Shown in pieces: positions 1 through 64,000 of a stretch of DNA of 64,000 bases (the first letter of the stretch is position 1; every line of letters begins with the position of its first letter). Below the pieces are notes generated by a model. The model was not told the DNA's origin. It made no database searches and saw only the letters and a list, made by a program, of their open reading frames with translations. The stretch covers positions 62,001 through 126,000 of the forward strand of contig NZ_CP023068.1 in assembly GCF_002288525.1 (NCBI RefSeq), written 5' to 3'. The translations under genes were made by a program, and so were the position numbers. The stretch is from Sinorhizobium sojae CCBAU 05684 (lineage in GTDB: Bacteria > Pseudomonadota > Alphaproteobacteria > Rhizobiales > Rhizobiaceae).

Positions 1-281
1 CGGCCAAATTGCTCAAGGGATCGCACAGTCTTGCGATAATTCGCGCCGAACAGGTCCGGGGCCGCGCCCGCGGAGCTCGGAGGCGGCAGCCGCCGCTCGG
101 CGACAGCTGCCGAGATGGAGCCGAGCACATGCAGTGCGTCCGGATAGACCCAGTTCAGGAGCCCTCGAGCCATCATGACGTCGTCGTGATAGCCGCAGGC
201 AGAGCTTGCCGATGGCGACAGCGTTGCGGCCAGAAGCGATAGCGGTAGGAGCAGCCGGGAAATGCAAGCGCGTCTGTGCAT
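1..281 (-). CDS. Secreted hypothetical protein, C-terminus cut by window edge
   Basis: An open frame starts at an ATG at 281 and runs off the left edge after about 93 codons. The N-terminus (MHRRACISRLLLPLSLLAAT, then a small-residue stretch ending SSACGYHDD) looks like a Sec signal peptide cleaved near the SASSA/CG junction, so the product is probably exported. The visible mature part shows no motif I recognise. It begins 11 bases after the stop of the HupE/UreJ-like gene on the same strand, so it is probably the third gene of the operon that starts with the peptidyl-prolyl isomerase. A longer overlapping frame (13..411) covers the same DNA but lacks a signal peptide and is Arg/Ala-rich, so I take it as a shadow. 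The function is unknown. Confidence 0.6.
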   Translation of the reverse strand, partial: MHRRACISRLLLPLSLLAATLSPSASSACGYHDDVMMARGLLNWVYPDALHVLGSISAAVAERRLPPPSSAGAAPDLFGANYRKTVRSLEQFG

Positions 282-292
282 GGTCGCTTCCT

Positions 293-1294
293 CTAGAACA
301 TCGCCAGTCGCTGCACGGTCCAGAACATTGCAACGGAGCCGATTGCATAGGCGGGAACGCGGTACCCCCAGGTCGGGAGCGGCAGGGGAATACGGAGGAC
401 CGCAGCCGCAAGCGCCAGTACCGCTGCCACGAAGAGAAGCTGTCCGATCTCCACGCCGACGTTGAAGAACAGCAGCGCCAGCGGGACGTGTCCTGCGGGC
501 AGACCGGTCTCGCTCAGCGCACCCGCGAAACCGAAGCCGTGCAGCAGGCCGAAGCCGAAGGCCACGAGCCATGGCGCCCGCGCCGCCATGCCCTCACGCC
601 CCTGGTCCCGGTGGACGATCTCGGCAGCGACGAAGACGATGGAAAGTGCGATCACCGCCTCGACCGGGGCGAGCGGCACGTTCACGAGTCCGAGGGTCGC
701 CAGCGCGAGCGTGATGGAATGGGTGAGAGTGAAGGCAGTGATCGTCTTCACCAGCGATCCGATACCCTGCGTCAGCATCAGAAGTGCGAAGACGAAGAGC
801 AGGTGATCGATGCCGAAGAGGATGTGCTCGATTCCGAGCAGCAGGTAGAGGCCGGCCACGTTGAGGATGGTGTCCCGGGCAGGTATCGCCGCCGAGGGCG
901 CGTTCGGCGTCAGGCGTTGCGTCCAGGTGCTGCCGTCCGCATATTCGATGTGCGCGAGCACATCGGTCATCGTTGCGGCAAGACCGGCGATCGTCAGGGT
1001 CTGGCCGCGCAGGGCCGGGGCTTCGAGGTACCAGGTCTCGATTGCCGCACCCGAGAGGATGCGGACGGCCGGCAGCGACGGGCGGGTTTTGCCGGAGAAT
1101 TCGGGCTTCAGCGCGAGCCTCATGTCGCCGCGCATCGGCACCTTCCACAGAACGGCGAATGTGCCCGGCTCCTGCTCACGCAACTCGAGATAGGCGGGCC
1201 GGACCTCGTGCGCCAAAGCTGCCGCGGCGACGAGCAGCGGCAAGAGCAACGCAGTCGCCAGCGCCGCGACGCGGATCGTTGCCCACCGCCTCAT
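293..1294 (-). CDS. HupE/UreJ-family membrane protein
   Basis: The product is a 333-residue inner-membrane protein. It opens with a signal-like segment (MRRWATIRVAALATALLLPL) and the motif HEVRPAYLEL, typical of the larger HupE/UreJ_2-type proteins. A beta-rich extracytoplasmic domain fills about residues 30-150. The C-terminal half has six or so hydrophobic helices with the family signatures GIEHILFGIDHLLF and FGLLHGFGFAG, whose His and Asp residues suggest metal handling, perhaps nickel or cobalt. The frame extends upstream to 1531, but the ATG at 1294 gives the signal peptide and forms an ATGA overlap with the stop of the isomerase gene, so I chose it. The family is often called a hydrogenase or urease accessory protein, but no such enzyme is nearby, so the substrate is open. 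Confidence 0.85.
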   Translation of the reverse strand: MRRWATIRVAALATALLLPLLVAAAALAHEVRPAYLELREQEPGTFAVLWKVPMRGDMRLALKPEFSGKTRPSLPAVRILSGAAIETWYLEAPALRGQTLTIAGLAATMTDVLAHIEYADGSTWTQRLTPNAPSAAIPARDTILNVAGLYLLLGIEHILFGIDHLLFVFALLMLTQGIGSLVKTITAFTLTHSITLALATLGLVNVPLAPVEAVIALSIVFVAAEIVHRDQGREGMAARAPWLVAFGFGLLHGFGFAGALSETGLPAGHVPLALLFFNVGVEIGQLLFVAAVLALAAAVLRIPLPLPTWGYRVPAYAIGSVAMFWTVQRLAMF

Positions 1295-2160
1295 CGGATG
1301 CCCTCCTGCGACAGGCGACCGATGAATGGCTCGACACTTGCCGCTGCCACGATTTCGTATTTCTTCAACAACTCCGCGAAGTAACGTTCTTGGTAGCGGC
1401 GCCGCTCTTCGTCCTGCCATTGCGCGCGCACTTCGTCCTTGACTTCGGCGAAGGGCCTTAGTGCGGCGGGGGCGATCTCGGATACGTGGACGAGATGCTG
1501 TCCGAAGGCGGATTCGATCGGGCCGCTCCATTCCCCTTCCTTGAGTGCGACGACCTCTTGGGAAAAATCAGGGCCGAACTGTGCGGCGATGTCGCTTTGC
1601 CTACCGTCCTCCAGCCGTGCCTCGGCCAGCCATTGGTCGCCTTGTTCGAGGATTGCCGTTTGCGCAAGGCCGTTGGATGCGGCAAGCACGCGTCGCGCAT
1701 CGGCCGCCGCGTCCTGGCGATTCGAACCGCTGAAGAAGACGTGGACGAAAGACACCCGCGCCTCCTGACGGAACCGGTCCGGATGCGCATCATAGAACTG
1801 GTGCAGGTCGTCTTCGGTTGGCTCGGCGAGGCGCGCGGTATCCTCGATCAGGAATGTCACCTTCTGTGCCAGCCTGCGCCGGATGATCGTATCGTCCTCA
1901 CCGAGCCCCAAGGCGCGGGCCTCGTTGGCAAGCAGTTCTTCCTTGATCAGCTCCGCGATGAGACCGCGCAGTTCCTCCTCGGAGGGCGCGCGCCCCCATT
2001 GGCCGGTCCATGTCTCAGTGATCCAGCGCAGGTGCCCGTCGTCGAGCCGGATTTCCGGCCGGTCGCCTGTCCCGGCGTCGCTGTTGAGCCAGGCATGGGC
2101 GACAAACAGGGCGGCGCCCGCGATGGCGAAGTGGACGACGGGTTCCTTCAGCAGCTTCAT
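1291..2160 (-). CDS. Parvulin-type peptidyl-prolyl cis-trans isomerase, membrane anchored
   Basis: The protein has 289 residues, with an N-terminal hydrophobic anchor (about residues 8-25), a SurA/PpiC-like helical chaperone region (about 35-120) that includes the family-typical LIAELIKEELLANEARALGL, and a C-terminal parvulin-like domain (about 130-250) with QEARVSFVHVFFS and the stretch QHLVHVSEIAPA. It should act on the periplasmic face of the inner membrane, helping fold exported proteins. It is the first gene of a three-gene operon with the HupE/UreJ-like protein and a secreted protein. It may serve those partners specifically, which is inference. The parvulin fold looks degenerate, so catalytic activity is uncertain. 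Confidence 0.85.
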   Translation of the reverse strand: MKLLKEPVVHFAIAGAALFVAHAWLNSDAGTGDRPEIRLDDGHLRWITETWTGQWGRAPSEEELRGLIAELIKEELLANEARALGLGEDDTIIRRRLAQKVTFLIEDTARLAEPTEDDLHQFYDAHPDRFRQEARVSFVHVFFSGSNRQDAAADARRVLAASNGLAQTAILEQGDQWLAEARLEDGRQSDIAAQFGPDFSQEVVALKEGEWSGPIESAFGQHLVHVSEIAPAALRPFAEVKDEVRAQWQDEERRRYQERYFAELLKKYEIVAAASVEPFIGRLSQEGIR

Positions 2161-2333
2161 GATGAGCCATCCCGCTTGAGCATCTCGCAGTCAGGCGGAA
2201 TTGCCTGAAGTCGCACGATGCGGAAAATAAATCTGACCGGCGGTTCCATTTGTGATCGCCAGAAGCCAGGAGTCCTGGACCGAAAACAAACATCTGAGCA
2301 GATGAAGCGTGGGAGAGGGCACGCAAGTCTGCT

Positions 2334-2633
2334 TTAGTGCATCGGCGATCGCCGCATCGCGACGACATTTGCCCGCTCCAGCGCCTCGGCGATCTCCTCG
2401 GCAAGATCTACGACAATCTCCTCGTATTCCAGGCGCCGCGCCGCACGAAGGCTTTCCGGCAAGTGCTCGACCGCAGCGAGGGCCTCTTCGGCGGCTGCAA
2501 GATCGTCGCAGATGCAACGGAAATTCTCGTCCCGCGCAAGCAACGCTTCGATCTGGGGACCTCGCGTCGGAAAGCGGCAAGTGGCCGCTTGCAGTCCCCT
2601 TTTCCCTACAGTGCCGTCCGACCGCGCACCCAT
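2334..2633 (-). CDS. Small acidic helical hypothetical protein
   Basis: This 99-residue frame has a convincing acidic amphipathic middle (RGPQIEALLARDENFRCICD followed by a run of Ala/Glu helix). It resembles short uncharacterised proteins I recall from rhizobia, though no family name comes to mind. The first 20 or so residues are less protein-like, so translation may start further in, near the PTRGPQ segment. The only ATG is at 2633. It is predicted soluble and possibly coiled coil. It lies alone between the isomerase operon and the oppositely oriented DNA-binding/TPR gene. Confidence 0.6.
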   Translation of the reverse strand: MGARSDGTVGKRGLQAATCRFPTRGPQIEALLARDENFRCICDDLAAAEEALAAVEHLPESLRAARRLEYEEIVVDLAEEIAEALERANVVAMRRSPMH

Positions 2634-2775
2634 GTTCGAGTAGCCTTCGCAATGCTGAAAACTATTTCAGGGAGAGTATATTGCGCTAAGTCAATGCAGG
2701 GATGTAACTTACGTGGGCAAACAGGCGTATGCGGTAGGCAATGCACCTGCGGCGGCCTGTGAAGGGGGCGAGGCA

Positions 2776-4536
2776 ATGGTCCAGACCCGTTCTGTCCGAG
2801 TGGATCAGGCGGCAAAGCCGATGCCGCCGGAGCCGGAGATCCGCCTACAATTGCAGCGAATCCTGTCGAGCCTGGAATTTGACGTGCCGGAACGGGCGCG
2901 GAGGTTTCTCTCCTATGTCGTCGAGGAGGCCATCGCGGGCCGAGGGGATCGGATCAAGGCCTACTCGATTGCGGTGGCGGTTTTCGGCCGCGACTCCTCG
3001 TTCGACGCACAGACCGATCCCGTCGTTCGGATTGAAGCAGGGCGCATAAGACGGGCGCTCGAGCGCTATTACCTTGTTGCGGGACAAAGCGATCTGATCA
3101 CGATCGACATACCCAAAGGCGGATACGTTCCAGTCTTCAGCCGGAACGATGGCGGCGCGGAGCTGGACGGAAATGCAGAGCATGCTGCGGAAGAGCGCAG
3201 CGAGACTGGCGAGCGCCCGGTGACGCGCTGGCGGCCGATCCTTGTCGCCGCCGCCGGATTTCTTCTTCTCGGATCCATTCTTCTCTACGGCATCTCGCGA
3301 ACGGATCACGTGCCCAACGCGTCCTCGACCCTGGCGCAGACCGTGCCGGACGTGCCACGTCTGATCGTCCTGCCTTTCGAGGACTTGTCCGGAAGTGACA
3401 GCTCGGTGGCGAGGGGCCTGACCGACAAGGTCATCGAACAGATCTCGAAGTTCAAGGAAATCGTCGTCGTCGCGGGCGACCCGCCCGATGCGTCGAGCGA
3501 GACGCCGGCAGGCGCCGTAGTGCAGAATGCACGCTATGCGCTTTCAGGCGGCGTGCGGTTCGACGGTTACCGGCTGCGGCTGACTAGCCGCCTCGTCAAC
3601 CGCGGCGACGGATCGGTCCTGTGGGCCGAAAGCTACAATGAGAGCCTGAAGGTCCGTAGTCTTATCGAGCTCGAGACCAAGATAGCGCGCTCCGTGGCCA
3701 CGGCACTGGCGCAGCCCTACGGCGCCATATTCAGGGCGGATGCCTCGTCGGCGGCAAACATGCCGCCGGAAGATTGGGAAGCCTATCGATGCACTCTGGC
3801 CTATTATGGCTATCGCGCCAGCCTTAATCCGCAGACCCATGCCTCGGTTCAGGGCTGCCTCAAGCGGGCGGTAGAGAAATTCCCGGGCTATGCCACCGCC
3901 TGGGCGCTGCTTTCGCTGACCTACATCGATCAGCTCCGGTTCCGCTACCGCCTCGATGCTCCCGCTTCGCCGCCGGTCGATCTCGCCATCGCGGCTGCAA
4001 GGCGCGCCGTCGAACTCGATCCGCAGAACGTTCGCGGTCTTCAGGCGGAAATGCTTGCTTTTTTCCTGCGCGGCGACGTCGATACGGCGCTGAAGATCGG
4101 CGAGCGCGCACTGGCCATGAATCCGAACGACCCGGAACTGAGCGCGGAATATGGGCTTCGGCTAGCGCTGTCGGGCGAGTGGGGGCGCGGGTGTCACCTT
4201 GTCGCGGAAGCGGTCAGCAGGAACCCTGGGCCTCTCGGCTATTTCGAGGCATCGCTCGCGCTTTGCGCCTACATGCAACAGGACTATGCCGCCGCCGAGC
4301 AATGGATCAGGGCAGCCGATGTGCAGGCCAATCCGCTTTACCATTTCATCGCTGCCGCCATCCTCGGGCAACTTGTGAAGTCGGAGGAAGCGGCCAGGGA
4401 AAGAGAATGGATCGAGAAGAATGCACCGGGCATTCTCCAGAACATTCGCCAGGAGGTGGCGCTGCGCATCCACCGGCCGGAGGACCAGAGCCATTTCCTC
4501 GAAGGCTTGGCGAAGGCGGGTCTGGCGGTCCGGTAA
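2776..4536 (+). CDS. Membrane protein with N-terminal winged-helix-like domain, TolB-like domain and TPR repeats
   Basis: The product has 586 residues. Residues about 15-115 form a domain common in rhizobial signalling proteins (RRFLSYVVEEAIAGRGDRIK and the RIEAGRIRRALERYY segment), probably DNA binding or winged-helix like. A single transmembrane helix follows near residues 158-178. Next comes a FlgO/TolB-like region (RLIVLPFEDLSGSDSS, then DKVIEQISKFKEIVVVAGD) and a C-terminal TPR-rich half (AVELDPQNVRGLQAEML, ALAMNPNDPELSAEYGLRLA). The architecture parallels CadC-like one-component sensors and the non-catalytic part of rhizobial adenylate cyclases, but no cyclase domain is present. I chose ATG 2776, preceded by GGGGGCGAGG, over the GTG at 2713. 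It may control the secreted-protein operon beginning at 4668, which is inference. Confidence 0.8.
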   Translation: MVQTRSVRVDQAAKPMPPEPEIRLQLQRILSSLEFDVPERARRFLSYVVEEAIAGRGDRIKAYSIAVAVFGRDSSFDAQTDPVVRIEAGRIRRALERYYLVAGQSDLITIDIPKGGYVPVFSRNDGGAELDGNAEHAAEERSETGERPVTRWRPILVAAAGFLLLGSILLYGISRTDHVPNASSTLAQTVPDVPRLIVLPFEDLSGSDSSVARGLTDKVIEQISKFKEIVVVAGDPPDASSETPAGAVVQNARYALSGGVRFDGYRLRLTSRLVNRGDGSVLWAESYNESLKVRSLIELETKIARSVATALAQPYGAIFRADASSAANMPPEDWEAYRCTLAYYGYRASLNPQTHASVQGCLKRAVEKFPGYATAWALLSLTYIDQLRFRYRLDAPASPPVDLAIAAARRAVELDPQNVRGLQAEMLAFFLRGDVDTALKIGERALAMNPNDPELSAEYGLRLALSGEWGRGCHLVAEAVSRNPGPLGYFEASLALCAYMQQDYAAAEQWIRAADVQANPLYHFIAAAILGQLVKSEEAAREREWIEKNAPGILQNIRQEVALRIHRPEDQSHFLEGLAKAGLAVR

Positions 4537-4667
4537 ATCGCAGCCTTCCGCCCCCGGCGGATGCGCGAGTCGATAGACGTTACGCGATGTTACATGCGTC
4601 CAGCGCGCCGCCATAATAGAAGAAAGAATAGCCTGCGAGGGCAGTCCCAGAGGAAAGGGAGGCGTGC

Positions 4668-5483
4668 ATGAACAGTCTTCCGTCGCATGACACACCATGC
4701 AAGGTCCGGCGGATGAGGCGATGGGTCGCGTCATTGGCATTCCCGCTTGCCTTGTCGGTATCGTCGCCGGTGCTCGCTCAAGACGAAGAGGCGAAGAGAA
4801 TCCTGAAGGCGATGGCCGACTACGTCACGGCGCAGCAGCAGATCCAGTTGACCTATGACGTGGACATCGAGGTGATCACGCCGCATCTGGAAAAGCTGCA
4901 GTTCGCGTCCTCGGGCGATCTCAAGCTCGCCCGGCCCGACAAGTTGCAGGCAACGCGGAGCGGGGGCTACGCGCATGTCGAACTCTTTTTCGACGGAAAG
5001 ACCGCGACCGTCTACGGAGAGGACAGCAACGCCTTCGCGCAGGTGGAGATGCCGGGCTCGCTCGACCAGATGATCGATCGGCTGAGAGCCGAGCACCACA
5101 TCGAGATGCCCGGCGCGGACCTGCTTTTGTCCGACCTCTACGAGGAACTGGCCGCCGGTGTCATAGAGGCCAAGTATATCGGCCGCGGCGTCGTGGATGG
5201 CGTCGAGTGCGAGCACCTGGCGTTCCGCAATCGGGAAACCGACTGGCAGCTCTGGGTGGAACCCGGAACCGCGCCCATCCCGCGGAAATACGTCATCACC
5301 AGCAAGACGCTTGCGGCAGCGCCACAATACACCTTGCGGATCAAGTCATGGGATACGAAGACGCCGCTCGACGCCGGCGCTTTCGCCTTCGAGCCGCCTG
5401 AAGGCGCGAAATCCGTCGAATTCACGGCCCTGACCGGTATCGGCGAACTGCCGCCGCCCGCGGAAGCACCGAAGGAGCAATGA
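4668..5483 (+). CDS. DUF2092-family exported protein
   Basis: This is a 271-residue protein with a signal peptide after a short polar leader (MRRWVASLAFPLALSVSS, cleaved near VLAQ-DE). An internal ATG at 4713 could be the true start. The mature part matches the DUF2092 pattern: an initial helix (AKRILKAMADYVTAQQQIQL), then beta strands resembling LolA/LolB-type lipoprotein carriers, with FASSGDLKLARPDKLQATR and FDGKTATVYGED. GGAAAGGGAGG precedes ATG 4668. The stop overlaps the start of the next gene (ATGA), so the two are translationally coupled. It is a predicted periplasmic or outer-membrane-associated protein, and its ligand is unknown. Confidence 0.85.
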   Translation: MNSLPSHDTPCKVRRMRRWVASLAFPLALSVSSPVLAQDEEAKRILKAMADYVTAQQQIQLTYDVDIEVITPHLEKLQFASSGDLKLARPDKLQATRSGGYAHVELFFDGKTATVYGEDSNAFAQVEMPGSLDQMIDRLRAEHHIEMPGADLLLSDLYEELAAGVIEAKYIGRGVVDGVECEHLAFRNRETDWQLWVEPGTAPIPRKYVITSKTLAAAPQYTLRIKSWDTKTPLDAGAFAFEPPEGAKSVEFTALTGIGELPPPAEAPKEQ

Positions 5484-5767
5484 CCATGGACAGCGGTCGA
5501 ACAGCCATAATTGCGCTCGCTTTTCTGGGCGCCATCTTCAGCCTCTTCTGGAGCGGCGCCTTCATTCCAGAGCGGGCGGCCGATCTGATATCGCAAGCGG
5601 AGGCAAGGATCGGCAGGCCGGCAACGCCCGTAAGTTACGCAGGTGTTGCGCGTCGCACGACGCGGCGAGCCGTCTATGCCGGCGCCGCCGCTGCAACATA
5701 TTACGGTCCCGCATGCGTGGAAATTCGGGATGCCTACGGTAACGTCGTTGGTTACCGATGCCCCTGA
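5480..5767 (+). CDS. Small exported or membrane-anchored hypothetical protein
   Basis: The protein has 95 residues, with a hydrophobic N-terminal segment (about residues 8-26, IIALAFLGAIFSLFWSGAF), a short helix with Arg/Glu, then a C-terminal tail with Tyr-rich and Cys-containing stretches (YYGPACVEIRDAYGNVVGYRCP). The two cysteines near the end could form a disulphide in the periplasm. Translation may begin at the first ATG (5480) or at the ATG at 5486. It overlaps both neighbours, DUF2092 upstream and DUF900 downstream, so all three form one operon. The tail resembles those of small proteins often found beside DUF2092 genes, but I do not know a function. Confidence 0.75.
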   Translation: MTMDSGRTAIIALAFLGAIFSLFWSGAFIPERAADLISQAEARIGRPATPVSYAGVARRTTRRAVYAGAAAATYYGPACVEIRDAYGNVVGYRCP

Positions 5768-7053
5768 CGCGGCTTCGGATCAAGCGCCTGCCCGTCGCCC
5801 TCGGCCTTCTTGCAACCGTGCTGGCGGCATGCGCCAGCCGTCCGACCGGCGTGCTCGAACCCGTGGCGGCCTCGCCTTCGACCAGTCAGGTCGAGATGTT
5901 GGTTGCGACCACGCGGGGCCGGGCGGAGAGGCCCGGCGAAGTGTTCAGCGGCGAGCGCGCGCCGAGCCCGACCTTCGCCAACATTACGGTGTCGATCCCG
6001 CCTGAAAGTACCCGCAAGGAAGGCGAGGTCGCATGGCCGCGCCGCCTTCCGCCCAATCCGGCCACGGATTTCGCCACCCTCAAGGTGGAGGAAATCGACC
6101 GGCCGGCGGCCCAGAAATGGTTGAGCACATCGGTACGCAAGAGCCCGGATCGAAGCGTCCTCGTCTTCATCCACGGCTTCAACAATCATTTCGAGGACGC
6201 GGTCTTCCGGTTCGCGCAGATCGTCCACGATTCGGGCGCGCACAGTGCTCCGGTGCTGGCGACCTGGCCCTCGCGCGGCAGCCTGCTCGCCTATGGCTAT
6301 GATCGCGAAAGCACCAACTATACGCGCAACGAGGTGGAGAGGCTGTTCCAGTACCTGGCGCGCGATCCGCAGGTGAAGGACGTCTCGATCCTCGCCCATT
6401 CGATGGGCAACTGGCTGGCTCTCGAATCGCTTCGCCAGATGGCCATTCGCAATGGCAGGCTGCCCGCGAAGTTCAAGAATGTCATGCTGGCGGCGCCGGA
6501 CGTCGATGTGGACGTCTTTCGCTCGCAGATCGCGGACATGGGCAGGCAGCTCCCGCGCTTCACGCTTTTCGTCTCGCGCGACGATCGTGCGCTCGCTGTG
6601 TCCAGGCGGGTCTGGGGCAATGTCTCCCGGCTGGGGGCGATCGATCCGGAGCAGTCGCCCTACAAGGAGGAACTGGCCGCGAACAACATAGCGGTTATCG
6701 ACATGACCAAGGTCAAATCCGGCGACAGGCTGCACCATACCAAATTTGCAGAATCGCCGGAAATCGTCCAACTGATCGGCACCCGCCTCTCGGCCGGACA
6801 GGCATTGACCGACAGCCGGGTGGGCCTCGGCGATCACATCGTCGCGGCGACCGCCGGCGCAGCGCACATGGTCGGTACCGCGACCGCTCTGGCCGTTGCC
6901 GCTCCGATTGCCGTGGTCGACCAGAACACCAGGGAGAACTACGGGCACCATGTCGAAGCCCTGGCCGGGTCTTCCCGGCCGCCCATGCAAGGCACGACGG
7001 TTCCCGACTGCGGCAATCGCAACCAGGCTAGGACCGGAAGTTGCAGCCGGTGA
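5758..7053 (+). CDS. DUF900 alpha/beta-hydrolase lipoprotein
   Basis: The product has 431 residues. The N-terminus carries a lipoprotein signal (LPVALGLLATVLAACASRP), so it is probably anchored at Cys near residue 22. The DUF900 hydrolase domain follows: LVATTRGRAERPGEVFSGER, the oxyanion-region motif VLVFIHGFNNHFEDAVFRFA, and the nucleophile elbow ILAHSMGNWLALESL with Ser in AHSMG, a variant of GxSxG. A later Asp (APDVDVDVF) and His (LHHTKFAES) could complete the triad. The likely activity is a periplasmic esterase or lipase of unknown substrate. Its start lies inside the end of the small gene before it, showing tight coupling. The last 90 or so residues are Ala/Thr rich and variable. Confidence 0.87.
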   Translation: MPLTRLRIKRLPVALGLLATVLAACASRPTGVLEPVAASPSTSQVEMLVATTRGRAERPGEVFSGERAPSPTFANITVSIPPESTRKEGEVAWPRRLPPNPATDFATLKVEEIDRPAAQKWLSTSVRKSPDRSVLVFIHGFNNHFEDAVFRFAQIVHDSGAHSAPVLATWPSRGSLLAYGYDRESTNYTRNEVERLFQYLARDPQVKDVSILAHSMGNWLALESLRQMAIRNGRLPAKFKNVMLAAPDVDVDVFRSQIADMGRQLPRFTLFVSRDDRALAVSRRVWGNVSRLGAIDPEQSPYKEELAANNIAVIDMTKVKSGDRLHHTKFAESPEIVQLIGTRLSAGQALTDSRVGLGDHIVAATAGAAHMVGTATALAVAAPIAVVDQNTRENYGHHVEALAGSSRPPMQGTTVPDCGNRNQARTGSCSR

Positions 7054-7160
7054 AGAACTAACAAAGAGTGTCAGAAAGTGCTTGGTCGAACATCCGCGCC
7101 CGGTCATGATCCGTGCTGCCGGGGTGAATCAATCGGAGCAAACTTTTGCCGGGGGAAACG

Positions 7161-7952
7161 ATGAAATCTTGCCTCTTTCCAGCTTTGGCGGCTTTGGGAA
7201 GCCTACTTGCCGCCGGCAGTGCCGTGGCCGCGGACATCTACTCTCCGCTGACGCCGACGGCTCAGGAGACCACGACCGAGAGCGGCTGGACCTTCTCTTT
7301 CGCACCCTATTTCTGGGCGGCGGGGCTTACGGGAGACGTTGCAGCCTTCGGGTTGCCGGAGGCAGATGTCGACGCCAGCTTCAGCGATATCTTCGATCAC
7401 CTGGATTTCGGGGCGATGGCGATCGGCGAGGCCCGCTATGGCCCCTATAGCGTCTTCGGCGACGTGATGTATACGAAGATCTCCGGGCAGGCCGGCACGC
7501 CCAGGGGCATCCTCGCCACCGACGTCGAACTCTCGTCCGAGACATTCGCCGGCCTGCTTGGGGCCGGCTATTCGATCTTCGAAGACAGTTCCACGCGGCT
7601 TGATATCGTCGGCGGCCTGCGAGTCTGGCACGCGGAGACGGAGCTTTCCTTCAGCGGCGGCGTTCTCGACGGCGTCTCGCGAAGCGATGATGCGACCTGG
7701 GTGGACGGCCTAGCCGGTTTTCGCGGCACCTATTCGTTCACGCCGGAAATCTACCTGACCGGTTGGGGCCTCGTCGGTGCCGGCGGCGCCGATCTCGACT
7801 GGGACGTCGCCGCGGCGATCGGCTACCGCTTCAGCGACACCATCTCGGCCGTCGCCGGCTACCGCGCCCTGGGCGTCGACTACAGCAATGACGGCTTCGT
7901 CTTCGACGTCGTGCAACAGGGGCCGATCCTGGGGCTCGTCGTGCGGTTTTAG
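7161..7952 (+). CDS. Outer-membrane beta-barrel protein
   Basis: This is a 263-residue protein with a clear signal peptide (MKSCLFPALAALGSLLAAGS, cleaved after AVA-AD). The mature chain alternates aromatic and small residues in the manner of a beta barrel (WTFSFAPYFWAAGLTGDVA, YGPYSVFGDVMYTKISG, YFTPE-like turns) and ends in Phe (LGLVVRF), the usual outer-membrane insertion signal. I chose ATG 7161 after GGGGGAAACG rather than the upstream in-frame codon at 7146. The gene is separated from the DUF900 operon by 107 bases and probably has its own promoter. It is similar in style to rhizobial surface-antigen or porin-like proteins, and the role is not known. Confidence 0.85.
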   Translation: MKSCLFPALAALGSLLAAGSAVAADIYSPLTPTAQETTTESGWTFSFAPYFWAAGLTGDVAAFGLPEADVDASFSDIFDHLDFGAMAIGEARYGPYSVFGDVMYTKISGQAGTPRGILATDVELSSETFAGLLGAGYSIFEDSSTRLDIVGGLRVWHAETELSFSGGVLDGVSRSDDATWVDGLAGFRGTYSFTPEIYLTGWGLVGAGGADLDWDVAAAIGYRFSDTISAVAGYRALGVDYSNDGFVFDVVQQGPILGLVVRF

Positions 7953-8060
7953 AGCCGGGCCAATCGCTTGAGTTACTCGTCTGTCTCCTTAGATCGAGGT
8001 CGATTTCAGGAGATATGGAGTAGAGCCATAGCTGAGTCTGACCACAATCGTGAGGGCACT

Positions 8061-8513
8061 ATGGAGCCACCGCCAGTCGTCGACGATCTTGCGTCCATCG
8101 TTCAAACGTCCCTCGCGCCTGTCTTCCTTCTTGCCGGCACGGCGGGGTTCGTGAGCGTCTACGCGACTCGCCTCGGCAGGGTATCGGACCGGGTCAATGA
8201 GGTCGGGGACAACAACGAGCAGCGCGAGGCGAGGCGCCTGCAACTCGCTTATCTCCGGCGACGGACACTCGCCCTGGAGGTGGCAGTCGTGTTGGGCACC
8301 CTGGCTGCTGTATTCACCGGCTGCGCGATCTTGAACCTGCTCGCCGGTGCGCTCCGGCTCGGCTTCCGTGAGGAGAACCTCTTCTGGTTCTTCGGTGGAG
8401 CGATCCTCTCGCTCATTGGGTCGCTCATGGCGTTCCTGTTCGAAATGCTCGCCGCCGGGCGGAACATGTTGCGGCAGATGCGCATGGATCGAGCAGGCCT
8501 CGATCGAGAATGA
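8061..8513 (+). CDS. DUF2721 membrane protein
   Basis: The protein has 150 residues, with the DUF2721 layout: a hydrophobic helix near the N-terminus (LAPVFLLAGTAGFVSVYATR), a charged cytoplasmic loop with RLGRVSDRVNEVGD, then two further helices (VVLGTLAAVFTGCAILNLLA and the FWFFGGAILSLIGSLMAFL stretch). The in-frame region extends upstream to 7968, but the ATG at 8061 gives the usual family start (MEPPPVVDDLASIVQ), so I prefer it. It is an integral inner-membrane protein of unknown role. Its stop is 30 bases from the stop of the convergent molybdopterin subunit gene, and I see no strong terminator between them. Confidence 0.85.
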   Translation: MEPPPVVDDLASIVQTSLAPVFLLAGTAGFVSVYATRLGRVSDRVNEVGDNNEQREARRLQLAYLRRRTLALEVAVVLGTLAAVFTGCAILNLLAGALRLGFREENLFWFFGGAILSLIGSLMAFLFEMLAAGRNMLRQMRMDRAGLDRE

Positions 8514-8543
8514 CGGGCGAGGTGACGAGGGTCGACCGGTAGA

Positions 8544-10757
8544 TCAGGCGGTCAGAACATCCTCGATGTGGATCGGCAGGGCTCGCACGCGCTTACCCGT
8601 CGCGTGGAACACGGCGTTGGCGATCGCCGGTGCGGTCCCGACCAATGCAATCTCGCCCAGTCCTTTAACGCCGAGGGGATTGACGACGGGATCGACCTCG
8701 TCGACGAAATAGGCTTCAAGCCGGGGTATGTCCAAATTCACGGGCATCAGGTAATCAGCCATATGGGCGTTGACCGGCCGTCCGTCGCGCCGGTCGAGCA
8801 CGGTCCGCTCCATCAGCGCCATGCCGATGCCCCCGATCATGCCGCCCGTGCACTGGCTCCTGGCGAGCAGCGGATTGACCACACGCCCTATGCCGTAGGC
8901 GCCGACGAGGCGCCGCACGCGGATGGTTCCGACGTCCGGATCGATCGCCACCTCTGCAAACACCGCACCGAAGGAGTGCATCGAATATTTCTCCGCCACC
9001 TCCGGATCGCGCTGGGCAGATCCTTCGGCCTCGACAGGAGCGCCGCTTCTCGCAACGAGCTCCCGATAGGACAGGCCCTGCGCGGCTTCGCCGCGGCGCA
9101 CGAGCCGGTCTTCGACCCACTCGAGATCGTCCGCCGACGCCTCGAAGAACGGTGAGCCGTTATCCGATACCGCCAGGCGCGCCGCCTGCGCCTGTGCCTC
9201 GGCGCAGGCGACGCGAATGGCCGATCCGACCGAGGCCATCGTCCATGAGCCGCCATGCGAGGGCGTCTGCGGATAGACCGACTTTCCCAGCCTGAAGCGG
9301 ACCCGGTCCAAGGGAAGGCCGAGAAACTCTGCCGCAACCTGGGTCATGGACGTATAGGTTCCCGGACCCATGTCGCTCGCTGCCGCCTCGACCTCTGCCG
9401 ACCCGTCCGGAAGCAGCCGTACCCTGGCTCTCGCAGGCGCATGGAAGGCAGGATAGGTTGCCGTGGCGGCGCCCATCCCGATCAGGAGACGTCCGTCGCG
9501 CATGGAACGCGGTTCCGGCGTTCGCCGCGACCAGCCGAAGCGTTCGCCCGCCATGTCGTAACATTGGATCAGTGAACGACTGGAGAAGGGCTTGCCTTCG
9601 GCTTCGTCAAGCCGCGGCTCGTTACGTCGCCTAAGCTCGACGGGGTTCATGCCAAGCTTGTACGACAGTTCGTCAAGGGCGCTTTCGAGCGCAAAGATGC
9701 CGCTCGCTTCACCCGGGCCGCGCATGTGGTTGGGTGTGCCGGTGTCGAGTTGCGCCAGGCGATAGCGGGTGCGCACGTTCGGGCAGGAATAGAGGTAGTC
9801 GGTAACGGCGGTCAGCGCCTCGATGAACTGTTCGTAGCGGCTCGTTTCGCCGGTGCCTTCGTGAATGATCCCCTGAAGCTTTCCGTCCTCTGTCGCGCCA
9901 AGCGCGATCCGCTGATGCGTGCGCGGCCGATGGCCGGTGGTGAAGAACATTTGTTTACGCGTGAGCGCCAGCTTTACCGGTCGGCCGACCTGGCGCGCGG
10001 CGAGTGCCGCGAGCGTGACATGCGGCCAGGTCCTGAGGCTTGACCCGAAGGCGCCGCCGATGAAGGGGCAGACGACCTCGACATTCTCGGTCGGCAGCCC
10101 GAAGACCGCTGCGATCTCCGCCTGCTCGTTGACCAGGTATTGGCTCTTGCTCCACAGCGTCAGCCGATCGCCGTCCCACGCGGCGATGGTCGCGTGCGGC
10201 TCCATCGGATTGTGGTTTTCGCGGGCGATCTCATAGACCTCGTCGATCCTGACGGGTGCCCCGGCAACGGCGGCGTCGGCATCGCCGCGTGCCCTGTCGG
10301 CGAGCGTTCTGCCGGCGTCCGGAACAATGGGCTGAACCTCCTCGTCCGAAAGATCGACAAGCGGTTGCCGGGCCGCATAGGTGATGCGCAGTGCCGCAGC
10401 GGCGCGTTCGGCATGATCGAGGCTGTCCGCGACGACAATGGCGACGGGCTGGCCGTAGAAATGCACCTCTTCGTCTTGAAGCACATGGAGGCGCTCGCCG
10501 GCGGCCGGGTCGATGACGCCCTTGTGCGGCAGATAGGGCAGCTTCTCAGCGTTGCGATGCGTGATCAGGGCGACGACGCCGGGCATCCGCTCGACCTCGC
10601 CGCTTTCGATTTCCTTTATGCGACCGAGGCCTACAGTCGCGCTGACGATCACGGCATAGAGCTGACCCGGCTGGTTGAAATCGGCCGCATATCGCGCCGC
10701 CCCCGTTACCTTGGCGCGGCCGTCGACGCGGGTGAGAGGCTTTCCGATCCAATTCAT
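8544..10757 (-). CDS. paoC: PaoC/YagR-like molybdopterin-binding subunit of an aldehyde or xanthine oxidoreductase family enzyme
   Basis: The product is a 737-residue large subunit of the xanthine oxidase family. It has the N-terminal hammerhead domain (IGKPLTRVDGRAKVTGAARY) and molybdopterin-binding segments such as FIGGAFGSSLRTWPHV and MRGPGEASGIFALESALDEL. The C-terminal GVKGLGEIALVGTAPAIANAV carries the expected catalytic Glu. It starts in an ATGA overlap with the stop of the FAD subunit, so the order is paoA-paoB-paoC as in the E. coli periplasmic aldehyde oxidoreductase. Unlike E. coli, no paoD/xdhC chaperone gene follows, because the next gene is convergent. The substrate is probably aromatic or other aldehydes, inferred from the family. 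Confidence 0.88.
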   Translation of the reverse strand: MNWIGKPLTRVDGRAKVTGAARYAADFNQPGQLYAVIVSATVGLGRIKEIESGEVERMPGVVALITHRNAEKLPYLPHKGVIDPAAGERLHVLQDEEVHFYGQPVAIVVADSLDHAERAAAALRITYAARQPLVDLSDEEVQPIVPDAGRTLADRARGDADAAVAGAPVRIDEVYEIARENHNPMEPHATIAAWDGDRLTLWSKSQYLVNEQAEIAAVFGLPTENVEVVCPFIGGAFGSSLRTWPHVTLAALAARQVGRPVKLALTRKQMFFTTGHRPRTHQRIALGATEDGKLQGIIHEGTGETSRYEQFIEALTAVTDYLYSCPNVRTRYRLAQLDTGTPNHMRGPGEASGIFALESALDELSYKLGMNPVELRRRNEPRLDEAEGKPFSSRSLIQCYDMAGERFGWSRRTPEPRSMRDGRLLIGMGAATATYPAFHAPARARVRLLPDGSAEVEAAASDMGPGTYTSMTQVAAEFLGLPLDRVRFRLGKSVYPQTPSHGGSWTMASVGSAIRVACAEAQAQAARLAVSDNGSPFFEASADDLEWVEDRLVRRGEAAQGLSYRELVARSGAPVEAEGSAQRDPEVAEKYSMHSFGAVFAEVAIDPDVGTIRVRRLVGAYGIGRVVNPLLARSQCTGGMIGGIGMALMERTVLDRRDGRPVNAHMADYLMPVNLDIPRLEAYFVDEVDPVVNPLGVKGLGEIALVGTAPAIANAVFHATGKRVRALPIHIEDVLTA

Positions 10758-11731
10758 GCCACTTCTCCCGCCATTTCCAGCGCGCGGACGATCGTCCGCG
10801 GCAAGAGTACCACCTTGAACCGATTGTGATGCAGCGGCCGGGCTCCCTGCGGGGCGAGCGCGGCGGCTTCCGCGAAGGCCTGTCGCTCCGGCCGCTTACC
10901 CACCAGTTGGGCCTCGCAGTCGCGCAGACGCCAGGGCCGTGTCCCGACCCCGCCGGCAGCGAGCCGGACTTCGCGGATCACGCCGTCTTCGATGAGGAGG
11001 GCCGCTGCCGCCGAAACCAGCGCGAACTCATAGGAGGCCCGGTCGCGTACCTTCAGATAGCGCGCGCGGCGGCTGTACGGGCCGCCCGGCACGCGTATCT
11101 CGGTGATGAGCTCGCCCGGAAGCAGGGTGTGTTCGAGATGCGGCGTGTCGCCCGGCAGCCGGAAGAGTTCTTCGACCGGAAAGCTGCGCTCGCCTTCAGG
11201 GCCCCGCACCCGCATGGTGGCGTCGAGCGCCACCAGCGCAACCGCCACATCGGATGGATGCGTCGCCACGCAATGATCGCTCGTGCCAAGGATCGCATGA
11301 GCGGCATTCAAACCGTCGATGGCTGAACAGCCGGAACCGGGGCTGCGCTTGTTGCAGGGGGCGTCCAGCATGCGGAAATAAGGACAGCGCACCCGCTGCA
11401 ACAGGTTTCCGCCCATCGAGGCCATGTTCCGCAATTGCGGCGAAGCGCCTTCGATCAGGCTCTCGGCAATCAGCGGCTGCAGACGCTGCACATCCGGATT
11501 GGCGGCGACGTCGGCCATTCGCGCCAGCGCGCCGATGACGACGTCATCTCCTTCGATGCGGATCGCATCCAGAGGAAGGCCGTTGATGTCGATCAGCCGG
11601 TCCGGCATCTCGACCTCCTCACGCATCAGGTCGACCAGCGTCGTGCCGCCAGCAATGTAGCGCGCGCCGGAGGCGGCCGCCGCAATGGCGTCCTCGATGC
11701 TCCTGGTTTTCTCCAACACGAAGGGAAACAT
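10754..11731 (-). CDS. paoB: PaoB/YagS-like FAD-binding subunit
   Basis: This 325-residue medium subunit has an FAD-binding PCMH-type domain (ARYIAGGTTLVDLMREEVEMP; SPQLRNMASMGGNLLQRVRC) and a CO dehydrogenase flavoprotein C-terminal domain (ALVSAAAALLIEDGVIREVRLA). Between them lie the extra cysteines typical of PaoB and 4-hydroxybenzoyl-CoA-reductase-type subunits (RCPYFRMLDAPCNKRSPGSGCSAIDG, then HCVATHPSD), which would hold an additional [4Fe-4S] cluster. It passes electrons between the [2Fe-2S] subunit and FAD. It starts 3 bases after paoA and overlaps paoC, so the three subunits are made together. Confidence 0.88.
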   Translation of the reverse strand: MFPFVLEKTRSIEDAIAAAASGARYIAGGTTLVDLMREEVEMPDRLIDINGLPLDAIRIEGDDVVIGALARMADVAANPDVQRLQPLIAESLIEGASPQLRNMASMGGNLLQRVRCPYFRMLDAPCNKRSPGSGCSAIDGLNAAHAILGTSDHCVATHPSDVAVALVALDATMRVRGPEGERSFPVEELFRLPGDTPHLEHTLLPGELITEIRVPGGPYSRRARYLKVRDRASYEFALVSAAAALLIEDGVIREVRLAAGGVGTRPWRLRDCEAQLVGKRPERQAFAEAAALAPQGARPLHHNRFKVVLLPRTIVRALEMAGEVA

Positions 11732-11734
11732 GGC

Positions 11735-12364
11735 TCACATCCTCCCGGCCGCGTCGGCTACGGCCGCGACGATGCCCGGATAGGCGCCGCAGCGACAGAT
11801 ATTGCCGCTCATCCAGAACCGAATTTCTTCCGGCGAGCCGGCGTGACCCTCGGCAATGCAGCCGAGCCCCGACATGATCTGGCCAGGCGTGCAGAACCCG
11901 CACTGCAGGCCCTCGTGCTCGACGAAGGCTTCCTGGAGGGGACGAAGCGCTCCGTCCTTTTCGAGCCCTTCGATCGTTTCGATCCGGGAACCATCGTGCA
12001 TGGCCGCCAGTGTCAGACAGGAGACGATGCGCCTGCCGTCTACGAGAACGGTGCATGCGCCACAAGCGCCCTGATTGCAGCCCTTCTTCGTGCCGGTGAG
12101 GTTCAGCGTCTCGCGAAGCACATCCAGTATCGACTGGCGAGGATCGATGGTCAGTGTATGGGCGCGGCCGTTCACCGTCATCGTCAGCGTCACGGCAGGC
12201 ACCGCGGCGGCAGACGTTCCGGCGCCGGCAGGGGCAGCGCTGGTCTCCGCCTCGGACGCCGACGGCCAGGTGGCGAGCGCCGCCGCCGCGGCTGTTGCCT
12301 GGAGGGCTTCCCGGCGCGACAGGAAAGGTCCGGAGGGAGGCAAGTGCGACGGATTCTCGGTCAT
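11735..12364 (-). CDS. paoA: PaoA/YagT-like [2Fe-2S] subunit with Tat signal
   Basis: The protein has 209 residues. A twin-arginine signal (SRREALQATAAAAALATW) begins near residue 16, followed by a Pro/Ala linker. A plant-type ferredoxin domain carries GCNQGACGACTVLVDG and a [2Fe-2S] helical domain carries CGFCTPGQIMSGLGC and GNICRCGAYPGIVAAVADA. The Tat signal implies that this subunit carries the whole folded heterotrimer to the periplasm, as known for E. coli PaoABC. It is the first gene of the operon, 142 bases downstream of the AraC regulator on the same strand, so that regulator is a candidate controller (inference). Confidence 0.88.
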   Translation of the reverse strand: MTENPSHLPPSGPFLSRREALQATAAAAALATWPSASEAETSAAPAGAGTSAAAVPAVTLTMTVNGRAHTLTIDPRQSILDVLRETLNLTGTKKGCNQGACGACTVLVDGRRIVSCLTLAAMHDGSRIETIEGLEKDGALRPLQEAFVEHEGLQCGFCTPGQIMSGLGCIAEGHAGSPEEIRFWMSGNICRCGAYPGIVAAVADAAGRM

Positions 12365-12505
12365 GGAAATATCCTCTTCCGCACGGGTGATTGCGGCCGA
12401 AGGGTAGAGCCGAGGTTGCCGCCTCTCTATCGCATTCTTTCGGATTCGTCTGGATATTGCGACAACGAGGGGTGCGCGACGCAGATGGCGTGCAGCAAAG
12501 GCCCC

Positions 12506-13396
12506 TCAGAGCCGTCGGCGGAATTCGCTCGGTGTGAGGCCGGCGACCTTGCGAAAACTGGCGGCGAATGCGGATGGTGTTTCGTAACCGACGAGAAGGG
12601 CGATGTCGATGATGCGCAAAGTACGGTCGCCGAGCAGCGTCTTGGCGCAAGCGATACGCTGGCCGGTCAACCAGCCATGAGGCGTTTTCCCGGTTGCGAT
12701 GCGGAAGGCCGTGCAGAAGTGGAAGCGGCTCAGATTGACGAGATCTGCGAGTTCCTGAAGCCGGATGTCCTCCGCGAAATTTTCGCGCATGTAAGTGGTG
12801 ACGCGCTTGACCTGCCAGCTCGTCAGGCCACGTCGCGGTTCGGGCGCGAACGGTATAGGCGCCGCGGAATGCGCCCTGAGAAGCTGCAGGCACGCGAGGT
12901 CGAGGAGTTGCTCGATAAACAGCTGCGACATCGCATCGCCCGCGCTGATCTCGTTATTGATCAAGGCCATGATCGCGAACAGTTTGGGGTCATCGAAATG
13001 CACGCGGTCGACGAGTTCGTGCTCCCGGCCCTTCCCTACCTGCTCCGTGCACGCCAGAAGGCGGTCGTGTCCCAGAAAGACGTTCGAAACCTCGACGAAA
13101 CCGTCTGTCCGCCATAGGCCATTATGTCCCCTCGGGCATAGGCTTATCATGCCCGGCCTCGCGGGAGCTGATATCGTGTGCCGGCCCATCTTCACCGATG
13201 CGACACCGGCACCGAGATGGGTTGCAGAGATGACATGATGCTTGAGGGGCGGCAGGTCGTATTCGAACGGCTTGTTCCGCCATCGGCCGACGAGCCGGGT
13301 GTCGCCGGAAAAAACCTCCGGAACGACGGGTGGCGACAGGCCTCGCTGCAAACGGCGAATGTGAACCGCAGTGTCTGCAAGTGCATTTCTGCCCAT
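12506..13396 (-). CDS. AraC-family transcriptional regulator
   Basis: This is a 296-residue regulator. The N-terminal 180 residues form a weakly conserved effector domain (PGMISLCPRGHNGLWRTDG). The C-terminal 100 residues hold the two AraC helix-turn-helix motifs: NFAEDIRLQELADLVNLSRF followed by HFCTAFRIATGKTPHGWLTG, and RIIDIALLVGYETPSAFAAS followed by FRKVAGLTPSEFRRRL. It lies between two molybdenum hydroxylase operons, both on the same strand, and directly upstream of paoABC. It probably regulates one or both in response to an aromatic or aldehyde inducer, but that is inferred only from position. Confidence 0.88.
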   Translation of the reverse strand: MGRNALADTAVHIRRLQRGLSPPVVPEVFSGDTRLVGRWRNKPFEYDLPPLKHHVISATHLGAGVASVKMGRHTISAPARPGMISLCPRGHNGLWRTDGFVEVSNVFLGHDRLLACTEQVGKGREHELVDRVHFDDPKLFAIMALINNEISAGDAMSQLFIEQLLDLACLQLLRAHSAAPIPFAPEPRRGLTSWQVKRVTTYMRENFAEDIRLQELADLVNLSRFHFCTAFRIATGKTPHGWLTGQRIACAKTLLGDRTLRIIDIALLVGYETPSAFAASFRKVAGLTPSEFRRRL

Positions 13397-13667
13397 AGAG
13401 GACCTCTTCGGCAGGTCTGCAGGAGCCCCGCCGGCTTTCTAGCATTTCTCGTAGCGATAGAGAATATCGCGCTGCATTCCTGGGTGGCAAAAACCTGTGA
13501 AGCGCCGTCGCCCTGCCGTTCGGCACCCGATACGACTGCGGCTTGAAGGCTCCTTCCGCTGGTCACGAGGGGAACCGGATGCCGCGGTATTGCTGCCGGC
13601 CATAGCCGGATGCGCTCGCTTACTCGCCCTCTGCCCGGCCGGCATTGCAGCCGGCCGGGCGGGTCGT
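13397..13667. other. Intergenic region between AraC gene and molybdopterin subunit gene
   Basis: This 271-base stretch has no convincing gene. It holds the terminator hairpin at 13633..13660 for the upstream operon and, on the right-hand side of the AraC start, the presumed AraC-gene promoter. I could not identify clear -35/-10 boxes. An inverted pattern with TTTCTCGTAGCGATAGAGAA near 13444-13463 may be an operator, but I am not confident. Confidence 0.4.
13633..13660 (-). terminator. Strong hairpin after the two-subunit hydroxylase operon
   Basis: A perfect 11-base stem (GCCCGGCCGGC pairing with GCCGGCCGGGC) with a six-base ATTGCA loop lies 8 bases past the stop of the molybdopterin subunit gene. 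No T-run follows, so it may act with Rho or protect the 3' end. Confidence 0.7.
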
Positions 13668-15878
13668 TCAGGCGTTGAGTGACCGAGCGAAGGGCAGGAC
13701 TCGGATGCGCTTGCCGAGCGCCTTGTAGGCTGCGTTGGCGACGGCCGGGCCGATAGGCGGGACGCCCGGCTCGCCGATGCCGGAGGGCGGGTTGGCGGAG
13801 GGGACGATATGCACCTCCACCCGCGGCATGGCATCGATCCTGAGCGGCGTGTACAGGTCGAAATTGCCCTGGTCGACCTGCCCGTCGGTGAGCGTGATCT
13901 CCTCGCCGAGAATGGCGCCGAGGCCGAAGCCGATCCCGCCCTCCACCTGGGCACGGACCTGATCGGGGTTGATCGCCAGGCCGCAGTCGACGGCCGCGAC
14001 CACGCGCTCGACCTTGATTCCGCCATTGCCGTCGGCCGACACCTCGGCGATTTCGGCCACGACGGAGCCGAAGCTCTCGGCAAGCGCGACGCCGCGGAAG
14101 CGGCCCTCGGGCAGCGGCTTGTCCCAGCCGGCCTTTTCTGCGGCAAGCTTCAGAACGGTCGCATGGCGCGAATCCGGCTCGAGCATGGAAAGACGGAATT
14201 CGACCGGATCGCGCCCCGCCGCCTCGGCGACCTCGTCGAGGAAGGTTTCGGCCGCGAAGGCCGTATGGGTCGAGCCGACGGAACGCCACCACAGAACCGG
14301 CACGCCGAAATCCGTGGTCGTCAGCCCGACCGTCTGGTTCGGGATGGCGTAGGGCAGGTTGCTCGCCCCCTCGACCGAAGTGGGATCGACGCCGTTCTGG
14401 ATCATACCCTCGAGAGCCGTCCGAGCTACGATCGACTGGCCGACGATGTGATCGTGCCAGGCGATGAGTTTTCCGCTCTCGTCGAGGCCGGCCTTGAGGC
14501 TGTGGACATAGGCGGGCCGGTAGCGTCCGGCGCGCATATCGTCCTCGCGCGTCCATTGCACCTTCACCGGCGAACGGAAGCCGATCGCCTTGGCCGCATA
14601 GACGGACTCGACGACGACATCGCCGTCGGAGACGGCCCGACGGCCGAAGCTGCCGCCGGACTTCATGACGTGGAGGCGCACCTTGTCGGGGGTTATGCCT
14701 GCGATTTCGCCCGCGAGCCTCTGGTAGATGTCCGGGAACTGGTGTCCGCCCCAAATCTCCAGAGTGCCGTCTTCGTTCATGCGCGCGACCGCATTCAACG
14801 GCTCCATTGCCGCATGGGCGAGATAGGGGAAATCGAAGCTCGCTTCGATCACCTTGGCGGCCCCGGCGAAGCCGGCCTCAGCGTCGCCGTCCTTGCGGGC
14901 CATCGCCACCGGGGGCTTCTTGGCCAGATCGCGATACATCGCCATCTGCTCGTCCGTGCCGCGGCTCTCCGCCGCCGTCTCGTCCCACTGGACCGTGACC
15001 GCGTCGCGTCCCTTGATCGCTGCCCACATATGTTCGCCGATGACTGCGATGCCGCGCGGCGTCTCGACGACGTCGACCACGCCCTTGAGAGCCTTTGCGG
15101 CCGAGGCATCGAAGGACTTCACCTTCGCCCCGAAGAGCGGCGGATGGATCATCACGGCCGTCAGCATGCCGGGCAGATTGACGTCGATCGTGTATTGCTC
15201 CGTTCCGTTCGTCTTGCGGGCGCTGTCGAAACGCTTCAGCTTGTCATTGCCGATCAGCTTCCACTCGCCTGGCTGTTTCAGCGTCACATCGGCAGGCGCC
15301 GGCATAGTCGCCGCCTTGGCGGCAAAGTCGCCGAAGCCGCCGCTCTTGCCGGAGGGGTGGGCGAGACTGCCGTTCTCGACGGTAATCTCCGCTGCATCGA
15401 CGCCCCATTCTTCCGCGGCAGCGGCAACCAGCATCGCGCGAGCGGCGGCACCCGCTTTGCGATAGCGCTCCCAGGAGGTGGACATGGAGGTCGAGCCGCC
15501 CGTTCCCTGGATCGCACCGCCGAAGGCGATATTGCCATAGGCCTGGACATTGCCGGCCGCGCCCTTCACCTCGATCGTCGACCAGTCGGCATCGAGTTCC
15601 TCGGCTACCAGCGTGGCGATGCCGTTATAGGAGCCCTGGCCCATCTCGAACTGCGAGGAAAGCACGGTCACCCTGCCGTCGCCGTCGATCGTCACATAGG
15701 GGGAAAAGGCGTGCGAGCCTGTCGCGTTCTCGCTTGCGGCCGCCGGTGCGGCGGCAAGCAGGCGGAAGCCGACGGCGATGCCGGTGCCGGCGGCAAGCGC
15801 GCCAATGAGGAACTGCCGCCGCGAGGCTTCGATCCGCACGGGCGGAAGGGAAACCGATTGCATCAGTTTCGGGATCAT
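13668..15878 (-). CDS. Isoquinoline 1-oxidoreductase beta-like molybdopterin subunit with Tat signal
   Basis: The product is a 736-residue large subunit of the IorB/aldehyde-dehydrogenase-type branch of the xanthine oxidase family. It begins with a twin-arginine signal ([20 protein letters not shown]). It shows the split molybdopterin domains typical of this branch: [60 protein letters not shown], and the C-terminal [20 protein letters not shown] with the likely catalytic Glu. It starts 3 bases after the [2Fe-2S] gene, and together they form a complete two-subunit enzyme. A c-type cytochrome subunit, often the third gene in this class, is absent here. The substrate is unknown and could be an N-heteroaromatic or an aldehyde. 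Confidence 0.87.
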
Positions 15879-15881
15879 GGC

Positions 15882-16340
15882 CTACGCCTCCAAACGTTTT
15901 GCGGCTTCGTGGATACCAGCGCGGATCCGGTGATAGGTGGCGCAACGACAGAGATTGCCCGACATCGCCGCGTCGATATCCGCATCGCTCGGCTTCGGAT
16001 TGCTGGTCAAAAGGTCCGTCGCCGACATGATCTGCCCGGATTGGCAATAGCCGCATTGCGGCACGTCGAGATCGGCCCAGACCGCCTGGACCGTTTCCGC
16101 GACCTTGCCGTTCAGCCCTTCGATGGTCGTCACCTGAGCGCCTTCGATGTCACCGATAAAGGTCTGACAGGACCGGACCGGCGAACCGTCGACATAGACG
16201 GTGCAGGCACCGCATTGGGCCATGCCGCAGCCGAATTTCGTTCCGCTTAGCCCGACTAGATCGCGGATGACCCAGAGCAGCGGCATGTCCGGTTCGGCGT
16301 CGACGGAGCGTTCGACGCCGTTGATCGTAACAGTCACCAT
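15882..16340 (-). CDS. IorA-like [2Fe-2S] subunit
   Basis: The protein has 152 residues. The N-terminal plant-type ferredoxin domain has [20 protein letters not shown] plus the fourth Cys in RSCQTF. The C-terminal helical [2Fe-2S] domain has [16 protein letters not shown] and [16 protein letters not shown]. It lacks a signal peptide, and the partner large subunit carries the Tat signal instead, the reverse of the PaoABC arrangement. GAGGAGAACACC precedes ATG 16340, a good ribosome binding site. It is the first gene of a two-gene operon, divergent from the flavodoxin-fold gene across 310 bases. Confidence 0.88.
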
Positions 16341-16650
16341 GGTGTTCTCCTCGCGTTGTGGCGCATGGTCGCGGGCGCACCGGAGCGTACCGGTTGGGTG
16401 CCCAGGCCATGGCCGACTGCGGCCGAAGCTTAGAAGACCGTCGTCGAGGCCGGTATACTCAATCCTGCCGGATTATTGCCTATTCCTGTCGATCTAACGC
16501 GATCGTGAACATCGGAAGAACCGTCCGCCAGTTTCCTCGATGTGCGCATCGGTCTGACAGACGCGCGGCGCTGTAGCGCATTGACCGGCGTCAATGCGCC
16601 GGTGCGCGACATGTTCTACCGATTGCCACAAGGAGCAAAGGAAGGACTTG
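16341..16650. other. Divergent intergenic region, hydroxylase operon and flavodoxin-fold gene
   Basis: I see no gene in this 310-base stretch. It must hold the two divergent promoters. A possible promoter-like AT-richer zone lies around 16452-16500. The ribosome binding site AAAGGAAGGA for the rightward gene is at its right end. I found no clear inverted-repeat operator. Confidence 0.4.
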
Positions 16651-17238
16651 ATGAAGCGCGTTCTGGTCATTGTCGGGCACCCGGATCCGGATCCGCGCCG
16701 CTTTTGCCGCGCGCTCGCCGAGGCCTATGCGCAAGGGGCGGAGGCGGCCGGCCATGATGTCCGAAGGATCGATCTTGCGGAGATCGACGTCCCGCTTCTG
16801 AAAAGCCGTGAAGAATTCGAGAACGGATCCGTTCCGACAAGCTTGGCCGATGCGAGTGCGGCGATCCTCTGGGCGGAGCATATCGTCTTCGTCTTCCCGC
16901 TCTGGCTCGGCACGATGCCCGCACTTCTCAAGGCCTTCCTCGAGCAGGTCATGCGCCCGGGTATCGCCTTCGACTATCCGACCGGAAACGAAAAGCTCGT
17001 GAAGACGCGGTTGAACGGGCGCTCGGCGCGCGTGATCGTCACGATGGGAATGCCGGCTTTCGTCTATCGTCTCTGGTATCTGGGTCACGGCATAGCGGGG
17101 ATGCGGCGCGGAATCCTCAATTTCGTCGGCATCAAGCCGGTGCGGGAGAAGCTCTACGGCATGGTAGAAGGCGTCAGCGCATCGAAACGCGAGCAATGGA
17201 TCGCCGAGATGCACAAGCTTGGCGCATCGGCTTCGTAA
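16651..17238 (+). CDS. Flavodoxin-fold NAD(P)H dehydrogenase (quinone)-like protein
   Basis: This is a 195-residue protein of the NQO1/MdaB/KefF-type flavodoxin-like fold. The FMN/FAD phosphate-binding start MKRVLVIVGHPDPDPRRFCR is clear, followed by DVRRIDLAEIDVPLL and the aromatic loop VFVFPLWLGTMPALLKAFLE that contacts the flavin. The later segment ARVIVTMGMPAFVYR also fits. The activity would be two-electron reduction of quinones or similar electrophiles. AAAGGAAGGACTTG precedes ATG 16651. It is divergent from the molybdenum hydroxylase operon, which may indicate a shared role in aromatic or aldehyde detoxification (inference). Confidence 0.85.
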   Translation: MKRVLVIVGHPDPDPRRFCRALAEAYAQGAEAAGHDVRRIDLAEIDVPLLKSREEFENGSVPTSLADASAAILWAEHIVFVFPLWLGTMPALLKAFLEQVMRPGIAFDYPTGNEKLVKTRLNGRSARVIVTMGMPAFVYRLWYLGHGIAGMRRGILNFVGIKPVREKLYGMVEGVSASKREQWIAEMHKLGASAS

Positions 17239-17259
17239 TGCCTCCACCGGGAACAGGAA

Positions 17260-17286
17260 AGCGCGCTTGTTTGGGCCAAGCGCGCT
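17260..17286 (+). terminator. Hairpin terminator after the flavodoxin-fold gene
   Basis: A perfect ten-base stem AGCGCGCTTG / CAAGCGCGCT with a seven-base loop begins 21 bases after the stop. There is no T-run. Confidence 0.6.
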
Positions 17287-17425
17287 CCGGCGAACGATCA
17301 TAGCAAGGGGGCCGGCACCCCTCGATCGAACACTCGAATTCTATCACCGCAGCGCAGCGCAAACAAGCGGACCTCACCGCAGCCGCGGACAACGGCGCTC
17401 AGCCGCCTTGCCCGAAACGGCCCTT

Positions 17426-17532
17426 ACAGCGCCGTGCGTCCTTCCGGACGCATCAATAAAGGCGCTGTAACTCCTTGCCTCCGCGCAGCGTGCTTTCCGA
17501 AAAATCGGGTCCGAATTTCGACCCATGCGCTA
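17426..17532. repeat. RIME-type intergenic mosaic element, copy 1
   Basis: It has two tandem hairpins, the first around TGCGTCCTTCCGGACGCA and the second around TTTCCGAAAAATCG...CGAATTTCG. They are flanked by ACAGCGCC and a short GATGCGC-like end. The same plan recurs at 29344, 35197 and 43614 in this window. It matches the Rhizobium-specific intergenic mosaic elements known from S. meliloti. This copy is more diverged in the second palindrome. Confidence 0.75.
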
Positions 17533-17745
17533 GCGGCCGACGGTTCCTTCCTCGGGGGTTGGCCGGCTCAATTGCAGCGAAAGCTGCAGGCCGCGTCTCG
17601 GCATGGGCAGGGGCGGGGTCAATTCGATCCGCCCGAATGTCTGCCTGCGCCGCTCTAGCTCGCGTTCCCGTCGCAGCCGCGCGGCTGCGACCGCCGCCAT
17701 GGCACGCTCGATGACTTGCTCCGCATGGGACATGGATGCCTCCAT
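17530..17745 (-). CDS. Small basic helical hypothetical protein
   Basis: This is a 71-residue frame, or 67 residues from the second Met. It starts SHAEQVIERAMAAVAAARLR, continues with a very basic stretch (RERELERRRQ), and ends in a Pro-rich tail (ELTPPLPMPRRGLQLSLQ). The N-terminal helix is a plausible amphipathic segment. It abuts the RIME element at its 3' end, so its last residues may derive from the repeat. It has no recognised family and may or may not be expressed. Confidence 0.4.
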   Translation of the reverse strand: MEASMSHAEQVIERAMAAVAAARLRRERELERRRQTFGRIELTPPLPMPRRGLQLSLQLSRPTPEEGTVGR

Positions 17746-17868
17746 TTGTTCTTGTTATGTTCTCATTTGCCGAGGCGTCTGTCAATGACTTTAAATGGGT
17801 CAGCTCGGCGCTTTATGCTTGCGGATCGCCCTGCTGGTATGGTTTGACACGGGGCGGGGCTGGCGGGG

Positions 17869-18936
17869 ATGTGGCGCGGGTTGAACGGTTCGGTCGTGGA
17901 GCGGAAAACCAATCTCAAGGACGTGGCGCGGGATGCGGGCGTATCGCTCAGCACCGCCTCGCACGCGCTCAACGGCACTGCGTCGTTGACGGTCGAGGTG
18001 CGCGAGCGGGTGCTCGAATCCGCCCGCCGGCTCGGCTATCTCGAAACCAGACGGAAGAAGGCGACGATCGCGACCTTGCGCGTCCTCCTGCTGGCGCTCA
18101 CCCGCGATGCGGCGCCGCAGAGCGACGTGAATATGGTGAGCTGGACGATCCTCAACGGCCTGCGGCAGGAATGTGAAAGGCGGGGAATCCGCATCGTGCC
18201 CTTCGTCAGCGCGACCGCGCGGCTCGATGCCGCGCAAGTGCGCGATGCAGCCGAGAGCGAGAAGGTCGACGGCATCGTCATCCTGAACGACGACAGGCCG
18301 GAGCTCATCCGGGCTCTTTCCGCGCTCAACCGCTCGATGGTCATCCTCAATGGCGAGGACCCTTCGATGCTGGTCGATACGGTAACGGTCGAAAATCGCT
18401 TCGGCGCCCGGCTCGGCACCGAGCATCTTCTTTCGCTCGGACACCGCCGCATCCTGCATCTCACCTGGCAGGGGCGTACCACGATCCGCCGGCGCTATGA
18501 TGGCTATGTCGATGCCCATCTGGTCACGGGGCTTCCGGTCCCGGAAAATATGGTGGTGGTCGCGGAAAGCTACGAGCCGCGCCATGGAAAACAGGTGATG
18601 CGGGCCCTTCTGAAGGCGGATCGCAGCCTGCGGGGCGCAACCGCGATCTTCTGCGCTGCCGACAACCTGGCGCTCGGCTGCCTGGAAGCGCTCGCCGAAT
18701 CCGGCATCCGCGTGCCGGAAGAGGTCTCGGTGCTCGGCTTCGACGATATCGTGCCGGGCGAATTCAGCACACCGCCCTTGAGTACGATCCAGATGCCGGC
18801 CGACCGGCTCGGCGCCGCCGCGCTTTCACTGCTGGAGCAGCGCCTGATTGCCATTGATCCGCTGCGCCCGGCCCACCGGCTCGAGCTCGGATGCCGGCTG
18901 ATCCTGCGAGGCAGCGTCGCGCCGCCGCCGAGATAG
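17869..18936 (+). CDS. LacI-family transcriptional regulator of the oligosaccharide cluster
   Basis: The product has 355 residues. The helix-turn-helix lies near residues 15-35 (NLKDVARDAGVSLSTASHAL), with an unusual Ser-Thr-Ala-Ser-His recognition segment instead of the common ATVSRV. The hinge helix is followed by a periplasmic-binding-protein-like effector domain (VDGIVILNDDRPELIRALSA; GARLGTEHLLSLGHRRILHL; AIFCAADNLALGCLEALAES). ATG 17869 follows a GGGG-rich stretch, and a GTG at 17896 is an alternative start. Its stop is 3 bases from the stop of the convergent permease gene. It is the obvious candidate to bind the paired ATGAAAA-N2-TTTTCAT operators at 27090 and 27230 (inference). Confidence 0.88.
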   Translation: MWRGLNGSVVERKTNLKDVARDAGVSLSTASHALNGTASLTVEVRERVLESARRLGYLETRRKKATIATLRVLLLALTRDAAPQSDVNMVSWTILNGLRQECERRGIRIVPFVSATARLDAAQVRDAAESEKVDGIVILNDDRPELIRALSALNRSMVILNGEDPSMLVDTVTVENRFGARLGTEHLLSLGHRRILHLTWQGRTTIRRRYDGYVDAHLVTGLPVPENMVVVAESYEPRHGKQVMRALLKADRSLRGATAIFCAADNLALGCLEALAESGIRVPEEVSVLGFDDIVPGEFSTPPLSTIQMPADRLGAAALSLLEQRLIAIDPLRPAHRLELGCRLILRGSVAPPPR

Positions 18937-18939
18937 GTC

Positions 18940-19998
18940 TTACTTCATGCCGGTTCCGGCGATTCCCGTCGTGATGTAGCGCTGCAGGAACAGGAACACG
19001 ATCGTGACCGGGATCAGGCTCAGGAAGGTCATGGCGAGGATGTAGTGCCATTGCACCGAGAACTCGCCCTGAAAGGCGTTGAGGCCGACCTGAAGCGTGA
19101 AGTTTTCGCGGCTGCTCAGGACGATCAAGGGCCAGAGGAAATCGTTCCAGCGCCAGAGCACGGAGAAGATTGCCAGCACAGCGAGCGCCGGCGCGGTCAG
19201 CGGCAGGATGATACGCCAGAAGATGCGAAACTCGCTGGCCGCATCCACCCGTGCCGCCTCGATCAGCTCGTCGGGGATCGTCAGCATATATTGCCGGAGC
19301 AGGAACACGCCGGTCGGCGTTGCGACGGTCGGGATGATGACACCCCAGAGATTGTCGACGAGGCCTACCCCGACGACGACGAGATAGGCCGGCACCATGA
19401 CGACCGTGAGCGGGATCATCAGCGTCGAGATGATCAGCACGAAAATCGCCTTTTCGCCGCGGAAGCGGTATTTGGAGAGCGCGAAGGCCGCAAGCGCGTT
19501 GACGATCAAGGTCAGGATCGTGGCGACGAAGGTGACGAAGACCGAATTCTTGAGAAAGGTCAGGAAGCTGAAGCGGGTCAGCGGATCCGAGTAGTTCTCG
19601 GTTGCGACCGTCAGTCGCTGGACCGGGGAAATGCTTTTCGTGTCGACGCTGGCGGGCTTGCCCGGGTTCTCCGGATCGACCACCTGCGCCTTGAGGCCGA
19701 TGCGGCGGACCATAGCCATCTCCCGGGTCTCGCCATCGACCGTCACGTTCCAGAGGCTCAAGGGCTTATCGTAACCCTGAACCTCCACCTGCACCGCCGC
19801 AACGGGAAGCAGGGTTGGCGGAAAGCGGGTGATCTCCGCCTCGGGTTTCAGCGACGACAGGCCTGCCCAGAGAACCGGGACGAGAACGGCGAGCGTGCCG
19901 CCGACGAGCCACAGCCAGGAGAGAACGTCGGTGACGTCGATCCGGCCGGGGCGGCGGGTGCGCGTCAAAAAGCCGATGGCGTTGAAGGTGCCGTGCAT
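18940..19998 (-). CDS. Carbohydrate ABC transporter permease, MalG type, with enlarged periplasmic loop
   Basis: This is a 352-residue inner-membrane permease. The first transmembrane helix (LWLVGGTLAVLVPVLWAGL) is followed by an insertion of about 80 residues (about 55-135, including KPLSLWNVTVDGETREMAMV), making it longer than the usual 275-290. The remaining helices and the EAA loop (ELIEAARVDAASEFRIFWRI) are typical of the MalG/CUT1 branch. The large first periplasmic loop recalls AglG-like permeases. It is the last gene of the six-gene operon starting at 27068, 2 bases after the MalF-type partner. It should import an oligosaccharide delivered by the binding protein at 27259. Confidence 0.88.
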   Translation of the reverse strand: MHGTFNAIGFLTRTRRPGRIDVTDVLSWLWLVGGTLAVLVPVLWAGLSSLKPEAEITRFPPTLLPVAAVQVEVQGYDKPLSLWNVTVDGETREMAMVRRIGLKAQVVDPENPGKPASVDTKSISPVQRLTVATENYSDPLTRFSFLTFLKNSVFVTFVATILTLIVNALAAFALSKYRFRGEKAIFVLIISTLMIPLTVVMVPAYLVVVGVGLVDNLWGVIIPTVATPTGVFLLRQYMLTIPDELIEAARVDAASEFRIFWRIILPLTAPALAVLAIFSVLWRWNDFLWPLIVLSSRENFTLQVGLNAFQGEFSVQWHYILAMTFLSLIPVTIVFLFLQRYITTGIAGTGMK

Positions 19999-20000
19999 GA

Positions 20001-20996
20001 TCAGGACTCCACCTTGCGGCCCAGGCGCAATTGCACGAGGGTCAGCACCAGAAGAACCAGCCCCATGAGGACGGAGGCGGCGGATGCGAGCCCGTAAAGC
20101 CTCAAGTCACCGGCAAAGGCCATCTGGTAGATATATTGGACGAGGAAGGTGTTGGCCGTGCCCGGACCGCCGCCATTGGTCAGCACCCAGGCCTCGTCGA
20201 AGATCTGCACCGAGCGGATCATCAGGAGAATGAGCACGACGAGCAGGTTGGGCCCGAGCAGCGGCAGGGTGATCCGGAACAGGGTGCGGGCCGGAGAGGC
20301 GGCGTCGATCGCGGCCGCTTCGTAGAGATCCTTTGGGATAGCCTGCAGACCGGCAAGCAGGATCAGCGTGTAGAAGCCCATGTGGAACCAGACGGACACC
20401 ACGACGACGAAGAAGCGCGACCAGCCGACATCGAGAAGGAAGATTTCCGGCGGCACGCCGAGCATCTGGAGGAAGGCGTTGAGCAGGCCGTTGCGGTCGA
20501 GGAACCATTTCCAGATCAGGCCGATCACGACCGGCGACAGGAGCACCGGATAGAAGAACATGGCCCGGAAAAAGCCACGCGCGGCGATCGCGCGGTTGAG
20601 GATCAGCGCCGTGGTCAGCGCGACCAGAAGCGTGGCGGCGACATTGAAGCCGACGAACCAGAGCGTGTTCCAGATCGCCGTCCAGAAGAGCGATTCCTCG
20701 CAGCTTCCCGGCGCGAGATAATCGCCGCAGGAGAGGAGCTTGCGGAAGTTGTCGAGGCCGACATAGGGGCGGTTGGAGATCAGCAGATCGGTGCCGCCGG
20801 TAAAGGCATAGCCGATGGCGATCGCGATCGGCAGAAAGGTGAAGATGCCGAAAAGCACGAGGTTGGGCGCAAGGAAGAGATAGGGCATACGCCGCCTGCC
20901 GATCAGCCGCTCGACGGCGTTGATCGGCGCCTCCACCACGGCCATGGCCCCGTCGACCGCCCGGTCCGCTAGTCCTGCTGAAGCCCACCTGACCAT
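20001..20996 (-). CDS. Carbohydrate ABC transporter permease, MalF type
   Basis: The product has 331 residues from ATG 20996, which I prefer to the TTG at 21023 because AAAGGAGCAACTGAC sits directly before it. The upstream stop and this ATG read TGACATG, one base apart. The chain has about six helices (LFLAPNLVLFGIFTFLPIAI onward), the CUT1 EAA loop (DLYEAAAIDAASPARTLFRI), and a periplasmic loop with two Cys (SCGDYLAPGSCEE) that could be disulphide bonded. It pairs with the permease at 18940 and the ATPase at 20998. Confidence 0.88.
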   Translation of the reverse strand: MVRWASAGLADRAVDGAMAVVEAPINAVERLIGRRRMPYLFLAPNLVLFGIFTFLPIAIAIGYAFTGGTDLLISNRPYVGLDNFRKLLSCGDYLAPGSCEESLFWTAIWNTLWFVGFNVAATLLVALTTALILNRAIAARGFFRAMFFYPVLLSPVVIGLIWKWFLDRNGLLNAFLQMLGVPPEIFLLDVGWSRFFVVVVSVWFHMGFYTLILLAGLQAIPKDLYEAAAIDAASPARTLFRITLPLLGPNLLVVLILLMIRSVQIFDEAWVLTNGGGPGTANTFLVQYIYQMAFAGDLRLYGLASAASVLMGLVLLVLTLVQLRLGRKVES

Positions 20997-20997
20997 G

Positions 20998-22095
20998 TCA
21001 GTTGCTCCTTTGGACGCGGGCAAACGCCAGTTCGCTCATGGGGTCGAAGACATGCAGGCGCCCTTGCTGCGGCATGATCTTGAGAACCGCGCCCGCTGCG
21101 GGCGCGAAATGGCCGGGCTGATGGATGATCACCTGCTCCGACTGTCCCTGAAGGTTGCCGTAGATGTAGGTCTCGGTGCCGAGGCTCTCGTGATATTGCA
21201 CCTCGAAAGGCAAGCCTTCGTCGGAGAGCACGAAATGCGCCGGGCGGATACCGGCCAGCACCTCCTGCCCGGCGGTCACCGCGGCCGGGTCTGTTTCGCT
21301 CGCAAGCAGGGTGGGGTAGCCGACGTCGACGAGCACGCGGCGGTCGTCACTGACGACGATCCGGCCTTTGAGGATGTTCATGCGCGGGGAGCCGAGGAAG
21401 CCGGCGACGAAGAGATTGCGCGGATGATCGAAAAGCTCGAGCGGCGTGCCGACTTGTTCGACGCGGCCGGCCCGGAGCACGACGATCTTGTCGGCCATGG
21501 TCATCGCTTCGACCTGATCGTGGGTGACATAGATCATCGTCGTCTTCATCTGGCGATGCAGCTTGGTGATCTCGGCGCGCGTCTGGACGCGCAGCGCCGC
21601 GTCGAGGTTCGACAGCGGCTCGTCGAAGAGAAAGATCGCCGGCTCGCGCACGATCGCCCGTCCGATCGCCACGCGCTGGCGCTGACCGCCGGAGAGTTGC
21701 CGCGGCTTGCGGTCGAGATAGGGTTCGATCGCCAGCATCCGCGCAGCCTCCGCGATCCGCGCCTCGATCTCCTCGCGCTTGAACTTGAGGTTTTCGAGGC
21801 CGAAGGCAAGATTCTTGCGCACGCTCATATGCGGGTAGAGCGCGTAGGACTGGAACACCATGGCGATCTTGCGCTCGGCCGGCGACAGCGCGGCGACATC
21901 GTGCCCGCCGATCGCGATTCCTCCGGAGGTGATGTCCTCGAGACCGGCGATGATGCGCAGCAGCGTGGATTTGCCGCAGCCGGAGGGGCCTACGAAGACG
22001 ACAAATTCGCCATCGACAATGTCAAGGTTCACGTCGTTGAGCGCGGCAACCGAACCGAACGACTTGTTGAGATTTGAAAGTTTGAGATCTCCCAT
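20998..22095 (-). CDS. Sugar ABC transporter ATP-binding protein, UgpC/MsmK type
   Basis: This is a 365-residue ATPase with Walker A ([20 protein letters not shown]), Q-loop ([15 protein letters not shown]), signature ([17 protein letters not shown]), Walker B ([16 protein letters not shown]) and H-loop ([14 protein letters not shown]). A C-terminal TOBE-type regulatory region follows (LAGIRPAHFVLSDEGLPFEV). It energises import through the two permeases encoded directly downstream. It lies 13 bases after the GH28 gene. A second, similar ATPase (lacK) lies at 41744. Confidence 0.92.
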   Translation of the reverse strand: MGDLKLSNLNKSFGSVAALNDVNLDIVDGEFVVFVGPSGCGKSTLLRIIAGLEDITSGGIAIGGHDVAALSPAERKIAMVFQSYALYPHMSVRKNLAFGLENLKFKREEIEARIAEAARMLAIEPYLDRKPRQLSGGQRQRVAIGRAIVREPAIFLFDEPLSNLDAALRVQTRAEITKLHRQMKTTMIYVTHDQVEAMTMADKIVVLRAGRVEQVGTPLELFDHPRNLFVAGFLGSPRMNILKGRIVVSDDRRVLVDVGYPTLLASETDPAAVTAGQEVLAGIRPAHFVLSDEGLPFEVQYHESLGTETYIYGNLQGQSEQVIIHQPGHFAPAAGAVLKIMPQQGRLHVFDPMSELAFARVQRSN

Positions 22096-22108
22096 CGCCC
22101 TGCTCCCG

Positions 22109-23440
22109 TCAGGTCAATTCTTCGACAATATCCGTCGCATTCCAGTCTTCGGGCAGTCGCGCCGGACGAGTGACCGTCACTCCGCGGGCGGAAAATCCGC
22201 GCACGCCCTTGAGGTAAATTGCCGGCATGCCGCCGGGATAGTCGCAAAGCCCGACGATCCTGCCGTCGGCGCCGCGTGTCCAGGCATTCGCCCGCCCCTC
22301 CGCTTCCGCGCTTGGGGCGATATCCGCGAAGGTGGGCCTGAGATCGAAGCATCGGCCCGTGCCGAGTGGCCCGGGCTCCTGTGTAAGCGCGATGCCGTAA
22401 AGCGCGACGTCGTGAATGCCGGCTTGCGAGGTCGAGACGAGATTGATGGCGCCTTCCATGCGCCCGCCTATCTCCTCAGCGAGCAAATTCTCGACCGCAC
22501 CGGCCCTCTGTTCCGGCCGCCGGTCGACCACCGTCACGGTCAGCGCTTCGCCGGAGCCCCAGAAGCCGTCCGGCGTCTCGCGGCAATCGACCTCGATCCG
22601 AGAAAAGCGGATGTCGCGCATGCGACCGCCGTCGCGGGAGAAAAGGCCGAGCCCGCGATTGGACTGCACGACCTTGCAGTCCTCGAAGACGACATTGATG
22701 AAGTCGCCGAAGGACTCCGTTCCGAGCTTGAGCGCGCAGCTGAGGCTCGAAATGGTCGAGCGGCGGACGATGACATTCTCGCATGCGCCGATCGCCTTGC
22801 CGTCCGACTCGGCGCTCGTCTTAAGGCAGATACCGTCGTCGGCGGTCGAAATCGTGCAATCCTCGATCACGACCCGGCGGCAGGCATCGAGCACCACCCC
22901 GTCTGTGTTCGGCAGGCGTCGGTCATTGGCGATCGACACGTTGCGAACGCTAACATCCTCGCAGTCGATGAGGTGCAGGGTCCACATCGGCGAGCCGGCC
23001 ACGTGAAAGCCGTCGAGCAGAACGTTGCGGCAGCGTTCGAGGACGACGACGCGCGGTCGGAACTCCGCCGGTACGAAGGTGCCGACGGTCGCATCGTCGC
23101 CGATGATGAAATGCTCGCCGCCCGCCTCGATCCTGCCCGGCCCCGTGATCCGGACATTCTCCGCATTGCGGGCGATGATCATGCCGCGGTTCGATTTCTC
23201 GGCGACGACGCAGACCGTTGTTTCACGGTAGGCCTCGTAATCCGGAATCGGCCGGAGCAGGGCGCCCTCCGCCAGATGCAGTTCGACCCCGCTTTTCAGG
23301 ATCAGCCCGCCCGCCACATGCTCGCCGGCAAGAAGCGTGACGCGGCCGCCATGTGCCGACGCCAGATCGATCGCCTCCTGAATCGCGGCGGTGGCTTCGC
23401 GGCCCGTCGCCTCGATGCGGATGTGTTGCGGACTGGCCAT
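22109..23440 (-). CDS. GH28-like parallel beta-helix protein (polygalacturonase family), altered active site
   Basis: The product has 443 residues and no signal peptide, so it is probably cytoplasmic. The chain is a right-handed parallel beta-helix with repeated short strands (VRITGPGRIEAGGEHFIIGD; VSIANDRRLPNTDGVVLDAC; VVIEDCTISTADDGICLKTS). The GH28 NTD and DD motifs are present (PNTDG and ADDG). The usual GHG and RIK motifs are missing: SSLSCALKLGTES occupies the GHG place. It may therefore be a divergent galacturonosidase/rhamnogalacturonase or use a different mechanism. It forms a TGATG overlap with the GH105 gene. The expected job is trimming imported pectic oligosaccharides. Confidence 0.82.
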   Translation of the reverse strand: MASPQHIRIEATGREATAAIQEAIDLASAHGGRVTLLAGEHVAGGLILKSGVELHLAEGALLRPIPDYEAYRETTVCVVAEKSNRGMIIARNAENVRITGPGRIEAGGEHFIIGDDATVGTFVPAEFRPRVVVLERCRNVLLDGFHVAGSPMWTLHLIDCEDVSVRNVSIANDRRLPNTDGVVLDACRRVVIEDCTISTADDGICLKTSAESDGKAIGACENVIVRRSTISSLSCALKLGTESFGDFINVVFEDCKVVQSNRGLGLFSRDGGRMRDIRFSRIEVDCRETPDGFWGSGEALTVTVVDRRPEQRAGAVENLLAEEIGGRMEGAINLVSTSQAGIHDVALYGIALTQEPGPLGTGRCFDLRPTFADIAPSAEAEGRANAWTRGADGRIVGLCDYPGGMPAIYLKGVRGFSARGVTVTRPARLPEDWNATDIVEELT

Positions 23441-24537
23441 CAGTTCGTGCCGCCCTTGAGAAGCACGTCGATCAGCAGGAGCATCGTCAGCGCTTGCCCG
23501 TACGGCGTCGGCAGGTTGGGGATCCGGCGATAGAAATCGAGGTCGTGGCCCATCGGCGTTCCGTCGGAGACGCCGTGGACGACGCCCTCCTGATCGATCT
23601 GGCGCAACACTGCCATCAGCGCCAGATCGGCATGGACCCGATCCCGCTCGGGCAGGATGCCGGCCTCGATGCCGCGCAGAATGCCATAGGCGATGCCCGC
23701 CGTGGCGGAGGTCTCGAGCGGCGAGGTCGGATCGTTGACGAGGGTGTGGAACATGCCATCGTCGCGCTGGTGGCGCTTCAGCGAGCCGACCTGGCTCTTG
23801 AGCACATTAGAGAGGAAGCGCTTGTCCTTCGAGGAAAGCGACGGCACGAGCTCGAAAAGCTCGGGGATCGCAACCGTGATCCATGCATTGCCGCGGGCCC
23901 AGAAGGCCTTGGCGAAGTTGTGGCGGCCGTTGAAGGTCCAGCCGTGATACCAGAGGCCGGTGACGGGATCGGAGAGATAGCGGGCATGGACCAGGAACTG
24001 GTAGACCGCTTCGTCGATCCAATCCTCGCGGTTTGAGATCACGCCGGCCCGGCCAAGGAAGAGGCCGGCCATGAACAGCGTGTCGTCCCAGAGCTCGCCG
24101 TCGTTCAGGCGCTCCTTCACCACATGCTGGAAGCCGCCATCCTCGGTCTTGGGCAACTGATGCACGAGCCAGTCGGCCCAATCCTCGACGAGGGCGCGGA
24201 AATCCGGTCGATCGACATGTTCGGTCAGGATGGCGAGCGCCAGCATCGGCGCCGTGCTGTTGATCTGCCGCGCCGGCAGCCCGCGCTCGATCTGCCAGGC
24301 GTACCAGGCGACAAGTTCGTCAAGCGCCTTGCGGTCCTGGGTGGCGAGCGCCCGGCGCAGGAAGCCGTAAAGACCGACGCCGACCTCCCAGTCCCACTCT
24401 TCGAACTGGATGCCGCTCGGCTGATCCGCGCCGACAAGGCCTTCCTTGATGCCCTTCAGGCGACTGAACGCGGCCGCCACCTTGTCGATCGTGGTCCTGA
24501 GCGACGCTCGCTCGATGGTGATCTGGTTCATCTGCAT
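23440..24537 (-). CDS. GH105 unsaturated rhamnogalacturonyl/glucuronyl hydrolase (YteR/RhiN-like)
   Basis: This is a 365-residue (alpha/alpha)6-barrel protein. Family features are the FEEWDWEVGVGLYGFLRRAL start of the barrel, LNDGELWDDTLFMAGLFLG with the catalytic Asp pair region, HGWTFNGRHNFAKAFWARGN, and the C-terminal LPTPYGQALTMLLLIDVLL. It lacks a signal peptide, so it acts in the cytoplasm. Known GH105 enzymes remove the 4,5-unsaturated galacturonyl or glucuronyl group left by polysaccharide lyases, so the imported substrate is probably a lyase-derived oligosaccharide. The start overlaps the end of the 846-residue gene by 10 bases. Confidence 0.9.
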   Translation of the reverse strand: MQMNQITIERASLRTTIDKVAAAFSRLKGIKEGLVGADQPSGIQFEEWDWEVGVGLYGFLRRALATQDRKALDELVAWYAWQIERGLPARQINSTAPMLALAILTEHVDRPDFRALVEDWADWLVHQLPKTEDGGFQHVVKERLNDGELWDDTLFMAGLFLGRAGVISNREDWIDEAVYQFLVHARYLSDPVTGLWYHGWTFNGRHNFAKAFWARGNAWITVAIPELFELVPSLSSKDKRFLSNVLKSQVGSLKRHQRDDGMFHTLVNDPTSPLETSATAGIAYGILRGIEAGILPERDRVHADLALMAVLRQIDQEGVVHGVSDGTPMGHDLDFYRRIPNLPTPYGQALTMLLLIDVLLKGGTN

Positions 24538-27068
24538 GGTTCCACTCGTGAATAAAAGAGAGGGGCCGGATCCCTGCCGGGAGCGGCACTGTCGAACGTG
24601 ATTTCCGGTTTCGGCTGCGTGTGGTCGAATGCCATCGGCCGCCCACCGATCGAGAAGGGGCCCTCATAGGCGAGGCGCAGTTCCGGCCGATCGGGGGGCG
24701 TCACCGCGAGCACGCGCCCATGGGGGTCGAAGGTGACGGCGGTTGCGAGAATCCGCTCGCGGAAAAGCGCGAAATCGGCGCCGTCACCGCAGCCGATGGC
24801 AGCGACCCAGCCTGCCCGTCGGCCTTCCGAGCGGACCTCCCGTCCGGCGGTCGCTCCCTTCGAGACCATTTCGAGGCCGTTGGTGGCGTGAAGGGCGGCG
24901 AAGCCGGCGCCGGAGCGAACGAGCAGCCATTTGCCCTCGAGCAGCACCTCGTCGAGACCGCCGCGGCCGAGATAGGCATGGCTCCAGCCGTTGCGATGAT
25001 CATCCGTGTCGAAGATCATCAGCGCGAGATCCCGGTCTTGGGCGACGCGCGGAAGCATGCCGCTGCCCGCCCAGTAGGAGGGACGCTGCGTGCCCCAGGG
25101 GTCGTCCTCCCCCGGATGGTTCACCCAGAGCCGAGCCATCGGATGGCCAGAGAGGCGGATGTCGATCACGTGCTGCTGATGGCCCTTGCGGCCGGTCTTG
25201 TGGTCGACGACCGTCGAGAGCTGCGCCGCCTCGTTTTTGAAGAGGACGAGCTTGCCGGAATCGAGCCCCTGCGCGTAGCGGGCTTCGATGGCACGGCCGG
25301 GTTCGAGCCGCGCGAAGCCCTCGAGATGCGCCGGCGGGGCGTAATTCGAACAGCAGAACATCGGCAGCGACGCCACGCCGCCGTTCAGCCAGCCCTCTCC
25401 AAAGGCGACTTCGGCGAATGGGGCGAGTTCCGTGAGCGGCCCGGCGCGCAGTTCCTTGTCATAGGCGCGGCCCTGGGACCCCGCCGGCACCCCGGCCAGC
25501 GTATGGAGCGCGATCATCTCGAAGATCAGGTCGAGCTGGTGCCGGGCGCGCGCCGCGAGTTCGGGCTCCGCCCAATGTTCGAGCGCCATGAGGCCGATGA
25601 AGTCGATCGGGTAATACGCGGCCGAGTTCCACTCGGCGAGCCCATGCGCCTCAACGGCGTCGAACCAGCGGGAGAGCCGCGCCCCGGCGAGCTGCGCCTG
25701 TTGCCGCCCGGTCCTGCCCGAGGTCGTGAAGACGGCGTCGGGCAGGTATTCGCCGGCAAGCAGCTGGCTCACATGGAAGCAGAGCACGTGGTTTTCGCTC
25801 CAGAACCACATGACGTCGTTGCCGGGCTCGTCCACCCAGTAGCGATAGCCGAGCACGGCCTGCCGGATGTTCTCCGCGGTATCGGGCGCAAGCCGATGGC
25901 CGTAGCCACCAAGGAGCCAGAGGAGCGGCACCATGGCGAAGTCGGAGCAGTCCTCGCGCCGGTCGATCGAGCGGAGCGTTGCCGCGACGATCCGGTCGAT
26001 CGTCGCCTCGTCGTCGTCACCCGTGGCGAGCATGGCGAGGACCCGGCCGATGCGTTCGGCGCCGAAGCGGGCGCTGTAGGCGAGGGCGGCTTGCTTTCGC
26101 GCTTCGATCGAGGAAGCGCTCGCACCGGGCGAGGCCTGACTGAGGAACGCCGCATCGATGACACGCGTGACGGTACCTGCACCCGATCCGATCGTTAGCC
26201 GCACCGCGTGATAGCCGTCGGGAAGCCCTCGGGTTTCCGCGATCGAGAGACGGGTTTCGGCAGACTTGAGCAATGCCTCGGCCCGCGCCAGAACGGCGCG
26301 GTCGTGGCCGTGGCTGACGACCTCGACAAGAACAGGCAGGTCACGGCCGGGCGGAGTGTCGAAGACGATTTCCAACGCCTGGTCGACGAACACGTCCCGG
26401 CCCGGCCGAACGTCGCGGACAAGCGCAGCAAGGCGGCCGACTTCCTCGTGGTCGAGGGCGACCGGGAGGACGGTCGTCAGCGGCGCCTCGTCCAGGAGCT
26501 CGAGTTCGAAGAACCAGATCGTGTCCCGCTCGGCGAGATCCTCCGTATGCAGCAGGATTTCATTGTCGCCGGCCTCAAGCGTGAGCGTCACATCGCATGC
26601 GCTTTCGACATTGCGTCGGAACGGCTCGAAGCGAACCTGCTCCGTGCCGTTCACCCAGATGCGCACGCCGCCGCAGGTGCTGAGCCTGAGGTTCAGCTTC
26701 CGCGCTGCCTGACATCGAAACGTGCCCTTCAGCCAGCGGCGGATATGGGTCGGGGTGTGCCAGAAACCGGTGAATTCCACGCGGCGATTGGTGCCCGGCA
26801 GGTTCAGACGGGCCTCCGGCCAGCCGTGTGCGGGTTCGATCGCGCGGCCGACCATCTCCGCCCAGAAGGCCTTGCGGCAAGGCAGGTCCCCGACGTCGAC
26901 AAAACCGTTGATGAAGCGGTAGTCGACGCGATCCTCGGCCAGTGCGGCCACGCCCGGAAAGTCCGCGCTGATGAGCGCGGACACGATCCAGGCGGTGATC
27001 GTCTCTCCCTTTGAAACCTGATAGGTCGGGTCCGACGAGGCCGCAATTGTCGCGGAATTGCTCCCCAC
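24528..27068 (-). CDS. Large unassigned protein of the oligosaccharide cluster, possible polysaccharide-lyase-like fold
   Basis: The product has 846 residues and no signal peptide, starting at a GTG (27068) after GGGAGGCGACCT. The N-terminal 250 residues are beta-rich and jelly-roll-like (LNLRLSTCGGVRIWVNGTEQ; ESACDVTLTLEAGDNEILLH), as in carbohydrate-binding or beta-galactosidase-type domains. The middle is helical and barrel-like, with WFWSENHVLCFHVSQLLAGE, a SENH motif like the Asn-His pairs of (alpha/alpha)n polysaccharide lyases, and WNSAAYYPIDFIGLMALEHW. The C-terminus is a beta-sandwich (VVDHKTGRKGHQQHVIDIRL). I do not recognise the family. It is the first gene of the operon with GH105, GH28 and ABC genes, so it probably acts first on the imported saccharide. 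Confidence 0.8.
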   Translation of the reverse strand: MGSNSATIAASSDPTYQVSKGETITAWIVSALISADFPGVAALAEDRVDYRFINGFVDVGDLPCRKAFWAEMVGRAIEPAHGWPEARLNLPGTNRRVEFTGFWHTPTHIRRWLKGTFRCQAARKLNLRLSTCGGVRIWVNGTEQVRFEPFRRNVESACDVTLTLEAGDNEILLHTEDLAERDTIWFFELELLDEAPLTTVLPVALDHEEVGRLAALVRDVRPGRDVFVDQALEIVFDTPPGRDLPVLVEVVSHGHDRAVLARAEALLKSAETRLSIAETRGLPDGYHAVRLTIGSGAGTVTRVIDAAFLSQASPGASASSIEARKQAALAYSARFGAERIGRVLAMLATGDDDEATIDRIVAATLRSIDRREDCSDFAMVPLLWLLGGYGHRLAPDTAENIRQAVLGYRYWVDEPGNDVMWFWSENHVLCFHVSQLLAGEYLPDAVFTTSGRTGRQQAQLAGARLSRWFDAVEAHGLAEWNSAAYYPIDFIGLMALEHWAEPELAARARHQLDLIFEMIALHTLAGVPAGSQGRAYDKELRAGPLTELAPFAEVAFGEGWLNGGVASLPMFCCSNYAPPAHLEGFARLEPGRAIEARYAQGLDSGKLVLFKNEAAQLSTVVDHKTGRKGHQQHVIDIRLSGHPMARLWVNHPGEDDPWGTQRPSYWAGSGMLPRVAQDRDLALMIFDTDDHRNGWSHAYLGRGGLDEVLLEGKWLLVRSGAGFAALHATNGLEMVSKGATAGREVRSEGRRAGWVAAIGCGDGADFALFRERILATAVTFDPHGRVLAVTPPDRPELRLAYEGPFSIGGRPMAFDHTQPKPEITFDSAAPGRDPAPLFYSRVEPCR

Positions 27069-27089
27069 AGGTCGCCTCCCACCGATCTC

Positions 27090-27105
27090 ATGAAAAGTTT
27101 TTCAT
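27090..27105. promoter_or_regulatory. Operator 1 of the oligosaccharide divergon
   Basis: An inverted repeat ATGAAAA-GT-TTTTCAT with perfect seven-base arms lies in the leader of the leftward operon, 22 bases before its GTG start. It is a LacI-family operator by shape, and the twin site is at 27230..27245. Confidence 0.8.
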
Positions 27106-27150
27106 TACCGTTTCGGGCTGTGCCGCAGCGTTGCTCGAGAGGTCAGGCAA

Positions 27151-27179
27151 AATAAACGGCTTGACGTTTCGGCTGTCAA
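27151..27179 (-). promoter_or_regulatory. Leftward promoter of the oligosaccharide operon
   Basis: Reading leftward, -35 TTGACA (27179..27174) and -10 TTTATT (27156..27151) are separated by 17 bases. This is a good sigma-70-type match, and transcription would start near 27144. Confidence 0.6.
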
Positions 27180-27189
27180 GTCGCAAAAG
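27161..27189 (+). promoter_or_regulatory. Rightward promoter of the binding-protein gene (weak -10)
   Basis: TTGACG (27161..27166) is followed 17 bases later by CAAAAG, a poor -10. The -35 boxes of the two divergent promoters are back to back and form the inverted repeat CTTGAC-N9-GTCAAG. The assignment is tentative. Confidence 0.4.
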
Positions 27190-27229
27190 AGAGAAAACCG
27201 GCTGCGGGAGAGGAGTTCCGGTTCGGTTT

Positions 27230-27245
27230 ATGAAAACATTTTCAT
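27230..27245. promoter_or_regulatory. Operator 2 of the oligosaccharide divergon
   Basis: ATGAAAA-CA-TTTTCAT has arms identical to those of operator 1, with centres exactly 140 bases apart. It ends just before the GGAGGAG ribosome binding site of the binding-protein gene. Confidence 0.8.
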
Positions 27246-27258
27246 GGAGGAGATGTGC

Positions 27259-28530
27259 ATGTCGAAACTATTTACCGGCGTGAGTGCCCTGGTATTCCTC
27301 GTCGCCGCCGGCGCCTCCCAGGCCGAGACCAAGACGATCACTTTCGTGTTCACCGATGACGACCAGGGCTATGTCGAGCGCATGGCCGAACTCAGCAAGG
27401 AGTTCGAGGCCGCCCATCCGGACGTGAAGGTCAATTTCGTTTCGTCCGGCTATGATGCCGTGGTCAAGCAATTGCCGGTGCAGCTTGCCGTCGGTGAGGG
27501 TCCCGATGTCGCAAAGATCGCCGATTGGCAGCTCGCCCCCTATTATCTCGACATGCGTCCTCATATGAAGGACCCGGAGGGCTTCGCCAAGCTGCATGGG
27601 GAAAGCCTCGAGCAGTTGCGCTTGCCGGGCATCAACGATCCGAATTCCATCAACGGCTACGTGGCCTCGCAGACGCTTAACCTGCCCTTCGTCAACAAAA
27701 CCCTGTTCGAGCAGGCCGGCGAGCCTCTGCCCGGACCGAAGGCAACCTTGAAGGAGATCGTCGAAGCCTCGGCGCGGGTCGCCAAGGCGACCGGCGTTGA
27801 GATCCCCTTCACCATGGACCGGTCGGGCCATCGCTTCTCCGGTGGGGCCTTCTCCTACGGGGCAACCTATGTGAAGGACGGCAAGTTCAGCTTCCCCGAC
27901 GAGGCGGCGAAGAAATATATAGCCGATCTTCACGCCTGGACCGAAGACGGCAGCTTCCCCAAGGAGATGTGGGGCGCGGCCGGCGGCTCGCAGTACAAGA
28001 ACATGGGTGACGAGTTCGTCAACGGCAATGTGGTGACCTATCTCGCCGGCAACTGGATGGTGAACCCGTTCCAGACCAAGATCGGTGACGCCTTCGACTG
28101 GACGGCGATCAATGCGCCCTGCGGCGATGCCGGCTGCTTCGCCATGCCGGGCGGCACCGCGATCGTCGGCTTCAAGCGCACCAAGCACCCCGAAGTGGTG
28201 GCCGAGTTCATCGAGTTCCTCGGCTCGGAGAAGATCCAGCGCGAGATCGCCGAGAACTACGTCATCCTGACGGGCGCGGACATCAAGGACACGCAATACA
28301 AGCTTTCCAGCGAAGACGCTAAGGCATCCATGGCCGTCTTCCTCGACAACAGGGAGAACGTGCCGGCGGCTGCGCGCGAATTCGAGCGCAAGAAAGGCGG
28401 CACCGCCCTTTACCAGCAGATCGTTCAGCGCATGAGCCAGCTGATCGTCGGCGAATTGTCGCTCGAGGAAACCTACAAGGTGCTGGAGGACGACGTGCGC
28501 AAGATCAACGACGCCGTCTCGACGCAGTAG
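27259..28530 (+). CDS. Oligosaccharide ABC transporter substrate-binding protein
   Basis: This is a 423-residue periplasmic binding protein of the CUT1/family-1 type. The signal peptide is MSKLFTGVSALVFLVAAGAS, cleaved before ETKTITF. The body has the usual FEAAHPDVKVNFVSSGYDAV and LPVQLAVGEGPDVAKIADWQ segments. I chose ATG 27259 after GGAGGAGATGTGC rather than the ATG at 27244, which lies in the operator. It is transcribed alone, divergently from the permease and ATPase genes (18940-22095) that must complete the transporter. The operator pair between them suggests joint LacI control. The last 26 bases overlap a convergent small gene. Confidence 0.9.
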   Translation: MSKLFTGVSALVFLVAAGASQAETKTITFVFTDDDQGYVERMAELSKEFEAAHPDVKVNFVSSGYDAVVKQLPVQLAVGEGPDVAKIADWQLAPYYLDMRPHMKDPEGFAKLHGESLEQLRLPGINDPNSINGYVASQTLNLPFVNKTLFEQAGEPLPGPKATLKEIVEASARVAKATGVEIPFTMDRSGHRFSGGAFSYGATYVKDGKFSFPDEAAKKYIADLHAWTEDGSFPKEMWGAAGGSQYKNMGDEFVNGNVVTYLAGNWMVNPFQTKIGDAFDWTAINAPCGDAGCFAMPGGTAIVGFKRTKHPEVVAEFIEFLGSEKIQREIAENYVILTGADIKDTQYKLSSEDAKASMAVFLDNRENVPAAAREFERKKGGTALYQQIVQRMSQLIVGELSLEETYKVLEDDVRKINDAVSTQ

Positions 28531-28744
28531 GCGGGGCGCCGGACCTGTCCGGCGGCTGGGGAAGCTCTTCCTCCCGGTCCGGTGGCTCGACAGGCTCTCC
28601 TTCGGGAAGCTCGTCGGGCCGCGGATCCTTGACCGGCGGGTCGGGAATTCCGAGCGGGGGAACCGGGTTCGGAGGGATGATCCCGGGTCCGGGTCCAGGA
28701 CCAGGTCCCGGGCCGGGCCGTGGGCCGATCGGGTCGGGTGCCAT
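28505..28744 (-). CDS. Small proline/glycine-repeat protein
   Basis: The protein has 79 residues and starts MAPDPIGPRPGPGPGPGPGP, a run of about six Pro-Gly units. It continues with proline-spaced acidic segments (PPVKDPRPDELPEGEPVEPP) and ends in four Arg residues. No signal peptide is visible. AAGGAGG sits 7 bases before ATG 28744, a strong ribosome binding site that supports this start over the upstream codon at 28774. It overlaps the 3' end of the convergent binding-protein gene by 26 bases. It is predicted disordered. Similar low-complexity small proteins occur in rhizobia, and the role is unknown. Confidence 0.65.
   Translation of the reverse strand: MAPDPIGPRPGPGPGPGPGPGIIPPNPVPPLGIPDPPVKDPRPDELPEGEPVEPPDREEELPQPPDRSGAPPTASRRRR
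28537..28554 (+). terminator. Short hairpin after the oligosaccharide-binding-protein gene
   Basis: CGCCGGA-CCTG-TCCGGCG, a seven-base perfect stem, begins 7 bases after the stop. It also lies within the convergent small gene. Confidence 0.5.
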
Positions 28745-28825
28745 TATCGAGCCTCCTTCGCTATGATCGCTCAACCCGTTCGTCTCGTGATTGTTTCTGC
28801 GAGAGGCTGGCTGGCGTGCGGCCCT

Positions 28826-29326
28826 TCATCGCCGTTGAAGATTGATATCGCTGGTCGCCACGCGCTTCCCGGAGCCCGGGTCGACATCGATGGTCGTAAG
28901 CTGCATGCCGTTCTCTCCCACTTTTCGCAGGACCATGTTCGCGCGGTGATCGCCATTGACGGCCTGCGCCCAGCGGACAGCAAGATTGATCGCGTTCCCG
29001 CGGCGCGTACCTGTCAGCTTCGAGCGGCCGCCTTTCGGCCCGACATAGGTGCCGCGATAGCGGTTGCCATCGGCTCTCAGATCCGCGCTGATCGAGCGCG
29101 AGACCACGATCAGGCCGCGACACGTGCCTCGCATGGAAAGGGCAGGACCGGCACTTTCGGTGTCGAAGCTGCAGGAAACGTTGATCGGGGCGGAGTCGGC
29201 GCGAAGCCGCACGGAACCACGTCCTGTCCAGTCGCCCTCGAGCGAGGCGAGAAAGGCCTGTTCGTCGGCTTGCGCGGCGCCCGCCGCGACGCTCATCATG
29301 GCTGCAAGCAGAAGTCTCCGGATCAT
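28826..29326 (-). CDS. Exported hypothetical protein, lipocalin-like
   Basis: The protein has 166 residues with a signal peptide (MIRRLLLAAMMSVAAGAAQA, cleaved before DEQAF). The mature part begins LASLEGDWTGRGSVRLRADS, the GxW-type opening seen in calycin/lipocalin-like domains. A series of beta strands follows (NVSCSFDTESAGPALSMRGT; RYRGTYVGPKGGRSKLTGTR). Two Cys could form a disulphide. It is probably periplasmic and the ligand is unknown. It is possibly co-transcribed with the Pro/Gly-repeat gene 81 bases downstream. A RIME element lies immediately upstream at 29344. Confidence 0.75.
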   Translation of the reverse strand: MIRRLLLAAMMSVAAGAAQADEQAFLASLEGDWTGRGSVRLRADSAPINVSCSFDTESAGPALSMRGTCRGLIVVSRSISADLRADGNRYRGTYVGPKGGRSKLTGTRRGNAINLAVRWAQAVNGDHRANMVLRKVGENGMQLTTIDVDPGSGKRVATSDINLQRR

Positions 29327-29343
29327 TCTCCCACACCTCCATT

Positions 29344-29440
29344 ACAGCCGTGCGTCCTTCAGGACGCGCAAAGGACGCTAACTCTTCGAATGACCCATCG
29401 TGCCTTCCGAAAATCGGCCCGGCTTTCGGCCCGAAGCGCC
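29344..29440. repeat. RIME-type intergenic mosaic element, copy 2
   Basis: It carries the first hairpin GTGCGTCCTTCAGGACGCGC, then GGACGCTAACTCTTCGAA, then the second hairpin around CCGAAAATCGG...CTTTCGGCCCGAAGCG. The order is the same as in the copies at 17426, 35197 and 43614. Confidence 0.8.
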
Positions 29441-29585
29441 ACAGCGCTCTGTGACACCGTCGGATGAGGTGGGCCAGCCCGCTTCAGGCAAACGCTCGAT
29501 CCCCGTCGAGGTTCCGCGGACCGAGCGGAATCCAATCCCCTCTGCAGGACGATCGCTTGTTCAGAAGGCGCTGCGTGTTCGCGGC

Positions 29586-30449
29586 CTATCCTGCAAATTT
29601 CTTCGCGCCGGCAACGCAGGCGACGATCGCGAGCGTAGCGGCGAGCATGGTCCAGCTCACGCTTTCACCGAGGAGAATCGCGGCGATAGCAAGACCGAAG
29701 AAGGGCTGTAGCAATTGCAGTTGGCCGACCGCGACGATGCCGCCGAGCGCAAGGCCGCGATACCAGAAGAAAAAACCGACCAGCATGCTGAAGATCGAGA
29801 CATAGCCGAGACCCATCCAGGAGGCCGCGCTCAATTGTGCGAGGCTCGCGGGCATGGTCAGGAGCATAAGCACGGTCATGAGCGGAAGCGAGAGCACGAG
29901 TGCCCAGGAGATCACCTGCCAGCCGCCGAGTTTACGCGACAGGCTTGCCCCTTCGGCATAGCCGAACCCGCAGACGAGGATGGCCGCCAGCATCAGGAGG
30001 TCGCCCACCGGTGATGCCGCAAAGCCCTGCCTCACCGCGAAGCCGACGACGATGGCGCTGCCCAGGCCGGAGAACAGCCAGAAGGCCGGACGCGGCCGCT
30101 CGCCGCCGCGAACGACGCCAAAGACGGCTGTCGCCACCGGCAGCAGCCCCACGAATACGATGGAGTGGGCGGAGGTGACCTGTTTGAGTGCGAGCGCCGT
30201 CAGAAGCGGAAAGCCGACGACGACGCCCAGCGATACCAGCAAGAGCGACAGGAGATCGCCACTCTCCGGTCGCCGTTGCCGGAACGCAAGGAGGAGGAGT
30301 CCGGCAAGCGCCCCGGCGATCACTGCGCGGGCGACCGTCAAAAACAGCGGATCGAACTCCATTACGGCCAGCCGGGTCGCCGGCAACGAGCCGCTGAAGA
30401 CCAGCACGCCCAGAAATCCGTTGATGAAGCCGGTCGTCGTCTTGTCCAT
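29586..30449 (-). CDS. EamA/DMT-family transporter
   Basis: The product is a 287-residue inner-membrane protein with ten predicted helices in two EamA halves (FINGFLGVLVFSGSLPATRL at the start; the second half begins near GDLLMLAAILVCGFGYAEGA). The drug/metabolite transporter superfamily exports amino acids, metabolites or drugs. I chose ATG 30449 after GGAGAGTTGC over the upstream codon at 30461. It is divergent from a MocR-type regulator across 83 bases, a very common pairing in which the regulator controls the exporter. The substrate is not predictable from sequence. Confidence 0.88.
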   Translation of the reverse strand: MDKTTTGFINGFLGVLVFSGSLPATRLAVMEFDPLFLTVARAVIAGALAGLLLLAFRQRRPESGDLLSLLLVSLGVVVGFPLLTALALKQVTSAHSIVFVGLLPVATAVFGVVRGGERPRPAFWLFSGLGSAIVVGFAVRQGFAASPVGDLLMLAAILVCGFGYAEGASLSRKLGGWQVISWALVLSLPLMTVLMLLTMPASLAQLSAASWMGLGYVSIFSMLVGFFFWYRGLALGGIVAVGQLQLLQPFFGLAIAAILLGESVSWTMLAATLAIVACVAGAKKFAG

Positions 30450-30502
30450 GCAACTCTCCATTTTCCTCTCGGGTATCGGGTGAAGTCGCTAGCTCTTCCA
30501 GA

Positions 30503-30531
30503 TACAGTACGGTACAGTCTCACCAAACTGT
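30503..30531. promoter_or_regulatory. Candidate MocR operator in the EamA/MocR intergenic region
   Basis: TACAGT occurs at 30503 and 30513, one helical turn apart, with an inverted ACTGT at 30527. Direct repeats plus a half-site fit known MocR/PdxR-type operators. It lies just upstream of the regulator start. Confidence 0.55.
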
Positions 30532-30532
30532 C

Positions 30533-31951
30533 ATGGTCATGGAAGCGGTACGGATGGTGGTCGAGACACTGAACGCAGCAGGCGAGAGCTTGATCGCCAG
30601 GGTGATGACGACGGTCAGGAATCGCATTTCCAGCCGAGCCCTGACGCCTGGTGCCAGGTTGCCGTCCATTCGGTCATTCGCAACGAGCATGAAGGTGTCG
30701 AAATCTACGGTGGTGGAGGCCTATGAAAGGCTTGCGGCCGAGGGGCTGATCCGCTCGCGGCCGGGCTCCGGTTTCTTCGTCGCTGCACCGCTCGCGCCCC
30801 TGTCGCTTGCCGAGATCGGCCCGAAGCTGGAGCGCGAGGTCGATCCCCTCTGGATTTCGCGGCAGGCGCTCGAGGCCGAGGATGCCGTCCTGAAGCCCGG
30901 CTGCGGCTGGCTGCCGCCGGGCTGGATGCCGGAGGAGGGCTTGAGGCGTGGCCTGCGGGCGCTTGCCCGCGGCAATGCCGCGACCCTCGTCGATTACGGA
31001 CCGCCGCTCGGATTGCTGCCGCTGCGCCAGCTTCTCGCCCGCCGCCTGGCGCAGCGTGGCATCGAGGCATCGCCCGAGCAGATCCTTTTGACCGAATCCG
31101 GCACGCAGGCGATTGATCTGCTCTGCCGCTTCCTCCTGAAGCCGGGCGACGTCGTGCTCGTCGACGACCCGTGCTATTTCAATTTCCTCGCGCTCCTCAG
31201 GGCGCATCAGGCGGAAATCGTCGCAGTTCCCCATACGCCGACGGGACCGGATATTGGCGCCTTCGCCGAGGCGCTTTCCGTGCACCGGCCGCGCCTCTAC
31301 ATTACCAACTCAGCCCTTCATAACCCGACCGGCGCGACGCTGGCGCCGCTCGTTGCCCATCGCCTGCTGAAGCTTGCGGACCAGTCGGGCCTGACCATCA
31401 TCGAGGACGACATCTTCGCGGATTTCGAAGAGACGCCGGCGCCGCGGCTGGCGGCCTTCGACGGGATCGAGCGGGTCGTGCATATCGGCAGCTTTTCGAA
31501 GGCCCTCTCGGCCGCCATGCGCTGCGGATTCGTCGTAGCTCCACGCAACTGGATCGAACCGCTGGCGGATCTCAAGATCGCCACCAGTTTCGGAGGCACG
31601 GGCTTTTCTGCGGCGCTCATGCTGACGCTCCTGAAGGACGGCAGCTACCGCAAGCATATGGAAGCCGTACGGGGGCGGCTCGCCCGCGCGATGGCGGAGA
31701 CCGCGGTGAAACTCGAGCGGATCGGCATAACACCCTGGCTGGAGCCGCAGGCGGGGATGTTTCTGTGGTGCAGGCTGCCGGACGGCATCGACGCGGCCGG
31801 CCTTGCGAGAAAGGCGCTTGCGAGGAACATCGTACTTGCCCCCGGCAATGCCTTCAGCCCGGCGCAGACCGCCAGCGGCTTCCTGCGCTTCAACGTCGCC
31901 CAGTGCCAGGACGAGCGCCTGTTCAGGGAACTTGCCTCGCTTATGGACTGA
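30533..31951 (+). CDS. MocR-type regulator (GntR helix-turn-helix fused to aminotransferase domain)
   Basis: This is a 472-residue protein. The N-terminal winged helix (about 15-80) reads LIARVMTTVRNRISSRALTP, GARLPSIRSFATSMKVSKST and VVEAYERLAAEGLIRSRPGS, the GntR pattern. Residues about 120-470 form a fold-type I PLP aminotransferase domain: ILLTESGTQAIDLLCRFLLK, YITNSALHNPTGATLAPLVA, IIEDDIFADFE, and the PLP-lysine region HIGSFSKALSAAMRCGFVVA. These proteins sense PLP-linked amines or amino acids. It probably represses or activates the divergent EamA exporter and itself. The start could also be the ATG at 30539. Confidence 0.9.
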   Translation: MVMEAVRMVVETLNAAGESLIARVMTTVRNRISSRALTPGARLPSIRSFATSMKVSKSTVVEAYERLAAEGLIRSRPGSGFFVAAPLAPLSLAEIGPKLEREVDPLWISRQALEAEDAVLKPGCGWLPPGWMPEEGLRRGLRALARGNAATLVDYGPPLGLLPLRQLLARRLAQRGIEASPEQILLTESGTQAIDLLCRFLLKPGDVVLVDDPCYFNFLALLRAHQAEIVAVPHTPTGPDIGAFAEALSVHRPRLYITNSALHNPTGATLAPLVAHRLLKLADQSGLTIIEDDIFADFEETPAPRLAAFDGIERVVHIGSFSKALSAAMRCGFVVAPRNWIEPLADLKIATSFGGTGFSAALMLTLLKDGSYRKHMEAVRGRLARAMAETAVKLERIGITPWLEPQAGMFLWCRLPDGIDAAGLARKALARNIVLAPGNAFSPAQTASGFLRFNVAQCQDERLFRELASLMD

Positions 31952-31969
31952 GGCGGCCCTCGTCGGAAC

Positions 31970-33475
31970 TCAGTCTTCCTCCACGAAGACCTGCTCGCGT
32001 TTGGCCTTGACGGCCGGCAGGAAGACGACCACGAGAACGATCGCGGCGATGGCAAGCAGCGTGGCGCTGATCGGACGGGTGAGGAAGGTAGTCGGGTCGC
32101 CGCGCGAGAGGATCATGGCGCGACGCAGGTTTTCTTCCAAAAGCGGCCCGAGCACGAAGCCGAGCAGGAGCGGTGCCGGTTCGCAGCGCAGCTTCAAGAG
32201 CACGTAGCCGATCAATCCGAAGAAGGCGACGGCGTAGAGGTCGTAGACGTTGGAGTTGACGCTGTAGACCCCGATGGAACAGAAGGCCATGATGATCGGG
32301 AAGAGCACGAAATAGGGCACTTTCAGCAGCTTCACCCAGAGCCCGATGAGTGGCAGGTTGAGGATCACGAGCATCAGGTTGCCGATCCACATTGAGGCGA
32401 TGATGCCCCAGAAGAGCCGCGGCTGTTCGACGGCGACATTCGGGCCGGGGACGATGCCCTGGATGATCATCGCGCCGATCATCAGCGCCATCACCGGGTT
32501 GGCCGGGATGCCGAGGGTCAAGAGCGGAATGAACGAGGTCTGCGCCCCCGCATTATTGGCGCTTTCCGGCCCAGCGACGCCGGCAATGGCGCCGTGGCCG
32601 AAATCCTGAGGACGATCCGAGATGCGCTTCTCCACCGTATAGGAGGCAAAGGAGGCGAGAATCGCGCCGCCGCCGGGCAGGATGCCGAGCGCCGAGCCGA
32701 TCACCGTGCCGCGCACGATCGGCGCGAGCATGCGCTTGAAGTCGTCCCGCGAGAGCATCAGGTCGGTGACCTTGGCCATCAGCACTTCGCGGGTTTTCTC
32801 GCTTTCGAGGTTGCGCAGGATTTCGGCGATGCCGAAGACGCCGACGGCGAGCGCCACGAAATTGAGGCCGTCGGCATATTCGCGGATACCGAGGGTGAAG
32901 CGCGGCGTGCCGGTATAGATGTCGGTGCCGACGAGGCCGAGCAAAAGCCCGAGCGCGACCATGGCGAGCGCCTTGACGATGGAGCCGTGGGCAAGCGCGA
33001 CGGAGGAGACGAGGCCGACGATCATCAGCGAGAAATATTCGGCTGCGCCGAACTCCAGCGCAATCGCGGTCAGCGGCGGCGCGAAGATGGCGACGAGGAA
33101 GGTTGCGACGGTGCCTGCGAAGAAGGAGCCGAGCGCGGCAATGGCCAGCGCGGCGCCGGCGCGGCCATTGCGGGCCATCTGATAGCCGTCGATGGCGGTG
33201 ACGGCCGAGGAGGATTCGCCCGGCATGTTGATCAGGATCGCCGTGGTCGAGCCGCCATATTGGGCCCCGTAATAGATGCCGGCCAGCATGATCAGCGAGG
33301 AGACGGGCTCCAGCTGAAAAGTGATCGGCAGCAGCATGGCGATGGTGGCGGTGGCGCCGATGCCGGGAAGCACGCCGATGAGCGTGCCGAGCAGCACGCC
33401 AATCAGGCAGAACATGAGGTTCGCCGGCGAAGCGGCGGTGGCAAAGCCGAGGGCGAGATTGCTGAAGAGATCCAT
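31970..33475 (-). CDS. tctA: Tripartite tricarboxylate transporter large permease
   Basis: This is a 501-residue TctA-family membrane protein with about 11-12 helices. Family signatures are GVLPGIGATATIAMLLPITF, the YGAQYGGSTTAILINMPGES loop, ALGILPGGGAILASFASYTV and LTLGIPANPVMALMIGAMII. It forms the large integral component of a TctCBA system that imports carboxylates such as citrate or others using an ion gradient and the periplasmic TctC protein. It lies 12 bases after tctB. It converges on the MocR-type gene with an 18-base gap. Confidence 0.92.
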   Translation of the reverse strand: MDLFSNLALGFATAASPANLMFCLIGVLLGTLIGVLPGIGATATIAMLLPITFQLEPVSSLIMLAGIYYGAQYGGSTTAILINMPGESSSAVTAIDGYQMARNGRAGAALAIAALGSFFAGTVATFLVAIFAPPLTAIALEFGAAEYFSLMIVGLVSSVALAHGSIVKALAMVALGLLLGLVGTDIYTGTPRFTLGIREYADGLNFVALAVGVFGIAEILRNLESEKTREVLMAKVTDLMLSRDDFKRMLAPIVRGTVIGSALGILPGGGAILASFASYTVEKRISDRPQDFGHGAIAGVAGPESANNAGAQTSFIPLLTLGIPANPVMALMIGAMIIQGIVPGPNVAVEQPRLFWGIIASMWIGNLMLVILNLPLIGLWVKLLKVPYFVLFPIIMAFCSIGVYSVNSNVYDLYAVAFFGLIGYVLLKLRCEPAPLLLGFVLGPLLEENLRRAMILSRGDPTTFLTRPISATLLAIAAIVLVVVFLPAVKAKREQVFVEED

Positions 33476-33487
33476 TGCTTGGGCCTC

Positions 33488-33949
33488 CTAGAACCGGACC
33501 CAGGGGCCGAAGCGTTGGAAGGGAAGTTGCAGTCCGTAGCTGAAGACGAGGACGCAGAAGAGGGTCAGCACCAGCGCCAGCAGCGCCGCCCAGAACACGT
33601 TCATCCGGCTTGAGGCAAAGGAGGCGATCAGCGCCGTGAAGAAGATGGCCGGAACGAAGCCGAGACCCCTGACCGTCAGTCCGAAGAAGATCGGCGCGGG
33701 CAGGATGAAGAGCATGCCGCGGATTGCGAGCGGGCCTATAGGCTCGCCATGGACGCGGGCCGCTTGAACCAGGATGGCGGTGCCGAGCAGGATCAGCACG
33801 GATGAGAGCACGAGCGGAAAATAGCCGGGCCCCATGCGAAAGGCGGTGCCGAGTTCGAGACCGAGCGACTGCCAGGCGAAAAAGACACCCGCTGCCGTGA
33901 GGATGCCGCCGCACAGCGCGTTGGTCGTATCGAAGGAGATGGCTTTCAT
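33488..33949 (-). CDS. tctB: Tripartite tricarboxylate transporter small permease
   Basis: The protein has 153 residues and four predicted helices: NALCGGILTAAGVFFAWQSL, LVLSSVLILLGTAILVQAAR, GMLFILPAPIFFGLTVRGLG and a long C-terminal pair. It matches TctB, the poorly conserved small subunit. The open frame extends to 34138, but the ATG at 33949 gives the normal family start just before the first helix, so I prefer it. It lies between tctC and tctA, and the 201-base gap to tctC contains a hairpin at 34105. Confidence 0.85.
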   Translation of the reverse strand: MKAISFDTTNALCGGILTAAGVFFAWQSLGLELGTAFRMGPGYFPLVLSSVLILLGTAILVQAARVHGEPIGPLAIRGMLFILPAPIFFGLTVRGLGFVPAIFFTALIASFASSRMNVFWAALLALVLTLFCVLVFSYGLQLPFQRFGPWVRF

Positions 33950-34104
33950 ATGGGTCCCCAGTTCGTTCTCGGCCGCCGGCGCTTGCGTGCCGATTTTGGC
34001 CTGTCCTCGCATTTGCCGATCCGGCCCCATTGTGCGGGCGGGCCGTTGACGGCTGTCAACATCGCGCGGTCGGACTGTCTTGCCGCCCTTGCGGTCCAGC
34101 GGGC

Positions 34105-34133
34105 GCCGCCGCTTTGAAGGGGTGAGCGGCGGC
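34105..34133 (-). terminator. Hairpin between tctC and tctB
   Basis: A nine-base stem GCCGCCGCT / AGCGGCGGC with an 11-base loop begins 17 bases past the tctC stop. It probably stabilises the binding-protein message or attenuates read-through into tctBA. Confidence 0.6.
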
Positions 34134-34150
34134 GGCAAGTCGGTGTGGCG

Positions 34151-35128
34151 TCAGTCCGCGTATTGGCCGGCGGCCTCGATCACCGGTTTCCAGCGGGCGA
34201 TTTCGCTTTCGAGCTTGCCTTTCAGCGCCTCCGGGGTCGCCTCGGCCTCGCTCGACGGCTCCGTGCCGAGCTCGGCGAAGCGGGCAATGACGTTTTCGTC
34301 CTTGAGCGCCTTCTGCAGCGATTCGGACAGGCGGGCGGTGATCTCCGCCGGCGTGCCCTTCGGTGCATAGATGCCGTGCCATATACCGATTTCGAAGCCC
34401 GGCAGGCCGGCTTCGCTCGCCGTCGGCAGGTCGGGGAAGATCGCAAGGCGCTCCGGCGAGGTTACCGCATAGGCCTTGATCGTGCCGCCCTGGATCTGCT
34501 TCGTCGTGTTCGTCGTCTGGTCGCACATGATGTCGACCTGGCCTCCGAGCAGGTCGGTCATGGCCGGGCCGGTGCCCTTGTAGGGCACGGTCGTGAGCTG
34601 CGTTTCGATAGCGTCCATCAGCAACATGCCGCAGAGATGCGAGGCCGCCCCGATGCCGGCATTGGCGACGGTGACCGTATCCTTGTTGGCCTTGACGTAG
34701 TCGATCAGCCCCTGGAGATCCGTGGGCTCGAAATCCTTGCGGGCGACGATCGTCATCGGCACGTCGGTGACGAGGCCGACATATTCGAAGGCGTTCAGCG
34801 TGTCATAGGCAAGGTTGCGGTAGAGCGTGGCACTGGTCGCCATGCCGATGTGATAGAGAAGCAGGGTGTAGCCGTCAGGCTCGGCCTCGGCGACCCGGCC
34901 CGCGCCAAGCGTCCCGCCGGCGCCGCCGACATTCTCGACGATGATCTGCTGGCCGAGATCCTTCGACATGGATTCGGCAACGAGGCGCGCGACCGTATCG
35001 GTCGGGCCGCCGGCCGAGAAGGGCACCACCATGGTGATCGTGCGCTCCGGATAGGTTTGGGCGCCGGCAGATGCGGCAAAGAGCGAAATGGCAGCAACGG
35101 CGCCCAGAAGCGCGTTCTGGATTTTCAT
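34151..35128 (-). CDS. tctC: Tripartite tricarboxylate transporter substrate-binding protein
   Basis: This 325-residue protein has a signal peptide (MKIQNALLGAVAAISLFAAS, cleaved near AGA-QTYPE). The mature chain shows the TctC/Bug pattern: YPERTITMVVPFSAGGPTDT, IIVENVGGAGGTLGAGRVAE and GIWHGIYAPKGTPAEITARL. It captures a carboxylate in the periplasm and delivers it to TctAB. I chose ATG 35128 after GGGAGGAAAAC. It is the first gene of the operon, and a RIME element (35197) lies upstream. No regulator is adjacent. The substrate could be citrate or a different carboxylate, because Bug proteins vary widely. Confidence 0.92.
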   Translation of the reverse strand: MKIQNALLGAVAAISLFAASAGAQTYPERTITMVVPFSAGGPTDTVARLVAESMSKDLGQQIIVENVGGAGGTLGAGRVAEAEPDGYTLLLYHIGMATSATLYRNLAYDTLNAFEYVGLVTDVPMTIVARKDFEPTDLQGLIDYVKANKDTVTVANAGIGAASHLCGMLLMDAIETQLTTVPYKGTGPAMTDLLGGQVDIMCDQTTNTTKQIQGGTIKAYAVTSPERLAIFPDLPTASEAGLPGFEIGIWHGIYAPKGTPAEITARLSESLQKALKDENVIARFAELGTEPSSEAEATPEALKGKLESEIARWKPVIEAAGQYAD

Positions 35129-35196
35129 GTTTTCCTCCCGTGATCGTGTCCGCCAGCCGGCGTGGCTCCTCCCGCGCCGGTCTGGATGCACCCATG

Positions 35197-35285
35197 ACAG
35201 CGCCGCGCGTCTTTTCAGGCGCGCAACGGTCGCTGTAAATATTTGCATCGAGGCATCGGTTCCGATTTTCGGGCCGATGCGCTGG
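35197..35285. repeat. RIME-type intergenic mosaic element, copy 3
   Basis: ACAGCGCCGCGCGTC-TTTTCA-GGCGCGC begins it, with CGGTCGCTGTAA next and then the second hairpin CCGATTTTCGGGCCGATGCG. It is about 90 bases long and upstream of tctC. Confidence 0.8.
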
Positions 35286-35371
35286 CGAACGATATTACCA
35301 TAGAAAACCGCACTTTACGCTCATCTCGCGCAATTCCGCGCCGTCGAGCGTAGCAGGGTGAATTTCCAGCC

Positions 35372-36136
35372 TCAGAGCCCGGTGCGCCGTTTGAGATACT
35401 CTATTTCCGCATCCGTCAGCGGGCGACTTGCCCCCTTGGGCAGGTCGCCAAGGGCGATCTCGCCGATCGAGACCCTCAAGAGGCGAAGGCATTCGAAGCC
35501 GAGGGACTCGAGCATGCGACGGATCTGGCGATTGCGCCCTTCCTTGAGCTCCACCTCGATCCAGCTGTTGCGCTCGCCGCTCCTCAATCGACGGACCTGT
35601 GTGGCTTTCAGCAATTCGCCGCCCTCGCTCACCCCCTCTGTCATCGCCTGCGCCATGGCCGGGTCGAACTGGCCGCGCACCTGGACGTGGTAGACCTTGT
35701 CGAGATGGCTTTCGGGATCGAGCAGGCGCTGGGCAAGCACTGTGTCGTTGGTGAAAAGCAGAAGCCCCTCGCTCGCCTTGTCGAGCCGGCCGACCGGGGA
35801 GAGGAAGCGGGCCTCGCGCCGGTCGAGACCGTCGAACACAGTCGGACGCCCCTCCGGGTCGTCGCGGGTCGTCACGAGGCCGCGCGGCTTGTTCAGCATC
35901 AGATAGACCTTGGCTTCCGGCGCGATCGCCACCCCGTCGACGGCGATCCTGTCTTTCTCGATGTCGACCCAGCGGGACAGTTCCGTGGTACTCTGCCCGG
36001 CGACGCTGACGCGACCCTCTTCAATCAGCCTCGCGGCCTGGGTGCGTGAGCAATAGCCGAGCTTCGAGAGCGCGCGCGCGAGCGTCACGCGCTTGCCGGC
36101 CCGATCGCCGTCTTGCGCGTCTCTGCCTTGCTTCAT
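35372..36136 (-). CDS. RsuA/RluB-family pseudouridine synthase
   Basis: The product has 254 residues from ATG 36136, and a GTG at 36202 would add 22 polar residues. The N-terminal S4 RNA-binding domain is RVTLARALSKLGYCSRTQAA plus RLIEEGRVSVAG. The catalytic domain has LMLNKPRGLVTTRDDPEGRP, the catalytic Asp motif LSPVGRLDKASEGLLLFTND, and LKEGRNRQIRRMLESLGFEC. It isomerises a uridine in rRNA, the RluB/RluE/RluF/RsuA group being hard to tell apart by sequence alone. It is a housekeeping-type gene among accessory operons. It has no operon partner and is divergent from lacE. Confidence 0.88.
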   Translation of the reverse strand: MKQGRDAQDGDRAGKRVTLARALSKLGYCSRTQAARLIEEGRVSVAGQSTTELSRWVDIEKDRIAVDGVAIAPEAKVYLMLNKPRGLVTTRDDPEGRPTVFDGLDRREARFLSPVGRLDKASEGLLLFTNDTVLAQRLLDPESHLDKVYHVQVRGQFDPAMAQAMTEGVSEGGELLKATQVRRLRSGERNSWIEVELKEGRNRQIRRMLESLGFECLRLLRVSIGEIALGDLPKGASRPLTDAEIEYLKRRTGL

Positions 36137-36279
36137 CGCAGGTGGGCGGCGCCCTTTCACCCGTTCGTTCTCCGCATCCAATCGTCCTCGTCCATCTGGC
36201 ACAATCCGCGACCGGGGGCCAGAGAGGAATGCGTGCTATCGATCCGGCGAACGCCTCCACAGGCGCCGGAAATCCGGCA

Positions 36280-36308
36280 TTGGGGCGAGGCGGCAAAACC
36301 CATAGTAA
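36280..36308 (+). promoter_or_regulatory. Candidate lacE promoter
   Basis: TTGGGG (36280..36285) and TAGTAA (36303..36308) are separated by 17 bases, and the -10 overlaps the operator at 36304. An alternative pair is TTGCCT (36325) with AAATAC (36347). Confidence 0.45.
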
Positions 36309-36317
36309 AAATTTACT
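36304..36317. promoter_or_regulatory. Lac operator upstream of lacE
   Basis: AGTAAA-AA-TTTACT is an inverted repeat with perfect six-base arms, 89 bases before the lacE start. A near-identical site overlaps the promoter of the LacI-family gene at 56628, linking that regulator to this operon. Confidence 0.7.
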
Positions 36318-36405
36318 GAAAATATTGCCTCCGCCGAAATTTTGAGAAATACTCCGCCTCCGGGACGTGAGGACCGTCTCGGGGACCGAATCTTGGGAGG
36401 AGTTA

Positions 36406-37680
36406 ATGGACAAACTGGTGCGTACCCATCTGCCGCGTATCGCCGGCCTCGCCGTGGCGGGCGCGAGTCTCTTGGCCGTGAGCGCGGCGCAAGCGAAGGA
36501 AATCACCATCTGGTGCTGGGATCCGAACTTCAACGTCGCCATCATGAAGGAGGCCGGTGCGCGCTATACCAAGGCGCACCCGGACGTCACCTTCAATGTC
36601 GTTGACTTCGCCAAGGCCGACGTCGAGCAGAAGCTGCAGACGGGTCTCGCTTCCGGTACGGCCGACGCGCTCCCCGATATCGTGCTCATCGAGGACTACG
36701 GCGCGCAGAAATATCTCCAATCCTTCCCGGGTGCCTTCGCGCCGCTCTCCGGCACCGTCGACTATTCCGGTTTCGCACCCTACAAGGTCGAGGTGATGAC
36801 CCTCGACGGGCAGGTCTACGGCATGCCCTTCGATTCCGGTGTCACCGGGCTTTACTACCGCAAGGATTATCTCGAGCAGGCCGGCTTCAAGCCGGAGGAC
36901 ATGCAGAACATCACCTGGGACCGCTTCATCGAGATCGGCCAGGAGGTCGAGGCCAAGACCGGCAAGAAGATGATGGGCCTCGACCCCAACGATGCCGGGC
37001 TTGTCCGCATTATGACGCAGTCGGCCGGGCAATGGTATTTCGACAAGGAGGGCAAGCCGAACATCACCGGCAACGCCGCGCTGAAGGCGGCGCTGGAGAC
37101 GGTCGGCAAGATCATGTCCGCCAATATCTACAAACCGGCCAATGGCTGGTCCGACTGGGTCGGCACCTTCACCTCCGGCGATGTCGCGACGGTCGTCACC
37201 GGCGTGTGGATCACCGGCACCGTCAAGGCCCAGCCGGACCAGGCCGGCAAATGGGGCGTTGCGCCGATCCCGGCTCTTTCCGTCGAAGGTGCCACTCATG
37301 CTTCGAACCTCGGCGGATCGAGCTGGTATGTGCTTGAAAGCTCCGAGGAGAAGGCTGAGGCCATCGACTTCCTCAATGAAATCTATGGCAAGGACATCGA
37401 TTTCTACCAGACGATTCTGCAGGATCGCGGCGCCGTCGGCACGCTGCTCGCCGCCCGCGGCGGCGCTGCCTACGAGGAGGCCGATGCCTTCTTCGGCGGG
37501 GAGAAGGTCTGGCAGAACTTCTCCGACTGGCTGGCGAAGGTGCCTTCGGTGAATTACGGCATCTTCACCAACGAGGCCGATCTCGCGGTGACCGCGCAAT
37601 TGCCGGCGCTGTCGCAGGGCACTCCTGTGGATGAAGTGCTGCAGGCGATCGACGCCGAGATCGCCGGGCAGATCCAGTAA
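36406..37680 (+). CDS. lacE: Lactose ABC transporter substrate-binding protein
   Basis: This is a 424-residue periplasmic binding protein of the CUT1 type with a signal peptide (LPRIAGLAVAGASLLAVSAA, cleaved before KEITIWCWDP). The mature chain has YTKAHPDVTFNVVDFAKADV and TWDRFIEIGQEVEAKTGKKM. GGGAGGAG precedes ATG 36406. The downstream order permease-permease-GH2 beta-galactosidase-ATPase is exactly that of lacEFGZK described in Agrobacterium radiobacter and S. meliloti, which is the basis for the name. A strong hairpin follows the stop, probably raising the level of this protein over the permeases. Confidence 0.92.
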   Translation: MDKLVRTHLPRIAGLAVAGASLLAVSAAQAKEITIWCWDPNFNVAIMKEAGARYTKAHPDVTFNVVDFAKADVEQKLQTGLASGTADALPDIVLIEDYGAQKYLQSFPGAFAPLSGTVDYSGFAPYKVEVMTLDGQVYGMPFDSGVTGLYYRKDYLEQAGFKPEDMQNITWDRFIEIGQEVEAKTGKKMMGLDPNDAGLVRIMTQSAGQWYFDKEGKPNITGNAALKAALETVGKIMSANIYKPANGWSDWVGTFTSGDVATVVTGVWITGTVKAQPDQAGKWGVAPIPALSVEGATHASNLGGSSWYVLESSEEKAEAIDFLNEIYGKDIDFYQTILQDRGAVGTLLAARGGAAYEEADAFFGGEKVWQNFSDWLAKVPSVNYGIFTNEADLAVTAQLPALSQGTPVDEVLQAIDAEIAGQIQ

Positions 37681-37708
37681 TCGAGCCGGTCGGTTGCGAC
37701 CGCTTCCC

Positions 37709-37733
37709 GGCCGTGGCGATGCGAGCCACGGCC
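37709..37733 (+). terminator. Hairpin between lacE and lacF
   Basis: A perfect nine-base stem GGCCGTGGC / GCCACGGCC with a seven-base loop starts 29 bases after the lacE stop. It is likely an mRNA stabiliser or partial terminator, since lacF continues the operon. Confidence 0.7.
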
Positions 37734-37762
37734 AATGATCTCCTATGTTCATGAGGTTGACG

Positions 37763-38662
37763 ATGGCTCACCCGCGCCGCGGCGGCATCGGCCGGTATTA
37801 TGACGTCAATGGCTGGCTCTTCGTCGCGCCGGCGCTCGGGCTGATCGCCATTTTCATGGTCTACCCGATCCTCTGGTCGCTCTGGATGTCCTTCCAGTCC
37901 GGCCGCGGCATGATGATGAAGTTCGCCGGTTTCGCCAATATCGTTCGCCTCGGGAACGATCCGATCTTCATCAAGGCACTGACCAACACCATGACCTATT
38001 TCGTGGTGCAGGTGCCGATCATGATCCTGCTGGCGCTGATCCTGGCGTCGCTGCTCAACAATCCGCGCCTCATCGGCCGCGGCCTGTTCCGGACCGCGAT
38101 CTTTCTGCCCTGCGTCACCTCGCTCGTGGCCTATTCCGTGCTTTTCAAGGGCATGTTCGCCCCCGACGGCATCGTCAATTCGACGCTCCAGGCGATCGGC
38201 GTCATTGCCTCGCCCATTCCGTGGCTGACAAACCCTTTCTGGGCGAAGACGCTGGTCATCATCGCGATCACCTGGCGCTGGACCGGATACAACATGATCT
38301 TCTATCTGGCCGCCCTGCAGAACATCGACAAATCGATCTACGAGGTTGCCCGCATCGACGGTGTTCCGGCCTGGGCGCGCTTCACCCACATCACCATTCC
38401 GCTCCTGAAACCGGTGATCCTCTTCACGACGGTGATCTCGACGATCGGCACGCTGCAGCTCTTCGACGAGGTCTACAACCTGACCGAGGGCAAGGGCGGC
38501 CCCTCCAATGCGACGCTGACGCTCTCGCTCTATATCTACAATCTGACCTTCCGTTACATGCCGAGTTTCGGTTACGCGGCGACGGTCTCCTACGTCATCG
38601 TCGTGCTCGTGGCCCTTCTCGCCTCCCTGCAGTTCTTCCTGGCACGGGAGCGCGACCGATGA
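37763..38662 (+). CDS. lacF: Lactose ABC transporter permease
   Basis: The product is a 299-residue MalF-type permease with six helices (NGWLFVAPALGLIAIFMVYP at the start) and the EAA loop KSIYEVARIDGVPAWARFTH. I chose ATG 37763 because GAGG lies 5 bases upstream. The in-frame ATGs at 37745 and 37751 lack a good site. It overlaps lacG by four bases (ATGA), so the two permeases are translationally coupled. It forms the channel with LacG for lactose delivered by LacE. Confidence 0.9.
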   Translation: MAHPRRGGIGRYYDVNGWLFVAPALGLIAIFMVYPILWSLWMSFQSGRGMMMKFAGFANIVRLGNDPIFIKALTNTMTYFVVQVPIMILLALILASLLNNPRLIGRGLFRTAIFLPCVTSLVAYSVLFKGMFAPDGIVNSTLQAIGVIASPIPWLTNPFWAKTLVIIAITWRWTGYNMIFYLAALQNIDKSIYEVARIDGVPAWARFTHITIPLLKPVILFTTVISTIGTLQLFDEVYNLTEGKGGPSNATLTLSLYIYNLTFRYMPSFGYAATVSYVIVVLVALLASLQFFLARERDR

Positions 38663-39480
38663 GGACGAAATCCACGAACGTACTTCCCGCGATCGTCACC
38701 TATGGCTTCGTCGGGCTGATGGCTTTCCTCTCCGTCTTCCCGTTCATCTGGATGGTGATCGGCGCCACCAATGCGTCGATCGACATCATGAAAGGCAAGA
38801 TGCTGCCGGGTGAAGCGCTGGCGACCAATGTCGCCAACTTCTTCACGCTGGTGAACGTGCCGCTCGTCTTCTGGAATTCAGCGAAGGTCGCCATTCTCGC
38901 GACGGTGCTGACGCTCGCCGTCTCGTCGCTCGCCGGCTACGGTTTCGAGATCTTCCGCTCGCGCCAGCGCGAACGGCTCTACAGCGCCATGCTGCTGACG
39001 CTGATGATCCCGTTCGCAGCGCTGATGATCCCGCTCTTCATCATGATGGGGAAGGCGGGTCTCATCAACACCCATCTCGCCGTGGTGCTGCCGACGATCG
39101 GCTCGGCCTTCGTCGTCTTCTATTTCCGCCAGAGCACCAAGGCGTTTCCGTCGGAACTGCGCGACGCCGCGAAGGTCGACGGACTCAAGGAGTGGCAGAT
39201 CTTTCTCTATATCTACGTGCCGGTGATGCGTTCCACCTATGCGGCGGCCTTCATCATCGTCTTCATGACCGCCTGGAACAATTATCTCTGGCCGCTGATC
39301 GTCCTGCAGTCCAACGAGACCAAGACGATCACCCTGGTCATCTCCTCGCTCGCTTCGGCCTACTATCCCGATTACGGCGTCGTGATGGTCGGCACGATCC
39401 TCGCGACGCTGCCGACGCTTGCCGTCTTCTTTCTCATGCAACGCCAGTTCGTCCAGGGCATGCTGGGCTCAGTCAAATAG
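38659..39480 (+). CDS. lacG: Lactose ABC transporter permease
   Basis: This is a 273-residue MalG-type permease: ILPAIV-like first helix (TYGFVGLMAFLSVFPFIWMV), four further helices and the EAA loop ELRDAAKVDGLKEWQIFLYI. The open frame extends much further upstream, but those residues read lacF in the wrong frame. ATG 38659 in the ATGA overlap is clearly correct. It ends RQFVQGMLGSVK in the usual style and is followed 5 bases later by lacZ. Confidence 0.9.
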   Translation: MRTKSTNVLPAIVTYGFVGLMAFLSVFPFIWMVIGATNASIDIMKGKMLPGEALATNVANFFTLVNVPLVFWNSAKVAILATVLTLAVSSLAGYGFEIFRSRQRERLYSAMLLTLMIPFAALMIPLFIMMGKAGLINTHLAVVLPTIGSAFVVFYFRQSTKAFPSELRDAAKVDGLKEWQIFLYIYVPVMRSTYAAAFIIVFMTAWNNYLWPLIVLQSNETKTITLVISSLASAYYPDYGVVMVGTILATLPTLAVFFLMQRQFVQGMLGSVK

Positions 39481-39485
39481 GAACG

Positions 39486-41747
39486 ATGATGCGCTCTGTT
39501 ACTTCCCTCAACAATTCATGGGTCTTCTCGGAAGGCTTCGCGGACGCCGGCACGCTCAGGAGCGGGGAGCCGGTAAGCCTGCCGCACAATGCGGTCGAAC
39601 TGCCCTTCAACTATTTCGACGAGACGTGCTACCAGCGCGCCTTCACCTATCAGAAGGTGCTTGCCTGGCGTCCGGAATACGAGGCCCGAGAGGTCTCGCT
39701 CGTCTTCGATGCGGCGATGGCCGACGCCGTCGTCTATCTGAACGGCGAGGAACTCGTCGCCCACAAGGACGGCTACACGCCTTTCGAGGTGCGACTGACA
39801 GGACGGCTGCGTAGCGGCGACAATCTGATCACCGTCAAGATCGACGGCAGCGAGAATCCGCAGATCCCGCCCTTCGGCGGCCGGATCGATTATCTCACCT
39901 ATGCCGGTATCTATCGCGACGTGTGGCTCAAAGTCACTGACGCGGTATCGATCGCCAATATCAAGATCGAAGCCCGCGACGTCTTGAGTGAAACGAAGTC
40001 GGTCTCCGTCCGCTGCGATCTCGCCAATCCGCAGGGTCTGAGCGTTGCGGGCACGGTAACGGCGCTCCTCCGGGACGCCAAGGGCGAATTGCTGGCCGAG
40101 GCGGTCGGCGAGACTCGGGGCGAGAGCGTTACGCTCGATATCACGGGCCTCACGGGAGTTTCGCTCTGGGATGTCGACGATCCGGCGCTCTACCAGATGG
40201 AAGTCCAGCTCAGGACCGACCAGGGCCGCGACCTCCAGGCTACATACTTCGGCTTCCGCACGGCGGAATTCACTGCCGAAGGCTTCCGCCTCAATGGCCG
40301 GCCGTTGAAGATCCGCGGCCTCAATCGCCACCAGGCCTTTCCCTATGTCGGCTATGCCATGGGCCGCACCGCGCAGGAGCGCGACGCGGAAATCCTCAAG
40401 CACACGCTCCACTGCAATCTGGTGCGCACCTCGCATTATCCGCAGTCGAAATGGTTCCTCGACCATTGCGACCGGATCGGCCTGCTCGTCTTCGAGGAGA
40501 TACCCGGCTGGCAGCATATCGGCGGCGAGGAATGGAAGCAGGAGGCGATCCGCAATGTTCGTCGGATGATCGAGCGCGACTGGAACCACCCGTCGATCGT
40601 CATCTGGGGCGTGCGCATCAACGAATCCCAGGACTTGCACGACTTCTATGTCGAGACCAACCGCTTGGCCCGCGAACTCGACTCGACGCGGCAGACCGGC
40701 GGCGTGCGCTACATCACCGACAGCGAATTCCTCGAGGACGTCTACACCATGAACGACTTCATCCTCGGCAACGAGGAATTGCCGGGCTCCAATCGCCCGC
40801 GCACGCCCTTGCGCCCGCAGCAGGAATGTACCGGGCTTTCCCGGAAGGTGCCCTATCTCATCACCGAATTCGGCGGCCACATGTATCCGACGAAGATCTA
40901 CGACCAGGAGCAGCGCCAGGCCGAACATGTGCGCCGGCACCTGGAAGTGCTGAACGCTGCCCATGGCGATCCGAGCATTTCCGGCGCGATCGGCTGGTGC
41001 ATGTTCGACTACAACACCCACAAGGATTTCGGCTCCGGCGATCGGATCTGCTATCACGGCGTCATGGACATGTTCCGCGAACCGAAATTCGCCGCTTACG
41101 TTTATGCGAGCCAGTGCGACCCTTCGGAGGAAGTGGTGATGAAGCCGGTGACCTTCTGGGCGCGCGGCGAGCGCAATATCGGCGGCGTGCTGCCCTTGAT
41201 CGTGCTCACCAATTGCGACGAGGTCGAGCTGAAATATGGCGCGCTCACGAAGCGCGTCAGGCCGGACCGCGAGAACTTCCCGCACCTGCCGCATCCACCT
41301 GTCGTCATTGACCATCGCCACTTCACAAAGGACGAGCTCGGCGTCTGGGGCATGAAGTGGGAAAGCGCTGAATTCACCGGTTTCCTGGCCGGTAAGACGG
41401 TCGCCAACCTCCGCATGGTCGCCGATCCGGTGCCGATGACGCTGAAGCTTCAGGCGGATAGCGCCGCGATCCGCGCCGAGGGCCGCGACAGCGTCCGCGT
41501 GATCGTCCGCGCGCTCGACCAGGTCGACAATGTCCTGCCCTTTCTGAACGACGCCATCGATGTATCGGTGCAGGGGCCGGCGCGCCTGATCGGTCCGAGC
41601 CGGCTCGTCTTGCAGGGCGGCTCGACCGGCTTCTGGCTGGAGTCGACGGGAACCGCGGGCGAAATCCTGGTGACCGTCACCTCATCGCGTCTGGGTACGA
41701 CAAAGATCAAGCTTTCCGCCGTGGTCGAAGGAGCGGCCGGGGCATGA
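39486..41747 (+). CDS. lacZ: GH2 beta-galactosidase
   Basis: The product has 753 residues and no signal peptide, so it is cytoplasmic. The domain order is an N-terminal sugar-binding jelly roll (about 1-160, [20 protein letters not shown]), an immunoglobulin-like domain (about 165-270), the TIM barrel (about 275-560) and a C-terminal beta region. The acid/base Glu is at about 380 ([10 protein letters not shown]) and the nucleophile Glu at about 461 ([10 protein letters not shown]). It is much shorter than E. coli LacZ (about 1020) but fits the compact rhizobial LacZ. A second in-frame ATG follows directly (39489). It hydrolyses imported lactose, and its stop overlaps lacK (ATGA). Confidence 0.92.
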
Positions 41748-42820
41748 GCGAACTGCAACTCACCGATGTCCGCAAGTCCTATGGCGGACTCGAAGTCATC
41801 AAAGGTGTCAATCTCGACATCAGGTCGGGCGAGTTCGTCGTCTTTGTCGGACCGTCCGGCTGCGGCAAGTCGACCCTGCTTCGCATGATCGCCGGGCTCG
41901 AGGAGATCACCTCCGGCGACCTCACGATCGACGACATCCGGATGAACGATGTCGACCCGTCGAAACGCGGCATTGCCATGGTCTTCCAGTCCTATGCGCT
42001 CTATCCGCACATGACGGTGCGGGAAAACATGGGCTTTGCCTTGCGTTTTGCCGGTGTCCCCAAACCCGAGATCGAGAAGCGCGTGAAGGAAGCGGCCAGC
42101 ATCCTGGAGCTCGAGCCGCTGCTCGACCGGAAGCCGAAGCAGCTCTCCGGCGGACAGCGCCAGCGCGTGGCGATCGGTCGGGCGATCGTCCGCCACCCGA
42201 AGATCTTCCTCTTTGACGAGCCGCTTTCAAACCTCGATGCGGAGCTGCGCGTCCATATGCGCATCGAGATCGCAAGGCTGCACAAACAGCTTGCTGCGAC
42301 GATCATTTACGTGACTCACGATCAGGTCGAGGCGATGACGCTTGCCGACAAGATCGTCGTCTTGCGCAGCGGCGTGGTGGAGCAGGTCGGCTCTCCGCTC
42401 GAACTCTATGACGATCCCGCCAATCTCTTTGTTGCGGGATTTATCGGCTCACCGAAGATGAATTTCCTGAAGGGCGTCATCGAGACCGGCGGGGACGGGC
42501 AGGCCTATGCACGGCTGCCGGACCATGGCGATGTGAGAATCACCGTCAGCCCGAAGGGCATGGCAGAGGGCATGCCGGTGACGATCGGCATCCGACCCGA
42601 GCATTTTAAGGAGGATGGTTCGGCTAGCCTCGACCTGACGATCGACATGCTCGAGCATCTCGGCGGCGAAACCTTCGCCTATGCCCGCCATGGCAAGAGC
42701 GAATTGATCGTGATCGAGACGAAGAACGGTCGGAGTCTCAAATCCGGCGATCGCATCGCGGCGCGATTTGACCCGGCTTGCGCGCTGGTGTTTGACGAGC
42801 GTGGAAAGAGGTTGCGGTAG
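41744..42820 (+). CDS. lacK: Lactose ABC transporter ATP-binding protein
   Basis: This 358-residue ATPase of the UgpC/MalK type has Walker A ([20 protein letters not shown]), Q-loop ([17 protein letters not shown]), signature ([17 protein letters not shown]), Walker B ([16 protein letters not shown]) and switch His ([15 protein letters not shown]). The C-terminal TOBE-type domain is [20 protein letters not shown]. It is the last gene of the lac operon and is coupled to lacZ. Such ATPases can serve several sugar importers, so it might also support others that lack their own. Confidence 0.92.
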
Positions 42821-42994
42821 AGCGGACCGTATCGGCGGCCACGCCGATCCTGTCTTGTCCCGAGATATACGTTTCCGCTTCCAATTGAGTGCGATGCCTC
42901 GCTCATTGCGGACGGCGGACGGGGTGAAGCCCCAGAGCTGTTCTTACCCGAAGGGACGGATGGGGGATCGCTCCGGGGCTCCGAAATGGTCCGA

Positions 42995-43342
42995 TCAGCG
43001 ACGACGGCTATCGGACCTGGACTCGCGAGAGTTTGTCCGGCTGTTCGCAAATTCGCTCGGGCAATTGTTGTTGGCCGCGGGCATTTGTCGAAGCCGCTTT
43101 TTTACAAGCTGTCCGTTTCGGCCCTCTCGGAACTTTGTGAGTCTCGCGGGCGGGTCGAGGAAAGTTACCAGCAGGAAGCCAACAGGCACGAGCAGGTAGG
43201 CCGGAATACCTGTGCTGGCGCTTGCAAGAAACGCAGTCGCCATGGCGATCGCAATGTAGACAGCGAATGCCAGCGGGCTGGCGAGCAGCCGAAAGGCGAA
43301 ATCGGAAGAGCGATATTTCCGTTCGCTGATCGAGAAAGCCAT
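42995..43342 (-). CDS. Small two-helix membrane protein, hypothetical
   Basis: The frame has 115 residues from ATG 43342, while the ATG at 43411 would add 23 residues. It starts MAFSISERKYRSSDFAFRLL. Two hydrophobic helices follow (SPLAFAVYIAIAMATAFLAS and IPAYLLVPVGFLLVTFLDPP), then a very polar basic tail ending SRESRSDSRRR. The helices make it look real, but the tail may be out-of-context sequence. Its upstream region carries the AAGGTCCTA-type motifs shared with the Gly/Asn-rich gene promoters, which hints at membership of the same regulon (inference). Confidence 0.45.
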   Translation of the reverse strand: MAFSISERKYRSSDFAFRLLASPLAFAVYIAIAMATAFLASASTGIPAYLLVPVGFLLVTFLDPPARLTKFREGRNGQLVKKRLRQMPAANNNCPSEFANSRTNSRESRSDSRRR

Positions 43343-43442
43343 TGCGGGAACTCCCAAATAGAACCTGCGTTCATCTTTGGCCGTTGCCCCCTCGGCGCTG
43401 ATTTGCACCATATGGAACGGGCCAGCTGTTTGGCAACGACCC

Positions 43443-43480
43443 TAAGACCTTTGAATGAGCAGATCGGACTAAGGTCCTAC
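43443..43480. promoter_or_regulatory. GGTCC-motif cluster upstream of the small membrane protein
   Basis: TAAGACCTTT (43443), ATCGGACTAA (43463) and AAGGTCCTAC (43471) lie within 38 bases. The same elements recur at 45350 and 48167-48321. Confidence 0.5.
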
Positions 43481-43613
43481 ACGCCACAGTTGTTCTTGAG
43501 ATCTCGTCGCGGCGACCCGGCGGCGAATTCCCATCGCGGGGAGTAGGGAAGACCGTTGAGCGTACACCGACGCCAAGGAACGGTGCATCCGATAGGCTGA
43601 GCGACGGTCTTTT

Positions 43614-43717
43614 GCAGCGCGCTGCGCGTCTTTTCAGACGCGCAAAGGGCCCTGTAACTCTTTGAACCTGCGCACCGCGCTTTCCGAAAATCGAGTGCGA
43701 TTTTCGGGCCGATGCGC
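43614..43717. repeat. RIME-type intergenic mosaic element, copy 4, overlapping the EAL gene end
   Basis: First hairpin GCGCGTC-TTTTCA-GACGCGC, spacer with CTGTAACTCTTTGAA, second hairpin CCGAAAATCG...CGATTTTCGG then GCCGATGCGCGAG. The 3' end of the EAL gene lies inside it. Confidence 0.85.
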
Positions 43718-44488
43718 GAGCGGGTTCCCGCGCTGGACCACCGGGCGGCACGGCTCGGAATAGATGGGCGGTAGCGTTGGTTCCGACAGGAGAAGGCCCT
43801 GAACGTGGGTCGCTCCGGCAATCTTGGCGGCGTCGAGTTGCTCGTATGTTTCGATCCCTTCGATCACTATCACCGATGCCGAGCGGGATGCGCGGGCGAC
43901 GATGTGGCGGAGCATGGGCGCGGCGTCGCCCCGGCCATGCCATGCCAAAGATGCATCGATCTTGACAATGTCGACGGGGAAGGACGGGAGCGTGCGGGCG
44001 ATCGCGTGTTCGGTTCCGAACGCCTCCATCGCGATCCGGTACCCCAGGGCGCGGGCGTTCTGGAGCATCGCGGCCGAATGTGTCTTCAACCCAACGCTTC
44101 CCGTGACTTCGAGAATCATGCGCCGCGCCACAGCTCGGTGCTTGAAGAGCAATTCGTATAACGTCGCCGAGCTGTGCTTGTCGGCCAGACTCGAAGCCTG
44201 GATGTCGCAACCCAGCACACAGGACGGGTGACGGGCCAGCCAGTCCAATGCGAGTTGCAGGAGGTACCGGTCGAAGGCTGGGCTGCCCGAAATCTCGGGC
44301 ATTGCCAAGAGCTCTTCACTGGTTCGGATCGTGCCGTCGGGCTCGGTGAACCTGCCCAGACACTCCGAATAGAGGACCTTTGCGAGGTCGTCGACCGCGT
44401 TGATCTGCTGCAGGGAAAACCCGATCCGTTCTTGCTGCATCGCCTGCGGCGCGACGCCGCCTGCGAGGTCGAGTTTCTCTGCATTCAT
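43634..44488 (-). CDS. Degenerate EAL-domain protein with RIME-encoded tail
   Basis: The product has 284 residues from ATG 44488. The EAL fold is recognisable: YSECLGRFTEPDG takes the place of ExLxR, followed by LDWLARHPSCVLGCDIQASS, MILEVTGSVGLKTH, VDIVKIDASLAWHG and VIVIEGIETYEQLDAAKIAG. The metal-binding DDFG is changed to MEAFG, so c-di-GMP hydrolysis is unlikely. It is probably a sensor or a protein-interaction module. The last 27 or so residues (from about AHRPENRTRFSE to the stop) are encoded by a RIME repeat, so the original C-terminus was replaced or extended. No signal or membrane segment is seen. Confidence 0.8.
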   Translation of the reverse strand: MNAEKLDLAGGVAPQAMQQERIGFSLQQINAVDDLAKVLYSECLGRFTEPDGTIRTSEELLAMPEISGSPAFDRYLLQLALDWLARHPSCVLGCDIQASSLADKHSSATLYELLFKHRAVARRMILEVTGSVGLKTHSAAMLQNARALGYRIAMEAFGTEHAIARTLPSFPVDIVKIDASLAWHGRGDAAPMLRHIVARASRSASVIVIEGIETYEQLDAAKIAGATHVQGLLLSEPTLPPIYSEPCRPVVQRGNPLAHRPENRTRFSESAVRRFKELQGPLRV

Positions 44489-44545
44489 AGGTCGACCTCT
44501 TTCGTTCAGCTCCACCGGCGGCGTCCAATCGTCGAGTGGTCAGGG

Positions 44546-45232
44546 TCACTCCGACGCTTCGAGGTCGGTCTCCGCAGGTTCTGGAAGCGTTTCGCGAATC
44601 TGGTCGATCTTGCCGACTGCAGGTCCGACGCCAAGGATATCCTTGGCTTCGAGGAGCGCATCGTCGGTCACAACGCCTCCTTTGGTGAAACTCTCCAGTG
44701 CCTCCCGCAGCGCCTCGTCGCTGAGCGCCGGATCTGTCGGTAAAGCGTCGGGACCGAACTCGGCCTCGAACGCGGCATAAGAAATCACATAGGCAGAGAT
44801 CGCCGCCATGCGGGGATCATTGGAGTTGAGATAGGCGTGGTAATTTCTCTTCAGCGAACTCAGCCCGGCGGTGTCGCTCTTGACGTTCTTCGGCTTGATC
44901 GTCGCAACGCTTCCTGTTTTCGGGACCTTCGCGGATTTGATCGTCTTCTTGGTCTTGGTGCCCCGCGTGAAAAGCGACTTCAGGACATCGCCGGCGCCTC
45001 GATTGGTCTTGCTTGCCTTGTCCTGTTTGCCGCTGGTGGAATGCCCCTTGCCGTGGCTCCCTCCATTGCCATTGCCATTGCCATTCCCTCCGCCGTTGCC
45101 ATTGCCACCGCCGCCGCCATTTCCGCCTTTGGCGAAAGCAACGTCGGCAGTGCCGAAAGCAATACTTGCCATGGGAGCAAGCGTGATGGCCAGGGCAACG
45201 ACGCTCCGTCCGACTGTTCTGGAAAGACTCAT
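44546..45232 (-). CDS. Secreted Gly/Asn-rich repeat protein (first of three)
   Basis: The protein has 228 residues with a signal peptide (LSRTVGRSVVALAITLAPMA, cleaved near AFA-KGG). A low-complexity block follows (about 36-60) of Gly/Asn repeats including GGNGNGNGNGNGGSHGKGH. The next 60 or so residues are strongly basic (TRGTKTKKTIKSAKVPKTGS), and the C-terminal 100 residues are helical and acidic (YHAYLNSNDPRMAAISAYVI, LSDEALREALESFTKGGVVT). I chose ATG 45232 after AGAGGAGGCCAAC over the upstream start at 45337. It is divergent from the sensor kinase gene. It belongs with the Gly/Asn-rich proteins at 47544 and 48413. The role is unknown. Confidence 0.82.
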   Translation of the reverse strand: MSLSRTVGRSVVALAITLAPMASIAFGTADVAFAKGGNGGGGGNGNGGGNGNGNGNGGSHGKGHSTSGKQDKASKTNRGAGDVLKSLFTRGTKTKKTIKSAKVPKTGSVATIKPKNVKSDTAGLSSLKRNYHAYLNSNDPRMAAISAYVISYAAFEAEFGPDALPTDPALSDEALREALESFTKGGVVTDDALLEAKDILGVGPAVGKIDQIRETLPEPAETDLEASE

Positions 45233-45349
45233 GTTGGCCTCCTCTCGAATCGTTGCCTCTCCGGCGAGGCAAGGGCAGACTTGATCCAGTGCGACGGTAG
45301 CTCGCGGGATACCAAGGCGCCATGGCACTCGGACCATTGCCTTGATCAG

Positions 45350-45390
45350 TAGGACTTAGGTCGCATCGGCCGTCCGGAAAAAGGTCCGAT
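45350..45390. promoter_or_regulatory. GGTCC-motif cluster between the Gly/Asn-rich gene and kinase gene
   Basis: TAGGACTTAG (45350) and AAGGTCCGAT (45381) lie in the 271-base divergent region, about 120-155 bases from both start codons. They are candidate response-regulator sites. Confidence 0.5.
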
Positions 45391-45503
45391 CCGCCACACG
45401 AAGCATGGCATGCCATTGACCCCCTTCTCGCGGGCGATAGTTTACGCCTCAATTCGACCCCAGTGCCGCCAGCGAATCGGGCGGGCGACCCCGAGAACTT
45501 GTC

Positions 45504-46904
45504 GTGCGCACAACGGACCTGATCACACGATGGAATGCACAAGCGCTGAGCAGCCAGTTCCTGCTGGCCGGCGGCATAGTTGCGGCTGCGGCAATGCTGG
45601 TGGTCGGGGCGTTCGTGACCAACCTCATAGAGGAGGCGGTCACGCGGAACTCCGCGGCGACGACGGCGCTCTACGTCGACAGCGTGATCGCTCCGCTCCT
45701 GCCCGACATGCAGACCGCCGAAGTCCTGGACGATGCCGTCGCTCGGGCGCTCGATGAAACGCTCGGCCAGGGCGCGCTCGGAAATCGGCTGCTGGAGTTT
45801 AGACTCTGGCGCGCCGACGGCACCGTCCTCTATTCGAGCCATGCGGAGATAGCCGGAAAGCGGTTCGAGCTCAGTCCGGAATTGCGGACGGCCTTTTCCG
45901 GCGAGATGGTGGCTCAATTGCAGTCGCAGGACGACTTTCAGGATGTGACCGGCCGGCCGGCCGGCAATCCGTTCCTCGAAATTTACAATCCGGTCCTGCA
46001 GCCTTGGTCGGGCGAGGTCGTGGCCGTTTCCGAATTCCATGAAATCGCCCACGACTTCCTGCAGAGCCTGCTTCGGGCGCGGTTCCTTACCTGGCTCGCT
46101 GTCGCTGGCTTCACGCTTGCCTTCTTCATCATGCTTTCGGCGATCGTCATGCGGGGAAGCAGAACGATCGAAAAACAGCGTGCGGCGCTCAAGCAGCGCA
46201 TCGACGAGCTCTCCGCGCTTCTGTCACAGAACGAGACCCTGCGCGGACGCGTGCAGCACGCCTCCCAACGGGCAACGGCGCTCAATGAGAAGATGTTAAG
46301 GCGCATCGGAGCGGATCTTCATGACGGCCCGGCGCAACTGCTGGCCTATGCCTCGTTGCGGCTGGACAGCGACCTGTTGACGAACCCGTCGACTTCGGAC
46401 GAAAAACGCGACCGCGAGCTTGCGGCGATCAAAGCCAGTCTCGAAGAGGCGATGCATGAGATCCGGACCCTGTGCAACGGGCTGGTGCTGCCGCAGATTG
46501 AAGCCGCCAGTTTGCCTGAAATCCTCGAGCGCTGTGTCCAGGCGCATAGGCAGCGGACCGGTACGGCTGTGGACTTGTCGCTCTCCGACCCGCCTGCGCA
46601 TCTTTCCCCTTCGGCGAAGATATGCATATTCCGCTTCGTACAGGAAGCGCTGAACAATGCCTATCGGCACGCTGGAGGCATCGGCCAGCGTGTCACGCAG
46701 ACCCTTGAAGGCGAAAGGATCCGGATCGAGGTGGCGGATGGCGGCCCCGGCTTCGATCCGAGCCAGATTAGCTCCACGAGCCTCGGGCTTGCCGGTCTCA
46801 GGGAGCGGGTGGAAAGTCTCGGGGGAACATTTGAACTGAACGCGGCAGCAACGGGGACTGTTGTCCGGATGTGGCTCGACATCAGGGAGATTGGGCAGAT
46901 ATGA
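45504..46904 (+). CDS. NarL-type sensor histidine kinase
   Basis: This is a 466-residue membrane kinase from a GTG start. The first transmembrane helix is at about 18-38 (FLLAGGIVAAAAMLVVGAFV), with an extracytoplasmic sensor domain (about 40-190, LWRADGTVLYSSHAEIAGKR). The second helix is at about 197-220 (FLTWLAVAGFTLAFFIMLSA), followed by a coiled-coil linker (EKQRAALKQRIDELSALLSQ). The HisKA_3 box RIGADLHDGPAQLLAYASLR has the phospho-acceptor His273, and the ATPase domain carries EALNNAYRHAGG and SLGLAGLRERVESLGG. It overlaps the response regulator by four bases (ATGA). The sensed signal is unknown, and its flanking targets are probably the Gly/Asn-rich proteins. Confidence 0.9.
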   Translation: MRTTDLITRWNAQALSSQFLLAGGIVAAAAMLVVGAFVTNLIEEAVTRNSAATTALYVDSVIAPLLPDMQTAEVLDDAVARALDETLGQGALGNRLLEFRLWRADGTVLYSSHAEIAGKRFELSPELRTAFSGEMVAQLQSQDDFQDVTGRPAGNPFLEIYNPVLQPWSGEVVAVSEFHEIAHDFLQSLLRARFLTWLAVAGFTLAFFIMLSAIVMRGSRTIEKQRAALKQRIDELSALLSQNETLRGRVQHASQRATALNEKMLRRIGADLHDGPAQLLAYASLRLDSDLLTNPSTSDEKRDRELAAIKASLEEAMHEIRTLCNGLVLPQIEAASLPEILERCVQAHRQRTGTAVDLSLSDPPAHLSPSAKICIFRFVQEALNNAYRHAGGIGQRVTQTLEGERIRIEVADGGPGFDPSQISSTSLGLAGLRERVESLGGTFELNAAATGTVVRMWLDIREIGQI

Positions 46905-47554
46905 CAGCTGTAATCCGGGTTGCAGTAATCGACGACCACCCTCTGTTCAGAGAGGGAGTCACGAGAAGCCTGTCGGAGATCGAGGGATTTGAAGTCGTCG
47001 CCGAGGGGGACTCACACGACGACGCGCTGAGAATCGCCGAAAATCTCAATCCCGACGTGATGCTTCTCGACATCTCCATGCCGGGCGGCGGACTGGCCGC
47101 TATCCCGCTCATCCTTGAGATCGTCCCGTCGCAGAAGATCGTCATGCTCACGGTTTCGGAAGCCGGCGACGACGTCACCGCTGCGCTGCAGAATGGCGCC
47201 CGAGGCTATGTGCTCAAGGGTGTCGGATCGAGGGCGCTGGCGGATATCATCCGGACGGTCGCATCGGGGGAAAGCTATGTGGCGCCGACGCTTTCGGCGA
47301 AGCTATTGTCCAGCCGGGCCTCAGAGCCTGCGCGCAAGTCCGACCTGATCCGGGATCTGACTCTTCGGGAGAAAGAGGTTCTCAATCTCGTCGCGTCCGG
47401 CATGAGCAACAAGCAGGTCGCAAGGCGGCTCAATCTGCACGAGAAGACTGTCAAGCACCACATGACTCAGATCATGGCAAAGCTCGACGTCGCCAACCGG
47501 ACGGAGGCCGCGATGGTGCTGCGCGACGCGCTTGACCGCCCGCTCAGTCAATGA
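46901..47554 (+). CDS. LuxR/NarL-type response regulator
   Basis: The protein has 217 residues. The receiver domain (about 5-120) has the acidic pair VIDDHPLFREGVTRSL, the phosphorylation site Asp57 in VMLLDISMPGGG, and the Thr/Lys switch residues near IVMLTVSE and GYVLKG. The C-terminal GerE/LuxR helix-turn-helix is LTLREKEVLNLVASGMSNKQ followed by VARRLNLHEKTVKHHMTQIM. I chose ATG 46901 in the ATGA overlap with the kinase gene. Its stop overlaps the end of the convergent 47544 gene by 11 bases. The repeated A(A/T)GGTCC(G/T)A motif in nearby promoters is its likely target. Confidence 0.92.
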   Translation: MTAVIRVAVIDDHPLFREGVTRSLSEIEGFEVVAEGDSHDDALRIAENLNPDVMLLDISMPGGGLAAIPLILEIVPSQKIVMLTVSEAGDDVTAALQNGARGYVLKGVGSRALADIIRTVASGESYVAPTLSAKLLSSRASEPARKSDLIRDLTLREKEVLNLVASGMSNKQVARRLNLHEKTVKHHMTQIMAKLDVANRTEAAMVLRDALDRPLSQ

Positions 47555-48005
47555 AGGACAAGAGCCGTTTCTGATCGTCTTCAGTGGCGCGACGGTTGAC
47601 GATCGTGCGCCCACGGGCATCCTTCATGATGTATCGCCCGTTTCTGATCTCTTCGCTTATACCTTGGGCGTGGCGTACTCGCAAAGTCGAACTGCGATTT
47701 CCGATGCTTGCGCCTCGTGCGCTCGACCCGCCCGAATTGCCGCTCGACCGGCTCTCGCTTGAATTGTCGCGGCCCTTGCTGCTGCCGCCCCCATTTCCGC
47801 CCCCCCGGCCATTGCCGCCGGAATTGCCGCTCCCCCCGCCATTTCCCTTGCCCTCGTTCTTGGCGAGTGCAGACTGGGGCGCGACCTCAAGGCTCGAACC
47901 GGAAATTGTTACCTTGTAGGGAAGCGCGACGAAGCCCACCGACGCAACGAACAGGACCGCGATGGTCTTCCGTCGCGTCGTCTTCGTCTTCTTGAGGAAC
48001 GTCAT
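47544..48005 (-). CDS. Secreted Gly/Asn/Ser-rich protein (second of three)
   Basis: The protein has 153 residues. The N-terminus MTFLKKTKTTRRKTIAVLFV plus ASVGFVALPYKVTISGS could be a signal or anchor. Residues about 50-100 are low complexity (GGGSGNSGGNGRGGGNGGGS then Ser-rich). The C-terminal 45 residues form a conserved-looking small domain (RHAQGISEEIRNGRYIMKDA; RGRTIVNRRATEDDQKRLLS). GGAAGGTGCGCC precedes ATG 48005. It converges on the response regulator gene with an 11-base overlap. It shares composition and promoter motifs with the proteins at 44546 and 48413, though not obvious sequence homology outside the repeats. Confidence 0.8.
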   Translation of the reverse strand: MTFLKKTKTTRRKTIAVLFVASVGFVALPYKVTISGSSLEVAPQSALAKNEGKGNGGGSGNSGGNGRGGGNGGGSSKGRDNSSESRSSGNSGGSSARGASIGNRSSTLRVRHAQGISEEIRNGRYIMKDARGRTIVNRRATEDDQKRLLSFID

Positions 48006-48412
48006 GGCGCACCTTCCGCCTCATAAAGCTTGACCCGGCAGCCGGGATCGGGTTCCGCGTGATATCGACACGAAATTCAAAAATCGCACAAAGCACGCGT
48101 GATCTTGGGATCACCTTGCTTACCCCCCAACAAATCGTCAAGCCGCGTCTTCCGCAGTCAGCGCCTTTAGGACCTTTCCCTCGGCGCGGTAAGACCTTTG
48201 CCTAAGACGAAGGTCCTAAGCACTTTCCCTTTCCCCTTGCTTCAGGCCGGTTTGTCTCAATGGCCGATTGGAATCTTTGGTGATCGGACCAAAGGCTCAA
48301 ACGGAAAGGCAATGGTCCGATGCGGTTGGTGCGCACGGAACAATCTCGGGAACGCCGAATTCGAACTTGCCGAACTGGAGCTTGCACTTTGACCTAAAAA
48401 AGGAACACGGAC
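48006..48412. promoter_or_regulatory. Divergent regulatory region between two Gly/Asn-rich genes
   Basis: This 407-base stretch has no credible gene, and the short frame 48198..48392 looks spurious. It holds two clusters of GGTCC-type motifs: TTAGGACCTT (48167), TAAGACCTTT (48190) and AAGGTCCTAA (48210), then the inverted pair ATCGGACC (48283) / GGTCCGAT (48314). The left cluster would serve 47544 and the right cluster 48413. They are probably bound by the adjacent response regulator (inference). Confidence 0.55.
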
Positions 48413-48991
48413 ATGAAGAGAATTGTCGCAAGTTTAGCTGCCGCACTGCTCGCCTGCGCCAGCGTGGCCTCACCCGTTTTCGCACAGGACGGCAATGGAA
48501 ATGGAAATGGAAACGGCAAAGGCAATGAGCGAGGCACCGAGAACAGTGCCGCCGAAAGCGCCCCGGGACATGGCAAGGGCGAAGGCGAGAGCGCCAGAGA
48601 CGTTGCGCCCGGTCAAGTGAAAAGCGACGACGAAAGTGCCAAATCTTACGCACCGGGTCAAATCAAGCGGGCTGGCGACGGAGGTGACGATGATACGACC
48701 GGCAGCGTGGACAAGAGGAATCTCGGCACCCTTATCTCCACTCTCCGCGCCGACAGGACCGATCTGGGCGGAATTCAGGATGACGTCGAGGTCACCGTGG
48801 TCGACGTCGACGAGTTCGTGGTCAATCGCACCGCCCTCGACAACGCCGTCGAGGCCCGGGAGGCAGAGATCGCCCGGCTTCGCGAAGACCTGGCCGAGCT
48901 CGACTTGGACGACCTCACCGATGAGCAGATAGGGGCCGCGGTTGCGGTGCGCGTCGAGGCTGACGGCACGCTTACAGTTTTCGTCGACTGA
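48413..48991 (+). CDS. Secreted Gly/Asn-rich repeat protein (third of three)
   Basis: The protein has 192 residues with a signal peptide (MKRIVASLAAALLACASVAS, cleaved after VFA-Q). The mature start DGNGNGNGNGKGNERG is a Gly/Asn repeat. Residues 50-85 hold a 15-residue tandem repeat whose units begin APGHGK, APGQVK and APGQIK. A helical acidic C-terminal domain follows (about 100-192: LGTLISTLRADRTDLGGIQD, ALDNAVEAREAEIARLREDL). AAAGGAACACGGAC precedes the ATG. A perfect-stem terminator (49001) follows. It is probably extracellular or periplasmic and controlled by the neighbouring two-component system (inference). Confidence 0.85.
   Translation: MKRIVASLAAALLACASVASPVFAQDGNGNGNGNGKGNERGTENSAAESAPGHGKGEGESARDVAPGQVKSDDESAKSYAPGQIKRAGDGGDDDTTGSVDKRNLGTLISTLRADRTDLGGIQDDVEVTVVDVDEFVVNRTALDNAVEAREAEIARLREDLAELDLDDLTDEQIGAAVAVRVEADGTLTVFVD
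48560..48667 (+). repeat. In-frame 45-base tandem repeat
   Basis: About 2.4 copies of a 15-codon unit in the Gly/Asn-rich gene encode APGHGK..., APGQVK... and APGQIK. The copies have diverged, so the unit is kept at the protein level. Confidence 0.7.
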
Positions 48992-49000
48992 GCCGCAGCC

Positions 49001-49041
49001 AAATCAGCCTGAAAGGAAAGAGCGCCCTTCCAGGCTGATTT
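49001..49041. terminator. Bidirectional hairpin terminator
   Basis: An 11-base perfect stem AAATCAGCCTG / CAGGCTGATTT has a 19-base loop that itself has some pairing. It lies between the convergent genes at 48413 and 49089. Confidence 0.75.
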
Positions 49042-49088
49042 GCGCCAACGGGCGCCGGCTCGCTTGCAGCGACCATAACCGCCGCGCT

Positions 49089-50333
49089 TCACGCACCTGT
49101 ACGTGCCACCAACGGCACGTAATTGTCCAGCTCCGCTGCCGGAAAGTGAAGCGTGGCGCCGATCTCGGCGGAGCGATACAGCCCCATCAGGATCTCGACC
49201 ACGGCAACGCCATCCTCGAAGGTCTCGACGGGTTTGATGCCTTTACGGAAGCATTCGACCATGTGCCGGTTTTCGTCGGTGTAGCCATAGACGCCCGCTT
49301 CGTCTTCGAGTACCGGCATCAGCCCCTGCTCGGCATTCTGCTTTTCGACGAGGTCCTCGCCCTCGGACCCTTGCACGGCCCGCGACAGGAAGATCTTGAG
49401 ACCGGCGCCGAGCGAGTTGTATTCGAGCGCATATTCAGGCCCCAGAAGCTCGAGCTGGATGCGCAAACCGGCGCCGACGTAAGCCCAGGAGGTCGTCGCC
49501 TCGATCATCAGATCCTGGCCGTTTTCATCCTCGAGCATGACGGTTGCGCGGGCGAAATCCTCGGCAGGGCGGTTGTGGTAGTCGACCTCCGCACCGAAGC
49601 GATGGCGGAGCTGGTCGGCATAGCCTGGGCGGGTCCATTTCAGGTTGGCGACCGTGCCGTTCACCGCCTTGACCTTCAGGGAGTTGCGCGGCGCGCCGGG
49701 TGCGGTCAGAAGATGACGCGCCACCTCGACGCTGTGGCACATCATGTCGGAAAGCACGCCGCCGCCCTGCTTGTCGCCCTGCCAGAACCAGGGCTCGTGC
49801 GGACCGGAATGCTCCTCCGCCGCGCGCGCCAGATAGGGCCTGCCCGTGGCGGAGACCGCGCGCCGCCAGATGATCTCCTTGCCGCGTTGCACCGGCGTCG
49901 CAAACACCTGGTTTTCGAGATAGCCGTGATTGAGGCCGGCGTCCTCGGCAAGCCGCAGCATTTCGCGGGCTTCCGCGACCGTGCGCGCCAAGGGCTTTTC
50001 GCAGGCGACGGCGAAGACCTTGCTGCGCCCCGTCTGGATCTCCCGGTGCAGCACCCGCATCACCTCAAGCCGCGTGTAATTCGGCGAGAGAATCCAGATC
50101 GCATCGATGTCGCCGGCTGAGACGAGCGACTCGAGACTGTCATGGGGCCGGCAGCGACCAAGTTCGAGTGCCTTCACTTCTTCGGCAAAGCGACTGCGGT
50201 TTTCGGGGCTGCGGCTGTAGACGCCGGTCACCTCCACATTGCGCACGCCGACCATCGATTTGAGATGGAACCCGGCAATGAAACCGGTTCCGACAAATCC
50301 GACGCGCAGCGTCTGTTTCGGTAGCGTGGTCAT
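49089..50333 (-). CDS. Gfo/Idh/MocA-family oxidoreductase
   Basis: The product has 414 residues. The Rossmann start TLRVGFVGTGFIAGFHLKSM binds NAD(P). VFAVACEKPLARTVAEAREM contains the EKP motif (family Lys near the active site), followed by NHGYLENQVFATPVQRGKEI and DMMCHSVEVARHLLTAPGAP with the Asp/His region expected of the catalytic site. The frame reaches 50576, but ATG 50333 after GGGAGGGAGAC is right and overlaps the LacI gene stop (ATGA). It is the last gene of the ribose-type transporter operon, so it probably oxidises the imported sugar or polyol. No other catabolic gene is present. Confidence 0.9.
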   Translation of the reverse strand: MTTLPKQTLRVGFVGTGFIAGFHLKSMVGVRNVEVTGVYSRSPENRSRFAEEVKALELGRCRPHDSLESLVSAGDIDAIWILSPNYTRLEVMRVLHREIQTGRSKVFAVACEKPLARTVAEAREMLRLAEDAGLNHGYLENQVFATPVQRGKEIIWRRAVSATGRPYLARAAEEHSGPHEPWFWQGDKQGGGVLSDMMCHSVEVARHLLTAPGAPRNSLKVKAVNGTVANLKWTRPGYADQLRHRFGAEVDYHNRPAEDFARATVMLEDENGQDLMIEATTSWAYVGAGLRIQLELLGPEYALEYNSLGAGLKIFLSRAVQGSEGEDLVEKQNAEQGLMPVLEDEAGVYGYTDENRHMVECFRKGIKPVETFEDGVAVVEILMGLYRSAEIGATLHFPAAELDNYVPLVARTGA

Positions 50334-51367
50334 GTCTCCCTCCCAGAATATCCGTGGGGCGGCGCCGTGCTGCTCCTTATGTTCAACGCAGTCGGCAGCA
50401 CGATCGCATCGCCGGGATCGACGTCCTCCCCCGACAGAATCTTCAGCAGCAGGTCCATGGCCGTGCGGCCGATCTCGGCGCGCGGCTGGCTGATGGTCGT
50501 CAGCGGCGGATAGAAGGCCTTGCTCAGATAGAGATCGTCGAAGCCGACGATGGATACGTCGCGCGGCACGTCGCACCCCAATCTTCTTAGCTCGTGCACG
50601 GCGCCATAGGCCATCTCGTCATTGGCGACGAAGAGCGCCGTCGGCGGCTCGGGCAGGGCAAAAAGCCTCCGGCATGCTTCCTGCCCGCTTTCGAGCAGGA
50701 AATTGCCGCGCACCTCGTAGCCCTCGGGGATATCGAGATCCGCCTCGCCCATGGCAAGGCGGTAGCCTTCCCGGCGATTAAGGCTCATCGGCTCGGGCAC
50801 GGGGCCGCTGATATGGGCGATCCGCCGATGGCCAAGCGATATCAGGTGCTCGACCGCCGCCCGGGCGGCGCCGACATTGTCGATCTGCACATGCGGCAGG
50901 CTCGAGCCCTCGATCATCTCAAGCGCCACAACCACCGGCTGATGGCTCCAGCCGCCGGCGCGGCTGCCGCTGCCGGGCGGCAGCTTGCCGGTCATCAGGA
51001 TCATGCCGTCGGCATGGCCGTCGCGCAGCATGTTGAAATATTCGGTTTCGCGGGCCGGATCGTTTTCGGTATTGCCCATCAGCACCGAATAGCCGGCCTC
51101 CCGCGCCGTCGCCTCCACCCCCTTCAAGACGTCGAGATAGAAGGGATTGCCGACATCGCGTACGACGAGCAGCACCGCCATCGACTTGCGGGTTCTCAGG
51201 TTGCGGGCGCTGACATTCGGGCGATAGTTGAGCTCGCGTGCAAGCTCACGGATACGCTGGCGCGTTTCGGCCGTGACCAGGCTGGAGTCGGCAAGCGCGC
51301 GCGAGACGGTGGCTACCGAGACACCCGCTTTGACAGCGATATCCTTGATCTTCGGACGCTCCCTCAT
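50330..51367 (-). CDS. LacI-family repressor embedded in the transporter operon
   Basis: This 345-residue regulator has its helix-turn-helix at about 6-26 (KIKDIAVKAGVSVATVSRAL), hinge RPNVSARNLRTRKS and a periplasmic-binding-type effector domain (DVGNPFYLDVLKGVEATARE; HVQIDNVGAARAAVEHLISL; AVHELRRLGCDVPRDVSIVG). Its ATVSR recognition helix suits operators with a CG centre, as in TGTAATCGATTTCA at 55950. It lies between the second permease and the oxidoreductase with ATGA overlaps on both sides, so it is made along with its targets and would be autoregulated. Confidence 0.9.
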   Translation of the reverse strand: MRERPKIKDIAVKAGVSVATVSRALADSSLVTAETRQRIRELARELNYRPNVSARNLRTRKSMAVLLVVRDVGNPFYLDVLKGVEATAREAGYSVLMGNTENDPARETEYFNMLRDGHADGMILMTGKLPPGSGSRAGGWSHQPVVVALEMIEGSSLPHVQIDNVGAARAAVEHLISLGHRRIAHISGPVPEPMSLNRREGYRLAMGEADLDIPEGYEVRGNFLLESGQEACRRLFALPEPPTALFVANDEMAYGAVHELRRLGCDVPRDVSIVGFDDLYLSKAFYPPLTTISQPRAEIGRTAMDLLLKILSGEDVDPGDAIVLPTALNIRSSTAPPHGYSGRET

Positions 51368-52320
51368 GCCCGCATCGCCCGGCCGCGGCCATAGAACGTC
51401 ATCAAGAGGAGGAGCGTCGCCCCGAAGACCATCTGCCGACCCGACTCGTCGATGTTCACCGTGGTCAGAATCCCCTGCAGGATGACGAGCAGGACCGCGC
51501 CGGCCATGGTTCCGGTATAACCGCCTTTGCCGCCGGCAAGGGAGGTGCCGCCGAAGACGACGGCGATGATGGAGGTCAGCGTATATTGCTCGCCGACATT
51601 GGCGAAGGAGGAGCCGGAATAGCCGAGCAGGCAGAGCCCGGCGAGCGCGGCGAACATGCCGGAAATGGCGAAGAGCGCGATGCGCATCGGCCGCACCGGG
51701 ACGCCGGCCATGTAGGCTGCGTGCTCGTTAGACCCGATCGCGTAGATGCGGTGGCCGAAGACGGTGCGGTGGAGCATGAAGGCCATCAGCAGCCCGACCG
51801 CGATCCACAGCCAGATGATGCCGGGCAGCCCGAAGACGAGCGGCTGGGTCACGAAGCGCGACAGCGCGGGAGCGGCCTGGCCCGAGGGAATGCCCATGCG
51901 GATAACGACCAGCAGCCCCTGCAGCACGCCCAGCATGCCGAGCGTCATGACGAGCGGCGGGATGCGCAGGAGTGTTACTCCGAGGCCGTTCAGCAGGCCG
52001 AAAAAGGCGCCGGCGGCGAGGCAGGCGGCGATCGCCGGCAGGATGCCGCTGTCGGCGCCGTTCATGACATTGCCGGCGATGATCGCCGAGAGCGACACCA
52101 CTCCGCCCACCGAGAGGTCGATGCCCTCGCGTCCGCCGAGGATGACGACGTTCTGGCCCGCCGCGACTATGCCGAGCAGCGCCGCGACGATCAGCAGCCG
52201 CAGGATCTGCCCGCCAGTGGCAAAGCCGGGCGACAGAAGCTGGCCGAGGTAAAGCAGCACCACGATCAGCGTGAGAGCGACGACGACCGGCTGACGAACA
52301 AAGGAAATCATCTGACTCAT
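51364..52320 (-). CDS. Ribose/xylose-type ABC transporter permease (second)
   Basis: This is a 318-residue RbsC-family permease (CUT2) with about eight to ten helices and the family segments AAGQNVVILGGREGIDLSVG, SLSAIIAGNVMN and FGGTSLAGGKGGYTGTMAGA. The open frame extends to 53013, but ATG 52320 in the ATGA overlap with the first permease gene is the likely start. It pairs with the permease at 52317 as a heterodimer, powered by the ATPase at 53309. Substrate is delivered by the binding protein at 54886. Confidence 0.9.
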   Translation of the reverse strand: MSQMISFVRQPVVVALTLIVVLLYLGQLLSPGFATGGQILRLLIVAALLGIVAAGQNVVILGGREGIDLSVGGVVSLSAIIAGNVMNGADSGILPAIAACLAAGAFFGLLNGLGVTLLRIPPLVMTLGMLGVLQGLLVVIRMGIPSGQAAPALSRFVTQPLVFGLPGIIWLWIAVGLLMAFMLHRTVFGHRIYAIGSNEHAAYMAGVPVRPMRIALFAISGMFAALAGLCLLGYSGSSFANVGEQYTLTSIIAVVFGGTSLAGGKGGYTGTMAGAVLLVILQGILTTVNIDESGRQMVFGATLLLLMTFYGRGRAMRA

Positions 52321-53309
52321 GGCCGCGCCCTCCGGCCGGCAAGCACGCCCGCCATCAGCACGATGAGGATGGCGAGCCCTTGCATGAAGTTCTGCCATTC
52401 GGACGGCGTGCCAATGAAGAAAACGAGTGAGTTGATGAGCCCGATCGTCAGTGCGCCGAGGAGCGAACCAACCACGGTTCCCCAGCCGCCGGCAAGTGCG
52501 CTGCCGCCGAGCACGACGGCAGCCACGCTGTAGAGCGTCATCTTGCCGCCGACGAGTGGATCGCCGCTTGCCGTATCTCCGGTGATGCAGAAGGCGGCGA
52601 GCGCTGCAAAAAGACCGCAAAGCAAGTAGCCCCTGATGCGGACAGACACCACCGGCAGACCGGTCTGGTAAGCCGCCTGCCGGTCGTCGCCGACGGCAAG
52701 CAGTTGGGCGGCAAGGCGCGTACGGGCAAGCATAAAAAGGAGCAAGAGCAGCACGGCAAGGATGTAGAAGACGAAAGGCAAGCCGAACAGCCTGCCGCCA
52801 TAGGTGCGCCAAAAGAGCGTGGGCGCCGGTGTTCCGGCAACCGGCAGGATATAAAGCGCAAGCCCGGTAAAGAAGATGCTGGTCGCGAAGGTCGCGACGA
52901 TCGCCTGCAGGCGCAGTGCGGCGACGACGAGGCCGTTGACGAGGCCGCAGGCAAGCCCGAGCAGCAGGCCGAGCGCGAGCGAAAGCAGCACCGCGCCGGC
53001 GCCCCCGCCCCATCGCTCCATCAACACGATGATCGTCACATTGACGAGCGAGAGGATCGAGCCGACCGAAAGATCGATATCGCCGGCATAGACGACATAG
53101 GTCTGGGCGATCGAAAGCAGGATCAGCGCCATATAGGTGCTGAGGAGGCCCGTCAGCGCGCGGTAGCTGAGGCTTGCTGGCGAGAAGAAGCCGTTCAGAA
53201 GAAGAAGTGCCGCGACGATGGCGAGCGCCGGCAGGAACGGATACCGCTCTAGCAGTCTGCGCACGCCGCCGACGCAGCGCGACGTCGGGCCTGTTGCGAT
53301 CTCTGCCAT
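52317..53309 (-). CDS. Ribose/xylose-type ABC transporter permease (first)
   Basis: The product is a 330-residue RbsC-family permease from ATG 53309, one base overlapping the ATPase stop (TGATG). A GTG at 53312 is an equally coupled alternative. Typical segments are VYAGDIDLSVGSILSLVNVT, GLACGLVNGLVVAALRLQAI and VLGGSALAGGWGTVVGSLLG. It has two permease partners' worth of CUT2 features but lacks a fused ATPase. It is translationally coupled to the next permease. Confidence 0.9.
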   Translation of the reverse strand: MAEIATGPTSRCVGGVRRLLERYPFLPALAIVAALLLLNGFFSPASLSYRALTGLLSTYMALILLSIAQTYVVYAGDIDLSVGSILSLVNVTIIVLMERWGGGAGAVLLSLALGLLLGLACGLVNGLVVAALRLQAIVATFATSIFFTGLALYILPVAGTPAPTLFWRTYGGRLFGLPFVFYILAVLLLLLFMLARTRLAAQLLAVGDDRQAAYQTGLPVVSVRIRGYLLCGLFAALAAFCITGDTASGDPLVGGKMTLYSVAAVVLGGSALAGGWGTVVGSLLGALTIGLINSLVFFIGTPSEWQNFMQGLAILIVLMAGVLAGRRARP

Positions 53310-54814
53310 CACGCGGCCTCGTAAGCGGCTTGATAGAGATTGTAGCGCGTGCGTTCGGCGCCGGTAAGTTCCCGGCTCACGGACCCGCCGTTGAAGACGA
53401 GGATGCGGTTGGCGTTGCCGAGCAGTTCGGCATCCTCAGAGGAATAGAGAAGGATGCCGAGGCCATCGGCCGCCAATTGCCGGATCAATGCGAAAAGATC
53501 GGTCTTCGCCGAAAGATCGATGCCCTTGGTCGGGTCGTCGAGCAGCAGCACGTCCGGTCGGTCGATCAGCCAGCGGGCGATGACCACCTTCTGCTGGTTG
53601 CCGCCCGAAAGCGCGCTGATCGGATCGAAGAGGCTCGCAAACTTCGTGTTCATGCTTTGCAGCGCGGGCAGCACCCGATCGCGCAGCTTCGATGGGCTCG
53701 CGATCATCAGGCGGTCGCGCAAATAGTGGATCGGGGTGACGTTTTCGATGATCGGCCGGCCGCTGATGACGCCGTCGCGGCCGCGATCGCCCGAGACATA
53801 GGCGCAGCCCCGCCGGATGGCCTCGCGCGGGCTCGAAGCGTCGAAGCGCTCGCTGCCGATCAGAATCTCGCCGGAGGTGATCGCGCCGGCGCCGAAGATC
53901 GCCCGAAGCAGGGCGGATTGCCCCTGGCCGTGCAAGCCGCCGAAGCCCAGGATCTCGCCGCGGGCGACCTCGAAGCTGACATCGCGGAAGCCGGCGCCGG
54001 AAAGATTGCGGACCGTCAGCGCGCTTTCCGCCATGATGTCGACGGCGGCGGGGGCGGAGGATTGCGAGGCCGGCATGGCGCCGGCGCCGCCGACCATCAG
54101 CCGAATCACGGTGGCGGCGTCGGTCTCGTCGAGATTGAGGGTCGTGATCGTCTCGCCGTCGCGGATGATGGTGACGCGGTCGCCGATCGCCTTGATCTCG
54201 TCCATGCGGTGCGAAATGAAAATGATGCCGCGTCCGCGGCGCTTCAGATCGCCGAGGATCTTGAAAAAGCGCTCGACCTGGGCGCGGTCGAGCGCCGAGG
54301 TCGGTTCGTCGAAGATGAGGAGCGGTGCCTCGCTCGCCAGTGCCTTCATGATCTCGACGAGTTGACGCTGGTCGGGGCGAAGATTGCCGACGAGCGCGTC
54401 GGCTGCGAATCCCTCACCGGACACGCCGTCGAACAGCGCGATATACCGCGCCGCCCGCTCTTTCAGCGCAGCCCGGTCGATGAAGAGGCCGGCCCTGACC
54501 GGCAGCGCCGCCAGGCAGATGTTCTCCTCGACCGAGCGGTGAGCGGCGAGGCTGAGTTCCTGATAGAAGATGCCGATCCCTTGCGCACGAGCCGATCGCG
54601 GTCCGGTGATTGTCACCGGCGTGTCGTCGATCAGGATTCTGCCGGCGTCCGGTCGTACGCTGCCGGCAATGATCTTGCAGAGCGTGCTTTTGCCGGATCC
54701 GTTCGAGCCCATGAGCACATGGACCTCGCCGGCCATGACCTCGAGATCGCCCCGGCGGAGCGCCAGGGTAGCGCCGTAAGCCTTGCTCACGCCGATCAGT
54801 TTCAGTTTTGACAT
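53309..54814 (-). CDS. Ribose-type ABC transporter ATPase with two nucleotide-binding domains
   Basis: The product is a 501-residue RbsA-family ATPase. The first domain has Walker A (LMGSNGSGKSTLCKIIAGSV), signature region VGNLRPDQRQLVEIMKALAS and Walker B (LLIFDEPTSALDRAQVERFF). The second domain has an atypical Walker A region (ILGFGGLHGQGQSALLRAIF, lacking the GKS/T lysine), signature LSGGNQQKVVIARWLIDRPD and Walker B VLLLDDPTKGIDLSAKTDLF. The degenerate second site is normal for this family. It is separated from the binding-protein gene by a very strong hairpin (54835). Confidence 0.92.
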   Translation of the reverse strand: MSKLKLIGVSKAYGATLALRRGDLEVMAGEVHVLMGSNGSGKSTLCKIIAGSVRPDAGRILIDDTPVTITGPRSARAQGIGIFYQELSLAAHRSVEENICLAALPVRAGLFIDRAALKERAARYIALFDGVSGEGFAADALVGNLRPDQRQLVEIMKALASEAPLLIFDEPTSALDRAQVERFFKILGDLKRRGRGIIFISHRMDEIKAIGDRVTIIRDGETITTLNLDETDAATVIRLMVGGAGAMPASQSSAPAAVDIMAESALTVRNLSGAGFRDVSFEVARGEILGFGGLHGQGQSALLRAIFGAGAITSGEILIGSERFDASSPREAIRRGCAYVSGDRGRDGVISGRPIIENVTPIHYLRDRLMIASPSKLRDRVLPALQSMNTKFASLFDPISALSGGNQQKVVIARWLIDRPDVLLLDDPTKGIDLSAKTDLFALIRQLAADGLGILLYSSEDAELLGNANRILVFNGGSVSRELTGAERTRYNLYQAAYEAA

Positions 54815-54834
54815 AAACGTCGTCCGCTACTGTT

Positions 54835-54879
54835 CGGGCGCGCGGCGCGGATCGGTAACCGGTCCGCGCCGCGCGCCCG
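54835..54879 (-). terminator. 17-base perfect hairpin between binding-protein and ATPase genes
   Basis: CGGGCGCGCGGCGCGGA pairs perfectly with its complement at 54863..54879. The 11-base loop also contains CGGT/ACCG pairing, so almost the whole element folds. It starts 7 bases after the binding-protein stop. Confidence 0.8.
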
Positions 54880-54885
54880 GGAAGC

Positions 54886-55908
54886 TCACTTGAAGAGCGC
54901 TTCCGCCTCTTCGATCGAAAGCGAGCTCGTATAGGAGTAATAGCCGGGCTTGCCTTCGAGCTGCTTTGCCGCTTCCTCGACGTTCTCGCTGTCGATGAAG
55001 GGGATCGGCAGGTAGAGCGCATTGCCGTATTGCCCGGCATCGGCCGGCTCCTTCAGCTCCTTGCCCTGCAGCATCAGGACGGCGACGTTGAGCGCGCTTG
55101 CCATGACGCCGGGCGGGTTGACGGTGGCGCCGGAGTTCAGGTCCTCCTTGATCCAGAGATCGATGAAATCCTTGCGGATCTCGCCGGTCGCGGCGATCTG
55201 GTCCGTCTTGCCGGCATCCATGATCGATTTCCACGCGCCGGCAGCCATGCCGTCCTGGACGAAGACGCCGTTGATGTCGGGATAGGTGGCAAGGATGTTC
55301 TGCATCGCCTGCTGCCCCTGCGCCTGATCCCAATTGGCATTCACCTCGTTGACGATCTGGATGTCCGGATGATTTTTGAAGACCTGCCGGTAGCCGGCGG
55401 TCCGCATCTCGTTCGCCGGGTGGCCGGCGACGCCGTTGATCGCCACCACCTTGCCCTTGCCGTCCAGTGTCTTTGCAAGCCACTCGGCGCCGGCCGCGCC
55501 CCAGGCGGTCTGGTCGATGCCGACATAGATCGCGTCGGGCGACGAAACCTCGGCATCCGTCGCGATCACCAGGATGCCGGCTTCCTTCGCCTGCGCAAAG
55601 ATAGGATCGAAGGCCGTCGGGCTGTTCGGGTTGATGATGATCGCGTCCACGCCCTCTGCGATGAAATTGCGGACATGGGCAATCTGCCCGGGCACGTCCA
55701 CATTGGCGCTCTGCACGGAGACCTCGACATCGACGCCGCGCTCCTTCCATTTCTCGGCCGCCGCCTTCGCCTCGTCGATCATCTGGGTGCGCCACTCGCT
55801 GCCGACCCAGCCGTTCGAAAGACCGATCTTGAAGGTCTCGGCGAACGCCGATGCCGAAATCGCCATGGATGCGACTGCACCCAACGCGAAAGCAATAAAT
55901 CTCTTCAT
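54886..55908 (-). CDS. Ribose/xylose-type ABC substrate-binding protein
   Basis: The protein has 340 residues, with a signal peptide MKRFIAFALGAVASMAISAS (cleaved after AFA-E). The mature chain is RbsB-like: FKIGLSNGWVGSEWRTQMID, VRNFIAEGVDAIIINPNSPT and GVFVQDGMAAGAWKSIMDAG. I chose ATG 55908 after GGGAGGATCTT rather than the codon at 56061. It is the first gene of the six-gene operon (binding protein, ATPase, two permeases, LacI, oxidoreductase). An operator at 55950 lies 42 bases upstream of the start. The sugar or polyol ligand is unknown. Confidence 0.9.
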   Translation of the reverse strand: MKRFIAFALGAVASMAISASAFAETFKIGLSNGWVGSEWRTQMIDEAKAAAEKWKERGVDVEVSVQSANVDVPGQIAHVRNFIAEGVDAIIINPNSPTAFDPIFAQAKEAGILVIATDAEVSSPDAIYVGIDQTAWGAAGAEWLAKTLDGKGKVVAINGVAGHPANEMRTAGYRQVFKNHPDIQIVNEVNANWDQAQGQQAMQNILATYPDINGVFVQDGMAAGAWKSIMDAGKTDQIAATGEIRKDFIDLWIKEDLNSGATVNPPGVMASALNVAVLMLQGKELKEPADAGQYGNALYLPIPFIDSENVEEAAKQLEGKPGYYSYTSSLSIEEAEALFK

Positions 55909-55949
55909 AAGATCCTCCCAACTCTTGCGAAACTCATGAAGCCAGAAAA

Positions 55950-55963
55950 TGTAATCGATTTCA
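55950..55963. promoter_or_regulatory. LacI-type operator upstream of the ribose-type operon
   Basis: TGTAATCGATTTCA is a near-palindrome with a CG centre (two mismatches in 14), 42 bases before the binding-protein start. A TTGAAA possible -35 overlaps it. It fits the embedded repressor at 50330. Confidence 0.65.
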
Positions 55964-56005
55964 ATGACGATCTGTCCCCAGCGCGGGTCAGGTGCTTTGC
56001 CGCGA

Positions 56006-56329
56006 TCAACGTGCCTGACGCCTGATATAGGCGACGAGGTCGGATATCTCCGAGCGCGCAAGCGACAGCGGCGGCATGCGGGAATGGGTGGGATCCGACA
56101 GGAACGCCGTCAGCCCGGTCTCGTCGAGCCGCTTCGAACTGCCGATCTCGGCAAAGGTCGGAACCATGTCCGATCCTCGGCTTTGACCCGGTGCGACCAC
56201 GTGACAGCCTGCGCACCAGCGCTCGGCAATCCGCTCGCCATTCGCCCAATCGGCGGCCGCGCTTTGCCCTGCCAACAAGCCGGTGAGAGCCAGCGCCACG
56301 GTCAGGCATGGAGCATATGTGTTCATCAT
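56006..56329 (-). CDS. Small class I cytochrome c
   Basis: The protein has 107 residues with a signal peptide (YAPCLTVALALTGLLAGQSA, cleaved near AA-DWANG). The haem-binding motif CAGCH is at about residues 39-43 and the axial Met probably in HSRMPPLSLARSE. The C-terminal helix is EISDLVAYIRRQAR. It is a periplasmic single-haem electron carrier. GGGGGATTTCG precedes ATG 56329, and the adjacent ATG at 56326 is an alternative. No oxidase or dehydrogenase partner is beside it, although the two-subunit molybdenum hydroxylase at 13668 lacks its usual cytochrome. Confidence 0.85.
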   Translation of the reverse strand: MMNTYAPCLTVALALTGLLAGQSAAADWANGERIAERWCAGCHVVAPGQSRGSDMVPTFAEIGSSKRLDETGLTAFLSDPTHSRMPPLSLARSEISDLVAYIRRQAR

Positions 56330-56494
56330 CGAAATCCCCCTCGCTACCCCGGCCAACGCATGATCTTTCCGATGGTAGCCTGCTTCCGTGTCGGTGCAAC
56401 TGGTCGCAAGGATCAGAGCGACCCGCCTCAGGCAGGAGGCGGGCGAAAGCTGTTCGATGGACGAGGGGCTTCGCCTGAAGGACGAGACCGGCTA

Positions 56495-56572
56495 CTGCAT
56501 GTCTCCTTACATCGACCTCGATAAAGACAAAGACATGCAGCAACGACCTTTGCGCGTCCTATAAGACGCGCG
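56495..56572. repeat. Intergenic palindromic repeat of the RIME type, variant
   Basis: CTGCATGTCT (56495) pairs with AGACATGCAG (56531), and the hairpin GCGCGTC-CTATAA-GACGCGC follows at 56552. The second part matches the first RIME hairpin. The combination is a familiar rhizobial intergenic repeat as I recall it. No gene lies in 56330-56627. Confidence 0.65.
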
Positions 56573-56627
56573 CGCCTACCCGGCGCAGGAGCACTACACA
56601 TTCCGGCCCATGCGGCACGGAGACAGC

Positions 56628-57689
56628 TCAGTCCCTTGCGGCCAGTCGGGTCCCTGCCGGTTCCTCGGCTTCCGCCGGCCGAGCCATGCTGCCGCGCCAG
56701 ATGATCTCGGTAGCGAGGATCACCTTCTTGGCGACCTCGCGCCCGGAAAGGCGCTCCAGCAGCAAGTCGACCGCGGTTTCGCCGATCAGTTCTGCGGGGA
56801 TCTTCACGGTGGTCAGAGGCGGCGCCAGGAATTGCGCGACCGGAATGTCGTTGAAGCTGGCGACCGCGACGTCTTCGGGAATTCTGAGCCCCAATTCCTG
56901 GATCGCCCTGTAGGCGCCGAGCGCCATGTTGTCGTTGCAGGTGATCAGGAGCTTCGGCGGATTGGGCTTCGACAGCATCGTCTTGGCGAGCGTATAGCCG
57001 CTGTCGGGCGTCATGCGCTCGACCATGCAGAGATCAGGATCATAGAGCCCGGCCCTGGTCATCCAGTCGATGAAAGTGCGGCAACGGCGTTCCGCATGGA
57101 TATTGTCGGGCCCGTAGAAGGCGTCCACCCAGCCGACGAAGCCGATCCGGCGATAGCCCATGGCGTGGGCGGCCTCGAGGAGCCGGGTCATGGCACGGCC
57201 GACGTCGCTCAATACGCTGTCGTCCAGGTCTCCGATCGGTGCATAATCGGCAAAGACGAGATGACGGCTATGCCGGCGCAGCCATTCGAGTTCCTCGCCA
57301 TAATAGTGCCCGACGGCCACCACGCCCGAGGCGCCTTCGAGGATCGTCGCTTCCGGAGCGTTCCCGGTGAGAAAGACCTTAACGACCTCGCTTTTCAAGG
57401 CCTGGCAGCGGCTCTCGATGCCGAGCCGAACGCCGACATAATAAGGATCGGCGAGTTCCTTGGCGGGATCGAGGAAATGCACGAGCGCGATTTTCAGCCC
57501 GGCGCCGAGACTTTGAGCGGCCGCGCGGTTGCGGTTGCGCGGCGTGGCGTAGTTCAGCGCCTCCGCCGTCTCGATGATCGCCTGGCGCTTCTTCGTCGAG
57601 ATCGAAAGCGTCGGATCATAGTTCAGGACCCGGGAGACGGTTGCCGATGAAACGCCGACCGCCGCAGCGATTTCCTTGATTGTCACCAT
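56628..57689 (-). CDS. lacR: LacI-family regulator, probable lac operon repressor
   Basis: The product has 353 residues. The helix-turn-helix is at about 2-22 (VTIKEIAAAVGVSSATVSRV), followed by LNYDPTLSISTKKRQAIIET. The effector domain includes GVVAVGHYYGEELEWLRRHS, GFVGWVDAFYGPDNIHAERR and LLITCNDNMALGAYRAIQEL. I chose ATG 57689 over the TTG at 57707. Two lines support the lacR name: in S. meliloti a lacR-type gene neighbours agpT-melA-agpA and lacEFGZK (established, from memory), and a near-identical operator lies both here (57724) and before lacE (36304). Direct proof of binding is lacking. Confidence 0.85.
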   Translation of the reverse strand: MVTIKEIAAAVGVSSATVSRVLNYDPTLSISTKKRQAIIETAEALNYATPRNRNRAAAQSLGAGLKIALVHFLDPAKELADPYYVGVRLGIESRCQALKSEVVKVFLTGNAPEATILEGASGVVAVGHYYGEELEWLRRHSRHLVFADYAPIGDLDDSVLSDVGRAMTRLLEAAHAMGYRRIGFVGWVDAFYGPDNIHAERRCRTFIDWMTRAGLYDPDLCMVERMTPDSGYTLAKTMLSKPNPPKLLITCNDNMALGAYRAIQELGLRIPEDVAVASFNDIPVAQFLAPPLTTVKIPAELIGETAVDLLLERLSGREVAKKVILATEIIWRGSMARPAEAEEPAGTRLAARD

Positions 57690-57721
57690 GCTTACGTTCC
57701 CGCGCAACTTGCCTTATTCGT

Positions 57722-57750
57722 TTAGTAAAATTTTATCTCTACTTTTTCAA
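57722..57750 (-). promoter_or_regulatory. lacR promoter
   Basis: Reading leftward, TTGAAA (57750..57745) and TACTAA (57727..57722) are separated by 17 bases. The operator at 57724 covers the -10, consistent with autorepression. Confidence 0.6.
57724..57737. promoter_or_regulatory. Lac-type operator overlapping the lacR promoter
   Basis: AGTAAA-AT-TTTATC, a two-mismatch version of the AGTAAA-N2-TTTACT repeat at 36304, 35 bases before the lacR start. Confidence 0.65.
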
Positions 57751-58682
57751 TCGCACGCAGCGGCTAAGGTGGTGACGGATTCGCCCTGCTTCTGTCCATT
57801 CACGGCCACGCTCGCATACATGCCGGTCGTGCGAAATTCGGTGGGGCTTGCGCCGAAGACGCGGCGGAAGACCTTGGCGAAGTAGTTGGGATCCTCGAAT
57901 CCGGACAGGATCGCGACCTCCTTGACGGGTAGGTCCGCGGTCTTGGTGAGAAGCTTGACCGCCCGCTGCAGCCGTTTCTGCAGCACGAATTCTGCCGGCG
58001 GCATACCTTCGCTTGCCGCGAAGACGCGGGAAAAATGCGCCCGGCTCAAGCCCGAAATCCGGGAGAGTTCCTCGACGGGCAATGGCTTTTCGAGGTTTGC
58101 CAGGATGTAATCGATCACGTGCTGCATCCGGCGAAATTCCTCGCTGAACACCGGATGCGATCCGAAGACGTCGTCATAGAGCGCCATTGCCGCCTCATAG
58201 GCGATCGCCGAGGCGCGGCCGGGCGTTTCCGCTCCGGTGATCAGCCGCAGGCTGCAGTCGGCGAGATGCTCGATCGTTTCCGGGTGCAGCCTGACGACCG
58301 GGCCGGTAACGGCGAGAATGGCGCGATGGATGCGCAGCGCTTCCTCGCCGTTCATCGAGATCCAGAAGAATTCCCAGCGTCCGCCGTCCTCGAGCCAGTA
58401 GCGGTGATTGTGCGGCACGAGCAAGAGCAGTGTGTCGCCCTCGCGCAGGCGATAGGTACGGTTCTCGTAGCGCAGATTGCCGGCGCCGCCGAGGGTGTGC
58501 TGCAGCACCGTGAACGGCGTCTGGCCGCGCTTTCGCCCGTCCCAATCGTAGCTCCCGCCGGTCCTGATCTCGTATCCCGTGCTCGTCGGCATGGTGTGCA
58601 GGCTCTGTCTTCCCCGCGGCAGCGAAACGGTCCGCATTACCGGCCCCCGGTCGATCAATTGCTGCAGCACAGAATTACCCAT
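57747..58682 (-). CDS. agpT: AraC-family regulator of alpha-galactoside genes
   Basis: This 311-residue regulator has an N-terminal cupin-like sensing domain (TLLLLVPHNHRYWLEDGGRW) and the two C-terminal helix-turn-helix motifs (KPLPVEELSRISGLSRAHFS; LPVKEVAILSGFEDPNYFAK then VFRRVFGASPTEFRTTG). It is divergent from melA-agpABC, the same arrangement as S. meliloti agpT, the activator of alpha-galactoside uptake. It therefore probably binds galactosides and turns on the melA promoter. A CATTAT-N4-ATAATG repeat lies between the two genes. Confidence 0.9.
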   Translation of the reverse strand: MGNSVLQQLIDRGPVMRTVSLPRGRQSLHTMPTSTGYEIRTGGSYDWDGRKRGQTPFTVLQHTLGGAGNLRYENRTYRLREGDTLLLLVPHNHRYWLEDGGRWEFFWISMNGEEALRIHRAILAVTGPVVRLHPETIEHLADCSLRLITGAETPGRASAIAYEAAMALYDDVFGSHPVFSEEFRRMQHVIDYILANLEKPLPVEELSRISGLSRAHFSRVFAASEGMPPAEFVLQKRLQRAVKLLTKTADLPVKEVAILSGFEDPNYFAKVFRRVFGASPTEFRTTGMYASVAVNGQKQGESVTTLAAACD

Positions 58683-58713
58683 GAAAGCACAATACCTCTC
58701 TAGCCGTGCGACT

Positions 58714-58729
58714 CATTATACACATAATG
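58714..58729. promoter_or_regulatory. Inverted repeat in the agpT-melA intergenic region
   Basis: CATTAT-ACAC-ATAATG, perfect six-base arms, 32 bases upstream of agpT and 139 bases upstream of melA. It could be an AgpT site or the binding site of another regulator. Confidence 0.5.
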
Positions 58730-58867
58730 GCCACAGAATGCGCAAGGCAACTGGTTTTGGCAGGGTTCCGGGAGGAGGGCGGCGCCAGGCGGCCGAAATC
58801 AGTCCGATGAATTTATTTTACCCTTTTAGCGCGAGGATCGCGGTCCGCGAGGAGGAACAAGACGACT

Positions 58868-60340
58868 ATGAACAGCTTCAAGATCGCCATTATCGGCGCC
58901 GGCAGCGTCGGTTTCACCAAGAAGCTCTTTACCGATATCCTCTCCGTGCCGGAGCTCAGGGACGTCGAGTTCGCCCTCACTGATCTGAGCGAGCACAATC
59001 TCGGCATGATCAAGACGATCCTCGATCGGATCGTCGCGTCGAACAAGCTCCCGACACGGGTGACGGCGACCACGGATCGCCGCAATGCGCTCGAGGGCGC
59101 GCGCTATATTATCAGCTGCGTGCGCGTCGGCGGTCTCGAAGCCTATGCCGACGACATCCGCATTCCGCTGAAATACGGCGTCGACCAATGCGTCGGCGAC
59201 ACGATCTGTGCCGGCGGCATCCTCTATGGCCAGCGCAACATTCCCGTGATCCTCGACTTCTGCAAGGACATCCGCGAGGTCGCCGAGCCGGGCGCGAAAT
59301 TCCTGAACTACGCCAATCCGATGGCGATGAACACCTGGGCGGCGATCGAATACGGCAAGGTGGATATGGTCGGCCTCTGTCACGGTGTCCAGCATGGCGG
59401 CGAGCAGATCGCGGAGATACTCGGTGCCAAGGATGGCGAGCTCGACTATGTCTGCTCCGGCATCAATCACCAGACCTGGTTCATCGACGTTCGCCTCAAG
59501 GGCCGCCGGATCGGCAAGGATGAGCTCGTCGCTGCCTTCGAGGCGCATCCGGTCTTCTCCAGACAGGAAAAGCTCCGGATCGATGTCCTGAAGCGCTTCG
59601 GCGTCTATTCGACGGAGAGCAACGGCCATCTCTCCGAATACCTGCCCTGGTACCGCAAGCGTCCGGACGAGATCGCCAGATGGATCGACATGTCGGACTG
59701 GATCCATGGCGAAACGGGCGGTTACCTGCGCCATTCGACCGAAACCCGCAACTGGTTCGAGACGGAATATCCGCGTTTCCTCGAAGAGGCGGCCCGGCCG
59801 CTGGAGACGATCGAGCGCTCGAACGAGCACGCGAGCCATATTCTCGAAGCGCTTGAAACGGGCCGAGTCTATCGGGGCCACTTCAACGTCAAGAACAATG
59901 GCGTCATCACCAACCTGCCCGCCGATGCGATCATCGAATCGCCGGGCTTCGTCGACCGCTTCGGCATCAACATGGTGTCCGGCATCACGTTGCCGGAGGC
60001 CTGTGCCGCCACCTGCATGTCATCGATCAATGTGCAGCGCATGTCTGTGCATGCGGCGATTGCCGGCGACATCGATCTTCTGAAGCTCGCCGTGCTGCAT
60101 GATCCACTGGTCGGCGCGATTTGCACACCGGAGGAGGTTTGGCAGATGGTCGACGAGATGGTCGTCACCCAGGCAAAGTGGCTGCCGCAATATGCGCATG
60201 CGGTCGATGCGGCGAAGGAGCGGTTGAGCAAGGCGACGGTCAAGACCCGTGATTGGAAGGGTGCGGCGCGGCGCGACGTGCGCTCGATCGAGGAGATGCG
60301 TGCGGAGAAGGAAGCGGCGAAATTGCGCGCAGCCGGTTGA
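58868..60340 (+). CDS. melA: GH4 alpha-galactosidase
   Basis: The product is a 490-residue NAD- and metal-dependent glycosidase of family GH4. The NAD fold starts FKIAIIGAGSVGFTKKLFTD. GLCHGVQHGGEQIAEILGAK holds the metal-binding Cys-His-Gly motif, and VCSGINHQTWFIDVRLKGRR has the paired His. The family loop YANPMAMNTWAAIEYG also fits. It is cytoplasmic and hydrolyses imported alpha-galactosides such as melibiose and raffinose. GAGGAGGAACAAGACGACT precedes ATG 58868. It is the first gene of the melA-agpABC operon, as in S. meliloti. Specificity within GH4 (alpha-galactoside versus alpha-glucoside) rests on context. Confidence 0.92.
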   Translation: MNSFKIAIIGAGSVGFTKKLFTDILSVPELRDVEFALTDLSEHNLGMIKTILDRIVASNKLPTRVTATTDRRNALEGARYIISCVRVGGLEAYADDIRIPLKYGVDQCVGDTICAGGILYGQRNIPVILDFCKDIREVAEPGAKFLNYANPMAMNTWAAIEYGKVDMVGLCHGVQHGGEQIAEILGAKDGELDYVCSGINHQTWFIDVRLKGRRIGKDELVAAFEAHPVFSRQEKLRIDVLKRFGVYSTESNGHLSEYLPWYRKRPDEIARWIDMSDWIHGETGGYLRHSTETRNWFETEYPRFLEEAARPLETIERSNEHASHILEALETGRVYRGHFNVKNNGVITNLPADAIIESPGFVDRFGINMVSGITLPEACAATCMSSINVQRMSVHAAIAGDIDLLKLAVLHDPLVGAICTPEEVWQMVDEMVVTQAKWLPQYAHAVDAAKERLSKATVKTRDWKGAARRDVRSIEEMRAEKEAAKLRAAG

Positions 60341-60485
60341 GCGCCGCACGAAAGGGCGTACGCGCTGAGGAGTCGCGGATACCGATCCAATGCGGCGGAT
60401 AACCGTCCGGACAGGTCTGCCCGCATTTTCAGGAGGAGCGCCACCCCGATCCGGCGTGGCGAAAAAGGAGGGAGAACCAGAGACA

Positions 60486-62567
60486 ATGAAAACGTATCGA
60501 CTACAGACAACCGCCAGCCTGCTGATCGGCATTTCCGCCTTTTCGGTGCAGGCCCTTGCATCCGAACCGACCGTCGTGCCCGAGCCGCCGCCGTTTCCGG
60601 CGCAGGGCGAGATCACCTATGTGCCGCGCGATTCCATTCTGGAGTTCAAGGCGCTGCCCGAATATCACGAGCCGGAATGGGTGACGGAGAAATTCGTCAA
60701 GACCGGCAAGCTGCCGCCGGTCGCCGAGCGCCTGCCGAAGGAGCCGATGGTCTTCAAGACCGGCAACATGCCGGACGGCGTCGGCGTTTACGGCGACGTC
60801 ATGCGCCACGTCATCGGCGGGCGCCCGGAAGGCTGGAACTACAGTGCCGGCCAGACCCAGGGCTGGGGCGGTATCGATATCGGCATGTCGGAATGCCTGA
60901 CGCGCACGGCGCCGCTCTACCAGGTGGAAGCCGAAGACGTGGAACCGCTCCCGAACCTTGCTCGGAGCTGGGAGTGGTCCGAGGACGGGCACAAGCTGAC
61001 CATGCATCTGATCGAAGGCGCGAAATGGTCGGACGGCGACCCCTTCGACGCTGAGGACGTGATGTTCTACTGGGAGCACAATGTCGTCGATTCCAATGTC
61101 TCGCCCCTGAACGGCGCGACGCCCGAGACCTTCGGCGAGGGCACGACGCTGAAGCAGATCGACCAGTACACGGTGGAGTGGACCTTCAAGGATGCCTTCC
61201 CGCGCCAGCATCTCTACGCCATGGCCTACGGCACCTTCTGCCCCGGCCCGTCGCATATCCTGAAAACCAAGCACCCGAAATTCGCCGATACGACCTATAA
61301 CCAGTACAAGAACGGCTTCCCGCCGGAATATATGAACATTCCGGTAATGGGGGCCTGGGTCCCGGTCGCCTATCGGTCGGACGACATCATCGTATTGCGC
61401 CGCAATCCCTATTACTGGAAGGTGGACGAGGCCGGCAATCAGCTGCCCTATCTGAACGAGGTTCATTATAAGCTTTCGACCTGGGCGGATCGCGACGTCC
61501 AGGCGATCGCCGGGTCGGGTGACTTCTCGAACCTCGAGCAGCCGGAAAACTTCGTGGAGTCGCTGAAGCGTGCGGCGGACGAATCCGCCCCCGCGCGATT
61601 GGCCTTCGGTCCGCGTGTCATCGGCTACAATCTGCGCATGAACTACTCGGCCAATGGCTGGGGCGAGCCGGACGAGCGCGCCCAGGCGGTCCGCGAGCTC
61701 AACCGCAATCTCGATTTCCGCAAGGCCGTGACCATGGCGGTCGACCGCAAGAAGCTTGGGGAAGCGTTGGTGAAGGGGCCGTTCACGGCCATTTACCCCG
61801 GCGGGCTTTCGTCCGGCACGAGCTTCTATGACCGCGAGTCGACGGTCTACTACCCCTATGATCTCGAAGGCGCCAAGACGCTTCTCGAAAAGGCCGGTCT
61901 CAAGGACACGGACGGCAACGGCTTCGTCAACTTCCCGGCCGGCACCGCCGGCGGCGCCGACGTTCAGATCGTGATGCTCGTCAACTCCGACTACAACACC
62001 GACCGCAACCTTGCTGAAGGCGTTGTCGGGCAGATGGAGCAGCTGGGCCTGAAGGTCGTGCTAAACGCGGTCGACGGCACCAAGCGGGATGCGACGCAAT
62101 ATGCCGGCAAGTTCGACTGGCTCATCCGCCGCAACGACCAGGAACTGACCTCCGTCGTGCAGAACACGACCCAGCTTGCTCCGGTCGGCCCGCGCACGAG
62201 CTGGCACCACCGCGCGCCGGAGAGCGGCGAGGTCGATCTTCTGCCGCACGAGAAGGAACTCGTCGACATCGTCAACAAGTTCATCGCCAGCAGCGACAAT
62301 GACGAGCGTGCGCAATTGATGAGAGAGTTCCAGAAGATCTCGACGACGAACGTCGACACGGTCGGTCTGACCGAATATCCGGGCGCGCTGATCATCAACA
62401 AGCGCTTCTCGAACATTCCGTCGGGTGCGCCGATCTACATGTTCAACTGGGCGGAAGACACGATCATCCGCGAAAGGGTCTTCGTCGCGGCCGACAAGCA
62501 GGGCGACTACGAACTCTTCCCGGAACAGCTTCCCGGCAAGCCCGGTGAAGGTGGCCCGAGCAACTGA
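60486..62567 (+). CDS. agpA: Alpha-galactoside ABC substrate-binding protein
   Basis: This is a 693-residue binding protein of family 5 (dipeptide/oligopeptide type). The signal peptide YRLQTTASLLIGISAFSVQA is cleaved near LAS-EPT. The long body has EPLPNLARSWEWSEDGHKLT, YPYDLEGAKTLLEKAGLKDT and AGGADVQIVMLVNSDYNTDR. Despite the peptide-binding fold, S. meliloti AgpA takes up alpha-galactosides. The start at 60486 has its Shine-Dalgarno (AGGAGGGAG) unusually far away, 11 bases. A strong hairpin follows the stop. Confidence 0.92.
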   Translation: MKTYRLQTTASLLIGISAFSVQALASEPTVVPEPPPFPAQGEITYVPRDSILEFKALPEYHEPEWVTEKFVKTGKLPPVAERLPKEPMVFKTGNMPDGVGVYGDVMRHVIGGRPEGWNYSAGQTQGWGGIDIGMSECLTRTAPLYQVEAEDVEPLPNLARSWEWSEDGHKLTMHLIEGAKWSDGDPFDAEDVMFYWEHNVVDSNVSPLNGATPETFGEGTTLKQIDQYTVEWTFKDAFPRQHLYAMAYGTFCPGPSHILKTKHPKFADTTYNQYKNGFPPEYMNIPVMGAWVPVAYRSDDIIVLRRNPYYWKVDEAGNQLPYLNEVHYKLSTWADRDVQAIAGSGDFSNLEQPENFVESLKRAADESAPARLAFGPRVIGYNLRMNYSANGWGEPDERAQAVRELNRNLDFRKAVTMAVDRKKLGEALVKGPFTAIYPGGLSSGTSFYDRESTVYYPYDLEGAKTLLEKAGLKDTDGNGFVNFPAGTAGGADVQIVMLVNSDYNTDRNLAEGVVGQMEQLGLKVVLNAVDGTKRDATQYAGKFDWLIRRNDQELTSVVQNTTQLAPVGPRTSWHHRAPESGEVDLLPHEKELVDIVNKFIASSDNDERAQLMREFQKISTTNVDTVGLTEYPGALIINKRFSNIPSGAPIYMFNWAEDTIIRERVFVAADKQGDYELFPEQLPGKPGEGGPSN

Positions 62568-62577
62568 ACCTGAAGCG

Positions 62578-62612
62578 CCCCTCCCGGCCCCGATCGGAAG
62601 AGCCGGGAGGGG
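62578..62612 (+). terminator. Hairpin between agpA and agpB
   Basis: An 11-base perfect stem CCCCTCCCGGC / GCCGGGAGGGG with a 13-base loop begins 10 bases after the agpA stop, within the operon. Confidence 0.75.
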
Positions 62613-62689
62613 TTACGAGCCCTTTCGCTCCATAGAGGCGAAGCCGGTTCCGGCACCGCCTCACGGAAAACAGACAGAAGGAAACGGCC

Positions 62690-63697
62690 ATGTTCAGGTT
62701 CCTGCTGGTCCGCATCGCCTCTGCCATACCGGTCTTGTTCGTGCTGAGCGTGGTGACCTTTGCCATCATCCAGGCGCCGCCCGGGGACTATAGCGACTAT
62801 ATCCGCTCGCAGCTCATCAACCAGGGCGGCGCCTCCTTCGAGGAGGCCGATGCCCAGGCGCAGGCCTATCGCAAGGAACACGGCCTCGATAAGCCGCTGC
62901 CGGTCCAATACGTCAATTGGGTGACCGGCATCCTGACACGGGGCGATTTCGGCCACAGCCTCTACTATAACAAGCCGGTTGCCGACGTGGTCGGCGAACG
63001 GCTGCCGCGCACCCTAGCGCTGGCGCTCGTCTGCCATATTCTCGCCTCCGTGATCGGGATCGGCTTCGGCATCCTTGCCGCCACCCGGCAATATTCCTGG
63101 ATCGACAGCCTGCTTTCGACCGTATCCTTCCTCGGCATGACGGTGCCGCGCTTCCTGATGGCGCTGATCATCGTCTACATCCTCGTCTTCCATTTCAATG
63201 TGAGCGACATCAACAGCTTCCATTCGGCCCGCTATGGAGGCGCGCCCTGGTCTTGGGGCAAGTTCGTGGACCTGGTGAAGCATGTCTGGCCGGTGATTGC
63301 GATCGCCACTTTCGGCGGGCTCGCCTACAACATGCGCGTCATGCGGGGCAACCTGCTCGATACGTTGAACGCGCAATATGTCGAGACCGCCCGCGCCAAG
63401 GGTCTGGGCGAAGGCGCGGTCGTAATGCGGCACGCGGTGCCGAACGCGTTGCACCCGCTGATCATGTATCAGGGCGTCGTGATGCCATACATGCTGACCG
63501 GCGAGATCGAGACGGCCATTATCTTCGCGCTTCCGACCGTCGGCCCGGCGATCGTCGGTTCCATGTGGGTGGGCGACGTCTATGTGACGGCGACCTTCAT
63601 GCTGGTTCTCTCGGCAACGCTGATCCTCGGCAACATCATCGCGGACATGATGCTCGCCGCGCTTGACCCGCGCGTGCGCACGGGAGGAGGGACCTGA
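62690..63697 (+). CDS. agpB: Alpha-galactoside ABC permease, DppB type
   Basis: This 335-residue permease has six helices, starting MFRFLLVRIASAIPVLFVLS, as in DppB/OppB permeases. Family loops are GDFGHSLYYNKPVADVVGER and NMRVMRGNLLDTLNAQYVET, followed by the EAA-type stretch ARAKGLGEGAVVMRHAVPNA. GAAGGAAACGGCC precedes the ATG. It lies between agpA and agpC in the melA operon. Confidence 0.92.
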   Translation: MFRFLLVRIASAIPVLFVLSVVTFAIIQAPPGDYSDYIRSQLINQGGASFEEADAQAQAYRKEHGLDKPLPVQYVNWVTGILTRGDFGHSLYYNKPVADVVGERLPRTLALALVCHILASVIGIGFGILAATRQYSWIDSLLSTVSFLGMTVPRFLMALIIVYILVFHFNVSDINSFHSARYGGAPWSWGKFVDLVKHVWPVIAIATFGGLAYNMRVMRGNLLDTLNAQYVETARAKGLGEGAVVMRHAVPNALHPLIMYQGVVMPYMLTGEIETAIIFALPTVGPAIVGSMWVGDVYVTATFMLVLSATLILGNIIADMMLAALDPRVRTGGGT

Positions 63698-63699
63698 CC

Positions 63700-64000
63700 A
63701 TGACGATCGACGTTCCAACCACGGTTCCCGTGGCGATAGAGCCGGACGAAAAGCACCATCACGAGAGCTATTCCGCCCTCGTCTGGCGGCGGCTGAAACG
63801 CTCCTGGACCGGCATGCTCGGACTCTTCCTCGTCTGCCTGCTGATCTTCATGGCGGTCTTCGCCGACTTCCTGTCGCCGGTCGATCCGAAAGCGACCGGT
63901 GTCGCCTTCGCGCCGCCGCAGGCTATCAGCTTCCATGACAAGGACGGCAATTTCGTCTTCCCGCCGAGGAGCTATCCGCTCGGCGACACGGAGGAGCTCG
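63700..64000 (+). CDS. agpC: Alpha-galactoside ABC permease, DppC type, truncated by window edge
   Basis: The frame is open from ATG 63700 to the right edge, about 100 codons. It has a polar N-terminus (VPTTVPVAIEPDEKHHHESY), then the first helix (GMLGLFLVCLLIFMAVFADF) and a periplasmic start (SPVDPKATGVAF) typical of DppC/OppC permeases. GGAGGAGGGACCTGACC is its ribosome binding site, 2 bases after the agpB stop. It should pair with AgpB. Confidence 0.88.
   Translation, partial: MTIDVPTTVPVAIEPDEKHHHESYSALVWRRLKRSWTGMLGLFLVCLLIFMAVFADFLSPVDPKATGVAFAPPQAISFHDKDGNFVFPPRSYPLGDTEEL

Follow-up and report, generated by a model that had tools for sequence, protein, structure and literature searches.

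The locus described here, a two-component system beside genes for small exported proteins, raises the question of whether such neighbours are joined by a common regulatory sequence, which protein reads that sequence, and whether the system is already known under another name. 

The locus lies in a 64 kb stretch of DNA from Sinorhizobium sojae CCBAU 05684 (hereafter the window), where an initial annotation had drawn attention to a NarL-type kinase/regulator pair at 45504-47554, flanked by three genes for exported Gly/Asn-rich proteins and by copies of a shared motif, AWGGTCCKA. We consider it likely that these genes form an envelope-signalling module of the Rhizobiaceae with a dyad bound by its own regulator, very probably the EmmABC system. 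The genes of the block are as follows:

42995-43342, minus strand: small membrane protein, with two hydrophobic stretches by eye and its own dyad-bearing upstream region
43634-44488, minus strand: EAL-domain protein (PF00563, E 3.4e-27), immediately following GN1 in the same orientation
44546-45232, minus strand: GN1, exported and rich in Gly/Asn, transcribed away from the kinase
45504-46904, plus strand: NarL-type sensor histidine kinase of 466 aa (HisKA_3 and HATPase_c), probable EmmB orthologue
46901-47554, plus strand: NarL/LuxR-type response regulator (Response_reg and GerE), probable EmmC orthologue
47544-48005, minus strand: GN2, exported and rich in Gly/Asn, its C-terminal domain conserved, transcribed towards the regulator, probable EmmA orthologue
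48413-48991, plus strand: GN3, exported, its Gly/Asn tract short, transcribed away from GN2

The kinase/regulator pair is present as annotated. All four domains score above the Pfam gathering thresholds (kinase: HisKA_3 E 8.7e-7, HATPase_c E 6.2e-11; regulator: Response_reg E 1e-20, GerE E 5e-20), identifying a NarL/FixJ-type regulator with a HisKA_3 kinase, and the two reading frames overlap at an ATGA that holds both the kinase stop and the regulator start codon. This combination recalls NarXL/DesK-type systems, from which the block differs in that the kinase sensor region matched no Pfam family and neither protein reached the cut-off of any listed NCBIfam equivalog (the regulator matched the NarL model at E 1.2e-47, yet under the model cut-off). 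An AlphaFold model of the kinase (mean pLDDT 73.7) shows two long helices with an alpha/beta region between them, and the kinase core matches solved DesK and VraS structures by sequence and DesK by fold. Most fold matches were to the cores of kinases (DesK), together with a WalK model, and we therefore make no ligand claim from that search. Kinase matches occur in 32 of 33 Sinorhizobium genomes, with the regulator adjoining the kinase in 33 of 33 loci compared; within the genus the core of the block is conserved, and GN3 is a lineage-specific gene found in 4 of the 33.

All three exported-protein genes exist, although GN3 is weakly Gly/Asn-rich, since the Gly+Asn share of its richest 40-residue stretch is 42.5%, compared with 65% in GN1 and 60% in GN2. 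The C-terminal domain of GN1 (about 110 aa) is conserved, and duplicated in some relatives; GN1 had no Pfam match at E 0.1 and no NCBIfam match at E 0.01, and its predicted structure (pLDDT 40) was discarded. Of 32 GN2 sequences, taken as extracted, 20 carry RRxF[LVIM] close to the N-terminus. A weak match of GN3 to the CigR family (E 1e-3), scoring 19.5 bits where the cut-off is 78, was set aside as low-complexity. Scanning GTDB contigs with two peptide patterns gave 60 GN2 loci; the fetched flanks contained both kinase and regulator at 58 of these, and GN1 in addition at 47.

Two further genes, absent from the initial annotation, belong to the neighbourhood: the EAL gene and the gene for the small membrane protein, the latter with the best dyad of the window in its promoter. 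Active EAL phosphodiesterases carry DDFGTG as a metal-binding motif. The window protein has EAFGTE at this position, which makes its activity as a phosphodiesterase doubtful; DDFGTG is present in 11 of 29 EAL sequences, that of the window being among the 29.

We then turn to the motif. Seven exact AWGGTCCKA matches lie in the window, all within 42986-48320 (5.3 kb), a number that none of 100 shuffles reached (mean 1.39, maximum 6). The motif is thus concentrated in the block as first described, but the list of five exact copies given there missed 45329 on the minus strand, and the copy at 48167, listed as related, is in fact exact on the minus strand (48168-48176). Placement in promoter regions holds for six of the seven, which are upstream of block genes; the exception, 42986, falls just beyond the end of the frame encoding the small membrane protein and was rejected as a promoter element, its counterpart being absent from the three closest relatives. 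Sites matching AAGGTCCKA with one mismatch number 23 in the window, not above chance (shuffle mean 16.65; 9 of 100 shuffles reach 23), and looser related copies therefore weigh little alone. Across the 6.09 Mb genome there are 74 exact AWGGTCCKA matches, with seven in the 5.3 kb of the block against 0.065 expected (Poisson P about 1e-12, an optimistic value because the motif was chosen from this same stretch).

The idea of a cis-motif shared by the promoters of one conserved regulatory block stands, but the 9-mer proved to be the half-site of a 16-bp inverted repeat, TMRGACYTWRGTCYKA. Allowing up to two mismatches, the window contains four such dyads, all inside the block. Together with the accompanying half-sites, they are arranged as follows:

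43443-43451: extra near half-site beside the small membrane-protein dyad
43464-43479: predicted operator dyad ahead of the gene for the small membrane protein, TAGGACCTTAGTCCGA as read on the minus strand, no mismatches
45329-45337, minus strand: half-site ATGGTCCGA, within the 15-mer TCGGACCATTGCCTT, which is common to the GN3 upstream region (complement at 48306)
45350-45365: degenerate dyad between GN1 and the kinase, TAGGACTTAGGTCGCA, two mismatches, with a genus-wide footprint
45381-45389, plus strand: half-site AAGGTCCGA upstream of the kinase
48168-48198, minus strand: an exact half-site at 48168 and another at 48190 with one mismatch, both lying between the dyad at 48203-48218 and the conserved TTGACG upstream of GN2
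48203-48218: predicted operator dyad between GN2 and GN3, TAGGACCTTCGTCTTA as read on the minus strand, one mismatch
48284-48320: GN3 upstream region, with a degenerate dyad (48284-48299, two mismatches) and half-site ATGGTCCGA (48312-48320)

A motif just as frequent elsewhere in the genome had been named as grounds for refuting the idea, grounds that the 9-mer would supply: in the organism's own genome it is not enriched (74 matches versus 149 for the reversed pattern), nor does the dyad with up to two mismatches (40 strand-wise hits versus 122) or a shorter form of it (7 versus 8) exceed the control, while a 10-base form gave 20 hits versus 13, all against a reversed control that is imperfect because its composition differs. 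Across relatives, however, the dyad is strongly placed at the block promoters, and it is these other genomes that confirm the motif independently. Between GN1 and the kinase it is recognisable by eye in all of 33 aligned Sinorhizobium rows except L053, L055 and L062, and a second dyad stands ahead of a conserved TTGAC box upstream of GN2. Genus-wide, dyads with at most one mismatch give 454 strand-wise hits versus 207 for the reversed pattern, exceeding the control in 27 of 33 genomes and falling below it in 4. For the comparison outside the genus, 39 loci were selected by name from the 60 with GN2, with fixed windows of 300 bp for the kinase and 700 bp for GN2 that include some coding DNA. 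These 39 kb upstream of the two genes hold 52 dyads and the other 434 kb hold 8, compared with none in either for the reversed pattern; 9 of the 39 loci have no dyad upstream of either gene.

The dyad also recurs with block genes found elsewhere. Homologues of the small membrane protein occur in 27 of 33 genus genomes, and a dyad lies within 350 bp upstream of 22 of 30 homologues (30 of 38 matches were counted, and several of the 22 are closely related to one another), including 18 of 26 outside the block; 8 of the 30 have none, the reversed control gives 0 of 30, and the other 86 kb contain a single dyad. Relocated genes, a GN1-type gene in L203 and GN2 in L221, each have a dyad. Among the matches listed, dyads precede many genes outside the block, including some small membrane- and exported-protein genes of relatives. 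This target list covers 70 loci (40 picked and 30 returned), several being one site counted twice. The clusters drawn from it are qualitative, with antisense frames among them; one of the 40 picked loci, L230, has no dyad within one mismatch near its centre. A trans-acting regulon is well supported by these observations.

Which protein binds the dyad is a separate matter. The response regulator is our preferred candidate, but a different conserved regulator, such as an orphan LuxR-type or global one, could control the whole block, two-component genes included. This alternative, which we regard as unlikely, draws on the fact that we infer the pairing of dyad and regulator, on the many dyads preceding genes outside the block, and on perfect dyads in 13 of 228 Rhizobiaceae genomes without a GN2 match, some of which may be chance because the reversed pattern appears in 23 of the same 228. 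Against it, the dyad occupies the upstream region of the kinase/regulator operon itself, throughout the genus and beyond, and its presence tracks the module: perfect dyads occur in 31 of 69 genomes with a GN2 match (38 lack one), a difference from the 13 of 228 with Fisher P 3e-13, uncorrected for relatedness, whereas the reversed control shows 11 of 69 versus 23 of 228 (P 0.2). Of all 297 family genomes, 44 contain the perfect dyad and 34 the reversed pattern, and the excess is therefore limited to genomes with the module. Inverted repeats of this size are moreover usual for NarL/LuxR-type regulators.

The initial annotation knew of no described system like this one, which is probably wrong. 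In S. meliloti 2011 the orthologous kinase lies on pSymB at 1,443,217-1,444,611, in a group of genes beside minCDE, and is accompanied by GN1, EAL and GN2 homologues. A perfect dyad precedes GN2 there, and another, with one mismatch, lies in the interval separating GN1 from the kinase. These genes fall inside region B301 of pSymB (flanks nt 1,204,420 and 1,530,068), where the accessible text of PMC12239276 places emmABC. Three HisKA_3 matches exist on pSymB, and the orthologous kinase is the only one within the B301 interval. Neither of the two other receiver loci in B301 shows a homologue of GN1 or GN2 within the 13 kb read around it (frames of at least 90 aa), so that among these loci the orthologous one alone has a HisKA_3 kinase and a regulator with small exported proteins next to them. 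That the block is something other than EmmABC, the B301 locus being a different two-component system, seems improbable to us on these grounds, although passages in two reviews place the emm genes on the chromosome, contrary to PMC12239276. From gene content and position, the block is very probably the local version of EmmABC, with the kinase as EmmB, the regulator as EmmC and GN2 as EmmA.

We compared the block with EmmABC through the descriptions in the accessible parts of PMC3233446, PMC8227245, PMC12239276 and PMC10659215. Both consist of a sensor kinase, a response regulator and a small secreted protein; in these texts EmmA is secreted to the periplasm, EmmB is the sensor and EmmC the response protein (PMC3233446), and the system, which affects succinoglycan and motility, is known through mutants whose phenotypes concern exopolysaccharide, motility, stress and symbiosis, among them succinoglycan overproduction and defects in motility and stress. 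GN1, the EAL gene, the small membrane protein and GN3 do not figure in those parts of the descriptions, nor do the conserved operator and wider regulon that we propose. Searches of the open-licence literature found no operator or regulon for EmmABC and no mention of locus tags SMb21516-SMb21521, while five dyad cores matched only two papers, both of them, by titles and abstracts, on human genes or transcripts. The 'EMMA' of PMC8343143 is, from its accessible text, a microarray program.

The primary report on EmmABC is that of Morris and Gonzalez (2009). The ExoR-ExoS-ChvI system of S. meliloti likewise joins a two-component system to a periplasmic partner, but ExoS-ChvI, unlike the pair in the block, is not known to be of the NarL type. 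It is described as functionally similar to EmmABC, with cross-regulation not demonstrated, in the available text of PMC3233446.

Finally, that the motif is a chance or compositional feature of genes that are mere neighbours without shared control is very improbable and strongly disfavoured, for although the motif was picked from the block region, its one-mismatch copies in the window are at chance level and neither 9-mer nor dyad rises above the reversed control in the own genome, the footprints in relatives played no part in choosing it, and the 52 versus 8 dyads and the 22 of 30 membrane-protein homologues speak against chance.

Returning to an EmmABC-type module that reads its own dyad, we propose the following for its signal, direction of regulation and feedback. 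The extracytoplasmic domain of the kinase would sense the state of the envelope, upon which the kinase would phosphorylate the NarL-type regulator. The regulator would bind the 16-bp inverted repeat TMRGAC-YTWR-GTCYKA and the extra half-sites, and its targets in the block would be the operon that encodes it, GN1 and the EAL gene as a divergent unit, GN2, GN3 and the gene for the small membrane protein. Elsewhere in the genomes of relatives, it would exert the same control over a number of small proteins, membrane-bound or exported. Those that are exported and rich in Gly/Asn would be outputs and probably periplasmic feedback elements; in three-component systems a secreted protein of the periplasm acts on the kinase. 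On balance, we lean towards a broader reading as well, in which EmmB-EmmC-type systems would govern, throughout the Rhizobiaceae, a regulon made up of tiny orphan proteins of the membrane or for export, the operator TMRGACYTWRGTCYKA would stay with targets that have moved, and the Gly/Asn-rich exported proteins would be the conserved first targets and feedback elements.

The predicted operator would make the direct targets of EmmABC testable, including in laboratory strains of S. meliloti, and several orphan small proteins of rhizobia would gain a first regulatory assignment.

The block is conserved and carries 16-bp inverted repeats (dyads, the proposed operators) upstream of its genes. The genome, of 6.09 Mb, comprises three contigs, and the window comes from contig 2. 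The genes of the block are as follows.

42995-43342, minus strand: small membrane-protein gene, beyond the EAL gene and further from GN1
43634-44488, minus strand: EAL gene, downstream of GN1 on the same strand
45232-44546, minus strand: GN1, divergent from the kinase
45504-46904, plus strand: NarL-type kinase, first gene of the pair, ATGA overlap with the regulator
46901-47554, plus strand: NarL-type regulator, second gene of the pair, sharing that overlap
48005-47544, minus strand: GN2, convergent with the regulator
48413-48991, plus strand: GN3, divergent from GN2

The initial annotation had proposed that the kinase/regulator pair and the three exported-protein genes share the promoter motif AWGGTCCKA, which is a half-site of the dyad. 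All seven exact sites in the window fall inside 42986-48320, and this local cluster stands; the whole genome, however, has 74 exact sites and 149 matches to the reversed pattern, so the motif is not enriched in general. One-mismatch copies of AAGGTCCKA in the 64 kb window were no more frequent than chance. The window contains four dyads at up to two mismatches, all inside the block. Alignment of the GN1-kinase intergenic region from 33 loci revealed a conserved dyad, TAGGACTTAGGTCYGA, a conserved half-site within CGGACCATTGC, and one further conserved half-site. The same intergenic DNA contains the 15-mer TCGGACCATTGCCTT, which recurs, inverted, upstream of GN3, while the region upstream of GN2 carries a second dyad, of TCAGACCTTGGTCCKA type, and half-sites ahead of a conserved TTGAC box.

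We derived a dyad consensus, TMRGACYTWRGTCYKA, from the genus footprints and tested it in 39 GN2 loci judged to lie outside the genus. We counted 52 matches upstream of kinase and GN2 (39 kb in total) and 8 in the remaining 434 kb, while the reversed pattern was absent from both; 30 of the 39 loci had at least one upstream dyad. Genus-wide, strand-wise counts at up to one mismatch were 454 for the dyad versus 207 for the reversed pattern. Among 297 Rhizobiaceae genomes, counted irrespective of kinship, the perfect dyad was present in 31/69 with a GN2 match versus 13/228 without, although weak GN2 matches in this count may reflect low complexity; at a GN2 limit of 1e-20 the values were 23/40 and 21/257. 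Family-wide, the reversed pattern reaches almost as many genomes as the perfect dyad (34 versus 44), and the dyad excess is thus confined to module-bearing genomes.

The dyad also marks genes elsewhere. Homologues of the small membrane protein occur in 27 of 33 genus genomes, and 22 of the 30 homologues examined have a dyad within 350 bp upstream (reversed pattern, 0/30), compared with a single dyad in the remaining 86 kb. Four of the 30 are copies adjoining the block in the window's clade, so that the dyad precedes 18 of the 26 outside it. When frames lying no more than 350 bp from a dyad were clustered (70 loci including repeats of one site, giving qualitative lists), this protein ranked first (14 loci), followed by an orphan of about 70 residues (10) and, among others at lower ranks, GN2 (5), small exported proteins and GN1 (3). 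The window's own genome (G000) has, at C1:1385388 (locus L229), a perfect dyad 60 bp ahead of the gene for a small exported protein; relatives of this protein in three further genomes are likewise preceded by a dyad.

In the predicted kinase model, two long helices flank an alpha/beta region (mean pLDDT there of 53-84 over 10-residue blocks). An RRxF motif near the start of 20/32 GN2 relatives, as extracted, suggests Tat export. In the EAL gene beside GN1 (loci L031-L061), DDFGTG is kept in 11/29 sequences and lost in the window's clade, whose protein may have changed from enzyme to non-enzyme. The GN1 C-terminal domain of about 110 residues is tandemly duplicated in 10 of 30 extracted proteins (L034-L041, L044, L051), a count affected by start choices that shortened some of the other 20. 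Separately, the GN2 frame of a close relative (L031) is broken near the Gly/Asn tract by a frame change or sequencing error, the kinase orthologue of L014 (G029) has one internal TAG, and L062 (G017) holds a paralogous module copy comprising a second, 62% identical kinase, a regulator and a GN2-like gene.

The pair is probably orthologous to EmmB-EmmC. Its S. meliloti 2011 orthologue lies at 1,443,217 on pSymB and is accompanied by homologues of EAL, GN1 and GN2. There, the dyad upstream of GN2 is perfect and the one separating GN1 from the kinase has one mismatch; in strain RCAM1115, the locus is followed by annotated minCDE genes. PMC12239276 places emmABC in pSymB interval B301, which covers this position, and the orthologous kinase is the only one of the three HisKA_3 matches on pSymB to fall inside it. 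PMC3233446 and PMC8227245, in contrast, place the emm genes on the chromosome. According to the former, EmmA is secreted to the periplasm, EmmB acts as sensor and EmmC as response protein, and mutants show changes in EPS I, motility and stress tolerance; PMC10659215 groups EmmB-EmmC with envelope-integrity systems. From size and place, we infer that EmmA corresponds to GN2 rather than GN1. In the mechanism we propose, the regulator would bind the dyads and the pair would regulate its own expression; the signal may be the state of the envelope, and the exported proteins may feed back on the system.
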